From the NCBI RefSeq assembly GCF_016924755.1, contig NZ_JAFFJX010000005.1, positions 186,001 to 250,000 of the forward strand: a DNA stretch of 64,000 nucleotides, in the 5' to 3' direction. This DNA comes from Longitalea arenae (GTDB taxonomy: Bacteria > Bacteroidota > Bacteroidia > Chitinophagales > Chitinophagaceae). Under the pieces are notes generated by a model. That model was not told the DNA's origin. It saw only the letters and a program-made list of their open reading frames with translations, and did no database searches. Within the stretch, counting starts at the first letter, position 1; the number at the start of each line of letters is the position of its first letter. Position numbers and translations under genes: made by a program. Shown piece by piece: positions 1 to 64,000 of this stretch.

Positions 1-710
1 AATTTGGCAAATTCCTTTTTCAATTCTTCAGCGCCTATTTTCACCCGGTCGGCACTGCTGCCATAACTGAGCTCTGTCTTGCCTTGCGCCAATTGCTCAA
101 ATATGCTTTCGATGAATGGACCAACAGCCGGTGCATGATCATGCAGGCCTTTGCCGCCGAGGTCGGTATTCAATGCCGGTGGCACAATTTCCACTACGTT
201 GATGTTGCGGTCTTTTAAGAGATAGCGGAGCGAGTGGGTAAATGATCTGAAGAAAGCTTTTGTAGCCGAATACACGGGCACTTTCGCAAAAGGCGAAATG
301 GCCAGTCCGGAAGTTACATTCATAATCGTATCCAATGCAGGCAGTTTCATGAACAGCGATATGAGGTGCAGGGGCGCTTCAATATTGATAGCGATCTCCT
401 GCCGGGCCCGGGTAAAAAAGTTTTCATCTGTGGGCGACATCCAGTTTTGAATACCGGCATTGTTCACGAGTACATTCAGATCATTGTGTTCGGCAGCCAC
501 CCATTGGTACAGGGCTTCTCTTTCAGCCACATTTTCCAGGTCGCATTTTCTGGTAATTACAGCCGGATGGCGGGCGGTTAATTCCTGTAATACATCTTCC
601 CGCCGCCCACAAACGATCACGGTATGTTTTTCTTTTAATAAGCGTTCAACAATGCCCAGTCCGATACCGGATGCGCCACCGGTCACAAGTATTTTACTAT
701 TAGGTTTCAT
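1..710 (-). CDS. SDR family oxidoreductase, DltE-like (3' end outside window)
   Basis: Classical NAD(P)-dependent short-chain dehydrogenase. The reading frame runs from ATG at 710 off the left edge, so about 236 residues are visible and the C-terminus is missing. The Rossmann motif TGGASGIG lies at residues 10-17, NNAG at 83-86, and the catalytic triad reads S134, Y147, K151 (context VYSATKAFF). The sequence resembles the COG3967/DltE-like group of small cytoplasmic SDRs; the substrate cannot be read from sequence. It lies downstream of an AraC-type regulator on the same strand (93 bp gap), and that gap carries two direct repeats which look like the regulator's sites. A near-consensus -7 box (TACCTTTA, 751-744 minus) precedes the start. 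Confidence 0.9.
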   Translation of the reverse strand, partial: MKPNSKILVTGGASGIGLGIVERLLKEKHTVIVCGRREDVLQELTARHPAVITRKCDLENVAEREALYQWVAAEHNDLNVLVNNAGIQNWMSPTDENFFTRARQEIAINIEAPLHLISLFMKLPALDTIMNVTSGLAISPFAKVPVYSATKAFFRSFTHSLRYLLKDRNINVVEIVPPALNTDLGGKGLHDHAPAVGPFIESIFEQLAQGKTELSYGSSADRVKIGAEELKKEFAK

Positions 711-770
711 GTTCAGGTATTTTTTACTTCATTAATTGAAGTGTAAAGGTAGCAGGGAGCGGAGTGGGGA

Positions 771-807
771 ATTTGCAAACAACAATCCAATATTTGCAAA
801 AATCAAA
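771..807 (-). promoter_or_regulatory. candidate AraC-type operator: two direct repeats 21 bp apart
   Basis: ATTTGCAAA occurs at 771-779 and again at 792-800, a start-to-start distance of exactly 21 bp (two helical turns), typical of AraC-family half-site pairs. The right copy extends to ATTTGCAAAAATCAAA (792-807) and overlaps the stop codon of the regulator gene. The pair lies about 60-95 bp upstream of the SDR start, a position suited to activation. The long form recurs just upstream of the regulator's own ATG (1742-1757). Confidence 0.6.
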
Positions 808-1732
808 CCTTATCTAATTGTTCGCGGAAGGGGTTTGGCGAAAGGCCGGTATGTTTACGGAAGAAATTGCTGAAATGCGCCAGCTCTTCAAAACCCAGAC
901 ACCAGGCGATCTCAGAGATATTCCAGTTGGTATGCCGCAGCAGGATCTTCGCTTCCTGCAGCACCCGCTGGCTAATGATCTCGCTGGTGGTTTTGCCCGT
1001 TGATTCTTTTAATGCCTTATTTAAATAATTGACATGAACTGATAACCTGTCGGCATATTCGCCCGGCGTGCGCAGTTCCAGTTGCTGGTATAAGGTTTCA
1101 ATGGGGAATTGCCTTTCGAGCAGTTCAATGAACAATGAAGCAACACGGTCAGCCGCGGTATGAGCGGTTGGCAGGGTAGAAGCGGGTTGTAACTTTTGTC
1201 CGTAATGGATCAATTCCATCAGGTAATTGCGCAACAGATCGTATTTATAGGCGTAGTCGGAAGCCAGTTCTTTCATCATCTTTTCAAAGATGTAAGCTAT
1301 TTCCGCATATTCTTCATTGGTGAGCTGAAAGACCGGGTAACCGCCGGGTTTAAAAATAGGCAGTTCATCCAGTACGATGCCGTTTTTGGCCGATGTAAAA
1401 TAGGTATCGGTAAAAATGCAGAAAAAGCCTTTCTGATTATCGTTTTGCGGAACATAGTGATAGGGAATGCGCGGTGTACCAAACAGGAGAGCGCATTTTT
1501 CAATTTCAATCACTTTATCGGCATATTCCACATGGTTACGCCCGTTTATCAAACTGATCTTATAATAATTCCGCCGGTTATAGGGCATAACGCCTTTAGT
1601 AGCGCGAACCCGGGCAATGAACTCATCGATCCTGAACACATTAAAATGGCCTACCGCTTTATCAATGCCGTCGGGCATATTGGCGGAAATGCTTTTATAA
1701 AACGCTGCCAGGGTCTTTACTTCTTTGGCCAT
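803..1732 (-). CDS. AraC family transcriptional regulator
   Basis: DNA-binding regulator of about 309 residues. The C-terminal 100 residues form the AraC double helix-turn-helix: the first helix pair lies around the segment with YLNKALKEST, and the second around NISEIAWCLGFEE followed by HFSNFFRKHTGLSP, the usual family signature. The N-terminal 180 residues fit a cupin-like sensing domain of unknown ligand. The frame can be extended to a TTG at 1756, but ATG at 1732 is preferred because the upstream stretch is a repeated operator-like sequence. It is followed on the same strand by an SDR gene, the probable target. Confidence 0.9.
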   Translation of the reverse strand: MAKEVKTLAAFYKSISANMPDGIDKAVGHFNVFRIDEFIARVRATKGVMPYNRRNYYKISLINGRNHVEYADKVIEIEKCALLFGTPRIPYHYVPQNDNQKGFFCIFTDTYFTSAKNGIVLDELPIFKPGGYPVFQLTNEEYAEIAYIFEKMMKELASDYAYKYDLLRNYLMELIHYGQKLQPASTLPTAHTAADRVASLFIELLERQFPIETLYQQLELRTPGEYADRLSVHVNYLNKALKESTGKTTSEIISQRVLQEAKILLRHTNWNISEIAWCLGFEELAHFSNFFRKHTGLSPNPFREQLDKV

Positions 1733-1741
1733 ATACCGGGA

Positions 1742-1758
1742 ATTTGCAAAAATCAAAT
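1742..1758 (-). promoter_or_regulatory. candidate autoregulatory site of the AraC regulator
   Basis: ATTTGCAAAAATCAAAT at 1742-1758 repeats the 16-bp sequence found at 792-807 upstream of the SDR gene. It ends about 10 bp before the regulator's ATG, where a bound protein would block transcription or translation of its own gene. No second half-site 21 bp away is visible here. Confidence 0.5.
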
Positions 1759-1811
1759 ATACATAAAGTTTCTGACGGCGCTATGGGCTATGGCTGTGGC
1801 GGTATTCCGGC

Positions 1812-2357
1812 TTATTGGATCGGTTCGTAAATAAGCTGCACCACACCCGATTTGAAGGTGTTGGCTTTGAGCAATCTTAATGCTAACCGTTCCTGAAGAT
1901 CTTCAAATAAGGGTTTGCCGGTGCCCAACACGGTTGGATGAACGGATAATCTATATACATCAATAAGCCCTAATTGAATAAAGGTTTTGATGAGTTTTGC
2001 GCCACCGTATAACCAGATATCTTTTCCGCCCTGTTTTTTGATCTCATTTACCTCAGTGGCAATATCAGCACTGATGTAAGTGGCTTTGCCGCCCTCTTTG
2101 TCCTGGGCGGAAAAAACATACTTTTTTTTGGCGTGGATCGCTTCCCAGATCGCTTGTTCTGCAAGAGGCGCATTACTGGCTGGCTGATAATTGCCCCAGG
2201 CATCATAACTTACCCTGCCATAAAAAATGGTGTCGATACCAGATAAAAAGCCATTAAAGTCCATATCCTCATCCATGATACACCAGTCAATTTCACCTTT
2301 GGGGCCTTCTATAAATCCATCCAGGGTCACTGCCAGGTCTAAAATTACTTTTTTCAT
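1812..2357 (-). CDS. dihydrofolate reductase family protein (RibD C-terminal-like)
   Basis: 181-residue cytoplasmic reductase of the RibD_C/DHFR fold, related to YyaP/YwjB-type proteins. The N-terminal strand with TLDGFIEGPKGEIDW, the FYGRVSYD segment and the glycine-rich IWLYGGAKLI near residue 118 are typical NADPH-binding features of the family. Homologs are usually annotated only as dihydrofolate reductase family, so true DHFR activity should not be assumed. It is 39 bp downstream of an aldo/keto reductase on the same strand, and the two probably form one transcript. Confidence 0.88.
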   Translation of the reverse strand: MKKVILDLAVTLDGFIEGPKGEIDWCIMDEDMDFNGFLSGIDTIFYGRVSYDAWGNYQPASNAPLAEQAIWEAIHAKKKYVFSAQDKEGGKATYISADIATEVNEIKKQGGKDIWLYGGAKLIKTFIQLGLIDVYRLSVHPTVLGTGKPLFEDLQERLALRLLKANTFKSGVVQLIYEPIQ

Positions 2358-2396
2358 GCCGTTTATTATTTGTGAGGTATTTAATAAGTGGGTATA

Positions 2397-3434
2397 TCAC
2401 AGGCAGGTATACGCTGCACTGATCAATCCTTTTGAGCGCAGGGTCTGCCAGAATGCAGCGGGGATGCCGGCATTCACCAGGTCCACATTTTGTTTCACCC
2501 TCGCCGGGTTGGTCGTGTTGAGGGCCAGGCTGCCTACTCCGGGCGCACTGAGGCTGAAACGGGCGCAGGCTTCCGCCGGCTTTACCTTAAACTGGTTGCA
2601 TATCTCAAAGAACTGCTCGCGCCAGGCAAAGATCGCTTTGTTCTCTTCGGTATCTGGGTGGATCAGCTTATAATCGTAATGGGTACCCCCCATTAAAAAG
2701 CCTGCATGAAAAATGGCTGAATTGATAATGTACACGCCTTTGTTTTTTAACTCTTCCATAAAGGCCAGCAACTCTGCGGGATGATAGTGGATGGTCATGC
2801 TGTTCGCGATCATTACCCAGTCGAACTCAACATCCGCCGCAATTTTTTGTATAATGCGCCAGTTCTTGGCGCCCACCCCAATGGCCTGTACTTTTCCCGC
2901 CGCTTTAAGCTCGCTCAAAGCTTTGTAGGCATCGAGGATATCCTGGTACAGCTTTTTTTCTTCCGTTGCATTGGCGGCGGTAGCGAGGTATTCATCAGGA
3001 TCATGTACAGAAACCATCTGTGGATTGTATCCACCCAGCAATTCATTACCCTGTTCATAACATTCAATGATGCCGGTATAACTTATTTTTTGTACGGCAT
3101 CGTACTGCAGGTTTTTCCATACACCCGGTTCAAAGCTTGGTTCCGGGGTGGTAAGCGGCACCCGGTACCAGCCCAGTTTATTACTGATGACCACAGCTTG
3201 TTGCGGAACCTGCAGGGTGCGCAAACAGCGGCCGATGGTTTCCAATGCCAGTCCGGCGCCATATTTTCCGGCAGAATCAAATACCGCCGGTACGGCAGAT
3301 TGCGTTACACTTTCTTGTACGATCTGGAGTTTGATCTCATCATCGAGTGCGGTAAACAGATTTCCCAATCCACTTGTGCCGAATATGACCTTCGGTAAAT
3401 GCAAACCCATTGCTGCCAGTTTATTGTGCGCCAT
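2397..3434 (-). CDS. aldo/keto reductase
   Basis: 345-residue NAD(P)H-dependent aldo/keto reductase with a (beta/alpha)8 barrel. The catalytic tetrad is readable: D53 and Y58 (FDSAGKYG), K86 (ISNKLGWY) and H144 (VSVHDPDEY). The overall pattern is closest to the D-threo-aldose/L-fucose dehydrogenase-like branch, so a sugar or small aldehyde substrate is plausible but not shown. It is first of a two-gene unit with the RibD-like reductase at 1812-2357. Upstream of its start (3435-3540) no regulatory element was recognised. Confidence 0.9.
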   Translation of the reverse strand: MAHNKLAAMGLHLPKVIFGTSGLGNLFTALDDEIKLQIVQESVTQSAVPAVFDSAGKYGAGLALETIGRCLRTLQVPQQAVVISNKLGWYRVPLTTPEPSFEPGVWKNLQYDAVQKISYTGIIECYEQGNELLGGYNPQMVSVHDPDEYLATAANATEEKKLYQDILDAYKALSELKAAGKVQAIGVGAKNWRIIQKIAADVEFDWVMIANSMTIHYHPAELLAFMEELKNKGVYIINSAIFHAGFLMGGTHYDYKLIHPDTEENKAIFAWREQFFEICNQFKVKPAEACARFSLSAPGVGSLALNTTNPARVKQNVDLVNAGIPAAFWQTLRSKGLISAAYTCL

Positions 3435-3583
3435 TAATATTCAGGTGTTTTATTTCTATTAAGCGATGTGCCCAATCCTTTTTTGCGAAAATACGGCTCG
3501 GCGTGCAATAAAAAAGTTTCCTGGCAAAATGCATTGATAAAAATCACCTTTGAATACGTAGGAGAACTGGCTATATAAACTAA

Positions 3584-3614
3584 AAAGGGTGAGCTGTTAT
3601 CTGGCTCACCCTTT
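3584..3614 (-). terminator. intrinsic terminator of the secreted beta-helix gene
   Basis: Perfect 11-bp inverted repeat AAAGGGTGAGC / GCTCACCCTTT with a 9-nt loop, located 5 bp past the stop codon of the gene that ends at 3619. Read on the minus strand it is followed by TTTTTAG, which fits a rho-independent terminator. Confidence 0.85.
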
Positions 3615-3618
3615 CTCT

Positions 3619-5724
3619 TTACCGCTTCAACAATTTGATCACTTCATTCGTTTTCGATCCCTTTATTTTCAGGAAATACAGGCCCGGCTTCAGCGCCAGT
3701 GGCGAAAGGTTCAGCGGTTTCAAATTACCGCCGGTAAAAGGATGTCTGGCTTTATACAGTAATGTGCCTGATTCGCTCAGCAGTTGTACTTCTACATCCT
3801 CATTGCTGAATGTACTGCCAGTCAGTCCTCTCTTTTGAATATACAATTGGTTTTGTAATGGGATGGGAAAGGCAAGCAGGCGGTTATTGCCAGTCACCGG
3901 TGCTTCGGTTTGGCTTAGTAACTGCCGGGCGGCTGAATGGGCAGCAGATTGTACAATGGCAATGCCATTGATCTGCGGATTACCTGTTACGGCTGCAAAA
4001 TCAAGATCGAGCACCCCATCATTCACCGTCACTAAAATAATTTCTTTATGCGCATTGCGATAGCCGGCAGCTGCGTAAATATCGAAATTATCGAGGCGAA
4101 CAGCGCCTTCAGCGCGCACATCAAATACCCGTAGTCCGGAAGCCTGGTTCGTGTTCTCGGCAAAGTACAAGCGCACTTCATAGGTTCCATTGCTTACTGG
4201 AAAATTATAGCTTACCTGGGTTCCACCGAAAGAGGCATAGCGGTTCGTGCTGAAGATTTGTGAGGGCGCATCCGTGGTATTCGTTCCATTCCATGGCTGG
4301 TCGCTGCCCGTAGTATAATTGGAAGAAGCAGGATTGAGCCAGGGACAGGGATCTGTTTGTTTATCTTTGTGCCAGGCAATAGGCGTGCCGGGCACTTCAA
4401 GGCCACCTGCATTAACGCGATATAACACAGTGTCTGCCGGTGCACCCTGGAATTCATAAGCGCCCGCATCATAAGCAGCTACTGGTCGGGTCAGGTTCTC
4501 AAAATCGAAGGGGATAGTAAATCCGGTAGGATTCACCCCCGCATTTATAGCCACTGAACCCGGCAGCAGATCATAATTACCAGCAGCGGCGTTTTCAAAA
4601 TTAAATGGTGCTGCAGTCGTTCTGATCACATTGCCGCTGACGACCATGGTGCCGCTCATTCTGTCGAATGCCGTATCGGTGGCCGTACGTACAATGGCAT
4701 TGTTTTGAATGTAGGCGGTGCTGGCAACGGTTGGGTCAAAGCGGATGACCGGCTGGGTATTGCTGCCCATCAAAATGGTGTTGTTTACGTAATAGAAATT
4801 TTTTCCGGCTTCGGAGGTGGGGTGACCGCTGTAAATGGCCATCTCACCGGGATTAACGATCACATTATTGTACACATAAACATTTCCCACGCCCAGGACC
4901 GTTATGCCATTCGCCAATGGGTCTTCTATATAGTTATTGTAAAATGAGCCGGAGAAACCATTTCCCAATTGTACGCCGCTGCGCTGGTTGGTTAAATTTA
5001 AAAGGCCGGGATCAATAACCCGGTTATTATAGATCCTGGCTTTTCCCGAATACGTGCATCCTACCTGTATGCCTTCGCGGCCGGTACGTTCGGTGATATT
5101 GTCATAGAGTTCCAGGGTGTCGATGTCATGTTGATTGCCATCTACAGCCCAGTTGAACTGTCCTATATAAAAACCCTCTCCGGTCCGCTGGTCATGCATG
5201 TAATTATGGTGGAATCTTACATTGCGCATCACAAAGGGGCCCCGGCCGGAATTATCTGTTTTAGCCATAATGCCGGCGAAGCCGGAGTTTTTGATCTCGA
5301 TATGATCTACTTCAAAATTGGTGCTCTGGGCTTCCAGCTGCATACCCTGTGCAGCGCTGTCTACTACAATACCATACTGGTCGCTGCTGCCGGTGCCGGT
5401 GATGCGGAAATATTTCGACCCCTGGAATTTGATGCCGTAAGAGAGACCGGAAGCCAGCCTGAAGGTGACCTTTCCACCGCAATTGATAAATACAATGGGA
5501 TTGTTGTGCGAACCAGTCACGTTGGTGATCAACAGATTTCTGGTACGGATACCTGCCTCCAGGCATACTGTATCACCCGGCTGTACCGAGGATGCATTGA
5601 AAGATTGCTGCGTAAGGGGGATGGTAACAGCGCAATTACAGTTCTGCGCATACGCCGTTCCAGTACACAGCAAACCAGCCAGCAAGGTTATGCCGGCATT
5701 TCTCCACGTAAATTTCCTTGACAT
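3619..5724 (-). CDS. secreted parallel beta-helix / malectin protein with T9SS tail
   Basis: 701-residue exported protein. Residues 1-26 are a signal peptide ending in TAYAQ. Residues about 30-425 carry repeated Asn-rich short turns (YNNRV, YNNYIED, YVYNNVI) typical of right-handed parallel beta-helix proteins that bind or cut polysaccharides. Residues about 434-598 match a malectin-like carbohydrate-binding domain (YRVNAGG at its start, AGYRNAHKEI later). The last 80 residues match a type IX secretion type A sorting domain (GLYFLKIKGSKTNEVIKLLKR). No catalytic residues could be assigned, so lyase or hydrolase activity is only a possibility. It is a single gene closed by a strong terminator. 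Confidence 0.85.
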   Translation of the reverse strand: MSRKFTWRNAGITLLAGLLCTGTAYAQNCNCAVTIPLTQQSFNASSVQPGDTVCLEAGIRTRNLLITNVTGSHNNPIVFINCGGKVTFRLASGLSYGIKFQGSKYFRITGTGSSDQYGIVVDSAAQGMQLEAQSTNFEVDHIEIKNSGFAGIMAKTDNSGRGPFVMRNVRFHHNYMHDQRTGEGFYIGQFNWAVDGNQHDIDTLELYDNITERTGREGIQVGCTYSGKARIYNNRVIDPGLLNLTNQRSGVQLGNGFSGSFYNNYIEDPLANGITVLGVGNVYVYNNVIVNPGEMAIYSGHPTSEAGKNFYYVNNTILMGSNTQPVIRFDPTVASTAYIQNNAIVRTATDTAFDRMSGTMVVSGNVIRTTAAPFNFENAAAGNYDLLPGSVAINAGVNPTGFTIPFDFENLTRPVAAYDAGAYEFQGAPADTVLYRVNAGGLEVPGTPIAWHKDKQTDPCPWLNPASSNYTTGSDQPWNGTNTTDAPSQIFSTNRYASFGGTQVSYNFPVSNGTYEVRLYFAENTNQASGLRVFDVRAEGAVRLDNFDIYAAAGYRNAHKEIILVTVNDGVLDLDFAAVTGNPQINGIAIVQSAAHSAARQLLSQTEAPVTGNNRLLAFPIPLQNQLYIQKRGLTGSTFSNEDVEVQLLSESGTLLYKARHPFTGGNLKPLNLSPLALKPGLYFLKIKGSKTNEVIKLLKR

Positions 5725-6121
5725 AGAAGTTGATTTATTAATGAAAAATAATAAAGCGATCGACCGGGTAGGAACCGATGGAGTGTTATAAGGTTACCAG
5801 GAATGACATTGAAAATTTGAGCGTAGCGGGAATTGCCTTGCGGCAGAGCGAACACATAAAATCTTATGCCTGTACCAGCGCTCCGGCGTTTGCTAACCAG
5901 GAAGCATAAGTGTTGGAAATAATGTATAATTAAGAGCCAAGATAATTTATAACACTTAAATTTTTGATATCAATGTTTACGCGCTGCCTTGCACAAATTC
6001 ACTGTTACCCATATCCCACCGGCCAGGTAAAAGCTTTCCCAATCTGGCGCGTCTGTAGGGCCCTAAAAAAATATGGTGAACTGTTTTAAATTTCGTAACT
6101 TATGTATATAAATTTCAGTTT
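5725..6121. other. gene-free stretch upstream of two divergent genes
   Basis: About 400 bp between the beta-helix gene (minus) and a small membrane protein gene (plus). It must hold both promoters, but no confident -33/-7 pair was found. Open frames here are short and unconvincing. Confidence 0.5.
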
Positions 6122-6289
6122 ATGAAAAGAATTGTGGTGGTCATAATACTAATTGCCTTTATAGGGGCGGTTGCTTTTGCCAGGCTGAGCCGGACAAACA
6201 GAACTGATAAAGAAAAAGCGCCTGTTAAGCAGGAGCAAAAGAGCGAAAAGAAAAAAGAATACAAGCGACACTGTATGTTCTCTTACTAA
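6122..6289 (+). CDS. small single-pass membrane protein (55 aa), function unknown
   Basis: ATG at 6122 opens a 55-codon frame. Residues 4-20 are strongly hydrophobic (VVVIILIAFIGAVAFA) and could be a membrane anchor or uncleaved signal. The rest is very basic and charged (KEKAPVKQEQKSEKKKEYKR), ending CMFSY. A perfect hairpin terminator begins 11 bp after the stop, which supports a real transcription unit. It resembles no family I can name. It could be a leader for the thioredoxin gene that follows, but the terminator between them argues for an independent unit. Confidence 0.6.
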   Translation: MKRIVVVIILIAFIGAVAFARLSRTNRTDKEKAPVKQEQKSEKKKEYKRHCMFSY

Positions 6290-6300
6290 ACAAAAACAGT

Positions 6301-6328
6301 AAAGAGCAGGGTGCACCTGCTCTTTTAA
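6301..6328 (+). terminator. intrinsic terminator after the small membrane protein
   Basis: Perfect 10-bp stem AAAGAGCAGG / CCTGCTCTTT with the 5-nt loop GTGCA, the 3' arm running into TTTTAA. It lies between the small protein gene and the thioredoxin gene. Confidence 0.75.
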
Positions 6329-6360
6329 TATCAGTGCCTGGATCAATAAATGATAGATAT

Positions 6361-6660
6361 ATGAATGAGAATTTGCAAACTATCCTTAATGACAGTAAAC
6401 CCGTATTGGTAGATTTTTTTGCGGAATGGTGCGGTCCCTGTAAAATGCAGGCCCCCGTGCTTAAAGAAGTAAAATCTGAAGTAGGGGATAAGGTGCGGAT
6501 CATCAAGATCGATGTGGACAGATCGCCGGCAATTGCCCAGCAATACCAGATCAGCGGGGTGCCTACCCTGATCCTGTTCAGGAATGGCCAGCCCGTTTGG
6601 CGGCAGTCGGGACTTGCTTCCAGAAAGCAGCTGGTTGATCTGTTACAGCAACATGTTTAA
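6361..6660 (+). CDS. thioredoxin
   Basis: 99-residue thioredoxin, cytoplasmic as it lacks a signal peptide. The active site WCGPC places the redox cysteines at residues 24 and 27, and the cis-proline motif GVPT appears in ISGVPTLILF. Length and motif order match classical thioredoxins acting in disulfide reduction. The frame extends upstream to GTG at 6334, but that stretch overlaps the preceding terminator region, so ATG at 6361 (MNENLQ) is preferred. It is a single gene; no partner such as a thioredoxin reductase is nearby. Confidence 0.93.
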   Translation: MNENLQTILNDSKPVLVDFFAEWCGPCKMQAPVLKEVKSEVGDKVRIIKIDVDRSPAIAQQYQISGVPTLILFRNGQPVWRQSGLASRKQLVDLLQQHV

Positions 6661-6834
6661 AACGGTGGAGTGGGGACTGCCTGCGGAGCTTACCAAAGGA
6701 GCTTTTTTTAGTGCAGCAAACCCCCACATATATGATATTGTGTTAATAAATTCTCCTTACAGAGTTGGTGATGGAAACGCTGAATGCGTAAGCCGCCAAA
6801 GGCGGGGCAGGTGTAAAACACAGAACTGCGAACG

Positions 6835-6882
6835 GGTAACCGGCAACCGGTAACTGGCAACCGGTAACTGGTAACCGGAACC
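6835..6882. repeat. 14-bp tandem repeat (three units plus partial)
   Basis: Units GGTAACCGGCAACC (6835-6848), GGTAACTGGCAACC (6849-6862) and GGTAACTGGTAACC (6863-6876), followed by the partial GGAACC. Each unit is itself two heptamers of consensus GGYAACY, so the tract is seven near-identical 7-mers. It lies in an intergenic region away from recognisable promoters. Confidence 0.85.
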
Positions 6883-7049
6883 TTCACCGTTATATCCTGC
6901 AAAAGAATGACAACCATGATCATCCGTTGCAGGCGTATTCGACAGATACCTTATTGAGTGCATCATATAATATGACGTATAAAAGAACATCCCGCTGACC
7001 GCTTCTCCGGCAAATTAAACGTCATTAAAACAAATTAATTCAGCAAATA

Positions 7050-7081
7050 TTTCAGAATCACCAGCACGCCTTATATCTTTG
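7050..7081 (+). promoter_or_regulatory. Bacteroidota-type promoter of the GntR gene
   Basis: TATCTTTG at 7074-7081 matches the TAnnTTTG -7 box exactly. A TTT run at 7050-7052 sits near the -33 position but is not a full TTTG. Transcription would start near 7087, inside the palindrome at 7084-7096. Confidence 0.55.
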
Positions 7082-7083
7082 CA

Positions 7084-7096
7084 ATCATCTGATGAT
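7084..7096 (+). promoter_or_regulatory. palindromic operator of the FadR-type regulator (autoregulation)
   Basis: ATCATCTGATGAT is a 13-bp perfect palindrome around a central T. It begins 3 bp after the -7 box and ends just before the ATG codons of the regulator, so binding would repress the gene. The core reappears as CATCAGATGAT at 7783-7793, upstream of the MFS gene. Confidence 0.65.
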
Positions 7097-7765
7097 ATGA
7101 TGACTAATATGATTCCCCGCAGGTCACTGGCTGATGAAGTAGCTGCCCAATTGCAACAGCAGATCACCCTTGGAAAATTCAAAACCGGGGAGCAATTGCC
7201 AATTGAGCCGGAATTGATGAAGAGCTTTGGGGTAGGGCGTTCTACCATCCGGGAGGCCATCAAGATACTGGTAAACTCGGGTCTCCTGCGCGTTCAGCAG
7301 GGACTGGGCACCTTTGTAGAAGGCGCTGACGGCATTAAAGAACCTTTGCCTCAGCGGCTGAAGCGAGCCGCCTTTAAAGACCTGGATGAAGTGCGGCAAC
7401 TGATAGAAATGAAGATCGCTGAAAAAGCAGCCGCCAACCGTACCCAACAGGACCTGAAAGAGATCCGCCACTGGCTGGCGGCACGAAAGAAAGCAGCTAC
7501 TGAAAACCTGTTGCTGGAAAGTATTGAGGCCGATATCCGGTTTCACACCGCCATTGCAGTAGCCTCCAAAAATGAGATCCTGGCCGACCTTTACAAAACA
7601 TTCTCATTGCAAATAAAAAAGGGCTTCTTAACCATTTTTACAGACACTACTGATTTCCGGGAAACACAAAACCTGCATGAACAATTGTTGAAAAGCATTG
7701 AAGCTAAAGACACCAAAAAAGCCTGGAACACAGCTGCAAAAATTATAGGACATACTGCTCAGTAA
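7097..7765 (+). CDS. GntR family (FadR subfamily) transcriptional regulator
   Basis: About 222 residues. The N-terminal winged helix (residues about 8-75) contains GEQLPIEPELMKSFGVGRSTIREAI as the recognition region, followed by the wing LLRVQQGLGTFVE. The C-terminal all-helical FCD ligand domain begins near residue 95 and includes EADIRFHTAIAVAS, which usually supplies metal or ligand contacts. The ligand is unknown. Start choice: ATG at 7097, 7100 and 7109 are all possible and the promoter leaves a very short leader; TTG at 7079 is rejected as it overlaps the -7 box. An MFS transporter follows 38 bp later and shares the operator motif, so it is the likely regulated partner. Confidence 0.92.
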   Translation: MMTNMIPRRSLADEVAAQLQQQITLGKFKTGEQLPIEPELMKSFGVGRSTIREAIKILVNSGLLRVQQGLGTFVEGADGIKEPLPQRLKRAAFKDLDEVRQLIEMKIAEKAAANRTQQDLKEIRHWLAARKKAATENLLLESIEADIRFHTAIAVASKNEILADLYKTFSLQIKKGFLTIFTDTTDFRETQNLHEQLLKSIEAKDTKKAWNTAAKIIGHTAQ

Positions 7766-7782
7766 AAAAATTTGTATTTAAA

Positions 7783-7797
7783 CATCAGATGATCTGA
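7783..7797 (+). promoter_or_regulatory. second FadR-type operator, upstream of the MFS gene
   Basis: TCAGATGATCTGA (7785-7797) is a 13-bp palindrome around a central G. It includes CATCAGATGAT (7783-7793), the reverse complement of the core at the regulator's own promoter. It lies 7 bp before the MFS start codon, between the two genes. Confidence 0.6.
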
Positions 7798-7803
7798 CTA
7801 ATT

Positions 7804-9039
7804 ATGATGAAAACAACCAATTCCACCGCAGTTGTCGATCCCAAAACATTGGCGCAAACTACTGTATACTCTATCCTGTTCACTATCAGCTTTACCCATC
7901 TGTTAAACGATATGTTGCAGTCGGTTATCCCGGCCATCTATCCGCTGCTGAAGGACGATTTTCATTTGTCGTTCACTGAGATCGGGCTGATCACTTTTAC
8001 CTTCCAGCTTACGGCTTCATTGCTGCAGCCTTTTGTAGGACACTATACCGACAAAACACCGCGCCCTTATTCGTTGGCCATCGGCATGAGCTTTTCATTA
8101 ACAGGGCTTATTTTATTGGCATTTGCCTCCAGCTTTTTAGCAATACTGGTTGCTGTAAGTTTGATCGGTATGGGATCGTCTGTGTTTCATCCTGAATCTT
8201 CCCGGGTGGCGCATCTGGCTTCCGGCGGTAAAAAAGGACTGGCGCAATCTATTTTCCAGTTAGGCGGAAATGCCGGCGCAGCAATAGGGCCTTTACTGGC
8301 AGCCCTGATCGTTGTTCCTTATGGTCAATTCAATATCATCTGGTTTGCCTTCATAGCGATATTAGGCATCGTTGTGCTGCTTAAAGTAGGAACCTGGTAT
8401 AAAGGCCATTTAGCAACAAAGAGCAGGAACAGGCCGGTTGCCCTACCGGCTTCGCATAAGGCATTATCGAAGGCAAAAGTCATCACTTCTTTGGGCATCC
8501 TGTTGGTGCTCATCTTCTCCAAGTATTTTTATATGGCCAGCATGAGCAGCTATTTCACTTTTTATCTGATCGACAAATTCCATGTAACGGTACAGCAGTC
8601 GCAGATCTATCTGTTCATCTTCCTGGCATCTGTAGCCGCCGGTACTTTATTGGGCGGCGCCCTGGGCGACCGTTTTGGACGGAAATATATTATCTGGATC
8701 TCTATTTTGGGCGCGGCGCCATTTACCTTACTGTTGCCTTATGCCAATCTGTTTTGGTGTGGTGTGCTTTCAGTCATTATTGGGCTTATCATTTCCTCTG
8801 CGTTCTCTGCCATTTTAGTGTATGCAACAGAACTGGTGCCTGGAAAAGTAGGGATGATCGCCGGATTGTTCTTTGGTTTTGCCTTTGGGATGGGCGGGCT
8901 TGGTTCAGCCGTATTGGGAAAACTGGCTGATATAACCAGCGTAGGTTATGTCTTTAAAGTTTGCGCATTCCTGCCGCTGATCGGTATTGTCACCGGTTTT
9001 CTGCCGGATATTGAACAGCGAAAAATGTCAAAAGCATAA
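7804..9039 (+). CDS. MFS transporter, fosmidomycin-resistance (FSR)-like
   Basis: 411-residue inner-membrane transporter of the major facilitator superfamily with about 12 hydrophobic segments. The loop-2 motif appears as GHYTDKTPRPYS, and a second copy of the family motif as GALGDRFGRKYI in the C-terminal half. The sequence FTFQLTASLLQPFVGHYTD is characteristic of the fosmidomycin-resistance branch of drug-efflux MFS proteins. The substrate is unknown; efflux of a small compound sensed by the adjacent FadR-type regulator is inferred. ATG ATG occurs at 7804/7807. A terminator follows. Confidence 0.92.
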   Translation: MMKTTNSTAVVDPKTLAQTTVYSILFTISFTHLLNDMLQSVIPAIYPLLKDDFHLSFTEIGLITFTFQLTASLLQPFVGHYTDKTPRPYSLAIGMSFSLTGLILLAFASSFLAILVAVSLIGMGSSVFHPESSRVAHLASGGKKGLAQSIFQLGGNAGAAIGPLLAALIVVPYGQFNIIWFAFIAILGIVVLLKVGTWYKGHLATKSRNRPVALPASHKALSKAKVITSLGILLVLIFSKYFYMASMSSYFTFYLIDKFHVTVQQSQIYLFIFLASVAAGTLLGGALGDRFGRKYIIWISILGAAPFTLLLPYANLFWCGVLSVIIGLIISSAFSAILVYATELVPGKVGMIAGLFFGFAFGMGGLGSAVLGKLADITSVGYVFKVCAFLPLIGIVTGFLPDIEQRKMSKA

Positions 9040-9065
9040 CACAAATGGATCTAAGCAATTTAGTG

Positions 9066-9092
9066 AACCCGCTTGCAGAGCGGGTTTTTTTG
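9066..9092 (+). terminator. intrinsic terminator after the MFS gene
   Basis: Stem AACCCGCT / AGCGGGTT (9066-9073, 9079-9086) with a 5-nt loop, followed by TTTTTT, 27 bp after the stop codon. Confidence 0.88.
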
Positions 9093-9449
9093 TGGTAAGC
9101 TGGTCGATGGCAGTGGGCATATTACATTATATTATGGTGCCTGGTATACAGTTGTATACGATTGCACGTGGCCGGCATCTTGCACAGTTATTGCCATGCT
9201 TATTGCTAAATCTTCACGAATATCAGAAATATGATTTGATGAATGTCAAATATGCTACTTTTGAAAGGACTATTAACAATAATTGCAAAGCAGGTTCCAA
9301 AAATGAATTTTTGCGCTTAAGTTCAAAAATCCTGCTGTTCGACCAACAAGGAAAGCGCCGCTGTAGCCTGCGTTTTATTTCATCCAATCTATAAATGTGA
9401 TCAATCAACTGCTGAAGCGCTATTTTTGCTATTGAACCATACCGTTTCT
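9093..9449. other. gene-free stretch before the SGNH hydrolase
   Basis: About 360 bp. A perfect inverted repeat GTATAC-AGTT-GTATAC lies at 9144-9159 and could be a small operator. Open frames here (for example 8987-9394) overlap the MFS gene or terminator and lack start context; none is supported. Confidence 0.5.
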
Positions 9450-10100
9450 ATGCAAAAGACATTATTGTTAAGTCTGGGTATATTGTTATGCGCTATCATA
9501 CAAGCGCAGCCGGCCGCAAAGTTTGAAAGTGAAATTAAGAAGTTTGAAAAGGCGGACAGCATTACTCCTCCGGCTAAACAGCAGGTGCTTTTTATCGGCA
9601 GTTCATCCTTCCGGCTCTGGAACGATTTTTCGCAACGCTTTAAAGGCTATGCGGTCATCAATCGTGGATTCGGCGGGGCAGAACTTGCTGATGTCACCCG
9701 CTATGCGCGCCGGATCTTAATTCCCTATCGCCCTTCGAAAGTATTTATCTATGCCGGTGAAAACGATATTGGCCATGATCAGTCCGCCGAAGCCGTCTTT
9801 AAGCGTTTTTTGGAATTGTTCGAGCTGTTATCGGCCGAATTGCCCGACACCCGGTTTTACTTTATTTCTGTAAAACCCAGCCCCAGCCGTCTAAAATACA
9901 AAAGCCAGCTGGAGGACTTCAATAAAAAAGTGAATGCGTTTATTAAAGAACGCTCCTGTAACTGGACCTTCATTGATGTGTATCATCCGATGCTGGCGGA
10001 AGACGGTTCGCCGAAAGCCGATATCTTCCGGCCCGATAAACTGCACATGAACAGCAAGGGCTACGATATCTGGGAAAAATTAATTAAGAAACATATGTAA
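9450..10100 (+). CDS. secreted SGNH/GDSL-type hydrolase
   Basis: 216 residues from ATG at 9450; the TTG at 9426 is rejected because ATG starts a good signal peptide (KTLLLSLGILLCAIIQAQ). The SGNH blocks are visible: block I as FIGSSSFRLW with the nucleophile Ser in GSS, block II Gly in NRGFGGA, block III Asn in GENDIG, and block V Asp/His as DKLHMN. This fits a periplasmic or secreted esterase or acyl-hydrolase, such as one removing acetyl groups from glycans. It is a single gene facing a convergent VOC gene across a hairpin. Confidence 0.9.
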   Translation: MQKTLLLSLGILLCAIIQAQPAAKFESEIKKFEKADSITPPAKQQVLFIGSSSFRLWNDFSQRFKGYAVINRGFGGAELADVTRYARRILIPYRPSKVFIYAGENDIGHDQSAEAVFKRFLELFELLSAELPDTRFYFISVKPSPSRLKYKSQLEDFNKKVNAFIKERSCNWTFIDVYHPMLAEDGSPKADIFRPDKLHMNSKGYDIWEKLIKKHM

Positions 10101-10115
10101 CTGCATATGCTGAAA

Positions 10116-10137
10116 GGGCTGGCCTTATGGCCAGCCC
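10116..10137. terminator. hairpin between convergent genes
   Basis: Perfect 9-bp stem GGGCTGGCC / GGCCAGCCC with loop TTAT, between the SGNH gene (plus) and the VOC gene (minus). Neither strand has a strong T-tract directly after it, so it may end transcription weakly on both strands. Confidence 0.55.
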
Positions 10138-10152
10138 CGGCGTTATGTCGCT

Positions 10153-10578
10153 TTATGCGTTTTTCAATTTCTCTATATCGAATTTTTTCATCTTCATATA
10201 CACCTGGATCACATTTTGTGCTTTGGCGGGGTCGCTTAAGAGCTTCGGTAAAATGGTTGGCACAATTTGCCAGCTCACGCCAAACTGATCTTTTAGCCAA
10301 CCGCACTGGCTTTCAGTGCCGCCATTCGCCGTTAATTTTTCCCAGTAATAATCGATCTCTTCCTGCGTTTCGCAATCCACCACAAAAGATACAGCTTCAT
10401 TGAATTTAAAATGCGGGCCCCCATTCAATCCCATAAATTTCTTGCCATTCAGTTCGAAGGTGACCACCATTTGATTGTCGGCAATGATCTTTGAATTTTT
10501 AAATACGGAACAATAGAAGTTGGCGGCGGCCTGTGCCTGTCCATCGAACCAGAGGCAGGGATAAATTTGATTAGTCAT
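10153..10578 (-). CDS. VOC family protein, PhnB-like
   Basis: 141-residue protein of the vicinal oxygen chelate superfamily, PhnB/3-demethylubiquinone-9-methyltransferase-like domain. Diagnostic segments are YPCLWFDGQAQAAANFYCSVF at the start, the central FELNGKKFMGLNGGPHF, and the C-terminal CGWLKDQFGVSWQIVP. These proteins are small cytoplasmic dimers; most have no proven substrate. The frame opens further upstream to 10653, but ATG at 10578 (MTNQIYP) matches the family start. An AraC-type regulator gene ends 75 bp upstream on the same strand, and they may be cotranscribed. Confidence 0.92.
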   Translation of the reverse strand: MTNQIYPCLWFDGQAQAAANFYCSVFKNSKIIADNQMVVTFELNGKKFMGLNGGPHFKFNEAVSFVVDCETQEEIDYYWEKLTANGGTESQCGWLKDQFGVSWQIVPTILPKLLSDPAKAQNVIQVYMKMKKFDIEKLKNA

Positions 10579-10652
10579 GATCTTTGTTTTTTGCTTTATT
10601 GATAACACAAAGTAACAGCCCCTGAAAAACCGGAAATAGAACAAAGCCGACA

Positions 10653-11423
10653 TTATTCGACCTGGCCGAATTTCAGGTATTCTTTGGGTGTAATACCGGT
10701 GAATTCTTTAAAACTGCGGATAAAATGGCTTTGATCGGCATAACCATGGGCAAAAGCGATATCGGTAAGCTTGTTGAACCGCCGGTTGTTAAGCTGCTGA
10801 AAGGCATTATTGAACTGCCAAATGCGCCTGAACAGGCTAGGCGCCACCCCAATGTTCCTTTCAAACAGCCGTTGAAAGCTGCGCTCAGTAATATACAATT
10901 CCTTCTGTACTTTGATAAGGGCATCCTTGCTGGCATTTTGCACAATGGCCTGGGTGGCGAACCGGATCAGTTTTGAATCGACCGTTGATTTTGTGATCAG
11001 GCTGAACACGTACTCGTTCAGCAGGTCAAGCATTGCAGATGTGGTGGTGGCGTTCAATAATCGTTCCTGTAACTGACCGGTTTTGGATGCCGGCAACAGA
11101 TTAAGATCAATGGGGTTGTCGGTCAGCTCCCGCGCAGAAACGCCAAATAAGGCAAATAACGCAAACGGCTTAAAGAAATAGGCGATCAACGTAAAGTTGT
11201 CGCGGATGGTGAGTGTTTCGGGGAAAACGGTTTGGCCAAACAGCGTGAGGTTATTGGTGTTATTCTTGATAAGTCCGCGGGCCGTTTGAAACAGCAGGGT
11301 AGGCGCTCCATTGGCATATAATGGCAGCGTAAATGGATTGGTGACCAGTACATCTTCAATGACCAGGATCCTGTCCACATAATTACTGATCTTTTCGCAT
11401 GGTACAAGGTTACTCACTTTCAT
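10653..11423 (-). CDS. AraC family transcriptional regulator (second)
   Basis: 256 residues. The N-terminal half (start MKVSNLVPCEKISNYVDRIL) resembles the short sensing domain of small AraC regulators related to DUF6597-type proteins. The C-terminal double helix-turn-helix is seen in ELYITERSFQRLFERNIGVAPS and, for the second motif, LTDIAFAHGYADQSHFIRSF followed by FTGITPKEYL. It is unrelated in its N-terminus to the AraC protein at 803-1732. It lies between katG (upstream, separated by a terminator) and the VOC gene (downstream, same strand), which is its likely target. Confidence 0.9.
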   Translation of the reverse strand: MKVSNLVPCEKISNYVDRILVIEDVLVTNPFTLPLYANGAPTLLFQTARGLIKNNTNNLTLFGQTVFPETLTIRDNFTLIAYFFKPFALFALFGVSARELTDNPIDLNLLPASKTGQLQERLLNATTTSAMLDLLNEYVFSLITKSTVDSKLIRFATQAIVQNASKDALIKVQKELYITERSFQRLFERNIGVAPSLFRRIWQFNNAFQQLNNRRFNKLTDIAFAHGYADQSHFIRSFKEFTGITPKEYLKFGQVE

Positions 11424-11485
11424 TGTTCTTGCTTTGACCAGGTGGCGCCAAAGATAAGACTAAAAAAGCAGGCCTTATAAAAAGC

Positions 11486-11515
11486 AAAACGTTCCGGCAG
11501 GCACCGGAACGTTTT
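11486..11515 (-). terminator. intrinsic terminator of katG
   Basis: Perfect 12-bp stem AAAACGTTCCGG / CCGGAACGTTTT with a 6-nt loop, 24 bp beyond the katG stop. It reads as a hairpin with a T-tract on either strand. Confidence 0.9.
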
Positions 11516-11538
11516 TATTATACACACATCTGGTAATG

Positions 11539-13827
<2,289 letters not shown>

Positions 13828-13848
13828 TTATGGTATTTAGTGAACAAT

Positions 13849-13869
13849 CCCTGCAGTATGTATGCAGGG
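13849..13869 (-). promoter_or_regulatory. inverted repeat in the katG upstream region
   Basis: CCCTGCA / TGCAGGG with a 7-nt spacer, 34 bp upstream of the katG start. It lies just downstream of a TAATTTTA sequence (minus strand) that resembles a -7 box, so it could be an operator or a 5' UTR hairpin. No PerR or OxyR consensus was recognised. Confidence 0.4.
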
Positions 13870-13988
13870 TGGTAAAATTAGGCTTTTGAGTACATAATTA
13901 TAATCAATTGCTTCTATAATTCAATAGCTAAAATCTATGATGCAGAATTGCTTATATTCGGTTACACAATTTAACTGTATTGGCCATC

Positions 13989-16040
13989 ATGAAACATGCC
14001 CTCACCATTATTAATTGGCTATTCTTTGCCGATTGCTGCTTTTCCCAGGATCCCTGGAAAATTTCCGCCCCGTCCATTGATCCATCCAATTATTACGGGA
14101 TTACTATTGCCAATGGAATGATCGGGATTGTATCATCGCCCGAGCCGTTTAAAGTAAAAGATATAGTGCTGGCCGGCGCATATGATCTGTACGGGCGCGG
14201 GCGGGTAAGTAATTTCCTGCGCAGCTTCAACCTGCTGAACATGCATCTGGACATTGACGGCCGGCGAATCGATGCTAAAAGTATCACCGGCTTTAGCCAG
14301 GAGCTCGATATGCGGCGGGCGGCCTTTACCGCTTCTTTTGATCATGGCGATAAAGCTACCATCAGTTATACATATTATTCATTGCGCCATCTGCCTTACA
14401 CCGTTCTCATGGATGTAAACATCACTGCCAGAAAAGATATTGCCATCACCGGCGCCAGCGTAATGGAAGCGCCCGATGCGTTGAAAGACGTACAGAACTA
14501 TTACAATGAGATCGACCGGCCGCATGTGGTGCTTAGTTTGCTTACATCAACCGCCAGATCGCCCACCGGCAAATTACTGATGTGCGCCTCCAACACTTTC
14601 TTATTTGATGAAGAACATGGGCATGAGCCTCGGGTCATTCATGAAATGTGGGACAACAATATGCACCTGATGAAATTTTCAAAACAGCTGAAAGCCGGGG
14701 AGCGCTATCATTTTTCCATAGCAGGTTCTACCATCACTTCCGCCCATCACGACGATCCGTTGAATGCGGCTGAGCGCCTCACCATATTTGCAAAACTGGA
14801 AGGGCGGAACCGGCTCCTTCAATGGCATCAAAAAGCATGGGATAGTTTATGGCGAAGCGATATTGTGATCGATGGCGATGCACAGGCGCAACAGGATGTG
14901 CACAGTATGTTGTATCACCTGTATTCTTTTGTTCGGGAAGGAACGGCTAATTCCCCTTCGCCCATGGGGTTGAGCGGACTGGGGTATAATGGCCATGTAT
15001 TCTGGGATGCGGAATTATGGATGTATCCTGCTTTGCTGGTATTGCATCCTCCGTTGGCCAAAAGCATGATGGAATACAGGTACCAACGACTGGAAGCTGC
15101 CAAACGAAACGCATTTACCAACGGATTTAAAGGCGCCATGTATCCCTGGGAGAGTGCTGAGACCGGCGTGGAGGAAACGCCGGTATGGGCATTGAGCGGA
15201 CCTTTCGAGCACCATATCACCGCTGATGTGGCTATTGCCGCCTGGAATTATTATGCCGTAACACAGGATAAAGAATGGCTCCGCGAAAAAGGCTATCCTA
15301 TACTTTCCGCCACGGCCGATTTCTGGACAAGCCGGGTGGAAAGAAATGGTGCCGGCCGGTATGATATAAACAATGTGGTAGCAGCCGATGAATGGGCCGA
15401 GAATGTAGATAATAATGCTTTTACCAATGCCGCAGCCAAAGCCAATTTACAATATGCCACCCAGGCTGCTACCGTGCTGGGCATACAACCCAACCCTGAC
15501 TGGATGCAGGTGGCCAACAATATTCCCATATTAAAAATGACCGACGGCGTTACGCAGGAACATGCTACTTACAAAGGCGAGGGCATTAAACAGGCCGATG
15601 TGAATTTACTGGCCTATCCCTTAAAAGAGATCACTGATCCCAGGCAGATCAGAAAAGACCTTGCGTATTATGAAACCCGGGTGCCCCAGGAAGGCACGCC
15701 TGCCATGACCCAGGCTGTTTTTGCCTTGCTGTATGCCCGGCTGGGCGACAGCAGTAAAGCCTTTCATTGGTTTAAAGATGCGTATCTGCCGAATCTAAAT
15801 CCGCCATTCCGGGTGATAGCCGAAACCAAAGGCGGTACCAACCCTTATTTTGCAACCGGTGCAGGCGGCGTGTTGCAGGCGGTATTAATGGGCTTCGGTG
15901 GACTGGAGATCACCGCAAAAGGAATTATCCAGGGCAGATCTGTTTTACCGGCAAACTGGAACAAGTTGACGATCACCGGCGTTGGGGTGGGGAAGAAGAC
16001 CTATACCCGGAAGGGAATAAATAATGGAGCGCCTGAATGA
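13989..16040 (+). CDS. GH65-family-like glycosidase (secreted)
   Basis: 683 residues from ATG at 13989 (TTG at 13980 rejected). A hydrophobic N-terminus ending CCFSQ looks like a signal peptide, so the protein probably acts in the periplasm. The N-terminal beta-sandwich domain (to about residue 270) is followed by an (alpha/alpha)6 barrel. The GH65 acid motif is seen as AADEWAENVDNNAFTN, with E468 in the position of the general acid, and HVFWDAELWMYP matches the conserved barrel entry. Family members include disaccharide phosphorylases and the glucosidase acting on glucosyl-galactosyl-hydroxylysine; the latter is the closer type by eye. The substrate is not determined. Confidence 0.88.
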   Translation: MKHALTIINWLFFADCCFSQDPWKISAPSIDPSNYYGITIANGMIGIVSSPEPFKVKDIVLAGAYDLYGRGRVSNFLRSFNLLNMHLDIDGRRIDAKSITGFSQELDMRRAAFTASFDHGDKATISYTYYSLRHLPYTVLMDVNITARKDIAITGASVMEAPDALKDVQNYYNEIDRPHVVLSLLTSTARSPTGKLLMCASNTFLFDEEHGHEPRVIHEMWDNNMHLMKFSKQLKAGERYHFSIAGSTITSAHHDDPLNAAERLTIFAKLEGRNRLLQWHQKAWDSLWRSDIVIDGDAQAQQDVHSMLYHLYSFVREGTANSPSPMGLSGLGYNGHVFWDAELWMYPALLVLHPPLAKSMMEYRYQRLEAAKRNAFTNGFKGAMYPWESAETGVEETPVWALSGPFEHHITADVAIAAWNYYAVTQDKEWLREKGYPILSATADFWTSRVERNGAGRYDINNVVAADEWAENVDNNAFTNAAAKANLQYATQAATVLGIQPNPDWMQVANNIPILKMTDGVTQEHATYKGEGIKQADVNLLAYPLKEITDPRQIRKDLAYYETRVPQEGTPAMTQAVFALLYARLGDSSKAFHWFKDAYLPNLNPPFRVIAETKGGTNPYFATGAGGVLQAVLMGFGGLEITAKGIIQGRSVLPANWNKLTITGVGVGKKTYTRKGINNGAPE

Positions 16041-16494
16041 ATGCAGCCCGCCTCGGTTAATGTAAAACAACAGGCAATAAAAAATCCTATACCAGTATAC
16101 ATTTCCACATTGGAAAGTAAACTATGGGTAAACCGATGGGCAGATTGAAACTTCTTTACTAACAGTTTATACCATCGATCGCATGAGCGGCATGGCGCCC
16201 GACGGGTAGCGCACCCGGTCTGTTGTAAAAGTTCGGGCGGTGCTTGCGGGGTGGCTGGGGTAACCAACGGCCTTGCCCATCCCGAAGTTGAACCAACAAC
16301 TTTCAATTTTTCATTTGATTGTGAATACCTTAATGGAAAAGCCTTACTGGTAGGGTTCTTGTAGCGGTTACACATATTTTCTATCGTTACAGGAAAGCTT
16401 GTGGATGCACATCCATTTTTCGGGGAATGTAGAACCACAGATGAGGAATGTTCACGGTGGCATAATTTTTCATACATGAATAGAAAGTTTGACT
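16041..16494. other. gene-free stretch downstream of the GH65-like gene
   Basis: About 450 bp. One minus-strand open frame (16001-16477) overlaps the end of the GH65-like gene and shows no family resemblance, so it is treated as spurious. No terminator hairpin was identified. Confidence 0.5.
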
Positions 16495-16707
16495 ATGGAC
16501 AAAAGGGATTTAAAAAAGGATTTAAACAAAGACCGTCAGCAGCTTGAAGAAGAAAAGGATAATACTGTTTCGCAACCCGATCCTGAAACACTTCACAAAA
16601 CAGATCCTCAGGAGAATATGAAGGGGCCCGTTAGTTCCCTGGTGAACAAGGCGAAGGATAGTGCTGAGGAAAACGATGAAGAAGACAATAGGGATAAAGA
16701 TGAATAA
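16495..16707 (+). CDS. small, highly charged hydrophilic protein (70 aa)
   Basis: ATG at 16495 opens a 70-codon frame; the alternative TTG at 16489 adds two residues. About half of the residues are D, E, K or R, with no hydrophobic core, a lysine-rich first half (KRDLKKDLNKDR) and an acidic tail (ENDEEDNRDKDE). The protein is probably intrinsically disordered; such proteins are often stress-related, but nothing here proves it. A clear terminator follows 47 bp after the stop. It is the last gene before the polysaccharide leader. Confidence 0.7.
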   Translation: MDKRDLKKDLNKDRQQLEEEKDNTVSQPDPETLHKTDPQENMKGPVSSLVNKAKDSAEENDEEDNRDKDE

Positions 16708-16753
16708 AGCGTTCAGACAGTAGTTGTTCTAAATACACATAATATAAAAAAGG

Positions 16754-16779
16754 GCTATCAAAATTTGATAGCTTTTTTT
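16754..16779 (+). terminator. intrinsic terminator after the small charged protein gene
   Basis: Stem GCTATCA / TGATAGC with a 5-nt loop followed by seven T. It separates the small gene from the polysaccharide locus leader. Confidence 0.85.
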
Positions 16780-16841
16780 ACCGGCAGTTCAAACAAACAA
16801 AGCACAGCTATAATATAGTACCTCATTTAAACAAATTAACG

Positions 16842-16976
16842 ATGGCACAAATGTTACATTTTGAAGTATCATACAGCAAAATACCTTCGGTGGATTTGAA
16901 TTTCACTGGTGAATTGATCGCGGAAAAGTTTTTATTGAAAACGTGCATTATTGAAGAAAAAACGTTACAATTGTAG
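16842..16976 (+). CDS. possible 44-residue protein of unknown function
   Basis: ATG GCA CAA at 16842 opens a 44-codon frame ending TAG at 16974-16976 (start MAQMLHFEVSYS, end EEKTLQL). It is preceded by an A-rich stretch typical of starts in this group, and lies between the terminator at 16754 and the repeat-rich leader. No family is recognised. It could be a remnant of a longer gene or a chance frame. Confidence 0.35.
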   Translation: MAQMLHFEVSYSKIPSVDLNFTGELIAEKFLLKTCIIEEKTLQL

Positions 16977-16989
16977 CCTGAATTATTTG

Positions 16990-17060
16990 GTGGTATTAAA
17001 TAAATATCTTTAATTTTGAGTGATATTCATGAGCGGTAAGTTCAATATAATTAATACCAC
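16990..17060. repeat. 10-bp inverted repeat at the head of the leader
   Basis: GTGGTATTAA (16990-16999) and TTAATACCAC (17051-17060) are perfect complements 51 bp apart. They frame an AT-rich segment with TATCTTTA at 17005-17012, which resembles a -7 box. This may mark the promoter region of the polysaccharide locus, with a site for DNA inversion as an alternative explanation. Confidence 0.4.
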
Positions 17061-17099
17061 AGCGCTTGTCGAATGAGTGTAATAAGTTGATTCCTGTTG

Positions 17100-17290
17100 A
17101 TGTCATTCTTTTCTTTCGTGCTTATTTTTCTATCCAATTATTCTTGCTAATACTTTCATCCATTATCCAAACATAGTGATGTCGGAAATGTCTAAATCTC
17201 ATTAATACGGGATTATGATTGGCGGAGCCCTTGTTTGAGCAGGACCTTTTGTGTAAGAGCCAGTGAAGCGTTGATGAAAACCGGGTAGTC
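17100..17290 (+). repeat. leader element, copy A
   Basis: First of three diverged copies in the leader. A pyrimidine-rich stretch (TCATTCTTTTCTTTCG, CTATCCAATTATTC, CCATTATCC) leads into TAAATC and then GATTATGATTGGCGGAGCC ending at 17229, followed by GTGTAAGAGCCAGTGAAGC. The element is bracketed by TTTCATC (17154-17160) and GATGAAA (17273-17279). It contains a 7-codon frame from ATG at 17214 (MIGGALV). Confidence 0.7.
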
Positions 17291-17304
17291 TTAAAAAAAA
17301 TCTT

Positions 17305-17460
17305 TGTGTTTATAACGAGTATTCTCTTATCCTCTTTCGGTCCCCTTATTCTTTCATAATGTTAACCTTTAGTAGCTAAATCCAGCATAATGGGATTTTG
17401 ATTGGCGGAGCCGTAAGTGCGAGTGTAGCAATGAAGCCATAATGTAAAGGTTAATGAATT
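17305..17460 (+). repeat. leader element, copy B
   Basis: Pyrimidine-rich lead, then AGCTAAATCC and GATTTTGATTGGCGGAGCC ending at 17412, then GCGAGTGTAGCAATGAAGCC. It is bracketed by TTAACCTTTA (17362-17371) and TAAAGGTTAA (17445-17454), a perfect 10-bp inverted repeat. A small hairpin TTTAG-tag-CTAAA lies at 17368-17380, and would compete with the outer stem. Confidence 0.7.
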
Positions 17461-17651
17461 GGTTAAGCGCTCTGTTGCCCTGGAAAGCAACCGGTTTAAA
17501 AATTAGTTCGTAAACACATTAAAACAACCAATTCTGATTATTACTGACTCCCTGATATTGTAATAATTGAAAAAAAACAACCAGCGATTTTCTTTTTATT
17601 CCGTATACCTTACTCTATTGAATAAAACAGACTCCATTCAATTAGTTCTTT

Positions 17652-17820
17652 AGTTTCATTCTTCTTTCGTTTCTACATCCATTATTCATGGTAATTCTTT
17701 CTCTATCCATTATCCAATTACACTATTTCGTTTACGGCTAAACCCGTAATGGATTTTCATGACCGGAGCCAGCCCTGTACGAATGAAAGCGCAATAGCCA
17801 ATGTAATGGCTACACGAAAA
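17652..17820 (+). repeat. leader element, copy C
   Basis: The lead closely parallels copy A (TTCATTCTTCTTTCG, ATCCATTATTC, CTATCCATTATCCAA). It is followed by GGCTAAACCC and GGATTTTCATGACCGGAGCC ending at 17770, then GTACGAATGAAAGC. It is bracketed by TTTCGT (17726-17731) and ACGAAA (17814-17819), with a hairpin GTTTA-cggc-TAAAC at 17730-17743 and a second, AGCCA/TGGCT, near 17797-17812. Confidence 0.65.
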
Positions 17821-17860
17821 CCTGCCCCTGTTTATAGCGTATGTTTTTACTTAATCCAAA

Positions 17861-17891
17861 ACTAAATCATGGGATTATGATGGGCGAAGCC
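17861..17891 (+). repeat. fourth match of the leader element, over the upxY start
   Basis: ACTAAATCAT followed by GGATTATGATGGGCGAAGCC (17872-17891) repeats the core of copies A-C. Here the core contains the tandem ATG codons at 17877 and 17880 that start the antiterminator gene, so the repeat is coding (MMGEAF). Confidence 0.7.
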
Positions 17892-18446
17892 TTTGCACAC
17901 AAAAAAGAAGATCCGAAAGCAGTAAAGAAATGGTATGCTGTATATACACATGCCAAATGGGAAAAGAAAGTTGCCTCCTTATTTACCCGCAAGAACATTG
18001 AAAATTATTGTCCCCTCAACCGCGTGCTGCGTCAATGGAGCGACCGCAAAAAAATTGTGTATGAACCCTTGTTTACCTGTTATGTATTTGCCCGCGTAAC
18101 GGAGAAAGAGCGAATAAGTGTATTGCAAACGGATGGCGTTCTCAATTATGTTACCTGGCAGGGTAAACCGGCTGTTATCCGCGACTCTGAAATAGAGGTG
18201 ATCAAAAATTTCCTGCTCGAACACAGCAATGTAAGACTCGAGAAAATTGATGTGGACGTAAATGACAGGGTGCGCATTAAATGCGGCCTGTTCATGGAAC
18301 AGGAGGGGTTGGTAATGGAAGTACTCGGTAAAACAGTGCGGGTTTGCTTGCCAACGCTCGGATATGCCATGCTGGCCGAAATACCAAAGTCGCACGTTGA
18401 GGTGGTAGACAGCAAAGCGAGGGGAGATGAACATTTAATTTCCTAA
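17877..18446 (+). CDS. UpxY-family transcription antiterminator (NusG paralog)
   Basis: About 189 residues. The NusG N-terminal domain starts with KWYAVYTHAKWEKKV and includes YCPLNR and the loop with YVFARV. The C-terminal KOW-type domain spans about residues 130-180, with NDRVRIKCGLFMEQEGLV. In Bacteroides, UpxY proteins bind RNA polymerase and prevent early termination in the leader of their own capsule locus; the position here, first in a long collinear polysaccharide locus behind a 0.9-kb leader, fits that role. Start: the frame opens at ATG 17841, but ATG 17877/17880 is nearer the family start and lies in the repeated element. The export gene follows 17 bp downstream. Confidence 0.93.
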   Translation: MMGEAFAHKKEDPKAVKKWYAVYTHAKWEKKVASLFTRKNIENYCPLNRVLRQWSDRKKIVYEPLFTCYVFARVTEKERISVLQTDGVLNYVTWQGKPAVIRDSEIEVIKNFLLEHSNVRLEKIDVDVNDRVRIKCGLFMEQEGLVMEVLGKTVRVCLPTLGYAMLAEIPKSHVEVVDSKARGDEHLIS

Positions 18447-18463
18447 TTAATATATATATTACC

Positions 18464-19297
18464 GTGAAGTCACTGCACCCAAAAAACAAAACCTTAATTC
18501 ACAGCAAGCCGCCGGGGCGGCTGTTCAATGAAACCTGGCTATGGATGGTACTGCTGGCCGGCGTCTTATGTGCATCCTGTACGAACACAAAGAAAGTGGT
18601 ATACTTTAATGGTATCAGCGACACAGAGATCAGTAATGCCATTGACAATCTGGAGCCTGTTATTCAAAAGAACGATCTGCTTAGTATTACTGTAAGCAGT
18701 CCGAATGCAACCGCCAGCCAGCCTTTCAATACAGCAGTAACAGTATCTACCCAGGCGATAGGATACACCTCCACCCAGGCAACCGGCTACCTCGTTGACC
18801 AGGATGGTTTTATCGACATGCCGATGCTGGGCAGGATCAAAGCGGCCGGTTTAACTAAAAAAGGCCTGAAAGAAAGTATTACAAAGGTTATTACCGACAA
18901 CAAATACCTCTTGTATCCGGTAGTGACCGTTCGTTACCTGAATTTTAAAGTAACGGTGCTCGGCGAAGTTGCCAAACCGATGGTGATCAATGTGCCTGAC
19001 GAAAAGATCAACATTCTCGAAGCATTGGGCTTTGCAGGAGATATGACCGTGTATGCGCGGCGTGATAATGTTACTTTGATCAGGGAAGAAAAAGGATCGA
19101 GGATCGTTAAAAGGCTTGACCTCAATTCAGGCAACTTGTTATCCTCGCCCTACTATTACCTCAAGTCGAATGATATTCTTTACGTAGAACCCAATAAACA
19201 GAAAGTTGCCACTGCTGGTAACACCCGAATTTGGCTGCCGGCTATTTTGAGTGCTCTTTCACTGGCAGTTGTGATTATTGATCGATTAACAAGGTAG
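18464..19297 (+). CDS. polysaccharide export lipoprotein, Wza/BexD-like
   Basis: 277 residues from GTG at 18464, the only start leaving a usable signal sequence; the lipobox is LCASC near residue 39. The poly-export domain (residues about 60-160) contains DLLSITVSS and the segment VDQDGFIDMPMLGRIKAAGLT, followed by an SLBB-type domain with VTVLGEVAKPMVINVPDEKINILEAL. The C-terminal hydrophobic helix (WLPAILSALSLAVVII) is typical of Bacteroidota homologs. It would form the outer-membrane exit for the polymer together with the Wzc-like kinase encoded 2 bp downstream. Confidence 0.94.
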   Translation: MKSLHPKNKTLIHSKPPGRLFNETWLWMVLLAGVLCASCTNTKKVVYFNGISDTEISNAIDNLEPVIQKNDLLSITVSSPNATASQPFNTAVTVSTQAIGYTSTQATGYLVDQDGFIDMPMLGRIKAAGLTKKGLKESITKVITDNKYLLYPVVTVRYLNFKVTVLGEVAKPMVINVPDEKINILEALGFAGDMTVYARRDNVTLIREEKGSRIVKRLDLNSGNLLSSPYYYLKSNDILYVEPNKQKVATAGNTRIWLPAILSALSLAVVIIDRLTR

Positions 19298-19299
19298 AT

Positions 19300-21687
19300 A
19301 TGCAAACTAACAAAAAATCAGGCAATGAAATGAACATCGTTTCAGTTGCCATCAACTGGTACCTGCCATACTGGCCATTGTTCGTTCTGTTGATCATTAT
19401 TGGCCTTGCAGGCGCATGGGCTTATCTCAAGTATTATGCTACTCCTGTTTATGAAACGTATGCGACCATCATGGTAAAAGACGAAAAGAAGGGAGTGGAT
19501 GAATCAGGTGTACTGGAAGCCCTTCAGATCTATCCCACAAAGAACATTGTTGAAAATGAAATGGAGGTCATTCACTCCAGGAAGTTGATGGAAAAGGTGG
19601 TGGACCAACTACAGTTGTATGCGCCCATCTATGAAGCCCCTTATAAAGGGAAAATGAAAGCTACTTCTGCTTACACGAGTTCGCCTATTACTATTTCTGT
19701 AAAAGATCCCCAGGAACTGAAAGAAACGGGCGAGCTGGATGTGCCTATTTCAGTTACTTATTATAACGACAATAATGCCGGGGAATTTAAGGGCCTTTAC
19801 ACAGGAAAGCCCAAGGAAGTAGTTATTGATGGCAAAGTGTATCCATTGGAAAAATGGTGCTCGACCCCATATGGTGAGCTGAAATTTGATTACAACGAAC
19901 GGCTGGCGGAACCGGCAAAGGGGCCATTGTTCTTCCGCCTGTATAAACCAAAAAATATAGCGCCCAGTTTCATCAGCAATCTGGAAGTTCGCGCGGCCAG
20001 TAAGTTATCTACCACCATCACGCTGGTATTCAAAGATGAAGTGCCTCAGCGCGGGGAAGATATTTTGAACAAATTACTGGTAGCTTATAACCTCTTATCG
20101 ATAGAAGAAAAGAAGGGAACTGCTTTTAATACGCTCGAGTTCATAGAAAGCCGGTTAATAAAAGTTGAAAGGGAACTGGACTCTATCGAGAATAAGATCC
20201 AATCGTTCAGAACCAGAGAAGATGTGGTGGATCTTAGCCAGCAAAGCAAACAGTATCTGGATAATGTGGGCAGCAACGACCGTAAGATCGCCGATCTGAG
20301 CATGCAGTTGGCTGCTTTGGACGAGATGGAACGTTATGTTAAATCCAACAAAAACAATGCAGACGATGTGCCTGCCGCAGTGGGTATCAACGATCCGCTA
20401 TTGAGTGACCTGATGCAGAAATTATATAATGCCAAAGTCGAATACGGTAAGCTGATGAATACAACTGCCGAGAACAATCCATTCGCTTTAGCAGTTGCCA
20501 AGGAAATTGAACAAACGCGCCCGCTCATTCTTGAGAAATTAAGATCACACCGGATCAACCTGGAAGCCAGCAAAAAAGACCTTACCGCCATTAGCGGTAA
20601 CTATAATTCCATGCTGCGGTCCATTCCCCAGAAAGAAAGGGACCTGATGAATATCAGTCGTGAGCAGGTGATAAAGAAGAGTATCTATAATTACCTCCTC
20701 GAAAAAAGGGAGCAAACGGCGCTGGCCAGTTCATCTGCCGTTTCCGACAGCAAGATCATCGATTATGCAAAGTCGAACCTTACGCCCGTAAGTCCGAAGA
20801 AGTCGCTGGTTTATTTTGCGGTGCTGGCCGGTGCTATCGGTTTGGCCATCGGGTTGGTATCAGCCCGCGAAATGCTGAACAAGAAGATCCTGTTCCGCTC
20901 TGAAATAGAATCTCTCACTTCGGTTCCGGTGATCGCAGAACTTGCGGCCAATAAAGAAAATGAATCCCTGATCAAGTCGGGCTCCAAAGTATCAGTGGTA
21001 GCAGAACAGTTCAGGCACCTGCGGGCCGCCATCGGATTGATCGGCCGGCAAAAAGAAATGAAAGTGAAGCGGATCCTGATAACCTCCAGCATTTCTTCAG
21101 AAGGAAAGACCTATATAAGCACCAACCTGGCCAGAAGCCTGGCCCTGGCGGGCAATAAAGTGGTGTTGGTTGACCTCGACATCCGCAAGCCAAAAACATC
21201 TACGATCATGGGTGTGGTTGATAAACCAGGTGTAGCCGATTTCCTGGAAGGAACAAAAGAGCCGGAAGAGATCATCGGCAGCAGCATGGATTCGAATTTA
21301 TACATTGTGAGCGCCGGCAGCGGCATAGATAATGCCAGGGAGCAGATATTGAGTGGCCGGTTGAGTGTTCTGCTGAACTACCTCAATGCCAATTTCGATT
21401 ATGTGATCCTGGATGCCTCACCCATTGACCCGGTATCTGATTCTTATGTATTGTCTGATTACTGCGATATAACCCTGTTTGTAATGCGGCATGGACGCAC
21501 ACCTAAAGCCATGGTGCAGATCCTTGACAATAACAGCAAATTCAAGGCACTGAAAAATCCGCATATCGTCTTTAATGGCATCCGCTCGAGGGGCATTAAA
21601 GGTATGTATGGTTACAGCTATGGTTATGGCTATGAAAACGTATACCGCGAAAAGCCGAGCAGGAAATCAAAATTGCAACGGGTATAA
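19300..21687 (+). CDS. polysaccharide co-polymerase / tyrosine autokinase, Wzc-like
   Basis: 795-residue inner-membrane protein that sets chain length and couples polymerisation to export. Residues 23-45 form the first membrane segment, and a long periplasmic region with coiled coil (about 270-450) follows. The second membrane segment lies near 500-520 (VYFAVLAGAIGLAIGLV). The cytoplasmic BY-kinase has Walker A at about 597-605 (SSISSEGKT), Walker A' as VVLVDLDIRKP, and a C-terminal tyrosine cluster GMYGYSYGYGYENVY as the phosphorylation site. No Wzb-type phosphatase gene is in the window, so it must lie elsewhere if present. It is the third gene of the locus. Confidence 0.95.
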   Translation: MQTNKKSGNEMNIVSVAINWYLPYWPLFVLLIIIGLAGAWAYLKYYATPVYETYATIMVKDEKKGVDESGVLEALQIYPTKNIVENEMEVIHSRKLMEKVVDQLQLYAPIYEAPYKGKMKATSAYTSSPITISVKDPQELKETGELDVPISVTYYNDNNAGEFKGLYTGKPKEVVIDGKVYPLEKWCSTPYGELKFDYNERLAEPAKGPLFFRLYKPKNIAPSFISNLEVRAASKLSTTITLVFKDEVPQRGEDILNKLLVAYNLLSIEEKKGTAFNTLEFIESRLIKVERELDSIENKIQSFRTREDVVDLSQQSKQYLDNVGSNDRKIADLSMQLAALDEMERYVKSNKNNADDVPAAVGINDPLLSDLMQKLYNAKVEYGKLMNTTAENNPFALAVAKEIEQTRPLILEKLRSHRINLEASKKDLTAISGNYNSMLRSIPQKERDLMNISREQVIKKSIYNYLLEKREQTALASSSAVSDSKIIDYAKSNLTPVSPKKSLVYFAVLAGAIGLAIGLVSAREMLNKKILFRSEIESLTSVPVIAELAANKENESLIKSGSKVSVVAEQFRHLRAAIGLIGRQKEMKVKRILITSSISSEGKTYISTNLARSLALAGNKVVLVDLDIRKPKTSTIMGVVDKPGVADFLEGTKEPEEIIGSSMDSNLYIVSAGSGIDNAREQILSGRLSVLLNYLNANFDYVILDASPIDPVSDSYVLSDYCDITLFVMRHGRTPKAMVQILDNNSKFKALKNPHIVFNGIRSRGIKGMYGYSYGYGYENVYREKPSRKSKLQRV

Positions 21688-21711
21688 TATTCTATTTCCA
21701 AAAAAACAGGT

Positions 21712-22800
21712 ATGAAAATATTGGTTACAGGAAGCGCGGGTTTTATTGGTTACTTTCTTACCAAAAAACTCCTGGAACGGGGCGACGAAGTGGTAGGTCT
21801 TGATAATATCAATGATTATTACGACGTGAATTTAAAGTATGCCCGTTTGGCTCAGAATGGTATCGATAGAACCGGTATTGAATGGAATGTAGCAGTACAA
21901 AGCCATAAATACCTTAATTACCGGTTTGTTAAAATGAACCTGGAAGACAAAAAGAACATCCAGCGGCTTTTCAAAAAAGAAAAATTCGATATGGTGGCGC
22001 ACCTGGCTGCACAGGCAGGGGTACGAAATTCCATCAATAACCCGGATGTATATATTCAGTCGAATGTCGCCGGCTTCCTCAATATTTTAGAGGCCTGCAG
22101 GCACAATAACATCCGCCACCTGGTATATGCAAGCTCTTCAAGTGTATATGGTTTAAATGAACAGATGCCTTTTTCTGTTAAACATTGCACCAATCACCCG
22201 GTTTCAATATATGCCGCTACCAAGAAGTCGAATGAGCTGATGGCCCATGCATACAGCTACCTCTTCAATATGCCCACCACAGGTATGCGCTTTTTCACCG
22301 TGTACGGTCCCTGGGGCCGCCCCGATATGGCCTATTATCTTTTTGCAGATGCCATTATGAAAGAACAGCCCATCGTGGTGTTCAATGAGGGCAAAATGAA
22401 AAGGGATTTTACATATATCGACGACGTGGTGGATGGTATTGTACATGTATTGGATCAGCCGGCTACGCCGGCTTCCTCATGGAGTGGGCTCAGCCCTGAT
22501 CCTTCCTGCTCACCGGCGCCCTACCGCGTTTATAATATCGGCAACGACAGTCCCGTGGAGCTAATTGATTTTATTGCGGAGATAGAAAAGAACTGCGGTA
22601 AAAAAGCAATTATTGAAATGAAAGAGCAGGAGCGAAGCGATGTGTTAACCACCTGGGCAGATATAAACGAACTGGTAAACAATTTTTACTACAGGCCTAA
22701 CACGCCGATACAGACCGGATTAAGCAAATTCATTCAATGGTTCAGGGAATACTATGCATTTGAGCAGTTGGAAATGAACCAGGTTAACACCATTTATTAA
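21712..22800 (+). CDS. NAD-dependent sugar epimerase, UDP-glucuronate 4-epimerase-like
   Basis: 362-residue extended SDR acting on a nucleotide sugar in the cytoplasm. The Rossmann motif TGSAGFIG is at residues 6-13; the catalytic residues are Y167 and K171 (IYAATKKS) with the Ser in ASSSSVYG. The N-terminal DNINDYYDVNLKYARL is characteristic of UDP-glucuronate 4-epimerases, which make UDP-galacturonate. The reaction is inferred from this resemblance; a related hexose epimerase is possible. All catalytic residues are present, in contrast to the epimerase homolog at 35803-36825. It is followed 10 bp later by the flippase gene. Confidence 0.92.
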   Translation: MKILVTGSAGFIGYFLTKKLLERGDEVVGLDNINDYYDVNLKYARLAQNGIDRTGIEWNVAVQSHKYLNYRFVKMNLEDKKNIQRLFKKEKFDMVAHLAAQAGVRNSINNPDVYIQSNVAGFLNILEACRHNNIRHLVYASSSSVYGLNEQMPFSVKHCTNHPVSIYAATKKSNELMAHAYSYLFNMPTTGMRFFTVYGPWGRPDMAYYLFADAIMKEQPIVVFNEGKMKRDFTYIDDVVDGIVHVLDQPATPASSWSGLSPDPSCSPAPYRVYNIGNDSPVELIDFIAEIEKNCGKKAIIEMKEQERSDVLTTWADINELVNNFYYRPNTPIQTGLSKFIQWFREYYAFEQLEMNQVNTIY

Positions 22801-22810
22801 TAACGCTGCA

Positions 22811-24406
22811 ATGATTGAAAAACCGATAATAAGTAAACCCTCTGAAGATCTTGGAATTAATGGAGGAAAGCGCAGGGAGAACCTGAAGCAACGTGCCTAT
22901 CTGAATACATTATCCAGTGTGATAGATTATACAGCAAACCGGCTCTCCGGTTTGCTTGTTAACCCATTTATCATTACCGGGTTGGGAACTTCTTTATTTG
23001 GCATCTGGCAAATGTTAGGTCAGTTTACCGGTTACGTAAACATTGCCGATACAAGGTCGTCGCAGGTGCTCAAATGGACGGTTGCACAAAAGAAGGACGT
23101 GGCTACGGTAGAGGAACTCAGAAGTGATGCTGGTGCCGCTTTTGTCGTTATGTTATTTGTAATGCCGGTGATTTTGATCGCTGGCAGTATTATCGCCTGG
23201 TACGCCCCCTATATAACCCATGCCGATAAAGCGCATTATACGCTGGTGCGTATTACCTGCTCACTGCTCATCTTTTCAATCCTCGTTTTTAAGTTCTTTG
23301 AATTGTTCGAAGCAGTACTCCGCGGAATGAACCTTACTTTCAAACGCATGGGTTTCCGGGCAGGCATCGTGCTCCTGGGTGGCGGATTAAAAGTACTCGC
23401 ATTGATCGGAGGCTGGGGCCTGATAGGTCTCGCTGGCGTACACCTGGTAGAAAGTTTACTGATCGGTCTTTCGTTTTATATAGTGGTGAAAAGAAATGTA
23501 GACTGGTTCGGCTTCAGAATGCCTACCCGTTCGAATGTATTCCGGTTTGGTAAATTAAGCGCCTGGTACCTGGCCGACTCAGGCGCCAATATGGTAAATA
23601 CCAATAGCGATAAACTTTTACTGGGTATTGTGGCTGGTCCGGTTACCGTAGCCTATTACTCCCTCACGAAATTTATCCCTGCCGCATTACAGGGGCTGAT
23701 CAACCGGCTGATCCTGGGCATTATGCCCGGCATAGGAAAGCTGCTTGGCCTGAAGGAATATGATAAAGTAAAAAGCGTAAGAAAAAATATAAACCGCATC
23801 TCCCTGCTGCTGACAACGGCCTTTGGAACGACCATTATTATTTTCAATCAGTCGTTTCTGAGTGCCTGGGTAGGAAATGACCATTTTGCCGGTCATACGG
23901 CCAATGCGCTGATCATGCTCATGACCATCCAGGACACCTTCGTACGAAACGATGCCTGTATCATCAGCGCTACCCTTGATATCAAAAAGAAGGTATTTCT
24001 TACCCTTATCGCAGGCGCTTTGTTCGCCGCCTTCGGAATTGTACTGGCGAATAAGATGGGTATTGCCGGTCTTTGCATCAGCATGATGATAAGCAGGTTG
24101 TTCCTGTTTCTCGGGCAACGGAAAATACTTTCTGACCTCATGAAAACCGAGGCGCAGCCGGCTATGGCGGTGAGCTACCGGCCATTGATAACTGCCCTTT
24201 TAATGCTTGGGGCGGCCATTTGGCTCGCGACTGCTGCCGGCACAATGGGCATTTATCAAATGATCGTATTGGCGCCTGTTGCCTTTGTAAGTTCTCTGGT
24301 GCTGTTTTACATGATCGGACTGAGCCGCGGAGACCGGCTGGAATTCCGGCATATAATCGCTTCCATAAAATTCTTCAAATCGGATACTGGCTTCAGCAAA
24401 AATTAA
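22811..24406 (+). CDS. polysaccharide flippase, Wzx-like (MATE/MVF fold)
   Basis: 531-residue integral membrane protein with about 12-14 hydrophobic segments. It resembles polysaccharide biosynthesis proteins that move lipid-linked repeat units across the inner membrane (Wzx/RfbX type). Useful landmarks are the N-terminal RAYLNTLSSVIDYTANRLSG, the mid-protein GNDHFAGHTANALI and the basic loop KLLGLKEYDKVKSVRKN. The first 30 residues are hydrophilic and cytoplasmic. Position between the epimerase and glycosyltransferases supports the role. Paired with the Wzy-like gene at 25587, it indicates a Wzx/Wzy-dependent pathway. Confidence 0.9.
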   Translation: MIEKPIISKPSEDLGINGGKRRENLKQRAYLNTLSSVIDYTANRLSGLLVNPFIITGLGTSLFGIWQMLGQFTGYVNIADTRSSQVLKWTVAQKKDVATVEELRSDAGAAFVVMLFVMPVILIAGSIIAWYAPYITHADKAHYTLVRITCSLLIFSILVFKFFELFEAVLRGMNLTFKRMGFRAGIVLLGGGLKVLALIGGWGLIGLAGVHLVESLLIGLSFYIVVKRNVDWFGFRMPTRSNVFRFGKLSAWYLADSGANMVNTNSDKLLLGIVAGPVTVAYYSLTKFIPAALQGLINRLILGIMPGIGKLLGLKEYDKVKSVRKNINRISLLLTTAFGTTIIIFNQSFLSAWVGNDHFAGHTANALIMLMTIQDTFVRNDACIISATLDIKKKVFLTLIAGALFAAFGIVLANKMGIAGLCISMMISRLFLFLGQRKILSDLMKTEAQPAMAVSYRPLITALLMLGAAIWLATAAGTMGIYQMIVLAPVAFVSSLVLFYMIGLSRGDRLEFRHIIASIKFFKSDTGFSKN

Positions 24407-24418
24407 AACCTTATACAA

Positions 24419-25549
24419 ATGAAGATGTTGTTTGTGGCCCCTCGTTTTCATACCAACCAGGTGCAGTTGATAAAGAAGCTCCTGGAAGAAAAGCATGAAG
24501 TTACATTTCATGTAGCCAACATAGGACCAACCGAAGACCATAGTCTCATAACACCAGTCACATTTAAACAAAGCAAGCTGTCGGTACTCACCGAAAAGAT
24601 CTTTGGAAAAGGCGCATCTACCAGAAAAAATTATTTCCCCAATCCATGGAGGTACTGGCAGGTTTTTAAACAATTGAATCCTGAAATGGTAGTGATCCGT
24701 GATCCCTATAAATTGTTTTCCCTGATGGCCGCCCTGTATGCGAAGATGACAAAAGCCAGGATCGTGTTTTATACCCAGGAGAATTTATACCGCTCCAGAT
24801 CATGGCGCTTGCGGTTAAAACAAAAATTGACCATTCGCTTCTTTAAGGCAGCCTGGATGACCCCGATAAAAAGCAACAACTCCGGGAATAACAATGCGCT
24901 GAAGTATATGTATTATGTGCCACTGCCTGTGGCGGTAACTGCTGAGGAAAAATTCAATAACCACATAGCAAACGAAGGGCCAAAAATATTAATGGTGGGT
25001 AAATATCACCAGGAACGAAAAAAACACCTTTTGTTTATACGGGCACTCAGCAAATTGAAGAACCAGTACCGGTTTACCGCAACGATCGTTGGCGAATGTG
25101 CAACAGCCGCGCAGCAACTTAACCTGAATACAATTAAGCAGGAGGTAGACAGCCTGAAAATGACTGGTTTGATCGACTTTAAACAGAATGTGCCTTATCA
25201 TAAAATGGCCGACCTCTATGCCGCCCATGACATTTTTGTACTGCCGGCCATTAATGAACAATATGGCGTATCGGTGAATGAAGCAATGGGCTATGGCCTG
25301 CCGGTGATTTGCACGGATACCTGCGGCGCTAAATTCAATATAACCAATGGGCAGAACGGATTTGTTGTAAAGTCGGATAACCTCGATGACCTCGCTGCCT
25401 CGTTGGAAAAACTTATTTCCGATTATCAGAAATTAAGTCAGATGCGGGCGCAGTCACTGCAATACGCCCGGGAAAATTTGAGCGTCGATACCTTTTATTC
25501 GAAGTTTACCCAATTGACCAGGGAGCGTTTTTCAATCGCGATGAGCTAG
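24419..25549 (+). CDS. glycosyltransferase family 4-like protein
   Basis: 376 residues, GT-B fold. The C-terminal half shows the family nucleotide-sugar site: ILMVGKYHQERKKHLLFIRA begins the domain, and the retaining GT4 motif reads PAINEQYGVSVNEAMGYGLPV with the two glutamates spaced as usual. The N-terminal acceptor domain starts MKMLFVAPRFHTNQ. It would add one sugar to the lipid-linked repeat unit on the cytoplasmic side; donor and acceptor cannot be read. It is the first of four glycosyltransferases here, 12 bp after the flippase gene. Confidence 0.92.
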   Translation: MKMLFVAPRFHTNQVQLIKKLLEEKHEVTFHVANIGPTEDHSLITPVTFKQSKLSVLTEKIFGKGASTRKNYFPNPWRYWQVFKQLNPEMVVIRDPYKLFSLMAALYAKMTKARIVFYTQENLYRSRSWRLRLKQKLTIRFFKAAWMTPIKSNNSGNNNALKYMYYVPLPVAVTAEEKFNNHIANEGPKILMVGKYHQERKKHLLFIRALSKLKNQYRFTATIVGECATAAQQLNLNTIKQEVDSLKMTGLIDFKQNVPYHKMADLYAAHDIFVLPAINEQYGVSVNEAMGYGLPVICTDTCGAKFNITNGQNGFVVKSDNLDDLAASLEKLISDYQKLSQMRAQSLQYARENLSVDTFYSKFTQLTRERFSIAMS

Positions 25550-25586
25550 TCCCTGTATCATTTAACCACAAAAAGGGGAAGCCTTA

Positions 25587-26825
25587 ATGACACCGTTTTT
25601 TTTATTTCTTCAGTTTGTATGCTTTTATGGACTTGGCATTTATGTGATACTTAAAAAAGGCGAGTTAAGTATTTTTTATCTGCCTGCCTTGTTCTTTGTA
25701 GAAAAGATCGTTGGTACGCTTAGTCCGGCTTTTTTGTATTACGGCCTTATAAGTTTTATTGTACTGTTACTTGTTGTAAAAAATGCTTCTTTATTCCGGA
25801 ATAATATCTTTTCCTTCCTGTTGATCGTATATTTTTTTGCTTTATTGACCCAGGCAGAGAACCTGACCCTGATAAGGCCCTTCTTCTTCTCTGTTATCTG
25901 GTTGTTTTTGCTGATTGCGGTAATTCCCTCCATTTATGCAAAATATAGCAGGGAAGAGATCTTTAAAGAATTGTGTAATGCCTGTTTCCTGATCCTGATA
26001 CTGTTTATAGCCAATGCCCTCGTATCAACAGTATATAAGTTCTCGCCCATGGGCATGTATGGTATCACAAAAGGCATCATGTATGGCAATCTTTGGGCGG
26101 CTGCGTTCAATACCTTGTCTACGGCATTATTTGTAGTTTTTTTAAAAGGGGTCACCGAACGCAGGCACATGTATGTTATTCTCACCGTCGTTTCCATGTT
26201 TTTTATTATGCTCACGTTACGGCGGACAGTTATGGCCCTGAGCGCTTTCGGCATCGTTGTGGGTATGTTAACATTAATGACCCAAAAGAAGGCCAAGATG
26301 GTATTTGTAATGATGAGTTTGATCGTTTTAACCGGTTACATCATTTATACCAATACAGATTTTATGCAGGAGTTCAACGAACGCGTTGAGCTGCGTAAAC
26401 TCGATGACCGGGCACTGGCCGAAGAAAAACGATTCATAGAATATGACTTACTGTACAACGATATGTTCGTGTACAATGCATATAGCCCCTGGTTTGGGTT
26501 TGGTCTGTTCAACAGCGCCGGCAATTATGGTAATGGTTTTCTGGGCGACAGAAGCCTGCATGGCGATATTCCTAATTTACTCCATTCAAGCGGATTGATC
26601 GGTGTGCTGCTGTACCTGCTGATGATTGGCACCGCATTCGCCCAGGCGATCAAAGCTTCAAAGCAATACATTGATAAATTAATAATTCTTTTTTGTTCAG
26701 GGTCCTTCCTGGTTTATACGGTTACCGGCCGCTACACCGAGATAGCTTCAACATTGTTGTTATTTCTCGTACTGATGATCCCTTTAGCGAAAGATGAGCC
26801 GCCTGCGGAAGAGACAGAAGTGTAA
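25587..26825 (+). CDS. O-antigen polymerase-like membrane protein (Wzy-like)
   Basis: 412-residue integral membrane protein with about 10-12 hydrophobic segments and a larger periplasmic loop around residues 265-335 (DFMQEFNERVELRKLDD to GDRSLHGDIPNLLHSSG). That loop followed by a membrane segment is typical of O-antigen ligase/polymerase proteins, and NLLHSSGLIGVLLY resembles the conserved HN/HS motif. In a Wzx/Wzy pathway it would join repeat units in the periplasm. Sequence conservation in this family is low, so the assignment relies on topology and position among glycosyltransferases. Confidence 0.85.
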   Translation: MTPFFLFLQFVCFYGLGIYVILKKGELSIFYLPALFFVEKIVGTLSPAFLYYGLISFIVLLLVVKNASLFRNNIFSFLLIVYFFALLTQAENLTLIRPFFFSVIWLFLLIAVIPSIYAKYSREEIFKELCNACFLILILFIANALVSTVYKFSPMGMYGITKGIMYGNLWAAAFNTLSTALFVVFLKGVTERRHMYVILTVVSMFFIMLTLRRTVMALSAFGIVVGMLTLMTQKKAKMVFVMMSLIVLTGYIIYTNTDFMQEFNERVELRKLDDRALAEEKRFIEYDLLYNDMFVYNAYSPWFGFGLFNSAGNYGNGFLGDRSLHGDIPNLLHSSGLIGVLLYLLMIGTAFAQAIKASKQYIDKLIILFCSGSFLVYTVTGRYTEIASTLLLFLVLMIPLAKDEPPAEETEV

Positions 26826-26856
26826 TTGATTCTTATCTAACAAACTACTTACAACG

Positions 26857-28029
26857 ATGGCCAGATTTTTATTTTACGACGACAAGCTCATCAATCTTAT
26901 GATGCAGGAAGAAAAGCCTTGTGGTGGTTCAGCCGTTCAATCGTTTGCATGGATGATGGGGCTGCTGGAGGAAGGGCAGGAGGTATATGTAATGACCAAT
27001 TCGCCCGGGAACAAATCACTTAAGGAAGAGTGCAGCAAGATCAAACTGGTTCCTATGTATGAACCCAACAAAGGACTGCGCTGGCTGCGCTGGCTTTATT
27101 ACCGCCTGCCACATACCTATAAGGGTATAAAAGCAGCGAAGCCCGATTATCTGTATGTTGGTATTCCTGCATGGACCTCTTTCTTCCTGGGCATCATTTG
27201 CCGGATGTTGAAAATTAAACTGATCCACCGCATCTCCAGCGACATCCAGTTGGATAAACGTTTTCGAAAAGATAATTCCGCCATCCATCAGTTCCTGTTA
27301 AACCAGGGCTTCCGGCTTTCTCACCATATCTTATGTCAGAACAATTATCAGTTGATGATGGTCGGAAAAAAATTTCCCGATAAATCGGCTATAAAGATCT
27401 CCAACCCTTTTTATGTAAAAAGCCAGGAGCCTGTTGACCAGAGTTCACGGCGCTATATAGCCTGGGTAGGTATTTACCGCTACCCGAAGAACCTGAAAAT
27501 GTTATTTGAGATAGCCAGCATTTTGAGAAACGAGCGGTTTGTCATAGCGGGGAAAGAAAGCGCAAAAACGGATACGGAGACCAGTTATTACCTGGAAAAA
27601 TTAAAACATTTACCGAACGTGTCCTTTTGCGGATACCTGCAACGTGACCAGGTTATGCCCTTTATTGCGAATGCCAGGTTTTTATTGAACACATCGCGCT
27701 ATGAAGGCTTCAGTAATACGTTTCTGGAAGCACTGTCTGTGGGAACGCCGATCTTATCAGGCGTGAATGTAAATCCGGATTCCATTATTTCGAGGTATAA
27801 TCTTGGCATCATTTACAATGATGTGTTCGATCTGTGCAAACAATATGCTTCCATAACTCCTGAACTGTACCAGCTGATGTCGGATAATGCAAGATCCTAT
27901 GTGGCGCACAACCATGGCTACAAATTGATGGCCAGGAACCTGCTCAGGTATTTGTCAGAAATGGATCGAATACCCTATCGAAGTAATAACCGCCTGATAA
28001 AACTGACCGATCAGGCTACACATGCATAA
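26857..28029 (+). CDS. glycosyltransferase (GT4-like)
   Basis: 390 residues. The start MARFLFYDDKLINLMMQEEKPCGGSAVQS includes the glycine-rich donor loop seen in GT-B enzymes. The C-terminal domain begins YIAWVGIYRYPKNLKMLFEI and carries the family E-x7-E motif in SRYEGFSNTFLEALSVGTPI. It is cytoplasmic, without membrane segments. Donor sugar unknown. It lies 31 bp after the polymerase gene and 9 bp before the next glycosyltransferase. Confidence 0.9.
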   Translation: MARFLFYDDKLINLMMQEEKPCGGSAVQSFAWMMGLLEEGQEVYVMTNSPGNKSLKEECSKIKLVPMYEPNKGLRWLRWLYYRLPHTYKGIKAAKPDYLYVGIPAWTSFFLGIICRMLKIKLIHRISSDIQLDKRFRKDNSAIHQFLLNQGFRLSHHILCQNNYQLMMVGKKFPDKSAIKISNPFYVKSQEPVDQSSRRYIAWVGIYRYPKNLKMLFEIASILRNERFVIAGKESAKTDTETSYYLEKLKHLPNVSFCGYLQRDQVMPFIANARFLLNTSRYEGFSNTFLEALSVGTPILSGVNVNPDSIISRYNLGIIYNDVFDLCKQYASITPELYQLMSDNARSYVAHNHGYKLMARNLLRYLSEMDRIPYRSNNRLIKLTDQATHA

Positions 28030-28038
28030 TTCAATAGT

Positions 28039-29229
28039 ATGATGCTTCATAATCAAAAAACCCGTATTGTCTTTTTTATCGGCAGTTTAAAAGGGGGGGG
28101 CAAGGAACGCCGATTAATTGAACTGCTTACTTACCTGAATCAAAAAAGTAACTATGAGTTGAAGGTAGTAGTGACCGGTACGGAAATAGATTATTCCGCT
28201 TTTTATAAACTGAATATTCAGTACGAGGTCATTACGAAGAGATGGAAAAAGAACGACCCTACGGTGGTCTTTAAGTTCTATAAAATATGTCAGCAGTTCA
28301 GACCACATCTTATTCATACCTGGGGACGCATGCAGTCGTTCTATGCGCTGCCTGCGGTTATTGGCAGAAAGATCCCGCTGGTGAACGGACAGATCACCTC
28401 AGCGCCGCCCGGAGCAGGAAAGTGGTCGTTCAAAAAGATGATCGACCTCATCAATTTCAGTTTTTCAACGGTGATCCTTTCCAATTCACGGGCTGGTATA
28501 GAGGCTTTCAAACCTCCGCCGGCCAAGGCGAAAGTGATCTATAACGGTATCAACCCGAACCGTTTCGAAAATCTGCCCGATCCGGCGGAGGTGCGTGCAA
28601 AGTACGGGATTGCAACACCATTTACCGTAATAATGGTGGCTACATTTTCAAACAATAAGGATTACCCTTTATTCTTCAGGGTAGCGGAACTGATTACCCG
28701 GGTGCGAAAAGACATTACGTTTATTGCTGCGGGTGATAATTGCGATGATGATTCGGTAAGGGAACCGTACTATAAGCTGGCGCGCCAGAACCCGAATATT
28801 CTGCTTACCGGACGCGTGAGGGATGTGGAAGCGCTGGTAAACACTTGCACTATCGGCGTTCTTTTTTCCAATAGGGCAGTGCACGGCGAAGGGATCTCCA
28901 ATTCGATTGTTGAATATATGGGCCTTGGCAAACCGGTGGTTGCAAATGATGCCGGCGGCACAAAAGAAATAGTACATAACAATGTAAACGGTTACCTGGT
29001 AACCCGGCAAACCGAAGAGGAAATTGCCGGATTGATCACTGAGCTAATTGATAACCCTGAAAAATGTTCAGCCTTTGGGAAAGTGAGCAGGAAGATCATT
29101 GACGAGTCATTCTCCCTTGATAAAATGGGAAAAGCCTTCGAACAAACCTATCAGGATATTCTGGCCAATGAAAATATTATAATTTATGAAAGTGCTATTC
29201 GTGAGCAGCGGCAACAGCAAAGAGTTTGA
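28039..29229 (+). CDS. glycosyltransferase (GT4-like) with an 8-G tract near its start
   Basis: 396 residues, GT-B fold. The N-terminus IVFFIGSLKGGGKERRLIEL has the glycine-rich loop; the C-terminal domain starts TVIMVATFSNNKDYPLFFRVA, and the E-x7-E motif appears in HGEGISNSIVEYMGLGKPV. Odd feature: the glycine loop is encoded by a run of eight G at 28093-28100 (codons 19-21). Such a tract can slip during replication and would shift the frame close to the start. The 3' end overlaps the next glycosyltransferase gene by 44 bp. Confidence 0.9.
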   Translation: MMLHNQKTRIVFFIGSLKGGGKERRLIELLTYLNQKSNYELKVVVTGTEIDYSAFYKLNIQYEVITKRWKKNDPTVVFKFYKICQQFRPHLIHTWGRMQSFYALPAVIGRKIPLVNGQITSAPPGAGKWSFKKMIDLINFSFSTVILSNSRAGIEAFKPPPAKAKVIYNGINPNRFENLPDPAEVRAKYGIATPFTVIMVATFSNNKDYPLFFRVAELITRVRKDITFIAAGDNCDDDSVREPYYKLARQNPNILLTGRVRDVEALVNTCTIGVLFSNRAVHGEGISNSIVEYMGLGKPVVANDAGGTKEIVHNNVNGYLVTRQTEEEIAGLITELIDNPEKCSAFGKVSRKIIDESFSLDKMGKAFEQTYQDILANENIIIYESAIREQRQQQRV

Positions 29230-30238
29230 TATCATACCTTTTATTAAAGAGCAGGGCGAATCCCTGAAGCTCGAGGGCATTGAAGTGGATTATTATCCGG
29301 TTCATGGAAAAGGTTTAAAGGGATACATAAAATCCGGCTTTCTTCTTCGCAAAATGCTGAAGAAAAAACATTATGACCTGATCCATGCGCATTTCACCTA
29401 TTCAGGGTGGACCGCCCTGATCGGTGCAGGATGGAAGATTCCCGTGGTGTTATCCTTAATGGGCAGCGATGCCAACGGCGAATACAAAGGAGAGAAAAAG
29501 GTAGTGCTAAGCAGCCGGGTATCGTCTTTAATGACCTGGTTGATCCAGCCATTTGTAAAAGCGATCATCTCCAAATCTGCCAATATTGAGCAATCGGTTT
29601 ACCTGAAACGTAAGTCATACATTATACCCAATGGGGTGAATATGCAAAAGTTCTGTCCGCCTGTGATGAATGGCCATAGTGACAAACCTGCAACAGATCG
29701 GAAAACGAAAGTTTTGTTCCTGGGCAATAAGAACAAACCCGGAAAGAATTTTCCGCTGGTAGAGGCTGCCATGCAGCATTTGGAATGGCAGAATGTGGAG
29801 CTGGTATGTCCTTTTCCCGTAGCGCATAATGATGTGCCGAAGTACTTAAATGAGGCAGATGTGCTGGTTTTCCCTTCGTATATGGAAGGATCTCCCAATG
29901 TAATTAAAGAAGCCATGGCGTGTAATTGCCCGATCGTATCAACCGATGTTGGCGATGTAAGCTGGGTGTTTGGAAAAACAAAAGGATGTTATCTGGCTTC
30001 TTTTGATCCGGCCGATTTTGCAGAAAAATTGAAAGAGGCCATCCGCTTTTCACAGACCAGGGGCAGAACCAAAGGGCGCCAACGCATTGTGAATCTCAGC
30101 CTCGATATGGAAACAGTGGCTAAGCGAATTCATGCTGTATATAGAAAATGTTTAACCAAAACTAAGTCATATCCATTTCCCGAAACAAATTATCACGCCC
30201 CCGTTCAAACTGAGTTGATTGGAAACAATAGTCAATAA
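29186..30238 (+). CDS. glycosyltransferase (GT4-like), overlapping its upstream neighbour
   Basis: 350 residues. ATG at 29186 lies inside the previous gene, in another frame, giving a 44-bp overlap. This start is kept because MKVLFVSSGNSKEFDIIPFI is a typical GT-B N-terminus. The donor domain begins KVLFLGNKNKPGKNFPLVEAA, and the signature is SYMEGSPNVIKEAMACNCPIV. The overlap suggests coupled translation of the two transferases. The last 30 residues are rich in polar residues and look unstructured. Donor sugar unknown. Confidence 0.9.
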   Translation: MKVLFVSSGNSKEFDIIPFIKEQGESLKLEGIEVDYYPVHGKGLKGYIKSGFLLRKMLKKKHYDLIHAHFTYSGWTALIGAGWKIPVVLSLMGSDANGEYKGEKKVVLSSRVSSLMTWLIQPFVKAIISKSANIEQSVYLKRKSYIIPNGVNMQKFCPPVMNGHSDKPATDRKTKVLFLGNKNKPGKNFPLVEAAMQHLEWQNVELVCPFPVAHNDVPKYLNEADVLVFPSYMEGSPNVIKEAMACNCPIVSTDVGDVSWVFGKTKGCYLASFDPADFAEKLKEAIRFSQTRGRTKGRQRIVNLSLDMETVAKRIHAVYRKCLTKTKSYPFPETNYHAPVQTELIGNNSQ

Positions 30239-30260
30239 ACCCCCAAAATGACGCGATCGT

Positions 30261-31241
30261 ATGAGAAAAAGTTTGAGAAACTTGGTGTGCCAGGTCGTAG
30301 CGCATTCATTTATCCTTACAGGCGTTGTGAGGTATGCAACCAGGAAAGCGCTAAACTCAAAATGTATTTTGTCCCTGTATTTTCACAAACCTTCGAAAGC
30401 TGAATTTGAATGGTGCATTCAGTGGCTCAAAAAAAATGGCTTCCGGTTTATTAGTCTCGATGATGTTGAAAGAGTAAAGAATGGGGAGATCCCCTTTCCA
30501 AAAGGATCGGTACTGCTTACGGTAGACGATGGCTGGCGGTCGAACGTGCCCAATGTAGTGGAAGTTGCCATCAGGCATGAAGTACCTGTAACCATTTTTG
30601 TGTCTACATCGCCGGTTGAAGAAGGCGCTTACTGGTGGTCCTATGTGCACCAGGCTAAACAAAAAGGTTTAATTCCATATACCAAGTACGAATTGAAAAA
30701 AATGCCCGAGCAAACAAGGGTTGGTATTTTACAGGAAATTAAAAAGAAGGTCAATCCCGGCAGGGATGCTATGACGGTTGACGAGGTTAAAACCATTTCT
30801 GCATATCCTTATATAACCATCGGCGCCCATACGCATACCCATCCGATCCTGATCAACTGCAATCAGAAACAGATCTATGAAGAATTGAAGATTTCCCGGC
30901 AAAAGCTGGAGTCGTGGATAGGAAAGGAAGTAGATTATTTTGCTTACCCCAACGGCGATTACAGCACAAGGGAAGCACAAATATTAAAGAACCTGAAGTA
31001 CCGGCTGGCTTTTTCTTCCGATCCCAAATACCTGACACCCGAGTCGCTTCGGAACAGTTTCACCCTGCCGCGCTTCGGTTTTCTGGAAGGCGCTTCTACC
31101 GCAGAGAATATCTGCCGCATGATAGGCATCTGGCAACCATTAATGATGAAGTTGTCGCGCTTTCCTTACTTAAAACCGAAGAAAAACAACAAAGAAATTA
31201 TTCAGGAAAGTATGCCTAAAGGAGGCCCTAGTCCAGCATGA
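30261..31241 (+). CDS. polysaccharide deacetylase family protein (NodB-like)
   Basis: 326 residues with a NodB homology domain at about residues 85-230. Metal-site motif 1 is VLLTVDDGWRSN (the paired Asp include catalytic base and metal ligand), and motif 2 is GAHTHTHP with the metal-binding histidines near residues 191-195. FAYPNGDYSTRE matches motif 3. Members remove N- or O-acetyl groups from sugars; in an exopolysaccharide locus a modification of the polymer or its precursor is likely. The N-terminus is weakly hydrophobic (LVCQVVAHSFILTGVVRY), so membrane association is possible. The stop overlaps the next start by 4 bp (ATGA). Confidence 0.9.
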   Translation: MRKSLRNLVCQVVAHSFILTGVVRYATRKALNSKCILSLYFHKPSKAEFEWCIQWLKKNGFRFISLDDVERVKNGEIPFPKGSVLLTVDDGWRSNVPNVVEVAIRHEVPVTIFVSTSPVEEGAYWWSYVHQAKQKGLIPYTKYELKKMPEQTRVGILQEIKKKVNPGRDAMTVDEVKTISAYPYITIGAHTHTHPILINCNQKQIYEELKISRQKLESWIGKEVDYFAYPNGDYSTREAQILKNLKYRLAFSSDPKYLTPESLRNSFTLPRFGFLEGASTAENICRMIGIWQPLMMKLSRFPYLKPKKNNKEIIQESMPKGGPSPA

Positions 31242-32257
31242 AGATCCTATTTGATATCAAACATCCCGCCCAGCTGAATCTTTTCAAAGGGCTTACCAGT
31301 GAGTTACGCGATGAAAACTGGGAAGTAACCATTTGTTACCTCCAGCGCGGCAAACTGCCTAATATTATTAAGCTGGAATACCCTGGCTTCAATACCATTC
31401 CGGTGGGAAGCAGTAAGGGAACCAAATGGTCAATACTCTGGGATGGCAATATTAAACGGACTCTTGCTTTTCTGAAACTTATCAGAAAAGAGAAATACAA
31501 TATTTGTGTAGCGGCCAGCAGTATTCCATTAGCGATGGCCTGTAAACTGGCGGGTATTCCGTTGATCCAGTTTTATGATGATCCCGAAAGAAAGCAGGTG
31601 AATTCGATCAATGCGAGGCTGAGCACGCAATTGTTTTTTCCGCCGATTGTGGAGAAGAGTAAAAAAGTATCCGTTTTTAATTGCCTGAAAGAGTGGAGTT
31701 ATTTAAGTCCCAGCCGCCTGCGGCCCGATGAGAAAGCGCTTCAGCCATACGGGCTTGTGCCGCACGAATATATTTTCGTTCGAGAGGTAAGTAATAAATC
31801 ATTTAACTACTATAACCAGCAGGATGGCATCATCAGTGGTTTTGCGGGGCAGATAGATCCCTCGGCCAAAGTTTTGTTATCGCTTGAAGATAAAAGTTAT
31901 GCAAACAGGTATCCTGCCCACTGGACCATTTTGCAGGAACCGGTAAAAGATATTCATTCCCTCATTTATTATTCCAAACTGGTCATTTCATCGGGCGACA
32001 GTATGGCCAGGGAGGGCGCCATGCTGGGCCTGCCAAGTGTGTACTGCGGAATCAGAAAGATGAAAGCAAATGAATTGCTGATGCAATTGGGCATACTGCA
32101 ACACCTGCCCGGTGACAGCGCAGTTCCTTTTATAAACATGATCATTGGAAAAGAATTTGACCGGGAAAAACAAAACAGCGTCAGGAAACAACTGCTTGAA
32201 CAATGGGATGACATGACTGCATTCATGAAAAAGCAGATTAACCGTTATAAAACCTAG
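31238..32257 (+). CDS. DUF354 family protein, GT-B-like
   Basis: 339 residues. The start MKILFDIKHPAQLNLFKGL is the hallmark of DUF354 proteins, which share the fold of UDP-GlcNAc 2-epimerases and GT-B glycosyltransferases. Other family-like segments are PLIQFYDDPERKQVN and the nucleotide-sugar site region VISSGDSMAREGAMLGLPSVY near residue 250. The biochemical role of DUF354 proteins is not settled; it could be a transferase or an epimerase. It is translationally coupled to the deacetylase upstream (ATGA overlap) and followed 5 bp later by the dehydrogenase gene. Confidence 0.82.
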   Translation: MKILFDIKHPAQLNLFKGLTSELRDENWEVTICYLQRGKLPNIIKLEYPGFNTIPVGSSKGTKWSILWDGNIKRTLAFLKLIRKEKYNICVAASSIPLAMACKLAGIPLIQFYDDPERKQVNSINARLSTQLFFPPIVEKSKKVSVFNCLKEWSYLSPSRLRPDEKALQPYGLVPHEYIFVREVSNKSFNYYNQQDGIISGFAGQIDPSAKVLLSLEDKSYANRYPAHWTILQEPVKDIHSLIYYSKLVISSGDSMAREGAMLGLPSVYCGIRKMKANELLMQLGILQHLPGDSAVPFINMIIGKEFDREKQNSVRKQLLEQWDDMTAFMKKQINRYKT

Positions 32258-32262
32258 AAACA

Positions 32263-33570
32263 ATGAAAATTTCAATTTTTGGCCTCGGATATGTTGGATG
32301 CGTCAGCGTCGGCTGCCTGGCAAAGAACGGGCATGAGATCATAGGGGTTGATGTAAGTGAATTCAAGGTTGATCTTATTAACAGAGGTTTACCCACCATT
32401 CAGGAAAAAGACATTGACAGCATTATTCGGGAAGGTTATGAAAAGGGCAGCATTTCAGCCACTACCTGCGCTGAAGAGGCAGTTCATAATACAGATCTGA
32501 GTATTATCTGTGTAGGTACTCCTCCCACTGCGAATGGCCATTTAAATCTTTCGTACATCTACAAAACGGCAGAACAGATAGGAAAGGCCCTGCGGGAGAA
32601 GGATAGCTTTCATACAGTGGTGATCCGCAGTACGGTAATGCCCGGCACCAATAAAAAATATGGCGAGATCATTGAAGAATTTTCAGGCAAAAAAAGGGGA
32701 ACCGGGTTTTCAGTGGTATCAAATCCTGAGTTCTTACGCGAAGGATCCGCTGTACATGACTATTACCATCCGGCAATAACCGTAATAGGAGGTGATCATA
32801 CCGGCGCTCTGGAAAAAGTAGCTTCTTTGTACCGTTGCCTGGATGCGCCCATTGAAATAACCGATGTGAAAGTGGCCGAAATCATCAAGTATATAAATAA
32901 TTCCTTTCATGCGCTCAAAATTGCTTTTTCGAATGAGGTAGGCAATATCTGCAAAGCCTTACAGATCGATCCGTTTAAGGTGATGGATTTGTTTTGCAAG
33001 GATACCCGCCTGAATATTTCTCCGGCCTATTTGAAACCAGGTTTCGCTTACGGCGGCTCCTGTCTTCCCAAGGATCTGAAAGGCCTGGTAACCCTGGGAC
33101 ACGACAATTACCTGGATACACCGGTGCTGGCAATGATCCATTCTTCGAATGAGCAGCATCAGAAGAAAGCGTTTGAGTTGGTGCATAATACAGGAAAGCG
33201 GAACATTTGCCTTGTTGGACTGAGCTTTAAGGAAGGAACCGATGACCTGCGTTACAGCCCATATGTTGAACTGGCCGAAACATTGATCGGCAAGGGATAC
33301 CGGTTGACGATTTATGATGAGAACGTTATTCTGTCAAAACTGGTGGGCGCCAATAAAGCGTATATCAATGAAAGGCTGCCCCATTTATCTGAGCATATCA
33401 GTAATAACCTCGAAACAGCGATCGCTGACAACGAGGTCGTAATTATAAGTCATAAGAATTTCGATGCCAAACACTACCGGCATTTGCTGAAAGAGAAAAC
33501 AGCCATAATAGACCTGGCCAGAATTCATGGCCTCGAAGAGTTGCCCAACTATGAAGGGATCTGCTGGTAG
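32263..33570 (+). CDS. nucleotide-sugar dehydrogenase, GDP-mannose 6-dehydrogenase (AlgD)-like
   Basis: 435-residue NAD-dependent enzyme of the UDP-glucose/GDP-mannose dehydrogenase family, making a nucleotide uronic acid in the cytoplasm. The NAD site is IFGLGYVG (residues 5-12); the catalytic cysteine is C267 in GGSCLPKD; SFKEGTDDLRYSP begins the C-terminal nucleotide-binding domain. Several details recall Pseudomonas AlgD rather than UDP-glucose dehydrogenase: the opening MKISIFGLGYVGCVSVGCLA, GTPPTANGHL, and a C-terminus ending EGICW. GDP-mannuronate is therefore the favoured product, by resemblance only. It supports a uronic-acid-containing polymer. Confidence 0.9.
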   Translation: MKISIFGLGYVGCVSVGCLAKNGHEIIGVDVSEFKVDLINRGLPTIQEKDIDSIIREGYEKGSISATTCAEEAVHNTDLSIICVGTPPTANGHLNLSYIYKTAEQIGKALREKDSFHTVVIRSTVMPGTNKKYGEIIEEFSGKKRGTGFSVVSNPEFLREGSAVHDYYHPAITVIGGDHTGALEKVASLYRCLDAPIEITDVKVAEIIKYINNSFHALKIAFSNEVGNICKALQIDPFKVMDLFCKDTRLNISPAYLKPGFAYGGSCLPKDLKGLVTLGHDNYLDTPVLAMIHSSNEQHQKKAFELVHNTGKRNICLVGLSFKEGTDDLRYSPYVELAETLIGKGYRLTIYDENVILSKLVGANKAYINERLPHLSEHISNNLETAIADNEVVIISHKNFDAKHYRHLLKEKTAIIDLARIHGLEELPNYEGICW

Positions 33571-33605
33571 GGGCATTTTCTCGATCATTTTCTAAAGTAT
33601 CTAGC

Positions 33606-34346
33606 ATGACACCGAAGGTTGCAGACCACTTCTTTGACATTGTGGTCAAAAAAAAACTTTACTCGAGTAAGGGTAATCTTAAGTTTCATCTCAATGGTCT
33701 TTTCGATCACGTAGATCTGTCGCAAAAAGAAGTATTGGATATCGGAGGAGGCAAGGGACTGCTGTCGTTGTATGCGGCAGTGAAAGGAGCCAGGAAAGTA
33801 GTATGTCTTGAACCGGAACTGGATGGCTCAAGAAACGGGATGATATCAGGGTATCAGGAGCTGCGAAACGAATTACCGGAGTCGTTACCGGTAGAATTGC
33901 TCCCGGTCACATTACAGGATTACCTGCAGAAAGCAGGTTCCGAAAAATATGATGTGGTAGTGCTGAATAATTCAATTAACCATCTCGATGAAGAAGCATG
34001 TATTCACCTGCGTGACAGCGATTCCAGTTACAGGACCTATGTGACCATTTTTAAAAACCTGTCACAGATCATGAAGAAAGGCGGTGTGTTAATTGCCACC
34101 GATTGTTCCTGTAAGAACTTCTTCAACGATATCCATGTAAAAAATTTTATGGTGCCTACCATTGAATGGCATAAACACCAGGCACCCGATACCTGGATAG
34201 CGGTATTAAAAGATGCGGGTTTCAAAAATCCAAAAGTGAAATGGTCCTCGCTTAACCGGCTCAGAGGCCCGGGAAGGCTCTTAATGGGTAATTATTTCAT
34301 GGCATACCTGACGAAAAGCTATTTTCAGTTGACTATGGAAAAGTAA
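33606..34346 (+). CDS. class I SAM-dependent methyltransferase
   Basis: 246 residues. The SAM-binding motif I is EVLDIGGGKGLLSLYAAVKGA (around residues 40-60), motif II includes VCLEPELDGS, and a later VVVLNNSINHL carries the motif typical of Rossmann-fold methyltransferases. The C-terminal half includes a GGVLIATDCSCKNFF segment. In this locus it most likely methylates a sugar or another part of the repeat unit; the acceptor atom is unknown. A 35-bp gap separates it from the dehydrogenase gene. Confidence 0.88.
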   Translation: MTPKVADHFFDIVVKKKLYSSKGNLKFHLNGLFDHVDLSQKEVLDIGGGKGLLSLYAAVKGARKVVCLEPELDGSRNGMISGYQELRNELPESLPVELLPVTLQDYLQKAGSEKYDVVVLNNSINHLDEEACIHLRDSDSSYRTYVTIFKNLSQIMKKGGVLIATDCSCKNFFNDIHVKNFMVPTIEWHKHQAPDTWIAVLKDAGFKNPKVKWSSLNRLRGPGRLLMGNYFMAYLTKSYFQLTMEK

Positions 34347-34386
34347 AACAGATTGAATTTATTAACCTTTTAAAGAGATCGTGGTT

Positions 34387-35763
34387 ATGTCTGGTCAAAA
34401 ACAGAAACGTGAGCTTTCAAGCCTGGCAGTTGATCTATTCCCACTCATTTTTGTATTTCTGGCAGTACTGTATTGCTTCAGGGATTTCAGGTTTTCTAAA
34501 AGAGATTGGATCGTTTTATCGGTTTTTATTATCATTTGGTGCTTGTTTGAATACCTCAGAAAACACCGTTATTCAGATCTGTCCACGAAATGGAAGAAAC
34601 GGATCTCGAGCCATGTAAAGACCTACGTTACGCTTATAATACTGCAGTTCGTAGTGCTCTTATATTTACCGGTTCCGATGGTTTTCTGGAAACAGGTGAT
34701 CACTATGACATTCGGCACTTTTGCGCTGGACTTCCTCATCAGTTTCCTTATCATTGACAGATTGTTCAGGGATGCAGGGAACCAGAAATTTGTGCTGGTC
34801 GCAGGCACCGGAAATAAAGCCAAAATAGTGGAGGACGAAGTGTTAACAAGTCATAACCATGGCTACCAGTTGAAAGGATTTATAAGTTGCGATAACCAGG
34901 ATGTGTGCATGATAGAGAGTCAAAAGGTGTTGGGGGATCTCGATAATATTAACCAGTACCTGCAGAGCAATGACATTGACGAAATTGTAATTGCTTTGCC
35001 CGACGATCAGAAGAACAATATCCAAAAGGTTTTATCAGTTGCCGATTATCATGGCATCCGGGTAAAATACGTACTCGATTACCATGAGTTGTTCGGCAGC
35101 CATTATAAGATCACGCGGTTTGGACAGGTGGATGCGGTGAACATCCGTGAAATGCCTTGTGACGGAAGGTATGCCCGGCTGGTAAAGAACTGTTTCGACA
35201 AGGTATTTGCCATCATAGCGCTTATTTTTTTACTGCCGCTGTTCGTGGTGGTTAGTATCCTGATCAAGCTTGAATCGCCCGGGCCGGTATTTTATTGCCC
35301 CGTGCGCATAGGAAAAGGAGGCAGGCCTTTCAAAGTGTACAAGTTCAGAAGCATGCGGCAAAACGATGATTCTGCATGCGGAGTGCACTCTACGCAGGTA
35401 AACGATCCCCGCATAACCCGCGTGGGACGGTTCATTAGAAAATACAGTATTGATGAATTGCCCCAGTTCATTAATGTTTTGTTGGGCAGTATGAGTGTGG
35501 TAGGACCGCGTCCGCACAGAAGATACCTTAATCGCCAGCTGCAGGAGAACGTATATCATTACATGCTGCGGCAATATGTAAAGCCCGGTATAACTGGCTG
35601 GGCGCAGGTGAATGGCTGGCGGGGACCTACTGATACTGAAGAACAGAAAAGACAACGTACCCTGCACGACCTCTGGTATATCGAGAACTGGTCATTCGCA
35701 CTCGACATGAAGATCATTTTCCTTACCATTTATAGCGCAAAAGCGCATAAAGCGGCTTTTTAA
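34387..35763 (+). CDS. polyprenyl-phosphate sugar phosphotransferase (WcaJ/WbaP-like)
   Basis: 458 residues from ATG at 34387 (GTG at 34381 also possible; AAAGAG lies about 10 bp before the ATG). The N-terminal half has four or five membrane segments, then a cytoplasmic CoA-binding-like domain (VLVAGTGNKAKIVEDEV). The C-terminal bacterial sugar transferase domain contains a membrane segment IIALIFLLPLFVVVSILIK, then ESPGPVFYCPVRIGKGG and KFRSMR, with the catalytic region RFIRKYSIDELPQFINVL and GPRPHRR. It transfers a sugar-1-phosphate to undecaprenyl phosphate and starts repeat-unit assembly. The sugar is unknown. Confidence 0.94.
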   Translation: MSGQKQKRELSSLAVDLFPLIFVFLAVLYCFRDFRFSKRDWIVLSVFIIIWCLFEYLRKHRYSDLSTKWKKRISSHVKTYVTLIILQFVVLLYLPVPMVFWKQVITMTFGTFALDFLISFLIIDRLFRDAGNQKFVLVAGTGNKAKIVEDEVLTSHNHGYQLKGFISCDNQDVCMIESQKVLGDLDNINQYLQSNDIDEIVIALPDDQKNNIQKVLSVADYHGIRVKYVLDYHELFGSHYKITRFGQVDAVNIREMPCDGRYARLVKNCFDKVFAIIALIFLLPLFVVVSILIKLESPGPVFYCPVRIGKGGRPFKVYKFRSMRQNDDSACGVHSTQVNDPRITRVGRFIRKYSIDELPQFINVLLGSMSVVGPRPHRRYLNRQLQENVYHYMLRQYVKPGITGWAQVNGWRGPTDTEEQKRQRTLHDLWYIENWSFALDMKIIFLTIYSAKAHKAAF

Positions 35764-35802
35764 GACAGCCTACTTTATTAACTCCACCTAAAAAAGTGTG
35801 TT

Positions 35803-36825
35803 ATGCAATTCACATCCGCACAATTTGAAATGATATCCAGCGCTGCATTCCTTGTAACAGGAGGTGCCGGCTTTATAGGATCGCATATTGCCGAATGTTT
35901 ATTGAGTGCCGGCGCCCGCAAGGTACGCGTACTCGATAACCTGTCCACAGGCCATTTCCGCAATGTGGCGCCTTTTGCCAATCATCCCCGGTTCGAATTC
36001 AGACGGGGCGATATCCGTGACATGGATACATGTAAAACAGCCTGTCAGGGAATGGATTACATATTTCATCTGGCTGCGGGCGGAACTGCGTATAGCTTTA
36101 ACACATCAGATTTTTTGAACCTGCTGGTTGTTGCTCATGAGGCAAGGGTAAAACGGCTTGTATATGCATCAGGCCCACCCGTATCTGATAACAACCGGGC
36201 GTCAAAAGCCGGTAATGCGTTTTCGCCCGACGCCAGCAGGTATATCAATGAATTGTATGCGGAAGTGTTTGCCCGGCACTACGGAATGGAAACCATTGGC
36301 TTGCGATATGGGAATGTGTATGGGCAACGGCAGTCCCTGAAAAGCGAATATGCAGCCATGATACCCAATCTGGTGATGCAGCTCAGCAGGCATGAATCGC
36401 CTGACATGGAAAATGCGGGCGCCAGATGCCATGATTTCAATTATATAGATGATATAGTGCAGGCCAACCTCCTTGCCATGCTTACCACTGATCCCCAGGC
36501 CGTTAACCAGGTTTATAATATAGCGGCCGAAGAAAAAACGTCATTGTTTCAATTAGCTGTATATTTGAGAGAATTGCTTAGTGCATTTGATGAACAAATA
36601 GGTCTTATAGAGATTGGTGGTGCCGGGCTGGATGAACAGGAAACGCATTCGCCTGATGTAGATGCAGTTAATGAAAAGGCGCTGTTGGGCTATAAACCCA
36701 GGATCTCCCTGCAGAACGGTCTGCTGAAATCAGTCAGCTGGTATTGGGCTTACCTGCCGCAATTTTCAGGTGAAACAGCGGAAAAAAAGCAACGGGAGCT
36801 TTCTGCATCCACCATTTCTGTATGA
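35803..36825 (+). CDS. extended SDR, WbpP-like epimerase homolog lacking catalytic residues
   Basis: 340 residues. The NAD motif TGGAGFIG (19-26) is intact and the sequence follows UDP-GlcNAc 4-epimerases of the WbpP type (ETIGLRYGNVYGQRQ, HDFNYIDDIVQANLLAM). However, the active site is changed: the Ser-rich strand reads YASGPPVSD, and where FSPYAxxK is expected it reads SPDASRYINEL, so the Tyr is replaced by D143 and the Lys by R146, with one residue deleted. About ten residues are also missing after HLAAGG. It is therefore probably not an active epimerase, though it may still bind NAD and a nucleotide sugar. It may serve as a subunit or regulator, or be decaying; the frame is open, which argues against a plain pseudogene. 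Confidence 0.85.
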   Translation: MQFTSAQFEMISSAAFLVTGGAGFIGSHIAECLLSAGARKVRVLDNLSTGHFRNVAPFANHPRFEFRRGDIRDMDTCKTACQGMDYIFHLAAGGTAYSFNTSDFLNLLVVAHEARVKRLVYASGPPVSDNNRASKAGNAFSPDASRYINELYAEVFARHYGMETIGLRYGNVYGQRQSLKSEYAAMIPNLVMQLSRHESPDMENAGARCHDFNYIDDIVQANLLAMLTTDPQAVNQVYNIAAEEKTSLFQLAVYLRELLSAFDEQIGLIEIGGAGLDEQETHSPDVDAVNEKALLGYKPRISLQNGLLKSVSWYWAYLPQFSGETAEKKQRELSASTISV

Positions 36826-36841
36826 TTTAAAAAAACATCAA

Positions 36842-37969
36842 ATGTATTACGCACGCCGACTTTCGATCTGGCCAACCCTGCCACTCAATGTACATTTCCG
36901 GCAAATATCCAACTGGCAGCCTTTTCCGTTAAACGTTGAAGGGTGCCGGGTATATTCCAGGGCACGCCATGCTATCTGGAACGCCTGCAGAACCCTGGGC
37001 TTAGGCAACGACGATGTGGTGCTGGTGCCGGATTATCATCATGGATGTGAAATTGAGGCGCTACTGCAGGCAGGTGTAAAAATCCGATATTATGAAGTGA
37101 CTGAATTGTTGGAGCCCGACCCCCAAAAACTGGATGACATGCTCACCCCGGATGTTAAAGTTCTATACCTCATCCATTATCTTGGTTTTCCTCAGGATGC
37201 CTTCCGTTGGCGCCAATGGTGCGATGAACGGGGGCTTTTGCTGTTTGAGGATGCAGCTCAGGCATTTCTTGCTGAAATAGATAACAGGCCCGTTGGTACT
37301 TTCGGGCATGCGGGCGTTTTTTGCCTGTATAAAACCTACGGTATTCCCGATGGTGGAGCGGTGGTTACCAATATTCCGCCTGCTTTGCCAAAATCGAAAT
37401 ATCCATCAGGCAGATGGGGTGTTTTGAAACGCCATGTCAACTGGATTGCAGAACGTTCGGCAGTGATCGGGTCGATCCATCTATATGTAAAACCCATGAT
37501 GAAAAAGTTAAAGAAAAAGAGCCACAATCCCCATAAGGAGTTTGACCTGGGCGACCCATTCACGCTGGCATCTTCTTTAACAATGCGTCTGCTGCCAAGA
37601 CTGGTTGACCAGTCAACAGCCCGGCGGCGGAGAGAAAATTATAAATTCCTATTGGAACATCACCGGCATTTGGTGCCGCGGCCGTTTCAAACATTGCCCG
37701 AAGGCGCCTCTCCATTTGCTTTCCCGGTTGAAGTGGATGATGCAGATGAAGTGCTTAAAAAACTGCGGCGTTATGGAGTGGAGGGATTGCTCTTTTGGCG
37801 AAATGCCCATCCATCTTTACCGGTAGATGACTTTCCAAATAGCAAGGCGTTCCGGAACCGGGTATTCGCAGTGCCGGTTCACCAGGAACTGACCGCCTCT
37901 GAGTTGATGCAGGTGACAGAAGCATTGCACAGAGCGACAACAAAACAACTTAACCCTATAACCCCATGA
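36842..37969 (+). CDS. DegT/DnrJ/EryC1/StrS-type aminotransferase-fold protein
   Basis: 375 residues from ATG at 36842; an earlier ATG at 36770 would overlap the epimerase homolog by 56 bp and is less likely. PLP-dependent sugar aminotransferase fold: DDVVLVPDYHHGCEIEALLQAG marks the first part of the cofactor domain, LFEDAAQAF holds the Asp that contacts the pyridine nitrogen, and the Schiff-base lysine lies in FCLYKTYGIPDGGAV. It would use a keto-sugar, giving an amino-sugar for the polymer; some family members are instead dehydratases. The 3' end overlaps the following gene by 4 bp (ATGA). Confidence 0.88.
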   Translation: MYYARRLSIWPTLPLNVHFRQISNWQPFPLNVEGCRVYSRARHAIWNACRTLGLGNDDVVLVPDYHHGCEIEALLQAGVKIRYYEVTELLEPDPQKLDDMLTPDVKVLYLIHYLGFPQDAFRWRQWCDERGLLLFEDAAQAFLAEIDNRPVGTFGHAGVFCLYKTYGIPDGGAVVTNIPPALPKSKYPSGRWGVLKRHVNWIAERSAVIGSIHLYVKPMMKKLKKKSHNPHKEFDLGDPFTLASSLTMRLLPRLVDQSTARRRRENYKFLLEHHRHLVPRPFQTLPEGASPFAFPVEVDDADEVLKKLRRYGVEGLLFWRNAHPSLPVDDFPNSKAFRNRVFAVPVHQELTASELMQVTEALHRATTKQLNPITP

Positions 37970-39654
37970 TCGCAACAGCAACCAAAGAAAAAACAGTAAC
38001 AGCATTTACTTCTACACCTGCAGGCGCACCCGAATTAGTGATGGGTGAAGATGTTCTGAACCTGCTTAAAGATCCCGGATTCCTCGAAAAGTGGAACCAA
38101 CTATACCATAGCTGCCCCTGGGCAACGGTATTTCAAAGCCCATCCTTTGTTGCCACCTGGTACCAGTTCTATGAAAAAGAGTTTCTGCCCATCCTGGTGA
38201 AAACCGAATATGCAGGCAAACTTACGGGACTGCTTACCTTAACGAAAGGAAAAAACGGACTGATAACCGGCGCCGGTACCAACCAGGCCGAGTACCAGGT
38301 ATGGCTTACAGATGGTGATTTGGACGAAACCTTTATCAAGGGTGCTTTGAAGGCCGTTACCAAACAATTTCCAAAGAATAAGATCTTTCTTAAGTATATA
38401 CCTGCCGGCACTTCATTACACTTTGCGAAGGAAGATGTTGCATGGAAACAGCGCTGTGTTGTAATGCCAAACCGGCAACCTTTAATGGTAATTAATGATG
38501 AACATTTAACCAGCGAACTCAAAAAGAAGAACCGGCGCGAAAAAGTGAACCGGATGAAAAGGCAGGGAGAGCTTATATTTGAGCGGATCACCGATTATGC
38601 CACCTTTGCTTCGGTCTTTGATGAACTGGCCACACAGAACGATTTCAGAAAAGGGGCCATGTACAACAAAATGGCTTTTAAGAACGACCGCTTCAGAAAA
38701 CCGTTTTTTCTGTCACTGTTCGAAAAGAATGTGCTGCATGTAACATTATTAAAGATCAATGATAAAATAATTGCCTCCAATGTAGGCATGGGAAACAGCC
38801 GGCAGCTGCATCTTCAGGGCATTAATTCCTTTGATGCGGCATATGCCAAACATTCGCCGGGAATCATTCATTTTTTGATGCTCGGGAAAATGCTGGCACA
38901 GGAAGGGGTGCAGATCTTCGACCTTACTCCGGGGGCCGATGCCTATAAGGATATACTGGCGACTGAGCACACAGTTGCTTATACCCTGAGCATAGGAAGT
39001 AAATACTACGGTCTTAAAAGCCGCATGAGCTTCCGGGTGAACCGTTATTTAAAAAAGGCAACTGTTCTGGTTGGTCTCGAGCCTGAAAAATTAAAGAAAA
39101 GAAAACAGCGTCTTGCTCAGTACCGGCAAACATTGATGAATGTAGGCAGGCAGGGATTCTCTGCAGGGGTTTCCTTTTTGGCCGCCAAATGGAAGAAGCC
39201 CGGCAAGACAATGAAATATTGGATTGTAGAAAAGAATGCTGCAGTCCCCGGCAATGTAGATCTTAGAAAAGACGATCTGAACAACCTGATGAATTATGAC
39301 CCCCGCGATGTAAGGAACAGCCAGCAGGAATTCCTGTCAAATGCTATGCGGCGATTTGAAGAAGGGGGGCATTGTTATACCTGGGCTGAAAATGGACGGT
39401 TATTGGGTTGCGCCTGGGTCACTAACCAGCCATCATCTCCAGCTGATCATAATATTGAAGGTATAACGGAAGGGACTATTGTTACCTTGTCTAACGTGTA
39501 TTGCCATCCTAAAGCACAGCAGCAATTTCCCGTTTTTTTACGATCAATAGCTAATGAACTGGCGGTTGATAATCTTCACGACAAATTTTATATAGTTACA
39601 GACAGCAATGACGATCTGTTATTTACAAAGGCCGGATTTCAGCGACTTAAGTAA
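37966..39654 (+). CDS. GNAT/CelD-like acyltransferase, paralog 1
   Basis: 562 residues. The N-terminal part contains SCPWATVFQSPSFVATWYQFYEKE, the usual opening of the CelD/BcsL-like group, and the GNAT-like region (about residues 180-340) has the segments VARS/LHVTLLKIND and HSPGIIHFLMLGKM and DLTPGADAYKDILA. A further domain from about residue 420 (YWIVEKNAAVPGNV) resembles a second acetyltransferase-like fold. Related proteins are used in exopolysaccharide and cellulose synthesis for acyl transfer, and are often distantly related to FemAB. Substrate and donor are unknown. It is 4-bp overlapped with the DegT gene and lies 40 bp upstream of a close paralog. Confidence 0.78.
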   Translation: MIATATKEKTVTAFTSTPAGAPELVMGEDVLNLLKDPGFLEKWNQLYHSCPWATVFQSPSFVATWYQFYEKEFLPILVKTEYAGKLTGLLTLTKGKNGLITGAGTNQAEYQVWLTDGDLDETFIKGALKAVTKQFPKNKIFLKYIPAGTSLHFAKEDVAWKQRCVVMPNRQPLMVINDEHLTSELKKKNRREKVNRMKRQGELIFERITDYATFASVFDELATQNDFRKGAMYNKMAFKNDRFRKPFFLSLFEKNVLHVTLLKINDKIIASNVGMGNSRQLHLQGINSFDAAYAKHSPGIIHFLMLGKMLAQEGVQIFDLTPGADAYKDILATEHTVAYTLSIGSKYYGLKSRMSFRVNRYLKKATVLVGLEPEKLKKRKQRLAQYRQTLMNVGRQGFSAGVSFLAAKWKKPGKTMKYWIVEKNAAVPGNVDLRKDDLNNLMNYDPRDVRNSQQEFLSNAMRRFEEGGHCYTWAENGRLLGCAWVTNQPSSPADHNIEGITEGTIVTLSNVYCHPKAQQQFPVFLRSIANELAVDNLHDKFYIVTDSNDDLLFTKAGFQRLK

Positions 39655-39694
39655 TCAAACCTTAAACGTAAACGGAAACTATTAAAATTAATGT

Positions 39695-41437
39695 ATGAAT
39701 ATTGCAGCTAATCCAAAAACTGGGTTATTGGAAAGTGCGTTGCCAGAATTCAGGACAACTTCTTTTATCAATTCCCATATGAGGCCCCGTGACGGTTATT
39801 CTATTGAGGTGATGACCGGTGAGGCTGTACTTTCTTTGCTCTCGAACGACCCCGATTTTCAACAAAGCTGGGACCAGTTATTTGAATCCTGTCCCTGGGC
39901 TACCATTTTTCAAAGCCGGAAATTTGTGACCGCCTGGTATGAAAGTTATAAAAATCAACATCTGCCCATTCTTCTTACAGGAGTAGAAGGAGGGCAGCTG
40001 AAAGGACTGCTGCCGATGGCTTTATTAAACAGTGCTGTTAATGACGGCCAGGTTCCTGCAAAAGGCGGCCGTATTACAGGAGCAGGTCATTATGAAGCGG
40101 AATACCAGGTATGGCTGGCAGGTGCAGCAGATGGAGATGTATTTATTAAAAAAGCGATGGCCGAATTAACGAAGCGATTTGGCGGTCATACCATTTCATT
40201 CAGGTTCCTGCCCCCCGGAACGCCGTTCGATTGGGCGAAAAACGATAAGCAATGGCGTGGGGTTAGCATTATACAGTCGTTTGACCGGCCTATCATAAAT
40301 TTGAGAGATCCGGAGGTAGAAAGATCACTCCGGCGCAGAAAGCATTTTAAACATAAACTTAACCGCGTTAAAAAATTAGGCGATTTTCGTTTCGAGGTGG
40401 TAGATGATCTGGAAACATTTGAGCACAGCCTCAATGACATGGCAGAACAATACGATTTCCGGCAAAGCGCCATGTTCAATAAATATCCTTTCAAAGAAGA
40501 TCCCGATAAGAAAAAATTCCTGCTGGAAATGTTCCGCCAGCAAATGCTTCATGTAACCGTAATGCGGGTGAATGGAAAAATAATGGCGGCAGTTGTATTG
40601 GTGGTGGGTGGAAACTGGGCACATCTGGCGGGCATTAATTGTCATGCGCCTTTTTACGCCCGTATGTATTCTCCGGGATTTTTACATTTTATACTACTGG
40701 CTAAACAGTTGTCAGACGAACGAGTGCCGTATTTTGATCTTTCACCAGGTTATGATTCTTATAAAGATGACCTTGCCAATCTGCACGATGATGTACATGA
40801 ACTGGTGATCAGTAATAATGCAAAATTCCGCTTAAAGCGCAAATTCAAGCGGTGGCTGCATGCCCGCCTGGTAGCCTGGAAGATGAGACCAATGACGGTC
40901 GAATTAAAAATAAAGTGGTTTGCTTATATGGCAAAACATCTGAGCGTTGGGTATGCTCTTAAACAAGTGGCTAAAAAGCTGGAGCGGAAAAAGACGCAAC
41001 AGCTTTTCCTGGTAAAAAGTTATGCGTTACCGGAAGGAGCAGTAATACCACTGCAGAAAGACAATCTGCAAGACCTGATGCAATATGAATTCAGTAAAGG
41101 CAGCAGTGCGGCAAAATGGGAATTCCTTGCGAATGCTATGCGCCGCCTGGAAACCGGGCAACATTGTTATACCTGGATCGAAAACGGCCGGTTGATGGCC
41201 AGTGTCTGGTTCAGCCATGCAGAAAGTTTTACAGATGAGGTGAATAACAGCCAGGCGACTGACAGGAAGATGATCATTAAGGGGTTTTATTACCATCCTG
41301 CTGCAAAAAGCCGGTTACCACATTTTGTTAATAATGTAATTGATACCGCTGTAAACAAAGAGAACAGATATCACTTTCAGGCAGAAGATGGATTGTTTGT
41401 AAACGCGCTGGCAGCAGCGGGGTCACGCATCGAATAG
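39695..41437 (+). CDS. GNAT/CelD-like acyltransferase, paralog 2
   Basis: 580 residues with the same domain order as the gene before it: SCPWATIFQSRKFVTAWYESYKN, then AEYQVWLAG, RRRKHFKHKLNRVKKLGDF, the GNAT-like core LHVTVMRVNGKIMAAV and DLSPGYDSYKDDLA, and a C-terminal domain starting about residue 440 (LFLVKSYALPEGAVI). The likeness along the whole length shows tandem duplication. An N-terminal extension of about 30 residues is unlike paralog 1. As the last gene of the collinear locus it ends 4 bp from the stop of the convergent lyase gene. Confidence 0.78.
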   Translation: MNIAANPKTGLLESALPEFRTTSFINSHMRPRDGYSIEVMTGEAVLSLLSNDPDFQQSWDQLFESCPWATIFQSRKFVTAWYESYKNQHLPILLTGVEGGQLKGLLPMALLNSAVNDGQVPAKGGRITGAGHYEAEYQVWLAGAADGDVFIKKAMAELTKRFGGHTISFRFLPPGTPFDWAKNDKQWRGVSIIQSFDRPIINLRDPEVERSLRRRKHFKHKLNRVKKLGDFRFEVVDDLETFEHSLNDMAEQYDFRQSAMFNKYPFKEDPDKKKFLLEMFRQQMLHVTVMRVNGKIMAAVVLVVGGNWAHLAGINCHAPFYARMYSPGFLHFILLAKQLSDERVPYFDLSPGYDSYKDDLANLHDDVHELVISNNAKFRLKRKFKRWLHARLVAWKMRPMTVELKIKWFAYMAKHLSVGYALKQVAKKLERKKTQQLFLVKSYALPEGAVIPLQKDNLQDLMQYEFSKGSSAAKWEFLANAMRRLETGQHCYTWIENGRLMASVWFSHAESFTDEVNNSQATDRKMIIKGFYYHPAAKSRLPHFVNNVIDTAVNKENRYHFQAEDGLFVNALAAAGSRIE

Positions 41438-41440
41438 AGA

Positions 41441-42280
41441 TCAGGGCTTAGGCCCTGTTTTATCCGGTCCCATATCAGCAAAGGAAGCGCGTTCATTGCC
41501 TAATTTAATATCGTCCAGGTAAAGCACTCTTTTATGGGTGTTTGTAGGCAGTGATTTATTCCAGGCCGATTTATAAATTCCCAGCTTCCATTTGGGTGTA
41601 TGGAAATCACCGCTGTTGAGCTCATACATATTCGCGCCTTTATAGTTTACGACCGGGGCGCCATTGCGCCAGATCTCAACCAGTCCATCCGGTTCGGCGG
41701 AATGTATTACATGGATCACATAATACTGCCATTTATTCTTTTCAACGGGGCCCATTTCAATCACTTTTTTGCCCTTGATGCGGGGATTTATCCGGAGCCT
41801 TAGCTGGTTGTTCTTTGTTCTGATGCACAGTGAAGGAGTAGCTTTTCCGCCCTGGTGCCATTGGCTGATCACTTCATCGCTGCTGTCTGTATCGAAACCT
41901 TCTTTTGGAAAGTACACGGCGAATGCATACCAACGCTCCAGGCTGCTTTTAGAATCAGGGCCGGGAAATAATATTTCGGATCTTGTTCCATTATTGGTTT
42001 CCGGGTCATCGTCCCTTAATTCGAAACGAGCAGCTTTTTTGCCGGTATACACAGGGCGATCGACTATTTGTAAGGCGTAATCGGTGGCTGTTTGTTTGGT
42101 TAAAAAGGAGGGAAGCGGATCCTTGTCTTCGAAATCGAGTTGGTAAAGTATAGGGGAGCGTTGTTTCGTAACGGCCGAAGGACCGGCATTAGCAGGAAGC
42201 TTTTCTTTATGGCTGTAAAGCATGGTACCCCATAGTAACAGCAACGTAAGTATTATTTGTTCTTTCCGGTTCACAGTCAA
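41441..42280 (-). CDS. secreted polysaccharide lyase-like protein, heparinase I/glucuronan-lyase fold (1)
   Basis: 279 residues. A hydrophobic N-terminus (IILTLLLLWGTML) is a signal or anchor. The rest is a single beta-jelly-roll domain of the PF14099-type polysaccharide lyases (families PL13/PL20): ARFELRDDDPETNNGTRSEI, RWYAFAVYFP, SDEVISQWHQGG with the central His, and LRLRINPRI. RVLYLDDIKLG closes the domain. These lyases cut uronic-acid-containing chains by beta-elimination. It lies tail-to-tail with the polysaccharide locus, so trimming or release of the polymer is an attractive role. The paralog at 44824-46098 shares the same core. Confidence 0.85.
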   Translation of the reverse strand: MTVNRKEQIILTLLLLWGTMLYSHKEKLPANAGPSAVTKQRSPILYQLDFEDKDPLPSFLTKQTATDYALQIVDRPVYTGKKAARFELRDDDPETNNGTRSEILFPGPDSKSSLERWYAFAVYFPKEGFDTDSSDEVISQWHQGGKATPSLCIRTKNNQLRLRINPRIKGKKVIEMGPVEKNKWQYYVIHVIHSAEPDGLVEIWRNGAPVVNYKGANMYELNSGDFHTPKWKLGIYKSAWNKSLPTNTHKRVLYLDDIKLGNERASFADMGPDKTGPKP

Positions 42281-42514
42281 CTGATTTAGTTTGGCGCTTT
42301 TCCCGTGTCGTTTTTATACGGTAATTTCTGATCATGAAGTTACCAATTATCTACAAGTATTGACGGGCTTTGCATGCGTGAGTTTAAAAAAAGCCTTTCT
42401 TATACATCGAGGGGATTTATGTTGCGGCGGTGACAACTTGCTATCAAAAGCATACCGGTATTTTACATGCGTATTTCGGCAGAAGTAATCGGTTATTATT
42501 GATCGTGTAAATGA

Positions 42515-42537
42515 AAAAGGACCGCATTAAGCGGTCC
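42515..42537 (-). terminator. terminator of tRNA-Cys
   Basis: Perfect 7-bp stem GGACCGC / GCGGTCC with loop ATTAA (42519-42537), followed on the minus strand by TTTTTCATTT, 9 bp past the tRNA 3' end. Confidence 0.8.
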
Positions 42538-42546
42538 CTGGGTCAG

Positions 42547-42618
42547 AGGTTCCGAACAGATTTGAACTGCTGTAAGAGGTTATGCAAACCTCTGCCTAAC
42601 CAACTCGGCCACGGAACC
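42547..42618 (-). tRNA. tRNA-Cys (GCA anticodon)
   Basis: 72-nt cloverleaf on the minus strand. The acceptor stem is GGTTCCG / CGGAACC, the D arm GCCGAGTTGGTTAGGC, the anticodon stem GAGGT / ACCTC with loop TTGCATA (anticodon GCA), and the T arm AGCAG-TTCAAAT-CTGTT. The discriminator base is U73, a cysteine identity element, which supports the assignment. CCA is not encoded. The gene stands alone, with its own terminator. Confidence 0.95.
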
Positions 42619-42976
42619 ATAATTAAAGATCGGTAATAAAGTAAATGTACAAAAATATTCAATAAATAAAATTAAATATTCCCTTTTGAAAAAGTATGAC
42701 AGAGATCATCTTTATTGCGGTTCCCAACTGCTGTTACACTATGTTTATGCTATTACTATTGACAATACCCGGTAGTACTGATCATATCTATCTCGCTCGG
42801 GATCCATAGCATGCATCTCACAATTACCAGTAATGTTTTTTATTGAAATGATTTTGAACAGGAAATTTTAAAATGAATATATTCATCCTTATATTAGTGT
42901 ACAATTTTCTGTTCCCTTTTTAAAGGCGTCTTGTTACTTATCTGTATTACTTACCACATCTACCTAAAATAAGCTT

Positions 42977-44743
42977 ATGAACATTCTTGGAATCAACTTT
43001 TATTATCATGACTCCACGGCCTGTATTGTGTCAGACGGAGCTCTTGTTGTTGCAATTGAAGAAGAACGGCTCACAAGGAAAAAGCACACCGTCGATTTTC
43101 CCGTTCAAGCCATTAATAAATGTATGGAGGCAGCAAGGTTAACGCCGGCTGACATTGATTATATTGCTGTATCTGTAGACCCCGCATTGTGTTTGGGAAA
43201 AAAGCTTTTTTATGGCATGAAGAACCTGTCGCACGGCCGTAAATTCATTTGGCAGGAACTGATGATGAATTTGTTCTGGAAGCGCAAGCGTTTAAAAAAT
43301 TGGTATGGAAGTTTTTTCAAAAATGCTCATAAGCCGCCGGTTCATTTTATTCCTCATCACCTCTCACATGTCGTAGGTACTTTTTTGATCTCACCATACG
43401 AAAGCGCTGCGCTCTTGTCTGTTGACGGTTCGGGGGAATGGGCGACCACCTTTATGGGAAAGGCAAAAGATTGCAATTATACCTGTTTCAGACAGGACTA
43501 TTTTCCAATGTCTCTGGGATCAGTATATGAAGCGGTCACCCAATTCTGCGGTTTCATTCCCAACTACGATGAGGGAAAAACGATGGGGCTTGCACCTTTA
43601 GGCAATCCACAAAAGTTTTATGATAAAGTCTCCAAGACCTTTTGGATCAACGACGATCTTTCTATTGGCGTAGATCTTAGTTATTTCAAGTACCAGTACT
43701 ATAGTCCGGTGCGGTACAGTTCCAAATTCGTTGAGGTTTTCGGGAAACCCCGCAATAAAGACAAACGAGCCCCATTCGAACAGCATCACCTCGACATTGC
43801 CGCTGCCTTTCAGCTTCATTTGGAAGAATGCATGCTTACACTGACCCGTGGGTTGCATAAAAAAACAGGAGAAGATTACCTGGTTCTTGCCGGAGGCGTT
43901 GCGCTCAACAGTGTTGCCAATGGCCGCATCGTTCGGGAAAGTGGTTTTAAAGACATTTACCTGATGCCTGCGGCAGGCGATAACGGTACAGCACTTGGGG
44001 CTGCTTATTATTTATATAATTGTATACTGAAAAACAAACGCGGTTTTGTACATACAGATCCGTATGTGGGGCCTGGTTATAGTAACAAGGAAATTGAAAT
44101 TATTATCAAATCCTGCAAATTGTCGGCAAACTATTATTTCAATATAGAAGAGAAAACGGCTGAAATTCTTAATGAAGGGAAAATCGTAGGGTGGTACCAG
44201 GGTGGCATGGAGATCGGGCCCCGTTCGCTTGGTAACCGCAGTATCCTGGCCAATCCAACCCTCAAACACATGAAAGATAAGGTGAATGCAGAAGTGAAAC
44301 ACCGGGAGGCATTCCGCCCCTTTGCACCCTCTTGTCCGATAGAAGATGTTCCAAAATACTTTGAACAGCATGTAGCCGATCCCTTTATGCTGAAAGTATG
44401 CAATGTGTTGCCTGACAAACGCGAAGTGGTTCCCGCAATTACGCATGTAGACGGAACGGCTCGTTTGCAAACTATTCATTCGGAAACCAATAACAGGTTT
44501 CATACCCTGCTGAAAGAGTTTGAGAAACTGAGCGGTGTTCCCGTTTTGCTGAATACGAGTTTCAACGTGATGGGCGAACCGATCGTAGAATCACCGTATG
44601 ATGCAATCCGATGCTTTTTTACTACCGGATTGGATGTATTGGTGCTGGGAAATTTTATTATTGAAAAAAACAGCTTCAGCAGCCATGATGCTGTGAACCA
44701 CCATGAAATGCATTTTATGCCATTTGAGTCTGTCGATCAATAG
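42977..44743 (+). CDS. carbamoyltransferase, NodU/CmcH-like
   Basis: 588-residue enzyme that adds a carbamoyl group to hydroxyls of sugars or other molecules. The N-terminal Kae1-like domain begins MNILGINFYYHDSTACIV and includes EEERLTRKKHT; the metal-site histidines lie in FIPHHLSHV. The ATP-binding region has LAGGVALNSVANG, and the C-terminal YrdC-like part has GWYQGGMEIGPRSLGNRSILANP and HREAFRPFAPSC, the signature of the family. Its position between two polysaccharide lyase genes and beside the exopolysaccharide locus suggests carbamoylation of that polymer. It is a single gene closed by a strong terminator. Confidence 0.93.
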   Translation: MNILGINFYYHDSTACIVSDGALVVAIEEERLTRKKHTVDFPVQAINKCMEAARLTPADIDYIAVSVDPALCLGKKLFYGMKNLSHGRKFIWQELMMNLFWKRKRLKNWYGSFFKNAHKPPVHFIPHHLSHVVGTFLISPYESAALLSVDGSGEWATTFMGKAKDCNYTCFRQDYFPMSLGSVYEAVTQFCGFIPNYDEGKTMGLAPLGNPQKFYDKVSKTFWINDDLSIGVDLSYFKYQYYSPVRYSSKFVEVFGKPRNKDKRAPFEQHHLDIAAAFQLHLEECMLTLTRGLHKKTGEDYLVLAGGVALNSVANGRIVRESGFKDIYLMPAAGDNGTALGAAYYLYNCILKNKRGFVHTDPYVGPGYSNKEIEIIIKSCKLSANYYFNIEEKTAEILNEGKIVGWYQGGMEIGPRSLGNRSILANPTLKHMKDKVNAEVKHREAFRPFAPSCPIEDVPKYFEQHVADPFMLKVCNVLPDKREVVPAITHVDGTARLQTIHSETNNRFHTLLKEFEKLSGVPVLLNTSFNVMGEPIVESPYDAIRCFFTTGLDVLVLGNFIIEKNSFSSHDAVNHHEMHFMPFESVDQ

Positions 44744-44768
44744 AATTTAATCAAATAAGAGCATAAAA

Positions 44769-44799
44769 AAAAGCCCTTCCGATGCGTCGGAAGGGCTTT
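44769..44799. terminator. bidirectional terminator between carbamoyltransferase and lyase
   Basis: Perfect 13-bp stem AAAGCCCTTCCGA / TCGGAAGGGCTTT with loop TGCG. It sits between two convergent genes and carries an A-run upstream and T-run downstream, so works on both strands. Confidence 0.9.
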
Positions 44800-44823
44800 A
44801 TGTTTACATATTAATAACCCTCA

Positions 44824-46098
44824 TTACTGTACTATAGAGAAAGTGACCGTTTGGGTAGCACCTGCAGTGCCGGTAGCGTTATCGCCCTGGTAGGGAGTCG
44901 CTTTCAGCGTATACGTGCCTAATGCAGGCGGATTCCAGTTGCCGTAATAGAAGTTGCCGCTTCCATCATCACCATGTAAAGCAAAAGGAGCTTTACTATC
45001 AGTATAAGTTTTGCTTTGCTTGCCGCTCAGCTCAAACTTTACACTGCCTGTAGTGCTTGTATTCGCCCGGATGTTTACTTTGGTAAGACCCAGCGCTTTC
45101 AGGCTTATTACTTGTCCGTTTTTAATTGACAACACATCTCTTTCCGTCTCGGCATTTACCAGCACCAGGTCTGATACTGTGTTTCCGGTAGTTGGTGTGG
45201 TTGTAATTGGATTTGATTCGGTGGTCTCATCGGGAGCAGCCGGTGTAGTGCTGCTGCCGGTTGGCGCCATCAGATTATAGGTAGCATTTTCAGTACCCAT
45301 TTTTATATCATCGAAGTAAAGTACTCTTTTGTTGGTAGAAGAGGTACGGGTGCCATTCCAGTATGATTTGTAAATACCGAATTTCCAGAAGGGCAGATGA
45401 TACGTGTCGTTAATGGGATAGCTGTTCGGACCGGTGCGATTGAGGATCTTCACACCATCGCGCCAGATCTCGATTAAACCGTCGGAGCCGGCGGTATGCT
45501 TCACATGCAATACATAGGTATGCCATTTGTCTTTATCCAGTTGGCCCAGGTCGATCCAGGTTTCGCTCATTACACGCAGCCATAATTTGTCATCTTTTGT
45601 GCGTAAGCAAAGTGCCGGCGTAGTGCCACCACCCTGGTGCCATTGGGTGATCACCTCATCGGTTGCATCGGGTTTATAATCAGCGCTGGGAACATACATA
45701 GCGTAAGAATACCAGCGGTTGTTGTTTGTTGAAACGGGGAAGGTTATTTCAGCTCTGGTTCCACTTTGAACTTCTGGATCAGTATCTCTTAATTCGAAAC
45801 GAACTGATCTGGTACCACTATAACGTTGAGCCGTAGAGGCAGTAATTGAGTAAGAAGCTGCTGCCTGCAATTTTGCATAAGAATTATCGAACCAGCTTCC
45901 GTCTGCATTCTCCTGCCAAATAATATCTCCAATGGCTTTTGTAGAAACGAGTTCATTCATAGTGCTTTCTGATTCGCTTTCAATGGGCGGTACAATCGCA
46001 TCTTTTTTGCAGGAATTCAAGGTTGCTACAAGTAAGGGAACGGCCAGCCAGCGCTGGTTTTTAAAAAATTTGCCTGAGTTACGCATCGGTGTTTTCAT
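44824..46098 (-). CDS. polysaccharide lyase-like lipoprotein (2), with C-terminal beta domain
   Basis: 424 residues. The lipobox is LNSC near residue 30, so it is a surface or periplasmic lipoprotein. The PF14099-like lyase core at about 65-275 parallels the protein at 41441-42280: SVRFELRDTDPEVQSGTRAEI, DEVITQWHQGGGTTPALCLRTKD, and RVLYFDDIKMG. A threonine/proline-rich linker (SSTTPAAPDETTESNPITTT) joins a C-terminal Ig-like beta-sandwich (residues about 310-424) of a type common in Chitinophagaceae secreted proteins. Unlike paralog 1 it has a lipid anchor and the extra domain. It faces the carbamoyltransferase across a shared terminator. Confidence 0.85.
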   Translation of the reverse strand: MKTPMRNSGKFFKNQRWLAVPLLVATLNSCKKDAIVPPIESESESTMNELVSTKAIGDIIWQENADGSWFDNSYAKLQAAASYSITASTAQRYSGTRSVRFELRDTDPEVQSGTRAEITFPVSTNNNRWYSYAMYVPSADYKPDATDEVITQWHQGGGTTPALCLRTKDDKLWLRVMSETWIDLGQLDKDKWHTYVLHVKHTAGSDGLIEIWRDGVKILNRTGPNSYPINDTYHLPFWKFGIYKSYWNGTRTSSTNKRVLYFDDIKMGTENATYNLMAPTGSSTTPAAPDETTESNPITTTPTTGNTVSDLVLVNAETERDVLSIKNGQVISLKALGLTKVNIRANTSTTGSVKFELSGKQSKTYTDSKAPFALHGDDGSGNFYYGNWNPPALGTYTLKATPYQGDNATGTAGATQTVTFSIVQ

Positions 46099-47297
46099 TT
46101 GAGGTTATTAATTAATTTGTTTAAATACAGCATCTCACTTTGCTGTCATGGTTAACATCAAGGACAGAGCTCTCCCTATCGCCTCACTAGCTTGTTTTTT
46201 TAAAAGCTGTGATACGTTAACCGCGAAGGCACATCATTAACTTTTCAGTTTACTTTTCTTTCTGTGGGGCATACACTTGCGTATGCCACATCCTGGTGCA
46301 CAACTGAGAACACGGCACACCGGCTAATTTTAGTTGATTGATTCTTGAACTAACAGGCACAACGATAACCAAGAAACGAGGTTGTGTTATTATGCTTTCG
46401 GTTAGTCGGATCATACTGCTTCCATAGAATACGCTTCCGGATCGAAAAAATTAGCTTAAGCTGTAGATAAGGTTTTCCATAAGGACAATAGGATAGGCAT
46501 CACTGACAATTAAGTCAGAAGTAACTTTTCAATACTCTTAAAGTGATTATTCAACTGTTGCGTTATCTCCCGATCTGATCACTCATTACTGTTTCGTTTC
46601 CTGCACGGCAATAACAGTCCCCTGACATCTTCGGACTAATTTTCCAAATCTGCCCCGGTTGAGGAATTACGTGTAGACGAAACGTTTTTTTCCCGTCAGT
46701 ACATACGACTGCAAATACTTACCTGTGAAAGGTCAGCAAGAAATCAGCGATCACTGCCTGGTTCGGTAAAATGAATTACGATGTAATTGGGATTGTTCCA
46801 GAAATTGCGATAAAGTGTCTGGCATGCATTTTATAGGAGCCGGCACGGATTTCTTTTTAATAGCCCCCAGTTGAGATATTTCGGTTGCGATAGATGACGC
46901 TAACCGGATGAATTTCCTTAAAGTGGTGTTCATCATAGGTCTTTTTGAGTTTTCTAAAAGAGTATTTCGCGTTATTTGACAAATATAATGCCTGAAAGGG
47001 GATAATTCTGAACTATATACGGTGCGTCAGTAAATTTGCATAAACCATGGTAGGGGTTTTTCCTTAGTGAAATTCATAAGTTAGCTGGTTAACAAGAAGG
47101 TAATAATTGGAGAAAAAAAACCACAAATCAAAGTAAAAAGTGAGGAACGTTTGAGGCGATGGAAATTGCGTGTGTTTATTACAATTAAATAAGAGATGAG
47201 TCATTTGGGTTTGAGATTCAGCAAAGAAAATGGTGTCATTTTTTGGATGCCGGAAATTCGGTAACTTACTAACACTTGTTCATCAAAATCATTTATC
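46099..47297. other. 1.2-kb gene-free stretch
   Basis: No supported coding region was found on either strand; the one minus-strand frame of 61 codons (46751-46936) has no family resemblance. It includes a hairpin candidate GTGGGGCATAC / GTATGCCAC at 46264-46289 with a two-base bulge. It must include the promoters of the lyase (minus) and the DUF6152-like gene (plus). It may be a decayed gene region or carry a small RNA; neither is demonstrated. Confidence 0.45.
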
Positions 47298-47651
47298 ATG
47301 AAAAAGGGACGATTGCTTGTCATTGCTGTAATGACGCTTCTGGCGTTCTCATTCATGCCATATCATCATGGCTGGACAAACTACGATCAGAACAAAACAC
47401 TCGATTACGTTGGCACTGTTGAAGAATTTACATTTGAAAATCCCCATGCTACTGCAAGGGTAAAGGACAAGAAGAAAACCTGGTTGGTGATCCTGGCGCC
47501 TACCAGCCGTATGGAGTCAAGAGGTGTGCCTTCAGACAAGATCACTAAAGGAAGCAAGTTACGGGTAGTAGGCTACCCGCATAAAAAGATAAAAGACGAG
47601 ATGCGTGCTGAAAGGATCTTTGTTGATAATGTAAAATACGAATTGCGCTGA
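47298..47651 (+). CDS. DUF6152-like exported protein
   Basis: 117 residues. A signal peptide (residues 1-20, LLVIAVMTLLAFSFM) precedes HHGWTNYDQNKTLDYVGTVEEFTFENPHATARV, a pattern shared by short DUF6152-type proteins. The protein is probably periplasmic. Function is unknown. It is followed after 2 bp by a membrane protein gene, and the pair most likely forms one transcript. Confidence 0.8.
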   Translation: MKKGRLLVIAVMTLLAFSFMPYHHGWTNYDQNKTLDYVGTVEEFTFENPHATARVKDKKKTWLVILAPTSRMESRGVPSDKITKGSKLRVVGYPHKKIKDEMRAERIFVDNVKYELR

Positions 47652-47653
47652 CT

Positions 47654-48094
47654 GTGGTATTCCGATGGATCGAAGCATCTGCACTGGCGGCAGCCATCCG
47701 GCAATCGACATGGTTATATCCCTTCATTGAGATCATTCATATTGTAGGGATCGTGCTGGTCGCCGGCGGCGCGCTGTTTTTCGATATCCAATTATTATCC
47801 GCCCATACAAAACCTGTAATAGAAAGCAGGTATTTATTAAAGTGGTCAAAGCGCGGACTTCTCCTGGCCTTACCATCAGGTTTGTTATTATTTACAACCA
47901 ATGCGATGGCATTGTCGAACGACCCGGTTTTTGGCCTGAAATTACTGCTGTTATTGCTGGCTGCCTTTAATGCCTGGCTCTTTCATGTAAGGGTGTATGT
48001 TCCGGCAAAATGGGCTACCGCCCGCTATCATGCCATTGCTTCTATCATTATATGGGTAAGTATTATCTCCTGTGGCAGACTGTTGGCCTATTGA
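47654..48094 (+). CDS. DUF6644-like membrane protein
   Basis: 146 residues from GTG at 47654, which begins 2 bp after the stop of the preceding gene. Four hydrophobic segments are evident (IEIIHIVGIVLVAGGALFF, GLLLALPSGLLLFT, LKLLLLLLAAFNAWL, IASIIIWVSIISCG). Several histidines lie at membrane edges, as in heme-binding four-helix proteins, but no ligand was shown. It pairs with the DUF6152-like gene, an arrangement seen in related genomes. The alternative ATG inside the frame would remove the first helix, so GTG is favoured. Confidence 0.8.
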   Translation: MVFRWIEASALAAAIRQSTWLYPFIEIIHIVGIVLVAGGALFFDIQLLSAHTKPVIESRYLLKWSKRGLLLALPSGLLLFTTNAMALSNDPVFGLKLLLLLLAAFNAWLFHVRVYVPAKWATARYHAIASIIIWVSIISCGRLLAY

Positions 48095-48141
48095 GAGCTG
48101 GGCAGCAAAAAGAAATCATCTTAAAGAAATTGGATACCTGA

Positions 48142-48876
48142 TTAAAGATCGCCCAGGTATTTCTGCACCTGCTCATGCATTCGTTTGTTCTCTTCCTGAA
48201 TGATCTGCTGGTAATAGTTGATCTTTGCTGAATCATGCATTACCTGGGCATTGTGCAGCGCTTCTGCTGCTATTGACACTGTGCTCAGTGGCGTCTCCAA
48301 TTGCTGCATCATCGTTTTTATGGCATGGGTGCTGTGCTCATAAAATTGCTGTTTGCGCTCGCTGATGATAAAAGCAACACAAAATATGGCGAGTACCGAA
48401 ATAGTAAGCAGTGCAGAGGCAGTAATGATCCAGCCCATATCGGTAAACACGATCTTCTTATAAGCGGGTATAACCACCGTTAGCAGTTCAGCCGTATTTT
48501 TCCGCTCAATATCTGGTTGGAATTCATAATAAAAGACCAGGTTCTGCGGGTCATCTGCTAATTTTTGCCCAAAGCCCCGCGATGCCAATTGAGCGGTGCC
48601 TGAACCGATCGAATATTCAAAGCTGATATTGCTTAATCCGTTTGCGGAAAATGATCGTTGCAGCAGGTCTGTAAACAGCGTGTCTGACAGATCATTCAGC
48701 GACCTGGTGAATGGGATATTTGCCCGGGTGTTCTCAATTGATGATATTACGAGAGATTTGAATGCCTGTAATTTGTTTTGCTGTAGTGATGTCAGCCAGC
48801 TATACTGTATAACTATCAGGCCAATTACCAATACACTAAAGAATGCAATCTTAAGTAGTGTAGATCTTCTCCGCAT
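48142..48876 (-). CDS. histidine-kinase-like membrane protein without phospho-acceptor or ATPase domain
   Basis: 244 residues. Two membrane segments (about 9-27 and 146-171) flank a periplasmic sensor region, the layout of Bacteroidota sensor kinases. After the second segment a HisKA-like dimerisation helix follows: MMQQLETPLSTVSIAAEAL at 189-207. In active kinases this stretch reads as M-T-H-E-F-K-T-P; here the His is replaced by Q191 and the Glu by Q192. The protein then ends (YLGDL) with no HATPase domain, and none is present further downstream before the convergent gene. It is probably a catalytically dead sensor that may bind a partner kinase; gene decay is the alternative. Stop and open frame look clean. 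Confidence 0.82.
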   Translation of the reverse strand: MRRRSTLLKIAFFSVLVIGLIVIQYSWLTSLQQNKLQAFKSLVISSIENTRANIPFTRSLNDLSDTLFTDLLQRSFSANGLSNISFEYSIGSGTAQLASRGFGQKLADDPQNLVFYYEFQPDIERKNTAELLTVVIPAYKKIVFTDMGWIITASALLTISVLAIFCVAFIISERKQQFYEHSTHAIKTMMQQLETPLSTVSIAAEALHNAQVMHDSAKINYYQQIIQEENKRMHEQVQKYLGDL

Positions 48877-49119
48877 GGGCTAATAATTTAACCGGTAATC
48901 AACAGCTAAATTAACGGTAAGGTATTTCAGTTCACAGTGGAAAACAATCCCGGCCCTTGATTTAACGAAGTTTTAGGGGCATTCTCCGCCCTGCCGCAAA
49001 CTCGCCGCCCTAACTGCCCGGCCGGCGCTTTAATTTGTCTACTTCGCGGGATTCTGCTTAGCCATAAGCCAGCCATACAACATCTTTGTGTCATCAATTA
49101 ACACAAAACAAACAGTATA

Positions 49120-49515
49120 ATGAATATGAAAACTACCAAAGCGATTTACTGGACAGGCACTGTATTAACCTCATTATGGTTTGGAACGAGTGGTGTTTGT
49201 GAGCTTATCAAAAACCCGCTCGTATGGGACATTACTTTACAACTAGGTTACCCGCCACATTTCATTTACCTGCTGGGCGTGGCTAAACTGGCCGGGGTAG
49301 TGGTGCTGTTAATACCTAACCGGTTACTACGATTGAAAGAATGGGTTTTTGCAGGTGTATTCTTCGATATCATCTTTGCCTTCTTCTCTAAATTAAGTGT
49401 GCTTGGCTTTGCGGCAACCATTGACGCCATCATTGCCTTTACCATGGTGACAGTGACCTATATCATGTTCAGAAAATTATACGCTGCACCTCGAACTGTG
49501 GCAGTGACCAACTAA
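49120..49515 (+). CDS. DoxX family membrane protein
   Basis: 131 residues with four membrane segments. The sequence ITLQLGYPPHFIYLLGVAKLAGVVVLLIP and the second half FAGVFFDIIFAFFSKLSVLGF match the DoxX/DUF4870-like family of small inner-membrane proteins; some members help in quinone-linked oxidation, but most are unassigned. ATG at 49120 (MNMKTTK) is the start. An alpha/beta hydrolase gene follows 33 bp later and may share its transcript. Confidence 0.88.
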   Translation: MNMKTTKAIYWTGTVLTSLWFGTSGVCELIKNPLVWDITLQLGYPPHFIYLLGVAKLAGVVVLLIPNRLLRLKEWVFAGVFFDIIFAFFSKLSVLGFAATIDAIIAFTMVTVTYIMFRKLYAAPRTVAVTN

Positions 49516-49548
49516 ATAAAACTATTCACCATTAAGAAATCAGCTATT

Positions 49549-50571
49549 ATGAAATTAACAATAAACAAGGGCCGTTTTCGCTTTTTACTTATATCCGCTA
49601 TGATCCTTGCCACTGTAATAAGTGGAATGGATGCTGTACAGGCCCAAAGCAAGAACAGATCAGAGGGCACTTTTGAAAATATCAAACAGATCAGGGCCGG
49701 CCTGCTTGATGTAGGTTATGTTGAGGTGGGACCGGCTGACGGGCAACCGGTTATTCTGCTGCATGGCTGGCCATACGATATTCATAGTTACACCGAAGTA
49801 TCGGCGCTGCTGGCAGGAAAAGGTTATAGAGTGCTGGTTCCTTACCTGCGTGGTTACGGCAGCACCCGCTTTCTTGATGAGCAAACACAACGCAATGGCC
49901 AGCAATCGGCCCTGGCGGTGGATGTGATCGATTTCATGAATGCGCTGAAGATCGATAAAGCGATCCTCGGCGGTTTCGACTGGGGCGCGCGTACGGCCGA
50001 TATTGTGGCGGCCCTGTGGCCCGGGCGGGTAAAAGCCCTGGTGTCGGTAAGCGGTTACCTGATCGGCAGTCAGCAGGCGAATAAGGCGCCTTTGTCGCCC
50101 CAGGCTGAGCTATCGTGGTGGTACCAGTTCTATTTTGCCACCGAACGCGGTCAGAAGGGCTATGAGGCCAACCGGCGCGAATTTTCGAAACTGATCTGGC
50201 AAACGGCTTCTCCCAAATGGAATTTTACAGAAGCTGAATTTGCAAAGTCTGCCGCCGCTTTCGATAATCCTGATCATGTGGCCATTGTTATCAATAATTA
50301 TCGCTGGCGGTTGGGACTTGCAGCCGGAGAAGCCAGGTATGAAGAATTGGAAAAGAAGCTGGCCGCCGCCCCGGTCATTACAGTGCCAACCGTTACGCTG
50401 GAAGGAGATGCGAATGGTGCACCGCATCCCGATCCGGCAAAGTATGCCGCTAAATTTACCGGCAGGTATGCCCATCATACAATAACGGGGGGAGCTGGTC
50501 ATAACCTGCCCCAGGAAGCGCCAAGAGCTTTTGCCGATGCCATCATCGAAGCGGCTGGTTTTGCCAGATAG
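49549..50571 (+). CDS. secreted alpha/beta hydrolase, epoxide-hydrolase-like
   Basis: 340 residues with a signal peptide (LLISAMILATVISGMDAVQAQ). The oxyanion-loop motif is HGWPYDIHSY; the nucleophile elbow GGFDWGAR has Asp (D144) and not Ser, as in epoxide hydrolases and haloalkane dehalogenases; the catalytic His is H318 in GAGHNLPQEAP. The acid is probably the Asp in TLEGDANGAPHPD. Epoxide hydrolase is the favoured class, but two lid tyrosines were not verified. A DoxX gene lies directly upstream. Confidence 0.88.
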   Translation: MKLTINKGRFRFLLISAMILATVISGMDAVQAQSKNRSEGTFENIKQIRAGLLDVGYVEVGPADGQPVILLHGWPYDIHSYTEVSALLAGKGYRVLVPYLRGYGSTRFLDEQTQRNGQQSALAVDVIDFMNALKIDKAILGGFDWGARTADIVAALWPGRVKALVSVSGYLIGSQQANKAPLSPQAELSWWYQFYFATERGQKGYEANRREFSKLIWQTASPKWNFTEAEFAKSAAAFDNPDHVAIVINNYRWRLGLAAGEARYEELEKKLAAAPVITVPTVTLEGDANGAPHPDPAKYAAKFTGRYAHHTITGGAGHNLPQEAPRAFADAIIEAAGFAR

Positions 50572-50755
50572 TAAATTTGAAGGTAAAGGGTTAGTACCGA
50601 ACAAGTTGAAACAGACGAGGGGGAAGAACGGTGGCTTATTGTTGATATCCTTGCTGGTTGGTAAACAACATTTTGTTAAAATTACCGTTTTTGTGGTCTT
50701 ATAGTAATCTTTTTTAAAGTATCCGTAAGACCCTAACCCAAACCTTCCAAATTCA

Positions 50756-52834
50756 ATGAAAAAAACCCTTGCCTGTATTTGCAGCCTGTTCATTTATTTT
50801 GGCGCATCATCCCAATGTTTCCTGAAGGAATTGAACCTCGATCAGCGCACCAACAAGTCTGATCTTATCGTTGAAGGAAAAGTTACCTCGCAAAATTCTT
50901 TTTGGAACAATGATCATACGATGATCTATACCAGTAACCTGGTAGAAGTGTATAAGGTCTTTAAAGGAATGGTTACAGCAGATGAGATTGAAATTATCAC
51001 CGAAGGTGGTGTCGTTGGCCTGGACAAGATCAGTACCAATTCCCTGTTACACCTTAGCCCGGGCGAAACCGGCATCTTCTTTTGCGAAACGCCCAAACAT
51101 GTAAAGGCATTGCCGCCGACTGCCAGTGCGGTTTCCCGTTATGAAGCTTATGGCTCGAAGCAGGGATTTATTAAATACGACCTGCAGCATCAGGAGGCTG
51201 CCGATCCCTTTCATAAATACCATGATGTACAGAACGAGTTATACAAACATATTTCTCCTTCACTGAAGTATACCGAAAAAAAGGCCTTTAATATCAAGAG
51301 CAGCAGCAGTAATGTGAATACACTGGCGGCACCCATGCCGTTGGCGGTAACAGGGTTTAGTCCAACCACCATTACTGCAGGTACGGGCAGCATATTAACG
51401 ATCACCGGTAACAGTTTTGGTGCTACCCAGGGTTCAGGCTATGTTCAGTTCAGGAATGCCGACGATGGCGGCGCCAGCTTTATTTCACCGCTTCAATCGC
51501 AATATATTTCATGGTCCGATACAGAAATCAGGGTGCAGGTACCCAGTAATGCGGGAACGGGTGTAGTTCGGGTGGTGCAGGGCGCTGTTCAAACCAGTGC
51601 TGCTACGCTTACCATCACCTATGCTCATTTGAATGTAGATTTCGATCCGGGCAGCGGTACTGTTGCCTACCAGCCAGATCATATAAACGACAATGGTTCC
51701 GGTGGGTATACCTGGCGGATGAATACTGGTTTCGATGCCAATGCTGCGGCAAGAGCTTCTTTTGTCCGTGCTTTTGATAGCTGGAGATGTACCGGCACTG
51801 AAATAAACTGGACGATTGGCGCTACTACTGCTATCAATGACGCTGTATCCGATGGCACCAATATCATTTGTTTTGACAATGCTGCACCCTTATCTGCCGG
51901 TGTATTGGGTGTATGTTATACTTACTGGTCGGGTTGTGCATCCGGCCCAACCATTCAATGGTTTGTGAGCGAGCTCGATATCATTTTCGATGAAGGCAGT
52001 AATATTGCCCCTACCTATACCTGGGAATATGGTCCGGCCACTCCTTCGGGCACGGAATATGATTTTGAAACAGTGGCCGTACATGAGTTGGGCCATGGCC
52101 ATCAGTTAGGGCATGTGATCAGTCCGGGCGCCATTATGCACTATGCCATTTTTAACGGCAGCGCCAACAGGACATTGGGAGTTAATGATCTGGCAGGCGG
52201 TAACTATGTTCAGGCGCGCAGTGAAGTAGCCAATGTATGCGGTCCGGGCGCCATGACATCCTACACCGGTTGTACGGTATTGCCCTTGTCAGTTGCGGGC
52301 CTAAAAGCTTATCAGAAAGAGTCAGGCGTACAAGTGGAATGGTCAATGGCATCGGAAAAGGATATCCTTCAGTATGAAATTGAAGAATCCATCGATGGCA
52401 CCACATTTACAGCGGCAGCCAGGCTCTTGCCGAAAGGCAACAATGGGTCAGGCGCCAGTTATCAGTGGTTCGACAGGCAGGTTAATAGCGATATCGCTTA
52501 TTACCGGATCCGATCTGTAACCTTGAATGGTAACAATGAGTATAGTGATATCATGCGCGTAAAAATGGCGAACGGAAAACCAGGCTTTCAGGTTTACCCG
52601 AACCCGCTGAAAGATCAGCCCCTGACTGTAGAGATGAGCAATATGGAAAAAGGGATTTATCTGTTAAGCCTCTACAATGTGGCTGGTCAGCAGGTGCTGA
52701 GTAAAAAGATCGTACACAATGGAGGCAGCGCTGTACATACAATATCGCTGCCGCTTATCGCTGCCGGTGTACACCGCCTGGTAATGAAAAGCAATACAGG
52801 TACGCTTCAGCAAACTATACTGATAGAAAAATAA
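50756..52834 (+). CDS. secreted matrixin-like zinc metalloprotease with TIG domain and T9SS tail
   Basis: 692 residues with a signal peptide. Residues about 20-190 are an N-terminal region with a cysteine near the start (SSQCFLKEL). An IPT/TIG Ig-like domain spans about 196-290 (VTGFSPTTITAGTGSILTITG). The catalytic domain has the long zinc motif HExxHxxxxxH as H443, E444, H447 and H453 (HELGHGHQLGH); MHYA, further on, looks like the Met-turn. The C-terminal 80 residues match a type IX sorting domain (VYPNPLKDQPL to IYLLSLYNVAGQQV). It is likely a surface or secreted endopeptidase. A terminator hairpin follows. Confidence 0.92.
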   Translation: MKKTLACICSLFIYFGASSQCFLKELNLDQRTNKSDLIVEGKVTSQNSFWNNDHTMIYTSNLVEVYKVFKGMVTADEIEIITEGGVVGLDKISTNSLLHLSPGETGIFFCETPKHVKALPPTASAVSRYEAYGSKQGFIKYDLQHQEAADPFHKYHDVQNELYKHISPSLKYTEKKAFNIKSSSSNVNTLAAPMPLAVTGFSPTTITAGTGSILTITGNSFGATQGSGYVQFRNADDGGASFISPLQSQYISWSDTEIRVQVPSNAGTGVVRVVQGAVQTSAATLTITYAHLNVDFDPGSGTVAYQPDHINDNGSGGYTWRMNTGFDANAAARASFVRAFDSWRCTGTEINWTIGATTAINDAVSDGTNIICFDNAAPLSAGVLGVCYTYWSGCASGPTIQWFVSELDIIFDEGSNIAPTYTWEYGPATPSGTEYDFETVAVHELGHGHQLGHVISPGAIMHYAIFNGSANRTLGVNDLAGGNYVQARSEVANVCGPGAMTSYTGCTVLPLSVAGLKAYQKESGVQVEWSMASEKDILQYEIEESIDGTTFTAAARLLPKGNNGSGASYQWFDRQVNSDIAYYRIRSVTLNGNNEYSDIMRVKMANGKPGFQVYPNPLKDQPLTVEMSNMEKGIYLLSLYNVAGQQVLSKKIVHNGGSAVHTISLPLIAAGVHRLVMKSNTGTLQQTILIEK

Positions 52835-52844
52835 CTGGCATGTG

Positions 52845-52874
52845 GTTGAGATCAGACATCAGTCTGGTCTCAAC
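52845..52874 (+). terminator. terminator hairpin after the metalloprotease gene
   Basis: 13-bp stem GTTGAGATCAGAC / GTCTGGTCTCAAC with one T-G pair and loop ATCA, followed by TCTTATT. It lies 10 bp past the stop, before the convergent rlpA-like gene. Confidence 0.7.
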
Positions 52875-52890
52875 TCTTATTATATCCCAC

Positions 52891-53256
52891 TTAATTCTTC
52901 TTCTTTTTATACCTGATCTCAACGGAAGCCACGCCGGCATCTACCATGCCCAGCTTTTGGGCAGCTTTTTTAGAGACATCGATAATGCGGCCAGGCGCAA
53001 ATGGACCCCGGTCGTTGATGGTAACGTTTACAGAACGGCCGTTGGAAACATTGATCACTTTTACTTTGGTGCCAAAAGGGAGGGTTTTATGCGCGGCTGT
53101 TAGTTTGTGCTGGCTGAATTTTTCGCCGCTGGCGGTTCTGCGACCCTGAAATTTATCAGCATAATAAGAGCCCTTGCCGGTCTCCGTTATTTTACGGGCG
53201 CAGGACGACAAAGAAAGTATAAACACAGCGGCAGTTAACGAACGGCGCATTTCCAT
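52891..53256 (-). CDS. rlpA: septal ring lytic transglycosylase-like lipoprotein RlpA
   Basis: 121 residues from ATG at 53256 (a longer frame to 53358 has no signal peptide and is rejected). The lipobox is SLSSC near residue 18. The double-psi beta-barrel of RlpA follows: SYYADKFQGRRTASGEKFSQ, LPFGTKVKVINVSNGRSVNVTINDRGPF and the tail GRIIDVSKKAAQKLGM, which hold the conserved residues for peptidoglycan binding. The SPOR domain of Proteobacterial RlpA is absent. It probably cleaves naked glycan strands in the periplasm. Tail-to-tail with the metalloprotease gene. Confidence 0.9.
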   Translation of the reverse strand: MEMRRSLTAAVFILSLSSCARKITETGKGSYYADKFQGRRTASGEKFSQHKLTAAHKTLPFGTKVKVINVSNGRSVNVTINDRGPFAPGRIIDVSKKAAQKLGMVDAGVASVEIRYKKKKN

Positions 53257-53390
53257 GGATGTACGTTGAGCGTTAATAATAAGCAGCAAATATACACAAA
53301 ACGCAAAACGCCCGGGGCGGTAAGCTGCATGCAAAAGGCAAACCCTGATTAAATACAAATCTCAGGATGCAGGCGACTCTTCGTGGAAAC

Positions 53391-53412
53391 GAGCGTTAAG
53401 CCTTAAGCGTTA
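53391..53412. repeat. GCGTTAA repeat at the 3' end of the beta-propeller gene
   Basis: AGCGTTAAG CC TTAAGCGTTAA spans 53392-53412 and includes the stop codon region of the gene on the minus strand. The same heptamer occurs in tandem at 54476-54489, on the other side of that gene. Confidence 0.5.
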
Positions 53413-54325
53413 AACCTTCCGCCTTTATATGGAATAGCTTACTTTCACCATTGTCATTATCACTCACCAGGTGAATATCTAATGCAGCATCCTTTACAGA
53501 TTCAACGCAAAGTCCTTCAATTTTTTGTTGGGTAAACGCTTTATCTACAGTCGACAGGTTGATCATTTCATCCAAAGCAAGGGTAGCATGGTTCATTTTT
53601 TTCGAAACATTATTGACCCAGCCCAGATAACTGTCGCTAATGGCGCCATCATCATAAGCATTATCAGTAGCTTCCTCCGATAAAGTGACCAGCAGGATGT
53701 CTTTCGATGCAACATAACACAGTTCTGAAACACCGGTAAATGCTTTTGACCGTACGGGCAATGTAAGCGGTATGACCGATACCGAAAAGTCTTTTTGTTG
53801 CGCTGGCGCCTGTATAGCCTTGATGGGTGTGATCACCAGGTGATTAATGGGCTTTGCATTATTGCCCCGGTTGCTTAGCACCAGATTGTCGCCCATCATG
53901 GTGGCGCCTTCGATATTCATTTCCGGAATGCCCTTTACCTGTAGTTGTTTCAGGAAGGCTTCCTGGTAAAAGAAGGGGTTAAATAAATTGGCATAGCCGG
54001 CCTTTTCGTTTTGCACCGGTATCAGCAGGGCTTTTTTTCTTTTTTCGGTGGAAGCTGAGCCGATGATAAACAGGTGCGGTTTATTGTTTAAGGTAATTAT
54101 GGTAGCGCTTTCAAGATCTGCTTTCTCCGCTTTCGGGATCCGTTTATCGGGATAGTTGAACAACCGGATCATGTCGATCTGTTTATAGGTATTGTCGAGG
54201 ATCAGAAGGTTATTGGCGTCATCGCCGACCAGGTAGAGTTTTCCATCATAATAATTAATGGATGACCCTGACGGGAAATCCTTTAATAAATGCGATCTGA
54301 CGAGGCGGATGACGGGTTTCGACAT
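53396..54325 (-). CDS. probable beta-propeller protein, DUF6929-like
   Basis: 309 residues from ATG at 54325 (MSKPVIRLVRSH); the frame extends to 54472 but would run through a promoter and repeats used by the divergent regulator, so it is rejected. The sequence shows short repeated blades such as YYDGKLYLVGDDANNLLILD, TLNNKPHLFIIG, MMGDNLVLSNRGN and CYVASKDILLVTLSEEA, as in soluble beta-propellers. The opening recalls DUF6929-type proteins from related bacteria. Function is unknown; no signal peptide. It is divergent from the glycan-use regulator. Confidence 0.75.
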   Translation of the reverse strand: MSKPVIRLVRSHLLKDFPSGSSINYYDGKLYLVGDDANNLLILDNTYKQIDMIRLFNYPDKRIPKAEKADLESATIITLNNKPHLFIIGSASTEKRKKALLIPVQNEKAGYANLFNPFFYQEAFLKQLQVKGIPEMNIEGATMMGDNLVLSNRGNNAKPINHLVITPIKAIQAPAQQKDFSVSVIPLTLPVRSKAFTGVSELCYVASKDILLVTLSEEATDNAYDDGAISDSYLGWVNNVSKKMNHATLALDEMINLSTVDKAFTQQKIEGLCVESVKDAALDIHLVSDNDNGESKLFHIKAEGLTLKA

Positions 54326-54425
54326 GGAAAATAATTTACTGCTAAAGATAACCCTATTCCGGTTTGCCTGAATTATTTTCATAATTGATGTGGCTGGCCG
54401 CTTTTTTATTTCACCGGCTTTTCCA

Positions 54426-54460
54426 TACATTTGGAAATAGATTAGTATAGTATAGGACAG
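54426..54460 (+). promoter_or_regulatory. promoter and pentamer-repeat operator of the GntR/PBP regulator
   Basis: TACATTTG at 54426-54433 matches the TAnnTTTG -7 box exactly. Nine bp later comes TTAGTATAGTATAGGACAG (54442-54460), a run of 5-bp repeats (TATAG, TATAG, GACAG). The same kind of repeat follows the susC promoter (59268-59287) with the same spacing from the -7 box. It is the probable binding site for the regulator and would give autorepression. Confidence 0.65.
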
Positions 54461-54475
54461 GTGGAATGGCATCAG

Positions 54476-54489
54476 GCGTTAAGCGTTAA
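54476..54489. repeat. tandem GCGTTAA heptamers near the regulator start
   Basis: Two exact heptamers GCGTTAA at 54476-54482 and 54483-54489, 11 bp before the ATG of the regulator. They are related to the heptamers at 53392-53412. Confidence 0.55.
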
Positions 54490-54499
54490 GCAATTTATT

Positions 54500-55516
54500 A
54501 TGAACGACGTATTTAAAGAGATTTACGAAATGGAAAGCGTGAGCGGGGTGTCGAAGCACGATCAGCTTGTGAACGGCATACTCAATGCGATCCAGAACAA
54601 ATCGCTCGGCCAGGGCGATCTGTTGCCTTCCGTAAATAACCTCATTAATGAATTCGGCTTCGCCCGGGAAACCATCGCCAAAGCGTATAAAGACCTGGTG
54701 AAACGCGGCATCGTGGAATCGAAGAACCGCGTAGGTTTTTATGTTTCCAATTGCGACGTTAAACAGCACCTGAAAGTAGCCCTGGTCCTCTTTGCCTTCG
54801 ATGCATTCCAGGAAACCTTTTATAAAGTATTCCGGTCTAAAGTGGGCAAAGGGGTTCATATCGATGTCTTTTTCCATCATAATAATATTGATGTGCTGGA
54901 AAGCACCATCCAAAATATCCGCGGGCGCTACGGTCTCTATGTGGTGGCGCCTATTCCGCATAAACGTACGGCCGGTATTTTGGAAACCCTGCCCATGGAT
55001 AAATTCCTGATGATCGACCGGTATGAGAAGATCAGCGGTGATTTTTCCTTTATAGCCCAGGAGTTTGAAAGATCATCCTACCGGGTCTTCGAGGAATTGT
55101 GCGATACCATCAGGCAATATGACGGCATGGTCTATTATCATCGTCCGGCTGCCGATACCCCCATTGAAATCCTGCATGCATTTAAAGCATTTGTAAAAAA
55201 GTATAAGATCAAACATGATATCCGCGCAGAATACGTGGCCGGTACGCTCGAAAAAGGGAAAGTGCATTTTACTATAAATAATACGGAGTTATGGAGCATG
55301 CTGAAAGATTGCAAGGTGAAGAAGCTGAAACCGGGAAAAGATGTAGGCATTCTTTCGCACAACGACGAAGTGGTGAAAGAACTGATATTTGATGGTATTA
55401 CCACCTATTCGGCCGACTTTAAAGCAATGGCCGAAAAAGCGGCGGAATTTGTACTAACAAGAAAAAAGATACAGGAGATCATTCCAACCGTGCTGATCCG
55501 GCGTAAATCGCTGTGA
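54500..55516 (+). CDS. GntR family regulator with periplasmic-binding-protein-like sensor
   Basis: 338 residues from ATG at 54500 (the GTG at 54461 lies inside the operator). The N-terminal winged helix (about 10-80) has GDLLPSVNNLINEFGFARETIAKAYKDL and the wing RGIVESKNRVGFYV. The C-terminal domain (about 90-335) is of the LacI/sugar-binding type: VALVLFAFDAFQETFYKVF, YGLYVVAPIP and LKPGKDVGILSHNDEVVKEL. Bacteroidota homologs control carbohydrate loci, with a sugar as ligand. The following symporter, glycosidase and SusC/SusD genes are the expected targets, and a shared operator supports this. The stop is 15 bp upstream of the symporter. Confidence 0.92.
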   Translation: MNDVFKEIYEMESVSGVSKHDQLVNGILNAIQNKSLGQGDLLPSVNNLINEFGFARETIAKAYKDLVKRGIVESKNRVGFYVSNCDVKQHLKVALVLFAFDAFQETFYKVFRSKVGKGVHIDVFFHHNNIDVLESTIQNIRGRYGLYVVAPIPHKRTAGILETLPMDKFLMIDRYEKISGDFSFIAQEFERSSYRVFEELCDTIRQYDGMVYYHRPAADTPIEILHAFKAFVKKYKIKHDIRAEYVAGTLEKGKVHFTINNTELWSMLKDCKVKKLKPGKDVGILSHNDEVVKELIFDGITTYSADFKAMAEKAAEFVLTRKKIQEIIPTVLIRRKSL

Positions 55517-55531
55517 TAAGCCCAAACAAAC

Positions 55532-57118
55532 ATGAACGTTACCGGATTCATTTGCTTCTTGCTTTTCCTGGGCCTGGTTGCTGCCGTTGCCATCTATAAC
55601 ACCCGGAAGATGCGCCTGAACACCACGTCTGCCTATTTTATGGGTAACCGCACGCTGGGTTTCTGGATGGTAGGTTTTTCCCTTTTTCTAACCAATATGA
55701 GCTGTAATACGCTCATTGGAGAAAATGAATTTGTATACACCAACGATATGTCGGTCATGTGCTGGGGTATGAGCTCGGTGCTGGCCATGCTCATTGTTGC
55801 TGAATTTTTTCTGCCGGTATATCTTAAAATGGGCGCCATTACAACGCCCGACTTTCTGGGGCAACGCTTTGGTCCACGCCTGAAAAAGTTTGTATCTGTT
55901 TTTTTCCTGGCCAGTTATGTGATCAGTTTGATCCCGACGATCCTGTACGGAAGCGCCGTGGCCCTGAACGGCATCTTTCATGTAGACCAGGTATTGGGCG
56001 TCTCTTATTTTGCCGCCATCTGGCTGCTGGTCGTGCTGGTGGGTATTATCGGTTGTTGTTATACCGTGCTGGGTGGTTTCCGTGCGATCACCGTCTCTGA
56101 CCTGGTACAGGGCGCTGGGCTGCTGATCGGCGGTATTTTATTGCTGGTCTTTGGCTTGCGGTACCTGGGGCAGGGCAGTGTATTGCAGGGCGTTGAAACA
56201 ATACTTTCAGCTAAAAAGGAACACCTCAATGCCATTGGGGCTGCGCATGATCCCATTCCTTTCAGCACCTTGTTTACCGGTATGTTCCTGATCAACCTCT
56301 ACTACTGGGGCATGGAGCAATACATTATGCAGCAGGCGCTGGCCGCCCGCAGTTTATCTCAGGGCCAGAAAGGTATTTCCCTGGCGGCCTTTGGTAAATT
56401 GCTGGCGCCGCTTTTTCTGAATGTGCCGGGGTTGATCGCCGTGCATTTATATCCGCAACTGACGAATACGGCTACTGTTTTTCCAAAGCTGGTGGCGGAT
56501 GTCTTGCCGCCGGTGATCACCGGTTTCATTGCTGCTGTCGTATTTGGCGCCGCCATCAGTACGTTCAATGCCGGACTGAACAGTTCGGGTACTTTGTTCA
56601 TAATGAATTTATATAAGCAATGGCGAAGGAGTGCCGGCGACCGCGAACTGGTAAAGGCCGCCCGCATCTTCCAATTGTCTATCACCGTTATTGCAATGGC
56701 TTTTTCACCATTCATCAGCCGTTTCGATGGCGGTTTTTATTATTATATCCAGAAGATGTCGAGCTTTTTCAGTGTGCCGGTATTTACGGTAATGATCGTA
56801 GGGTTTCTTACCAAAAAGGTATCTGAGACCGCTGCCACGGTAGGCTTGCTCTTTTTTATCGTTGCCTATGCAGTAAGCCAGCTGGTCTTTGATCTGCCGG
56901 TACATTACCTGCATGTGCTGGCAATCCTGTTTTTGGTAACGGTGGCGTTGATGCTCGCCATTGCCAGATGGAAACCCATGGCTGCACCTTATTCTCCGAA
57001 AAATATGGCTGTTGTTGACCTGAAACCCTGGCGTAACAGGCATTGGTTCTTCGGCCTCTTACTGGCCTTCATGGCAGCTGCCTTCCTGTTATTTTCAAAA
57101 GCAGGTATAGCACAGTAA
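55532..57118 (+). CDS. sodium:solute symporter (SSS family)
   Basis: 528-residue inner-membrane transporter with about 13-14 hydrophobic segments. It follows the SLC5/SSS pattern: SAYFMGNRTLGFWMVGFSLFLTNMS with the Ser/Thr of the sodium site region, then VVLVGIIGCCYTVLGGFRAITVSDLVQ, typical of the family. Family members take up sugars, sialic acid or other solutes with sodium. In this locus, uptake of the sugar released by the neighbouring glycosidase is a natural guess. It is cotranscribed with the GntR regulator. Confidence 0.93.
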   Translation: MNVTGFICFLLFLGLVAAVAIYNTRKMRLNTTSAYFMGNRTLGFWMVGFSLFLTNMSCNTLIGENEFVYTNDMSVMCWGMSSVLAMLIVAEFFLPVYLKMGAITTPDFLGQRFGPRLKKFVSVFFLASYVISLIPTILYGSAVALNGIFHVDQVLGVSYFAAIWLLVVLVGIIGCCYTVLGGFRAITVSDLVQGAGLLIGGILLLVFGLRYLGQGSVLQGVETILSAKKEHLNAIGAAHDPIPFSTLFTGMFLINLYYWGMEQYIMQQALAARSLSQGQKGISLAAFGKLLAPLFLNVPGLIAVHLYPQLTNTATVFPKLVADVLPPVITGFIAAVVFGAAISTFNAGLNSSGTLFIMNLYKQWRRSAGDRELVKAARIFQLSITVIAMAFSPFISRFDGGFYYYIQKMSSFFSVPVFTVMIVGFLTKKVSETAATVGLLFFIVAYAVSQLVFDLPVHYLHVLAILFLVTVALMLAIARWKPMAAPYSPKNMAVVDLKPWRNRHWFFGLLLAFMAAAFLLFSKAGIAQ

Positions 57119-57152
57119 ACCCAAAATGCTCATTACTTAAAAACACCCAACC

Positions 57153-59216
57153 ATGTTGATCCGACCATTGGTACCTACACACAGGTTTTTCATGTTTATT
57201 GTATTGTTATGTTTGAAGATCACGGCAGGGGCTATGCCTGCCGGCAAAAGAGATTCTGTGATCACGATGCCCTTTGGAGAGAATAATATGATCGTATATT
57301 CTTTAACAACCGGTACCTATGATGTGGTGTTCAGCGGTAAGAAGACCATTGCAGGTGCATTTGCCGTATGTAGTGGAAAAACAGAAATGACCAGTGCGGG
57401 CGCTGCCCTTCGTACCCATAGCTTCTCCACCAGAACCATCCATGACCGGGTCTCGCGATATATAATAGAGACCGTACGCAATGGGTTGCGAATGCAGCAG
57501 GTGTTTGACGTATATGGCTCACGCAATTATTTTTTAACCACTATGCGCGTTATTGGCAGGGGTGCAGCTGCATCTTATATGTCGCCCCTGACAACGGATA
57601 GTGTGGTTGTTGACGAAAAAGGCGATAACCGTGCCTTGAGCGTACCATTTGATAACGATATGTGGGCGCGTTTCAATGCGCAGCCCATACAGCACGCAAA
57701 TTTTACCAGCAGCGAAGTAACGGCGATCTATAATAACGATACATATAAAGGATTGATCATTGGCTCTGTTGATCAGCAGGTTTGGAAAAGCGGTATTACC
57801 GTAAAGGCGAACGGAGTTAACTCATTTTCGATCAGCGCTTTTGGCGGTTTTGCCGATAGTACGATAACGCATGATAAGATCCGCCACGGGCTTGTAACTA
57901 CCACCGATACCAGCTGCGTTTCCCCTATGATGATGGTAGGTATGTTCACCGACTGGCGCAAAGGGATGGAGCAATATGCCAGGGATAATCATTCGCGTGC
58001 GCAGGGTATCTTTAACTGGAAGAAAGCGACGCCCGTTGGCTGGAACAGCTGGGGCGCCATCCAAAATAAAATAACATTAGATAAAGCAAAACGTGTGATC
58101 GATTTCTTCGCCGATTCATGCAAAGGTTATCGCAGTGCCAATGGCCAATTATATATTGATCTCGATTCCTTCTGGGATAATATGGTAAAGGGCGGACTGG
58201 ATGGTGATGTGAGCGAGTTGAAACAATTTGTGGCCTACTGCAAAAGCAAAGGATTCAAACCTGGTATCTACTGGGCGCCATTTACCGATTGGGGTAAGCA
58301 CGATCGTAAAATGGAAGGTTCAGCGTATACCTATGCACAGGCATGGTTGAAGCAAAATGGGAAACCGGTTGAAGTGGATGGTGCTTTAGCCCTGGATGCT
58401 ACCCATCCTGGAACAAAGGCAAGGATCAACTATTACCTGACTCATCTGAAAAACCTGGGCTTTGAAATGATCAAGATCGATTTCCTGGGACATGGTGCCC
58501 TGGAATGCGATCGTTTTTATGATCCTGCAATAACAACTGGTATGCAGGCCTACAAGGTGGGTATGCAATGCGTAACAAAAGCGCTGGATAACAAGATGCT
58601 TGTGTACGCAGCTATTTCGCCCACCATGGCCACGGCGCCATACGTACATATGCGGCGTATTGCCTGTGACGCTTTCAGCGCTATTGACAATACCGAATAT
58701 ACGCTCAACAGCACGGGTTATGGCTGGTGGCAAAGCCTCTTATACAATTTCGTTGATGCCGACCATGTGGTGTTCAACCACGAAAGCGAAGGCGCCAATC
58801 GCGCCCGCTTGGCGTCGGCGCTGGTTACTGGCACGCTTATCGCCGGTGACGATTTTTCATCGTATGGCCCCTGGTCGAATGCAGCTAAACATTTATTGCA
58901 GAATAAGGAACTGCTGAAAGTAATTAAAGACGGGCGCAGCTTCAGGCCCATTGAAGCCAATACAGGAAATAAAGGCGTTGAGTTGTTTATAAAGGCGGAC
59001 TACGATAAGGTTTACCTGGCGGCATTCAATTACAGTAATACACCCCGCACGTATACATTGTCCCCAGCCCGCTTAGGTGTTCTGTCGCGAGCGCAGGTAA
59101 CCGCTGCAGAACTCCTAAGCGGGACCGTTGAAAACTGGCAGCAGGATTCCATCCACATAAACGTTCCACCTTCAGATGCAAAGATTTATCTGATCAGGCC
59201 CGCGCGTACTAAATAA
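57153..59216 (+). CDS. GH27/36-like glycosidase (alpha-galactosidase type, clan GH-D)
   Basis: 687 residues with an N-terminal signal segment (FFMFIVLLCLKITAGAMP; ATG at the 14th codon is an alternative start nearer the signal). A beta-sandwich domain (to about residue 280) precedes a TIM barrel that starts VGWNSWGAI (near 294), the clan GH-D opening. The nucleophile is D443 in KIDFLGHG; the likely acid/base is D506 or D512 in ACDAFSAIDN. An extra beta domain closes the protein. An alpha-galactosidase or related exo-enzyme is likely; the substrate is not certain. It lies 34 bp after the symporter gene and upstream of the susC promoter. Confidence 0.87.
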   Translation: MLIRPLVPTHRFFMFIVLLCLKITAGAMPAGKRDSVITMPFGENNMIVYSLTTGTYDVVFSGKKTIAGAFAVCSGKTEMTSAGAALRTHSFSTRTIHDRVSRYIIETVRNGLRMQQVFDVYGSRNYFLTTMRVIGRGAAASYMSPLTTDSVVVDEKGDNRALSVPFDNDMWARFNAQPIQHANFTSSEVTAIYNNDTYKGLIIGSVDQQVWKSGITVKANGVNSFSISAFGGFADSTITHDKIRHGLVTTTDTSCVSPMMMVGMFTDWRKGMEQYARDNHSRAQGIFNWKKATPVGWNSWGAIQNKITLDKAKRVIDFFADSCKGYRSANGQLYIDLDSFWDNMVKGGLDGDVSELKQFVAYCKSKGFKPGIYWAPFTDWGKHDRKMEGSAYTYAQAWLKQNGKPVEVDGALALDATHPGTKARINYYLTHLKNLGFEMIKIDFLGHGALECDRFYDPAITTGMQAYKVGMQCVTKALDNKMLVYAAISPTMATAPYVHMRRIACDAFSAIDNTEYTLNSTGYGWWQSLLYNFVDADHVVFNHESEGANRARLASALVTGTLIAGDDFSSYGPWSNAAKHLLQNKELLKVIKDGRSFRPIEANTGNKGVELFIKADYDKVYLAAFNYSNTPRTYTLSPARLGVLSRAQVTAAELLSGTVENWQQDSIHINVPPSDAKIYLIRPARTK

Positions 59217-59230
59217 TAGTGCTCCAAATA

Positions 59231-59287
59231 TTTTGCCCGGTAAAAAATAACTTTATATTTGTAGTGGTATAGGATAGTATAGTACAG
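59231..59287 (+). promoter_or_regulatory. susC promoter with pentamer-repeat operator
   Basis: TTTTG at 59231-59235 and TATATTTG at 59254-59261 form a Bacteroidota -33/-7 pair with an 18-bp gap. Seven bp later TATAGGATAGTATAGTACAG (59268-59287) is four 5-bp units: TATAG, GATAG, TATAG, TACAG. It overlaps the expected transcription start, so a bound repressor would block susC. The motif is shared with the GntR-regulator promoter. Confidence 0.72.
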
Positions 59288-59326
59288 ATACGAATCTTAA
59301 TCCCGCAATCTCAAAACGCTGCTAGT

Positions 59327-62300
59327 ATGATGAAACGATTTGCCTGCTGTATGCGGACGTGTACAAGCTTCCGCCATACTTCCCTGCTGGTTATTCTATT
59401 TGCCAGTTGTTTATTTTCCACCCGTTCATTCGCACAGAACACCGACCAGGTATCAGGTACTGTTATTGACAGCGCTCATGCGCAGCCATTATCAGGCGTA
59501 TCGGTGCTTATAAAAGGCACCCGGCAGGGTACCAGCACGGATGAAAAAGGCCGCTTTGTGCTTGCCATTCCGGGCGACCAGGCTGTGCTCGAATTTTCAT
59601 TTGTCGGCTATAAGTCAAAAGACGTCACAGCGCATAAGGGAAGACCAGTAACGATACTGTTGCCGCTGGCCGAAGATTCAACGGCCGATGTGGTAGTGGT
59701 AGCCTATGGAAAGCAGAAGAAGCAAAGTATGGTGGCCTCCATTACCACCATCAATGTGAAGGAACTGCGCGGGCCTACCAGTAACCTTACTACGATGCTG
59801 GCCGGCCGTATATCGGGGGTGATCGCCTACCAGCAAAGCGGTGAACCGGGGGCCGATAACGCATCCTTTTTCATCCGTGGTGTGGGCACCTTTGGCGCCG
59901 GTAAAAGAGATCCACTCATCCTGATCGATGGTATGGAATCTTCTTCCAATGACCTGGCCCGCCTGCAACCCGATGATATTGCCGGGTTCTCCGTATTGAA
60001 AGATGCCGCCGCCGCTTCCTTATATGGCGCGCGTGGCGCAAATGGCGTTATCCTCGTCACCACCAAGAGTGGGGTAGAAGGCAAAGCAAAGTTCAATGTG
60101 CGCATGGAACTGCCTTTCTCTACCAATACCCGGAATTTCAAATTTGCCGACAACATAACTTATATGAAGCTGGCCAATGAAGCCGTGCTTACCAGGGATC
60201 CCCTCGGTGTATTGCCCTATTCACAAAATAAGATCGATCATACAGAAGCTGGCGACGATCCCTTGCAGTATCCCAACAATAACTGGATCAATACCCTCAT
60301 AAAAGACTATACCGTTAACCAGAAATTTGATATGAACGTAAGCGGGGGCGGTAAAACGGCACAATATTATATTGCCGGCACATACAATATCGACCGGGGG
60401 ATCCTCAGGACCATTCCCAGCAACAGCTTTAACAGTAATATCAAATTAGGGAACTACAGCGTTCGATCCAATATCAATATTAATATTACGCCTACGACCA
60501 AAGCTATTGTGAGAACTTCGGCCCAGTTTGATGACTATAATGGTCCCATCGGTTACCGCGACGGCGATGGCAATTGGGTAAACGGCGGACGTGCCGTATT
60601 CAACAGCGCCATCTGGAGTAACCCGGTTATGTTTCCTGCATATTTCCCTGGCAGTTATGCACCATACCTGAAACATCCATTATTTGGCAATGCCTATATT
60701 GGCAACACCACTTCATTGTATAACAATCCTTTTGCCAGCATGGTGTCAGGCTTCCAGCAATATGCCTCTTCCCAGGTGAATGCACAGATCCAGCTGGAGC
60801 AGAATTTCAGCTTTATAACACCCGGTCTCTCGGCCCGGTTCATGAGCTTTACCCAGCGTTATTCATTCTTTGACCTCAGCCGCAGGTACAATCCCTTTTA
60901 TTATACTTTAATGCCCGATCCCAACGGTAAGCTAACTGTACTCACCCCATTGAACGAGGGGCAGGGGACCGAATACCTGAACTACAACCCGGGCAGTAAA
61001 CTCATCAATACCGTTGCCTATGCTGAATTCGCGACCAACTATAACCGCACTTTTGGCGATAAACATGCAGTGAGTGGTATGCTCATCGGCATCCTGCGGA
61101 ATTTTGTGAACGCCAACGCAGGTGATCTGCAGGCATCATTGCCCGCCAGGAACCTGGGGCTTTCAGGCAGGTTCACCTATGCATTCGATAACCGCTACCT
61201 GGCCGAACTGAATTTTGGCTATAATGGCAGTGAGCGTTTCGCCGCTAATCACCGTTTTGGATTCTTCCCTTCGGCAGGCCTGGGCTGGATCGTATCGAAT
61301 GAAAAATTCTTCGAGCCGTTAAGCGACCTGGTTTCCAATCTGAAGTTCAGGGCAACCTTTGGCCTGGTCGGCAATGACCAGATCGGTAATCCCAACGACC
61401 GCTTCTTTTATTTATCGAATGTGAACCCGAACAATACAGGCAATGGATATCATTTCGGCTTGGATCAACGGTATTTTGTTACCGGTTATTCTGTGAGCAG
61501 ATACGCCAATACCGACATCACCTGGGAAAAAGCGACAACGGCCAACTATGGCATGGACCTCTCGTTCAGAAATGGGATCAATATCGTTGTGGATGCCTTC
61601 CGTTCCGTTCGCTCGAACATCCTAATGTTCAGAAGCACTATACCAACGACCATGGGTTTGGAAGCCGGTGTTCAGGCCAACAAAGGCGAGGCATCGAGCA
61701 AGGGCGTGGATGTGGCGGTTGACTACTCTAAGACCTTAAATAAGAATGTTTGGATCCAGGCCCGCGCCAATATGACCTATGCCACCAGTAAATATCGGGT
61801 GAACGAAGAACCCAATTTCCCGGATAATTTAAAATACCTGTCACGTATTGGCCAGTCGCTGAGCCAGGAGTATGGGCTTGTAGCAGAAAGATTGTTCGTA
61901 GATGATGTGGAAGCCCGCAAATCACCGGTACAAAGTTTTGGCGGGAACGCGCCCATGGGCGGCGATATCAAATACCGGGATATCAATGGCGATGGACAGA
62001 TCACCGATCTTGACAAAGTGCCGCTTGGTTTTCCTAAAACCCCCGAGATCACCTACGGATTCGGGTTCTCCTTCGGTTACAAAGGCCTTGATCTGAGCAC
62101 TTTCTTCCAGGGCAATGCAAGAGTATCCTTTTTTATCAATCCATATAATATCTCGCCTTTTGTGCTGAACGGTGGTTCACAGAACGGCTTATTGCAGGCC
62201 ATCGCCGAAAGCCATTGGTCTGAAGACAGGCAGGACCTGCATGCTTTCTGGCCCCGGCTTGATGCACAGTTCAATAACAACAATTCCCAAACCTCCAACT

Positions 62301-62530
62301 GGTGGCTGCGTGATGGAACCTTCCTGCGCTTAAAAACAGTGGAGTTAGGTTATACCTTACCGCGAAAATTCCTCAACCGCATCCGCTTTTCCAGTTTCAG
62401 GATCTATGCCAATGGCCAGAACCTCTTTGCCGTAAGCAAATTCAAATTATGGGATCCGGAGATGGGTGGTAACGGGCTAGGTTACCCGGTTCAGGCGGTG
62501 TACAACCTGGGGATCAATTTTGGATTTTAA
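59327..62530 (+). CDS. SusC/RagA-type TonB-linked outer-membrane protein
   Basis: 1067 residues. A signal peptide (ending SFAQ) is followed by a carboxypeptidase-D-regulatory-like domain (VSGTVIDSAHAQPLSGVSVLIKG at about 45-65). Then comes a plug domain with TonB-box-like ADVVVVAYGKQKKQSMVASI and VPG/GAGKRDPLILIDG. The C-terminal beta-barrel of about 800 residues includes the typical YGARGANGVILVTTKSG, FRNGINIVVDAF and the closing VYNLGINFGF. It would import oligosaccharide with the SusD protein encoded next. The substrate is probably related to the adjacent GH-D enzyme. Length and order are complete; no truncation is seen. Confidence 0.97.
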   Translation: MMKRFACCMRTCTSFRHTSLLVILFASCLFSTRSFAQNTDQVSGTVIDSAHAQPLSGVSVLIKGTRQGTSTDEKGRFVLAIPGDQAVLEFSFVGYKSKDVTAHKGRPVTILLPLAEDSTADVVVVAYGKQKKQSMVASITTINVKELRGPTSNLTTMLAGRISGVIAYQQSGEPGADNASFFIRGVGTFGAGKRDPLILIDGMESSSNDLARLQPDDIAGFSVLKDAAAASLYGARGANGVILVTTKSGVEGKAKFNVRMELPFSTNTRNFKFADNITYMKLANEAVLTRDPLGVLPYSQNKIDHTEAGDDPLQYPNNNWINTLIKDYTVNQKFDMNVSGGGKTAQYYIAGTYNIDRGILRTIPSNSFNSNIKLGNYSVRSNININITPTTKAIVRTSAQFDDYNGPIGYRDGDGNWVNGGRAVFNSAIWSNPVMFPAYFPGSYAPYLKHPLFGNAYIGNTTSLYNNPFASMVSGFQQYASSQVNAQIQLEQNFSFITPGLSARFMSFTQRYSFFDLSRRYNPFYYTLMPDPNGKLTVLTPLNEGQGTEYLNYNPGSKLINTVAYAEFATNYNRTFGDKHAVSGMLIGILRNFVNANAGDLQASLPARNLGLSGRFTYAFDNRYLAELNFGYNGSERFAANHRFGFFPSAGLGWIVSNEKFFEPLSDLVSNLKFRATFGLVGNDQIGNPNDRFFYLSNVNPNNTGNGYHFGLDQRYFVTGYSVSRYANTDITWEKATTANYGMDLSFRNGINIVVDAFRSVRSNILMFRSTIPTTMGLEAGVQANKGEASSKGVDVAVDYSKTLNKNVWIQARANMTYATSKYRVNEEPNFPDNLKYLSRIGQSLSQEYGLVAERLFVDDVEARKSPVQSFGGNAPMGGDIKYRDINGDGQITDLDKVPLGFPKTPEITYGFGFSFGYKGLDLSTFFQGNARVSFFINPYNISPFVLNGGSQNGLLQAIAESHWSEDRQDLHAFWPRLDAQFNNNNSQTSNWWLRDGTFLRLKTVELGYTLPRKFLNRIRFSSFRIYANGQNLFAVSKFKLWDPEMGGNGLGYPVQAVYNLGINFGF

Positions 62531-62575
62531 ACCTGCATGCCGGGAAGTATTGATTCACTTAGAAACAAGTTAACA

Positions 62576-64000
62576 ATGAAAACAAGCTATTATATACCGT
62601 TTTTATGCCTGGCACTAACCATGGCTGCCTGTGAAAAAGCTTTTCTGGATGTGGTGCCCGATAATGTGGCTACCCTCGACAACGCTTTTACGATGCGCTC
62701 TGAGGCGGAGAAATACCTGGCCACCTGTTATTCATACCTGCCCAATGAAGGCGATCCGGTGAGCAATATAGCGTACCTGGGTGGTGATGAATTCTGGCTG
62801 GCCTATCCGCCTGCCAGTTTAACCGCCACCAACTGGAACGTGGCCCGTGGCAACCAGAATGTGGTTCGGCCTTATGTGAATATCTGGGACGGCGATAATT
62901 TTGAAAATGTAGGGTACAGGAATATGTTCACGGCTATCCGCACCTGTAACACCTTCCTCGAAAATGTAGCAGATATAAACAAGATACCTGATCTTAGCGC
63001 CGATGAAAGGAACCGGTGGCTGGGCGAAGTGATGTTCCTGAAAGCCTGGTATCATTTTCTGTTGATGCGGCAATACGGGCCCATTCCCATTATAGACAAA
63101 AGCATTCCCGTGAATGCACCCCTCGAACAAACAAAGGTAAAACGCCAGCCGGTTGATTCAGTCGTAAATTACATAGCCGCATTAATGGATACTGCTGCTG
63201 CACGCCTGCCCGTGACCTTATTGACGCCTTCTACAGAACTGGGCCGCATTACCGTTGCCATTGCAAAAAGTATGAAAACGCGGGTGCTGGTATATGGCGC
63301 CAGTCCGCTCTTCAATGGCAACCCTGACTATAGCAATTTTAAAGATAAAGATGGCGTACAGCTCATCAGCTCAACACCTGATCCGCAAAAATGGCAACGG
63401 GCGGCACAGGCAGCGAAGGAGGCTATTGAGGCCTGTGAAGCTGCTGGTATCTACCTCTATAAATTCATCAATACGACCGGTTTCCCGCTTACCAGCGGAA
63501 CTATAACCCAGATGAGCATTCGCAATGCCGTTTGTGAAAAATGGAACCAGGAATGGATCTGGGCCAACTCCAATTCATCTACCTGGCAGTTGCAGTATTC
63601 CTCCATGGCGCATATCGACCCGGCCAATTCGGGTAATTCAAGCATTTATGGTACACTCGGTCCCACCATGGCTGTAGTACGGCAGTTTTATACAAAGAAC
63701 GGTGTTCCCATAACTGAAGACAAAACCCTTGATTTCTCCAATGCCAACCAGTTGCGGAAAGCAACGCATGATGAGCGGTTCAATATAGTGGAAGGGTACC
63801 AGACCGCCCGGCTGAATTTTGACCGCGAGCCGCGCTATTATGCCGACCTCGGTTTTGATGGCGGTACCTGGTACATGCAGAACAGTCCGAGCCATACCGA
63901 TGAAAATACCTGGAGCGCCCAATTGAAGCTTGGGCAGTATGGCAGCGGTGTAGCAGTAACCATCACTACGTATTATCCCAAGAAACTTGTGAACTGGAAA
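62576..64000 (+). CDS. SusD/RagB-like surface lipoprotein (truncated by window end)
   Basis: 475 codons are visible from ATG at 62576 to the window edge. The lipobox is MAAC near residue 19. The SusD-like TPR-helical fold is recognised from the early segment FLDVVPDNVATLDNAF, RNMFTAIRTCNTFLENV and GEVMFLKAWYHFLLMRQYGPIP, which is the family signature. It would bind the glycan at the surface and pass it to SusC, encoded 45 bp upstream. The C-terminus lies outside the window, so full length cannot be judged. Confidence 0.95.
   Translation, partial: MKTSYYIPFLCLALTMAACEKAFLDVVPDNVATLDNAFTMRSEAEKYLATCYSYLPNEGDPVSNIAYLGGDEFWLAYPPASLTATNWNVARGNQNVVRPYVNIWDGDNFENVGYRNMFTAIRTCNTFLENVADINKIPDLSADERNRWLGEVMFLKAWYHFLLMRQYGPIPIIDKSIPVNAPLEQTKVKRQPVDSVVNYIAALMDTAAARLPVTLLTPSTELGRITVAIAKSMKTRVLVYGASPLFNGNPDYSNFKDKDGVQLISSTPDPQKWQRAAQAAKEAIEACEAAGIYLYKFINTTGFPLTSGTITQMSIRNAVCEKWNQEWIWANSNSSTWQLQYSSMAHIDPANSGNSSIYGTLGPTMAVVRQFYTKNGVPITEDKTLDFSNANQLRKATHDERFNIVEGYQTARLNFDREPRYYADLGFDGGTWYMQNSPSHTDENTWSAQLKLGQYGSGVAVTITTYYPKKLVNWK

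Follow-up and report, generated by a model that had tools for sequence, protein, structure and literature searches.

A conserved stem-loop element in the leaders of upxY polysaccharide loci and its likeness to ops

The ops element of Escherichia coli is the 12-mer GGCGGTAG, and a consensus pause is written G-11 G-10, Y-1 G+1. The ops/RfaH system is the closest described counterpart of the element reported here; in the accessible text of Zuber et al. 2018 (PMC5995543), where the 8-mer core of ops also occurs, it is a leader element of long surface-polysaccharide operons with targets in trans. Of the NusG paralogues, E. coli RfaH was described in 2020 as the only one whose recruitment is known in detail (PMC7593976, accessible part). 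Operon choice by NusG paralogues other than RfaH is an open question, which the element described below addresses.

The UpxY proteins of Bacteroides capsule loci belong to the same family (NF033644) as the protein considered here, and reportedly were the subject of work by Chatzidaki-Livanis in 2009 and 2010 and by Saba et al. in 2024. Bacteroides UpxY is reported to recognise a paused polymerase via exposed non-template DNA and the upstream duplex DNA. We know of no common element for the Bacteroides UpxY loci, whereas here a single consensus runs across genera other than Bacteroides and also occurs away from upxY. According to the accessible part of PMC7819879, UpxY keeps transcription from ending early in the leader of the locus that encodes it, and the protein is also treated in the available portions of PMC7593976 and PMC12632263. 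LoaP is a further NusG paralogue that works with a leader hairpin (PMC12691694, accessible part), but its hairpin is an RNA hairpin of another kind. No shared upxY element of the present type was found in the open-access literature, a scope that leaves out Saba et al. 2024.

Element copies and leader of the window

The window is the 64-kb stretch of Longitalea arenae DNA that was analysed, and the features of its upxY locus are listed in Table 1. The 19-mer GATTNTGATTGGCGGAGCC matches at 17211-17229 and 17394-17412 with no mismatches and at 17873-17891 with two, giving three matches against 0.05 expected, a number reached in none of 100 shuffles. A first-pass annotation of this DNA had described an element recurring near 17229, 17412 and 17770; the first two sites (copies A and B) are intact as described, but the site near 17770 (copy C, GGATTTTCATGACCGGAGCC) has more than three mismatches from the 19-mer and therefore stands only as a decayed copy. 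The stem of copy C no longer folds in this genome, whereas L019, a close relative, has an intact copy C. The fourth match noted earlier, over the upxY start codon, was confirmed, with the tandem ATG at 17877/17880 falling inside copy D.

Table 1 Features of the upxY locus in the window
Feature	Position	Strand	Basis or remark
Promoter-like TTTG-N21-TAATTTTG, presumed Bacteroidota type	16986..17018	+	16980-17019 identical in L019
Pyrimidine-rich, G-poor block before copy A	17100..17180	+	Composition; 95-100% identical to L019 in 20-nt steps, 17100-17179
Element copy A	17205..17229	+	Stem-loop GGC-GGA-GCC at 17221-17229
Pyrimidine-rich block before copy B	17320..17360	+	17320-17359 95% identical to L019
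Element copy B	17388..17412	+	Stem-loop GGC-GGA-GCC at 17404-17412; model R1 match E 1.18
Pyrimidine-rich block with repeat ATCCATTATYCA before copy C	17640..17719	+	Repeat families; 95-100% identical to L019
Decayed element copy C	17750..17770	+	Stem lost here, intact in L019
Element copy D	17867..17891	+	Stem-loop GGC-GAA-GCC at 17883-17891; includes upxY start codon
upxY, NusG paralogue (UpxY family)	17877..18446	+	NusG Pfam and NF033644 matches, structure model
Poly_export/SLBB polysaccharide exporter gene	18464..19297	+	Follows upxY in presumed operon
Wzz/tyrosine-kinase-type gene	19300..21687	+	After exporter gene in presumed operon

Each intact copy (A, B and D) has a conserved 10-mer and then a terminal GGC-GRA-GCC, which makes a 3-bp stem with a GNA triloop. 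The 3' halves of the window copies, GGCGGAGCC and GGCGAAGCC, give a perfect stem that is predicted to fold both as DNA and as RNA, and the gain in folding of such 9-mers over shuffles is modest (z about -1.8). Copies A and C, for which an alignment of about 170 bp had been claimed, align over approximately 200 nt, pyrimidine-rich lead included, at a score of 126.5 against at most 74 in 200 shuffles. The B-C alignment is weaker (97.5, best shuffle 79), A-B is barely over its best shuffle (90 and 83.5), B-D equals it (73 and 72.5) and A-D is inside the shuffle range (54 and 68); the likeness of copy D to the other copies is limited to about 25 nt, the element alone. A dispersed repeat was considered and rejected, as the degenerate 19-mer has four exact matches in the 7.28 Mb genome (A, B, D and one unlinked site on contig C12) and five at two mismatches, with the backward control giving one of each. 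A known RNA family was likewise set aside, with no match at E ≤ 1 to 4227 Rfam models over window positions 16400-18600.

The leader would be about 850 nt long if the promoter-like sequence is used; its TTTG-N21-TAATTTTG pattern, which we take to be the Bacteroidota-type promoter consensus, has three matches in the window against 2.1 expected by chance and is weak when taken alone. The pyrimidine-rich leads reported earlier were found again, with G making up 11% of 17100-17210 and 8% of 17600-17740. Identity between the window and L019 is 87% in the four elements and 76% in the remaining leader, and since several of the pyrimidine-rich blocks are 95-100% identical, and so conserved at least as well as the elements, they are probably functional too, possibly as a site for Rho or another RNA-binding factor. 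Repeats similar to ATCCATTATCCA lie in the pyrimidine-rich blocks (17100-17719) ahead of each upstream copy and are kept strongly in the lineage of the window only, and CTATCCATTATCCA has one exact occurrence in the genome, in the window leader. Pyrimidine-rich, possibly Rho-loading, blocks were rejected as a general part of the element, as C exceeds G before it in eight leaders of the window lineage and not in 82 others. Intrinsic terminators between the copies were also rejected, there being one weak candidate (17732-17749) and two in the region against 1.4 in shuffles.

Ten distinct members of the window's upxY lineage were examined, and each has two to four copies at 15 or more of 22 matches. 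The last copy includes the start codon in five of them (the window, L019, L020, L025 and L102) and lies upstream of it in the other five. Judged from these leaders, D is the last leader element, turned into the upxY start in part of this lineage, and A to C are extra copies retained in one upxY lineage. Two other paralogue lineages have one stem-loop each, GGC-GGA-GCC in nine of ten members and AGC-GGGA-GCT in ten of ten.

The element and the UpxY protein across upxY loci

A total of 140 upxY loci was gathered, and 108 unique ones remained once loci with an identical 300 nt at the start of the gene had been removed; close relatives were kept. Similar elements were sought upstream of these genes, and of the 107 unique leaders that were long enough, 79 have the core GCGNAGC no more than 160 nt 5' of the conserved Trp codon. 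The minus strand gave 0/107, 100 shuffled sets gave a mean of 1.67 and at most four, and nine other windows of the same loci gave one to six of 78-108. With variant loops allowed, credible elements are present in 90 of the 108 unique leaders, although the credibility score draws on the upstream 10-mer and on pairing and is therefore not an independent test; no credible element was found by score in the other 18, three of which (L023, L024 and L027) have one by eye. The consensus is approximately TGTRACTGAGNTNGGCGRAGCC, with a spacer that varies in length by one base.

Named records in the leader set include Niastella, Longitalea, Flavisolibacter, Pontibacter, Segetibacter and Chitinophaga, and of the last two named, L036 has a GGC-AGA-GCC variant and L098 the standard stem-loop. 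The three other upxY genes of this genome have related elements 29 to 89 nt 5' of the nearest ATG, one of them with an AGC-GGGA-GCT stem. Among the 83 leaders with an in-frame ATG, the element lies 5' of the nearest one at a median of 36 nt. Tandem TAACTGA repeats (PMC4679880, accessible part) share their heptamer with 19 of 90 elements; they were rejected as relatives, being tandem arrays in which no link beyond the heptamer was seen.

Pairing was analysed in an alignment of 65 elements that had been selected because they pair. Here the inner three pairs are complementary in 195/195 cells, with both sides changed in ten, and a fourth pair forms in 37 of the 65. None of 500 shuffles reached the covariation score or the percentage paired of these four pairs; the number of pairs changed on both sides was matched in seven of the 500, and the number of pair types is ordinary (262/500). 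In sites not selected for pairing, the outer pair is Watson-Crick in 75/82 near upxY versus 41/108 elsewhere in the same loci. The loops belong to the GNA triloop class in 80 of 92 elements (mostly GAA, GGA, GTA and GCA), and GGGA and GCTA tetraloops also occur. The consensus-pause pattern fits 34 of the 92 (shuffled mean 8.4, most 15) and is therefore not a general feature of the elements.

The first-pass annotation had called the element unlike ops in sequence, and this does not hold, as its core GGCGRAGCC resembles GGCGGTAGC, the core of E. coli ops. Both are small hairpins in which a C-G pair, present as the inner pair in 65/65 elements here, closes a loop whose first base is G and whose last is A. 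The differences are that the core sequence GGCGGTAG is not found, the loop of the window copies being one base shorter, and that a GNA triloop or a GGGA/GCTA tetraloop takes the place of the GGTA loop of ops. The flipped T6 of ops is absent save in two GCTA and four GTA loops, the present element has its conserved upstream 10-mer, and its proposed factor is usually encoded in a target operon.

That factor, like RfaH, is a NusG paralogue. The upxY product of the window has a NusG domain (Pfam NusG, 1.4e-17) and matches the UpxY family profile NF033644 at 6e-40 with 136.9 bits, above the cut-off of 100; against the RfaH profile TIGR01955 it scores 56.1 bits, under the cut-off of 144.5. Its structure model has a mean pLDDT of 80, and the NGN domain has the RfaH fold, superposing on RfaH chains at 1.7-2.6 Å over 94-99 columns, and full-length superpositions are poor. 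Unlike RfaH, UpxY has a C-terminal domain modelled as a beta-barrel (pLDDT blocks 71-83, tail 39), and RfaH-like autoinhibition was set aside on this model, with which a fold switch remains compatible. The positions by which RfaH contacts ops are basic in the UpxY rows (K10 in 105/107, Q24 in 95/107, R23 in 68). The residues of the T6 pocket are not kept, H20 being Leu in 74 and R73 Asp in 61 of the 107 rows, so that the base read-out must differ from that of RfaH. The alignment suggests that UpxY would read a similar hairpin with another base read-out, and the GAA and GGA loops are likewise without T6.

Distribution of the element and siting at operon heads

A covariance model trained on upxY leaders (R1; its E-values are rough) was run on the 7.28 Mb genome, and all four upxY leaders are among its five best matches, three of them having been in the training as they stand and the fourth via a relative-free variant of its own. 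The fifth is the unlinked site C12:29686 (E 0.067), outside the training. Copies B and A, also outside it, were matched at E 1.2 and 9.5, neither significant alone, and copy C was not found. Ten genomes of the genus gave 54 matches, 35 of them within 300 nt 5' of upxY, eight at 301-900 nt and 11 unlinked. In 147 genomes of the family there were 135 matches, of which 47 lie within 300 nt 5' of a listed upxY, seven at 557-630 nt, one downstream of upxY, and 80 are unlinked with respect to a upxY list that stops at weak matches, so that some may be linked, as L271 proved. About 15 chance matches are expected from the E-values, and one was seen in the 27 genomes without upxY.

Among the Chitinophagaceae the element (E ≤ 0.1) is present in 81 of 120 genomes with upxY versus 1 of 27 without (p 3.5e-10; seven of the 27 inferred from numbering), and when the latter are limited to those having Poly_export genes the comparison is with 1 of 22 (p 1.9e-8), p-values and counts of co-occurrence here and below ignoring shared ancestry. 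A draw of 296 genomes from the class gave 35/113 with upxY versus 2/183 without, and outside Chitinophagaceae the figures are 29/106 versus 2/182. Three genomes without a detected upxY have the element (G090, G309 and G382). In G090, a good element heads a sugar-nucleotide gene group (L347, contig C35), and no upxY was found at E 1e-20; this genome may carry a divergent UpxY.

An element at all upxY genes of Bacteroidota was rejected, as few of 30 class-wide loci (one being this genome's own) show one 5' of the gene, clearly in L159, L173 and L179 and possibly in L155. R1 detects the element in more class genomes than this 30-locus look, and some of its sites fall immediately 3' of upxY. Sites of this kind, in families of the class other than Chitinophagaceae, lie before the next gene (G288:C12, G195:C22, G222:C1, G299:C9 and G211:C21).

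Forty of the 80 unlinked elements were viewed, in score order with G003:C40 skipped, and 39 lie outside any ORF longer than 450 nt. The first same-strand gene downstream is of polysaccharide type in 26 of the 40 (L296 and L299 below the Pfam cut-off), with Poly_export in 18 and an ABC exporter ATPase, epimerase, flippase-type or Wzz match in eight. It is a NusG paralogue in one (L271) and neither upxY nor of polysaccharide type in 13, namely an integrase in three, a gene with no Pfam family over the cut-off in five, a type I restriction R subunit in one, which lies 1.6 kb off behind reverse-strand ORFs, and an IS200 transposase, RraB/DUF695, aldose epimerase and methyltransferase in one each. 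Among the 150 Poly_export places listed, one lies within 2.5 kb on the same strand downstream of at least 22 of the 80 unlinked elements and upstream of none; 142 of the 147 family genomes have any Poly_export gene, with one to nine per genome.

Where element and upxY are 557-630 nt apart (seven loci), a single other ORF separates them in every case, and the three scanned encode a hexapeptide transferase, a 23S rRNA intervening-sequence protein and a product without a Pfam match. In three genomes (L343, L344 and L345) the intervening ORFs resemble one another, being 177-181 aa long and HTH-like by eye, and that of L344 has no Pfam match. Elements also lie 5' of tyrosine-recombinase genes in L289, L293 and L298 (G118, G154 and G050). 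G154 has six elements, none adjoining its upxY, and one of five examined precedes a Poly_export gene.

Proposed function of the element

The element is probably an ops-type recruitment signal for UpxY at the heads of surface-sugar operons, in cis and in trans. The loading or pause role that the first-pass annotation had suggested is supported, at the level of sequence, by the core 5' of most upxY genes, the covarying stem, the co-occurrence with upxY and the siting at operon heads. We infer the pause, the capture of UpxY by the hairpin and the read-through from what the accessible texts say of RfaH (PMC5995543) and of UpxY (PMC7819879). RNA polymerase coming from a polysaccharide promoter would slow at the element, with the TGTRACTGA part as upstream duplex and a non-template strand on which the exposed GGC-GNA-GCC would fold to a mini-hairpin. 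UpxY would grip this hairpin, then travel with the polymerase and carry it past leader stops and along the operon, acting in cis beside upxY and in many relatives in trans at other operons. The several sites in the window leader would therefore offer several chances of capture for a polymerase not yet modified.

A wider proposal, to which we give an even chance, is a second ops system in Bacteroidota. Its code would be TGTRACTGA, a short spacer and GGC-GNA-GCC, with a UpxY-type read-out by contacts other than those of RfaH, and it would mark polysaccharide operons and, in some genomes, integrase loci in trans. Lineage variants would serve as addresses (GGGATTATGAT with a GRA loop, TGTAACTGAGTTG with a GGA loop and TGTGACTGAGGGA with AGC-GGGA-GCT), and the modules of pyrimidine block and element in the window would be serial checkpoints where a paused polymerase faces either termination or capture by UpxY. 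A shared element would be a concrete, testable signal at many UpxY loci, from which UpxY regulons could be predicted from sequence. The lineage-specific variants would form a natural data set for the protein-DNA code, and a hairpin that resembles ops but differs from it in loop and in factor is relevant to the question of descent or convergence.

The same loading role could be served by the element in nascent RNA, with UpxY or a partner binding an RNA hairpin as for LoaP, where the dfnA leader hairpin is taken as the signal (PMC12691694, accessible part). The stem also folds in RNA, slightly more stably in most of ten cases, and the commonest fourth-pair combination is G-T (20/65), which could form a G-U pair in RNA. 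However, ops, to which the core is similar, acts as non-template DNA according to the accessible text of PMC5995543, the stem is merely 3 bp with the fourth pair in little over half of the aligned elements, and the conserved upstream 10-mer has no evident pairing partner, which fits duplex DNA. The non-template DNA hairpin is favoured over an RNA hairpin, and we regard the RNA form as doubtful.

It is more improbable still that some other factor (Rho, NusA, a ribosomal or an RNA-binding protein) uses the element as a pause or RNA signal and that the element is linked with UpxY only indirectly, through polysaccharide operons. Elements at operon heads without a nearby upxY and in the three genomes without a detected one would agree with this, and the conserved pyrimidine-rich blocks suggest more factors at the locus, but the element is nearly absent from those family genomes that have Poly_export genes and lack upxY. 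Decayed, functionless duplications of the upxY 5' end, the alternative offered in the first-pass annotation, would account for the start codon in D and the lost stem of C but can hardly be right, given that D resembles the other copies over its element alone, all ten lineage members keep several copies, and the element is a non-coding leader sequence upstream of the ATG in most relatives, with the start codon included in part of one lineage, and also heads operons without upxY.

The recruitment signal proposed here may have a trans target in this genome, as C12:29686 is possibly a target of the window's UpxY lineage. This site (L017, 5687-5717, with relatives L228-L231) repeats the copy D 19-mer exactly at a place with no upxY near it, and its DNA and element are kept in five of ten genomes of the genus. 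Some 160-190 nt downstream of the site begins a gene of 417 aa that has a weak secretion-tail match. Another genome of the same genus (G005:C3; L233, 1876-1906) has a window-type element 5' of a Poly_export gene without an adjoining upxY.
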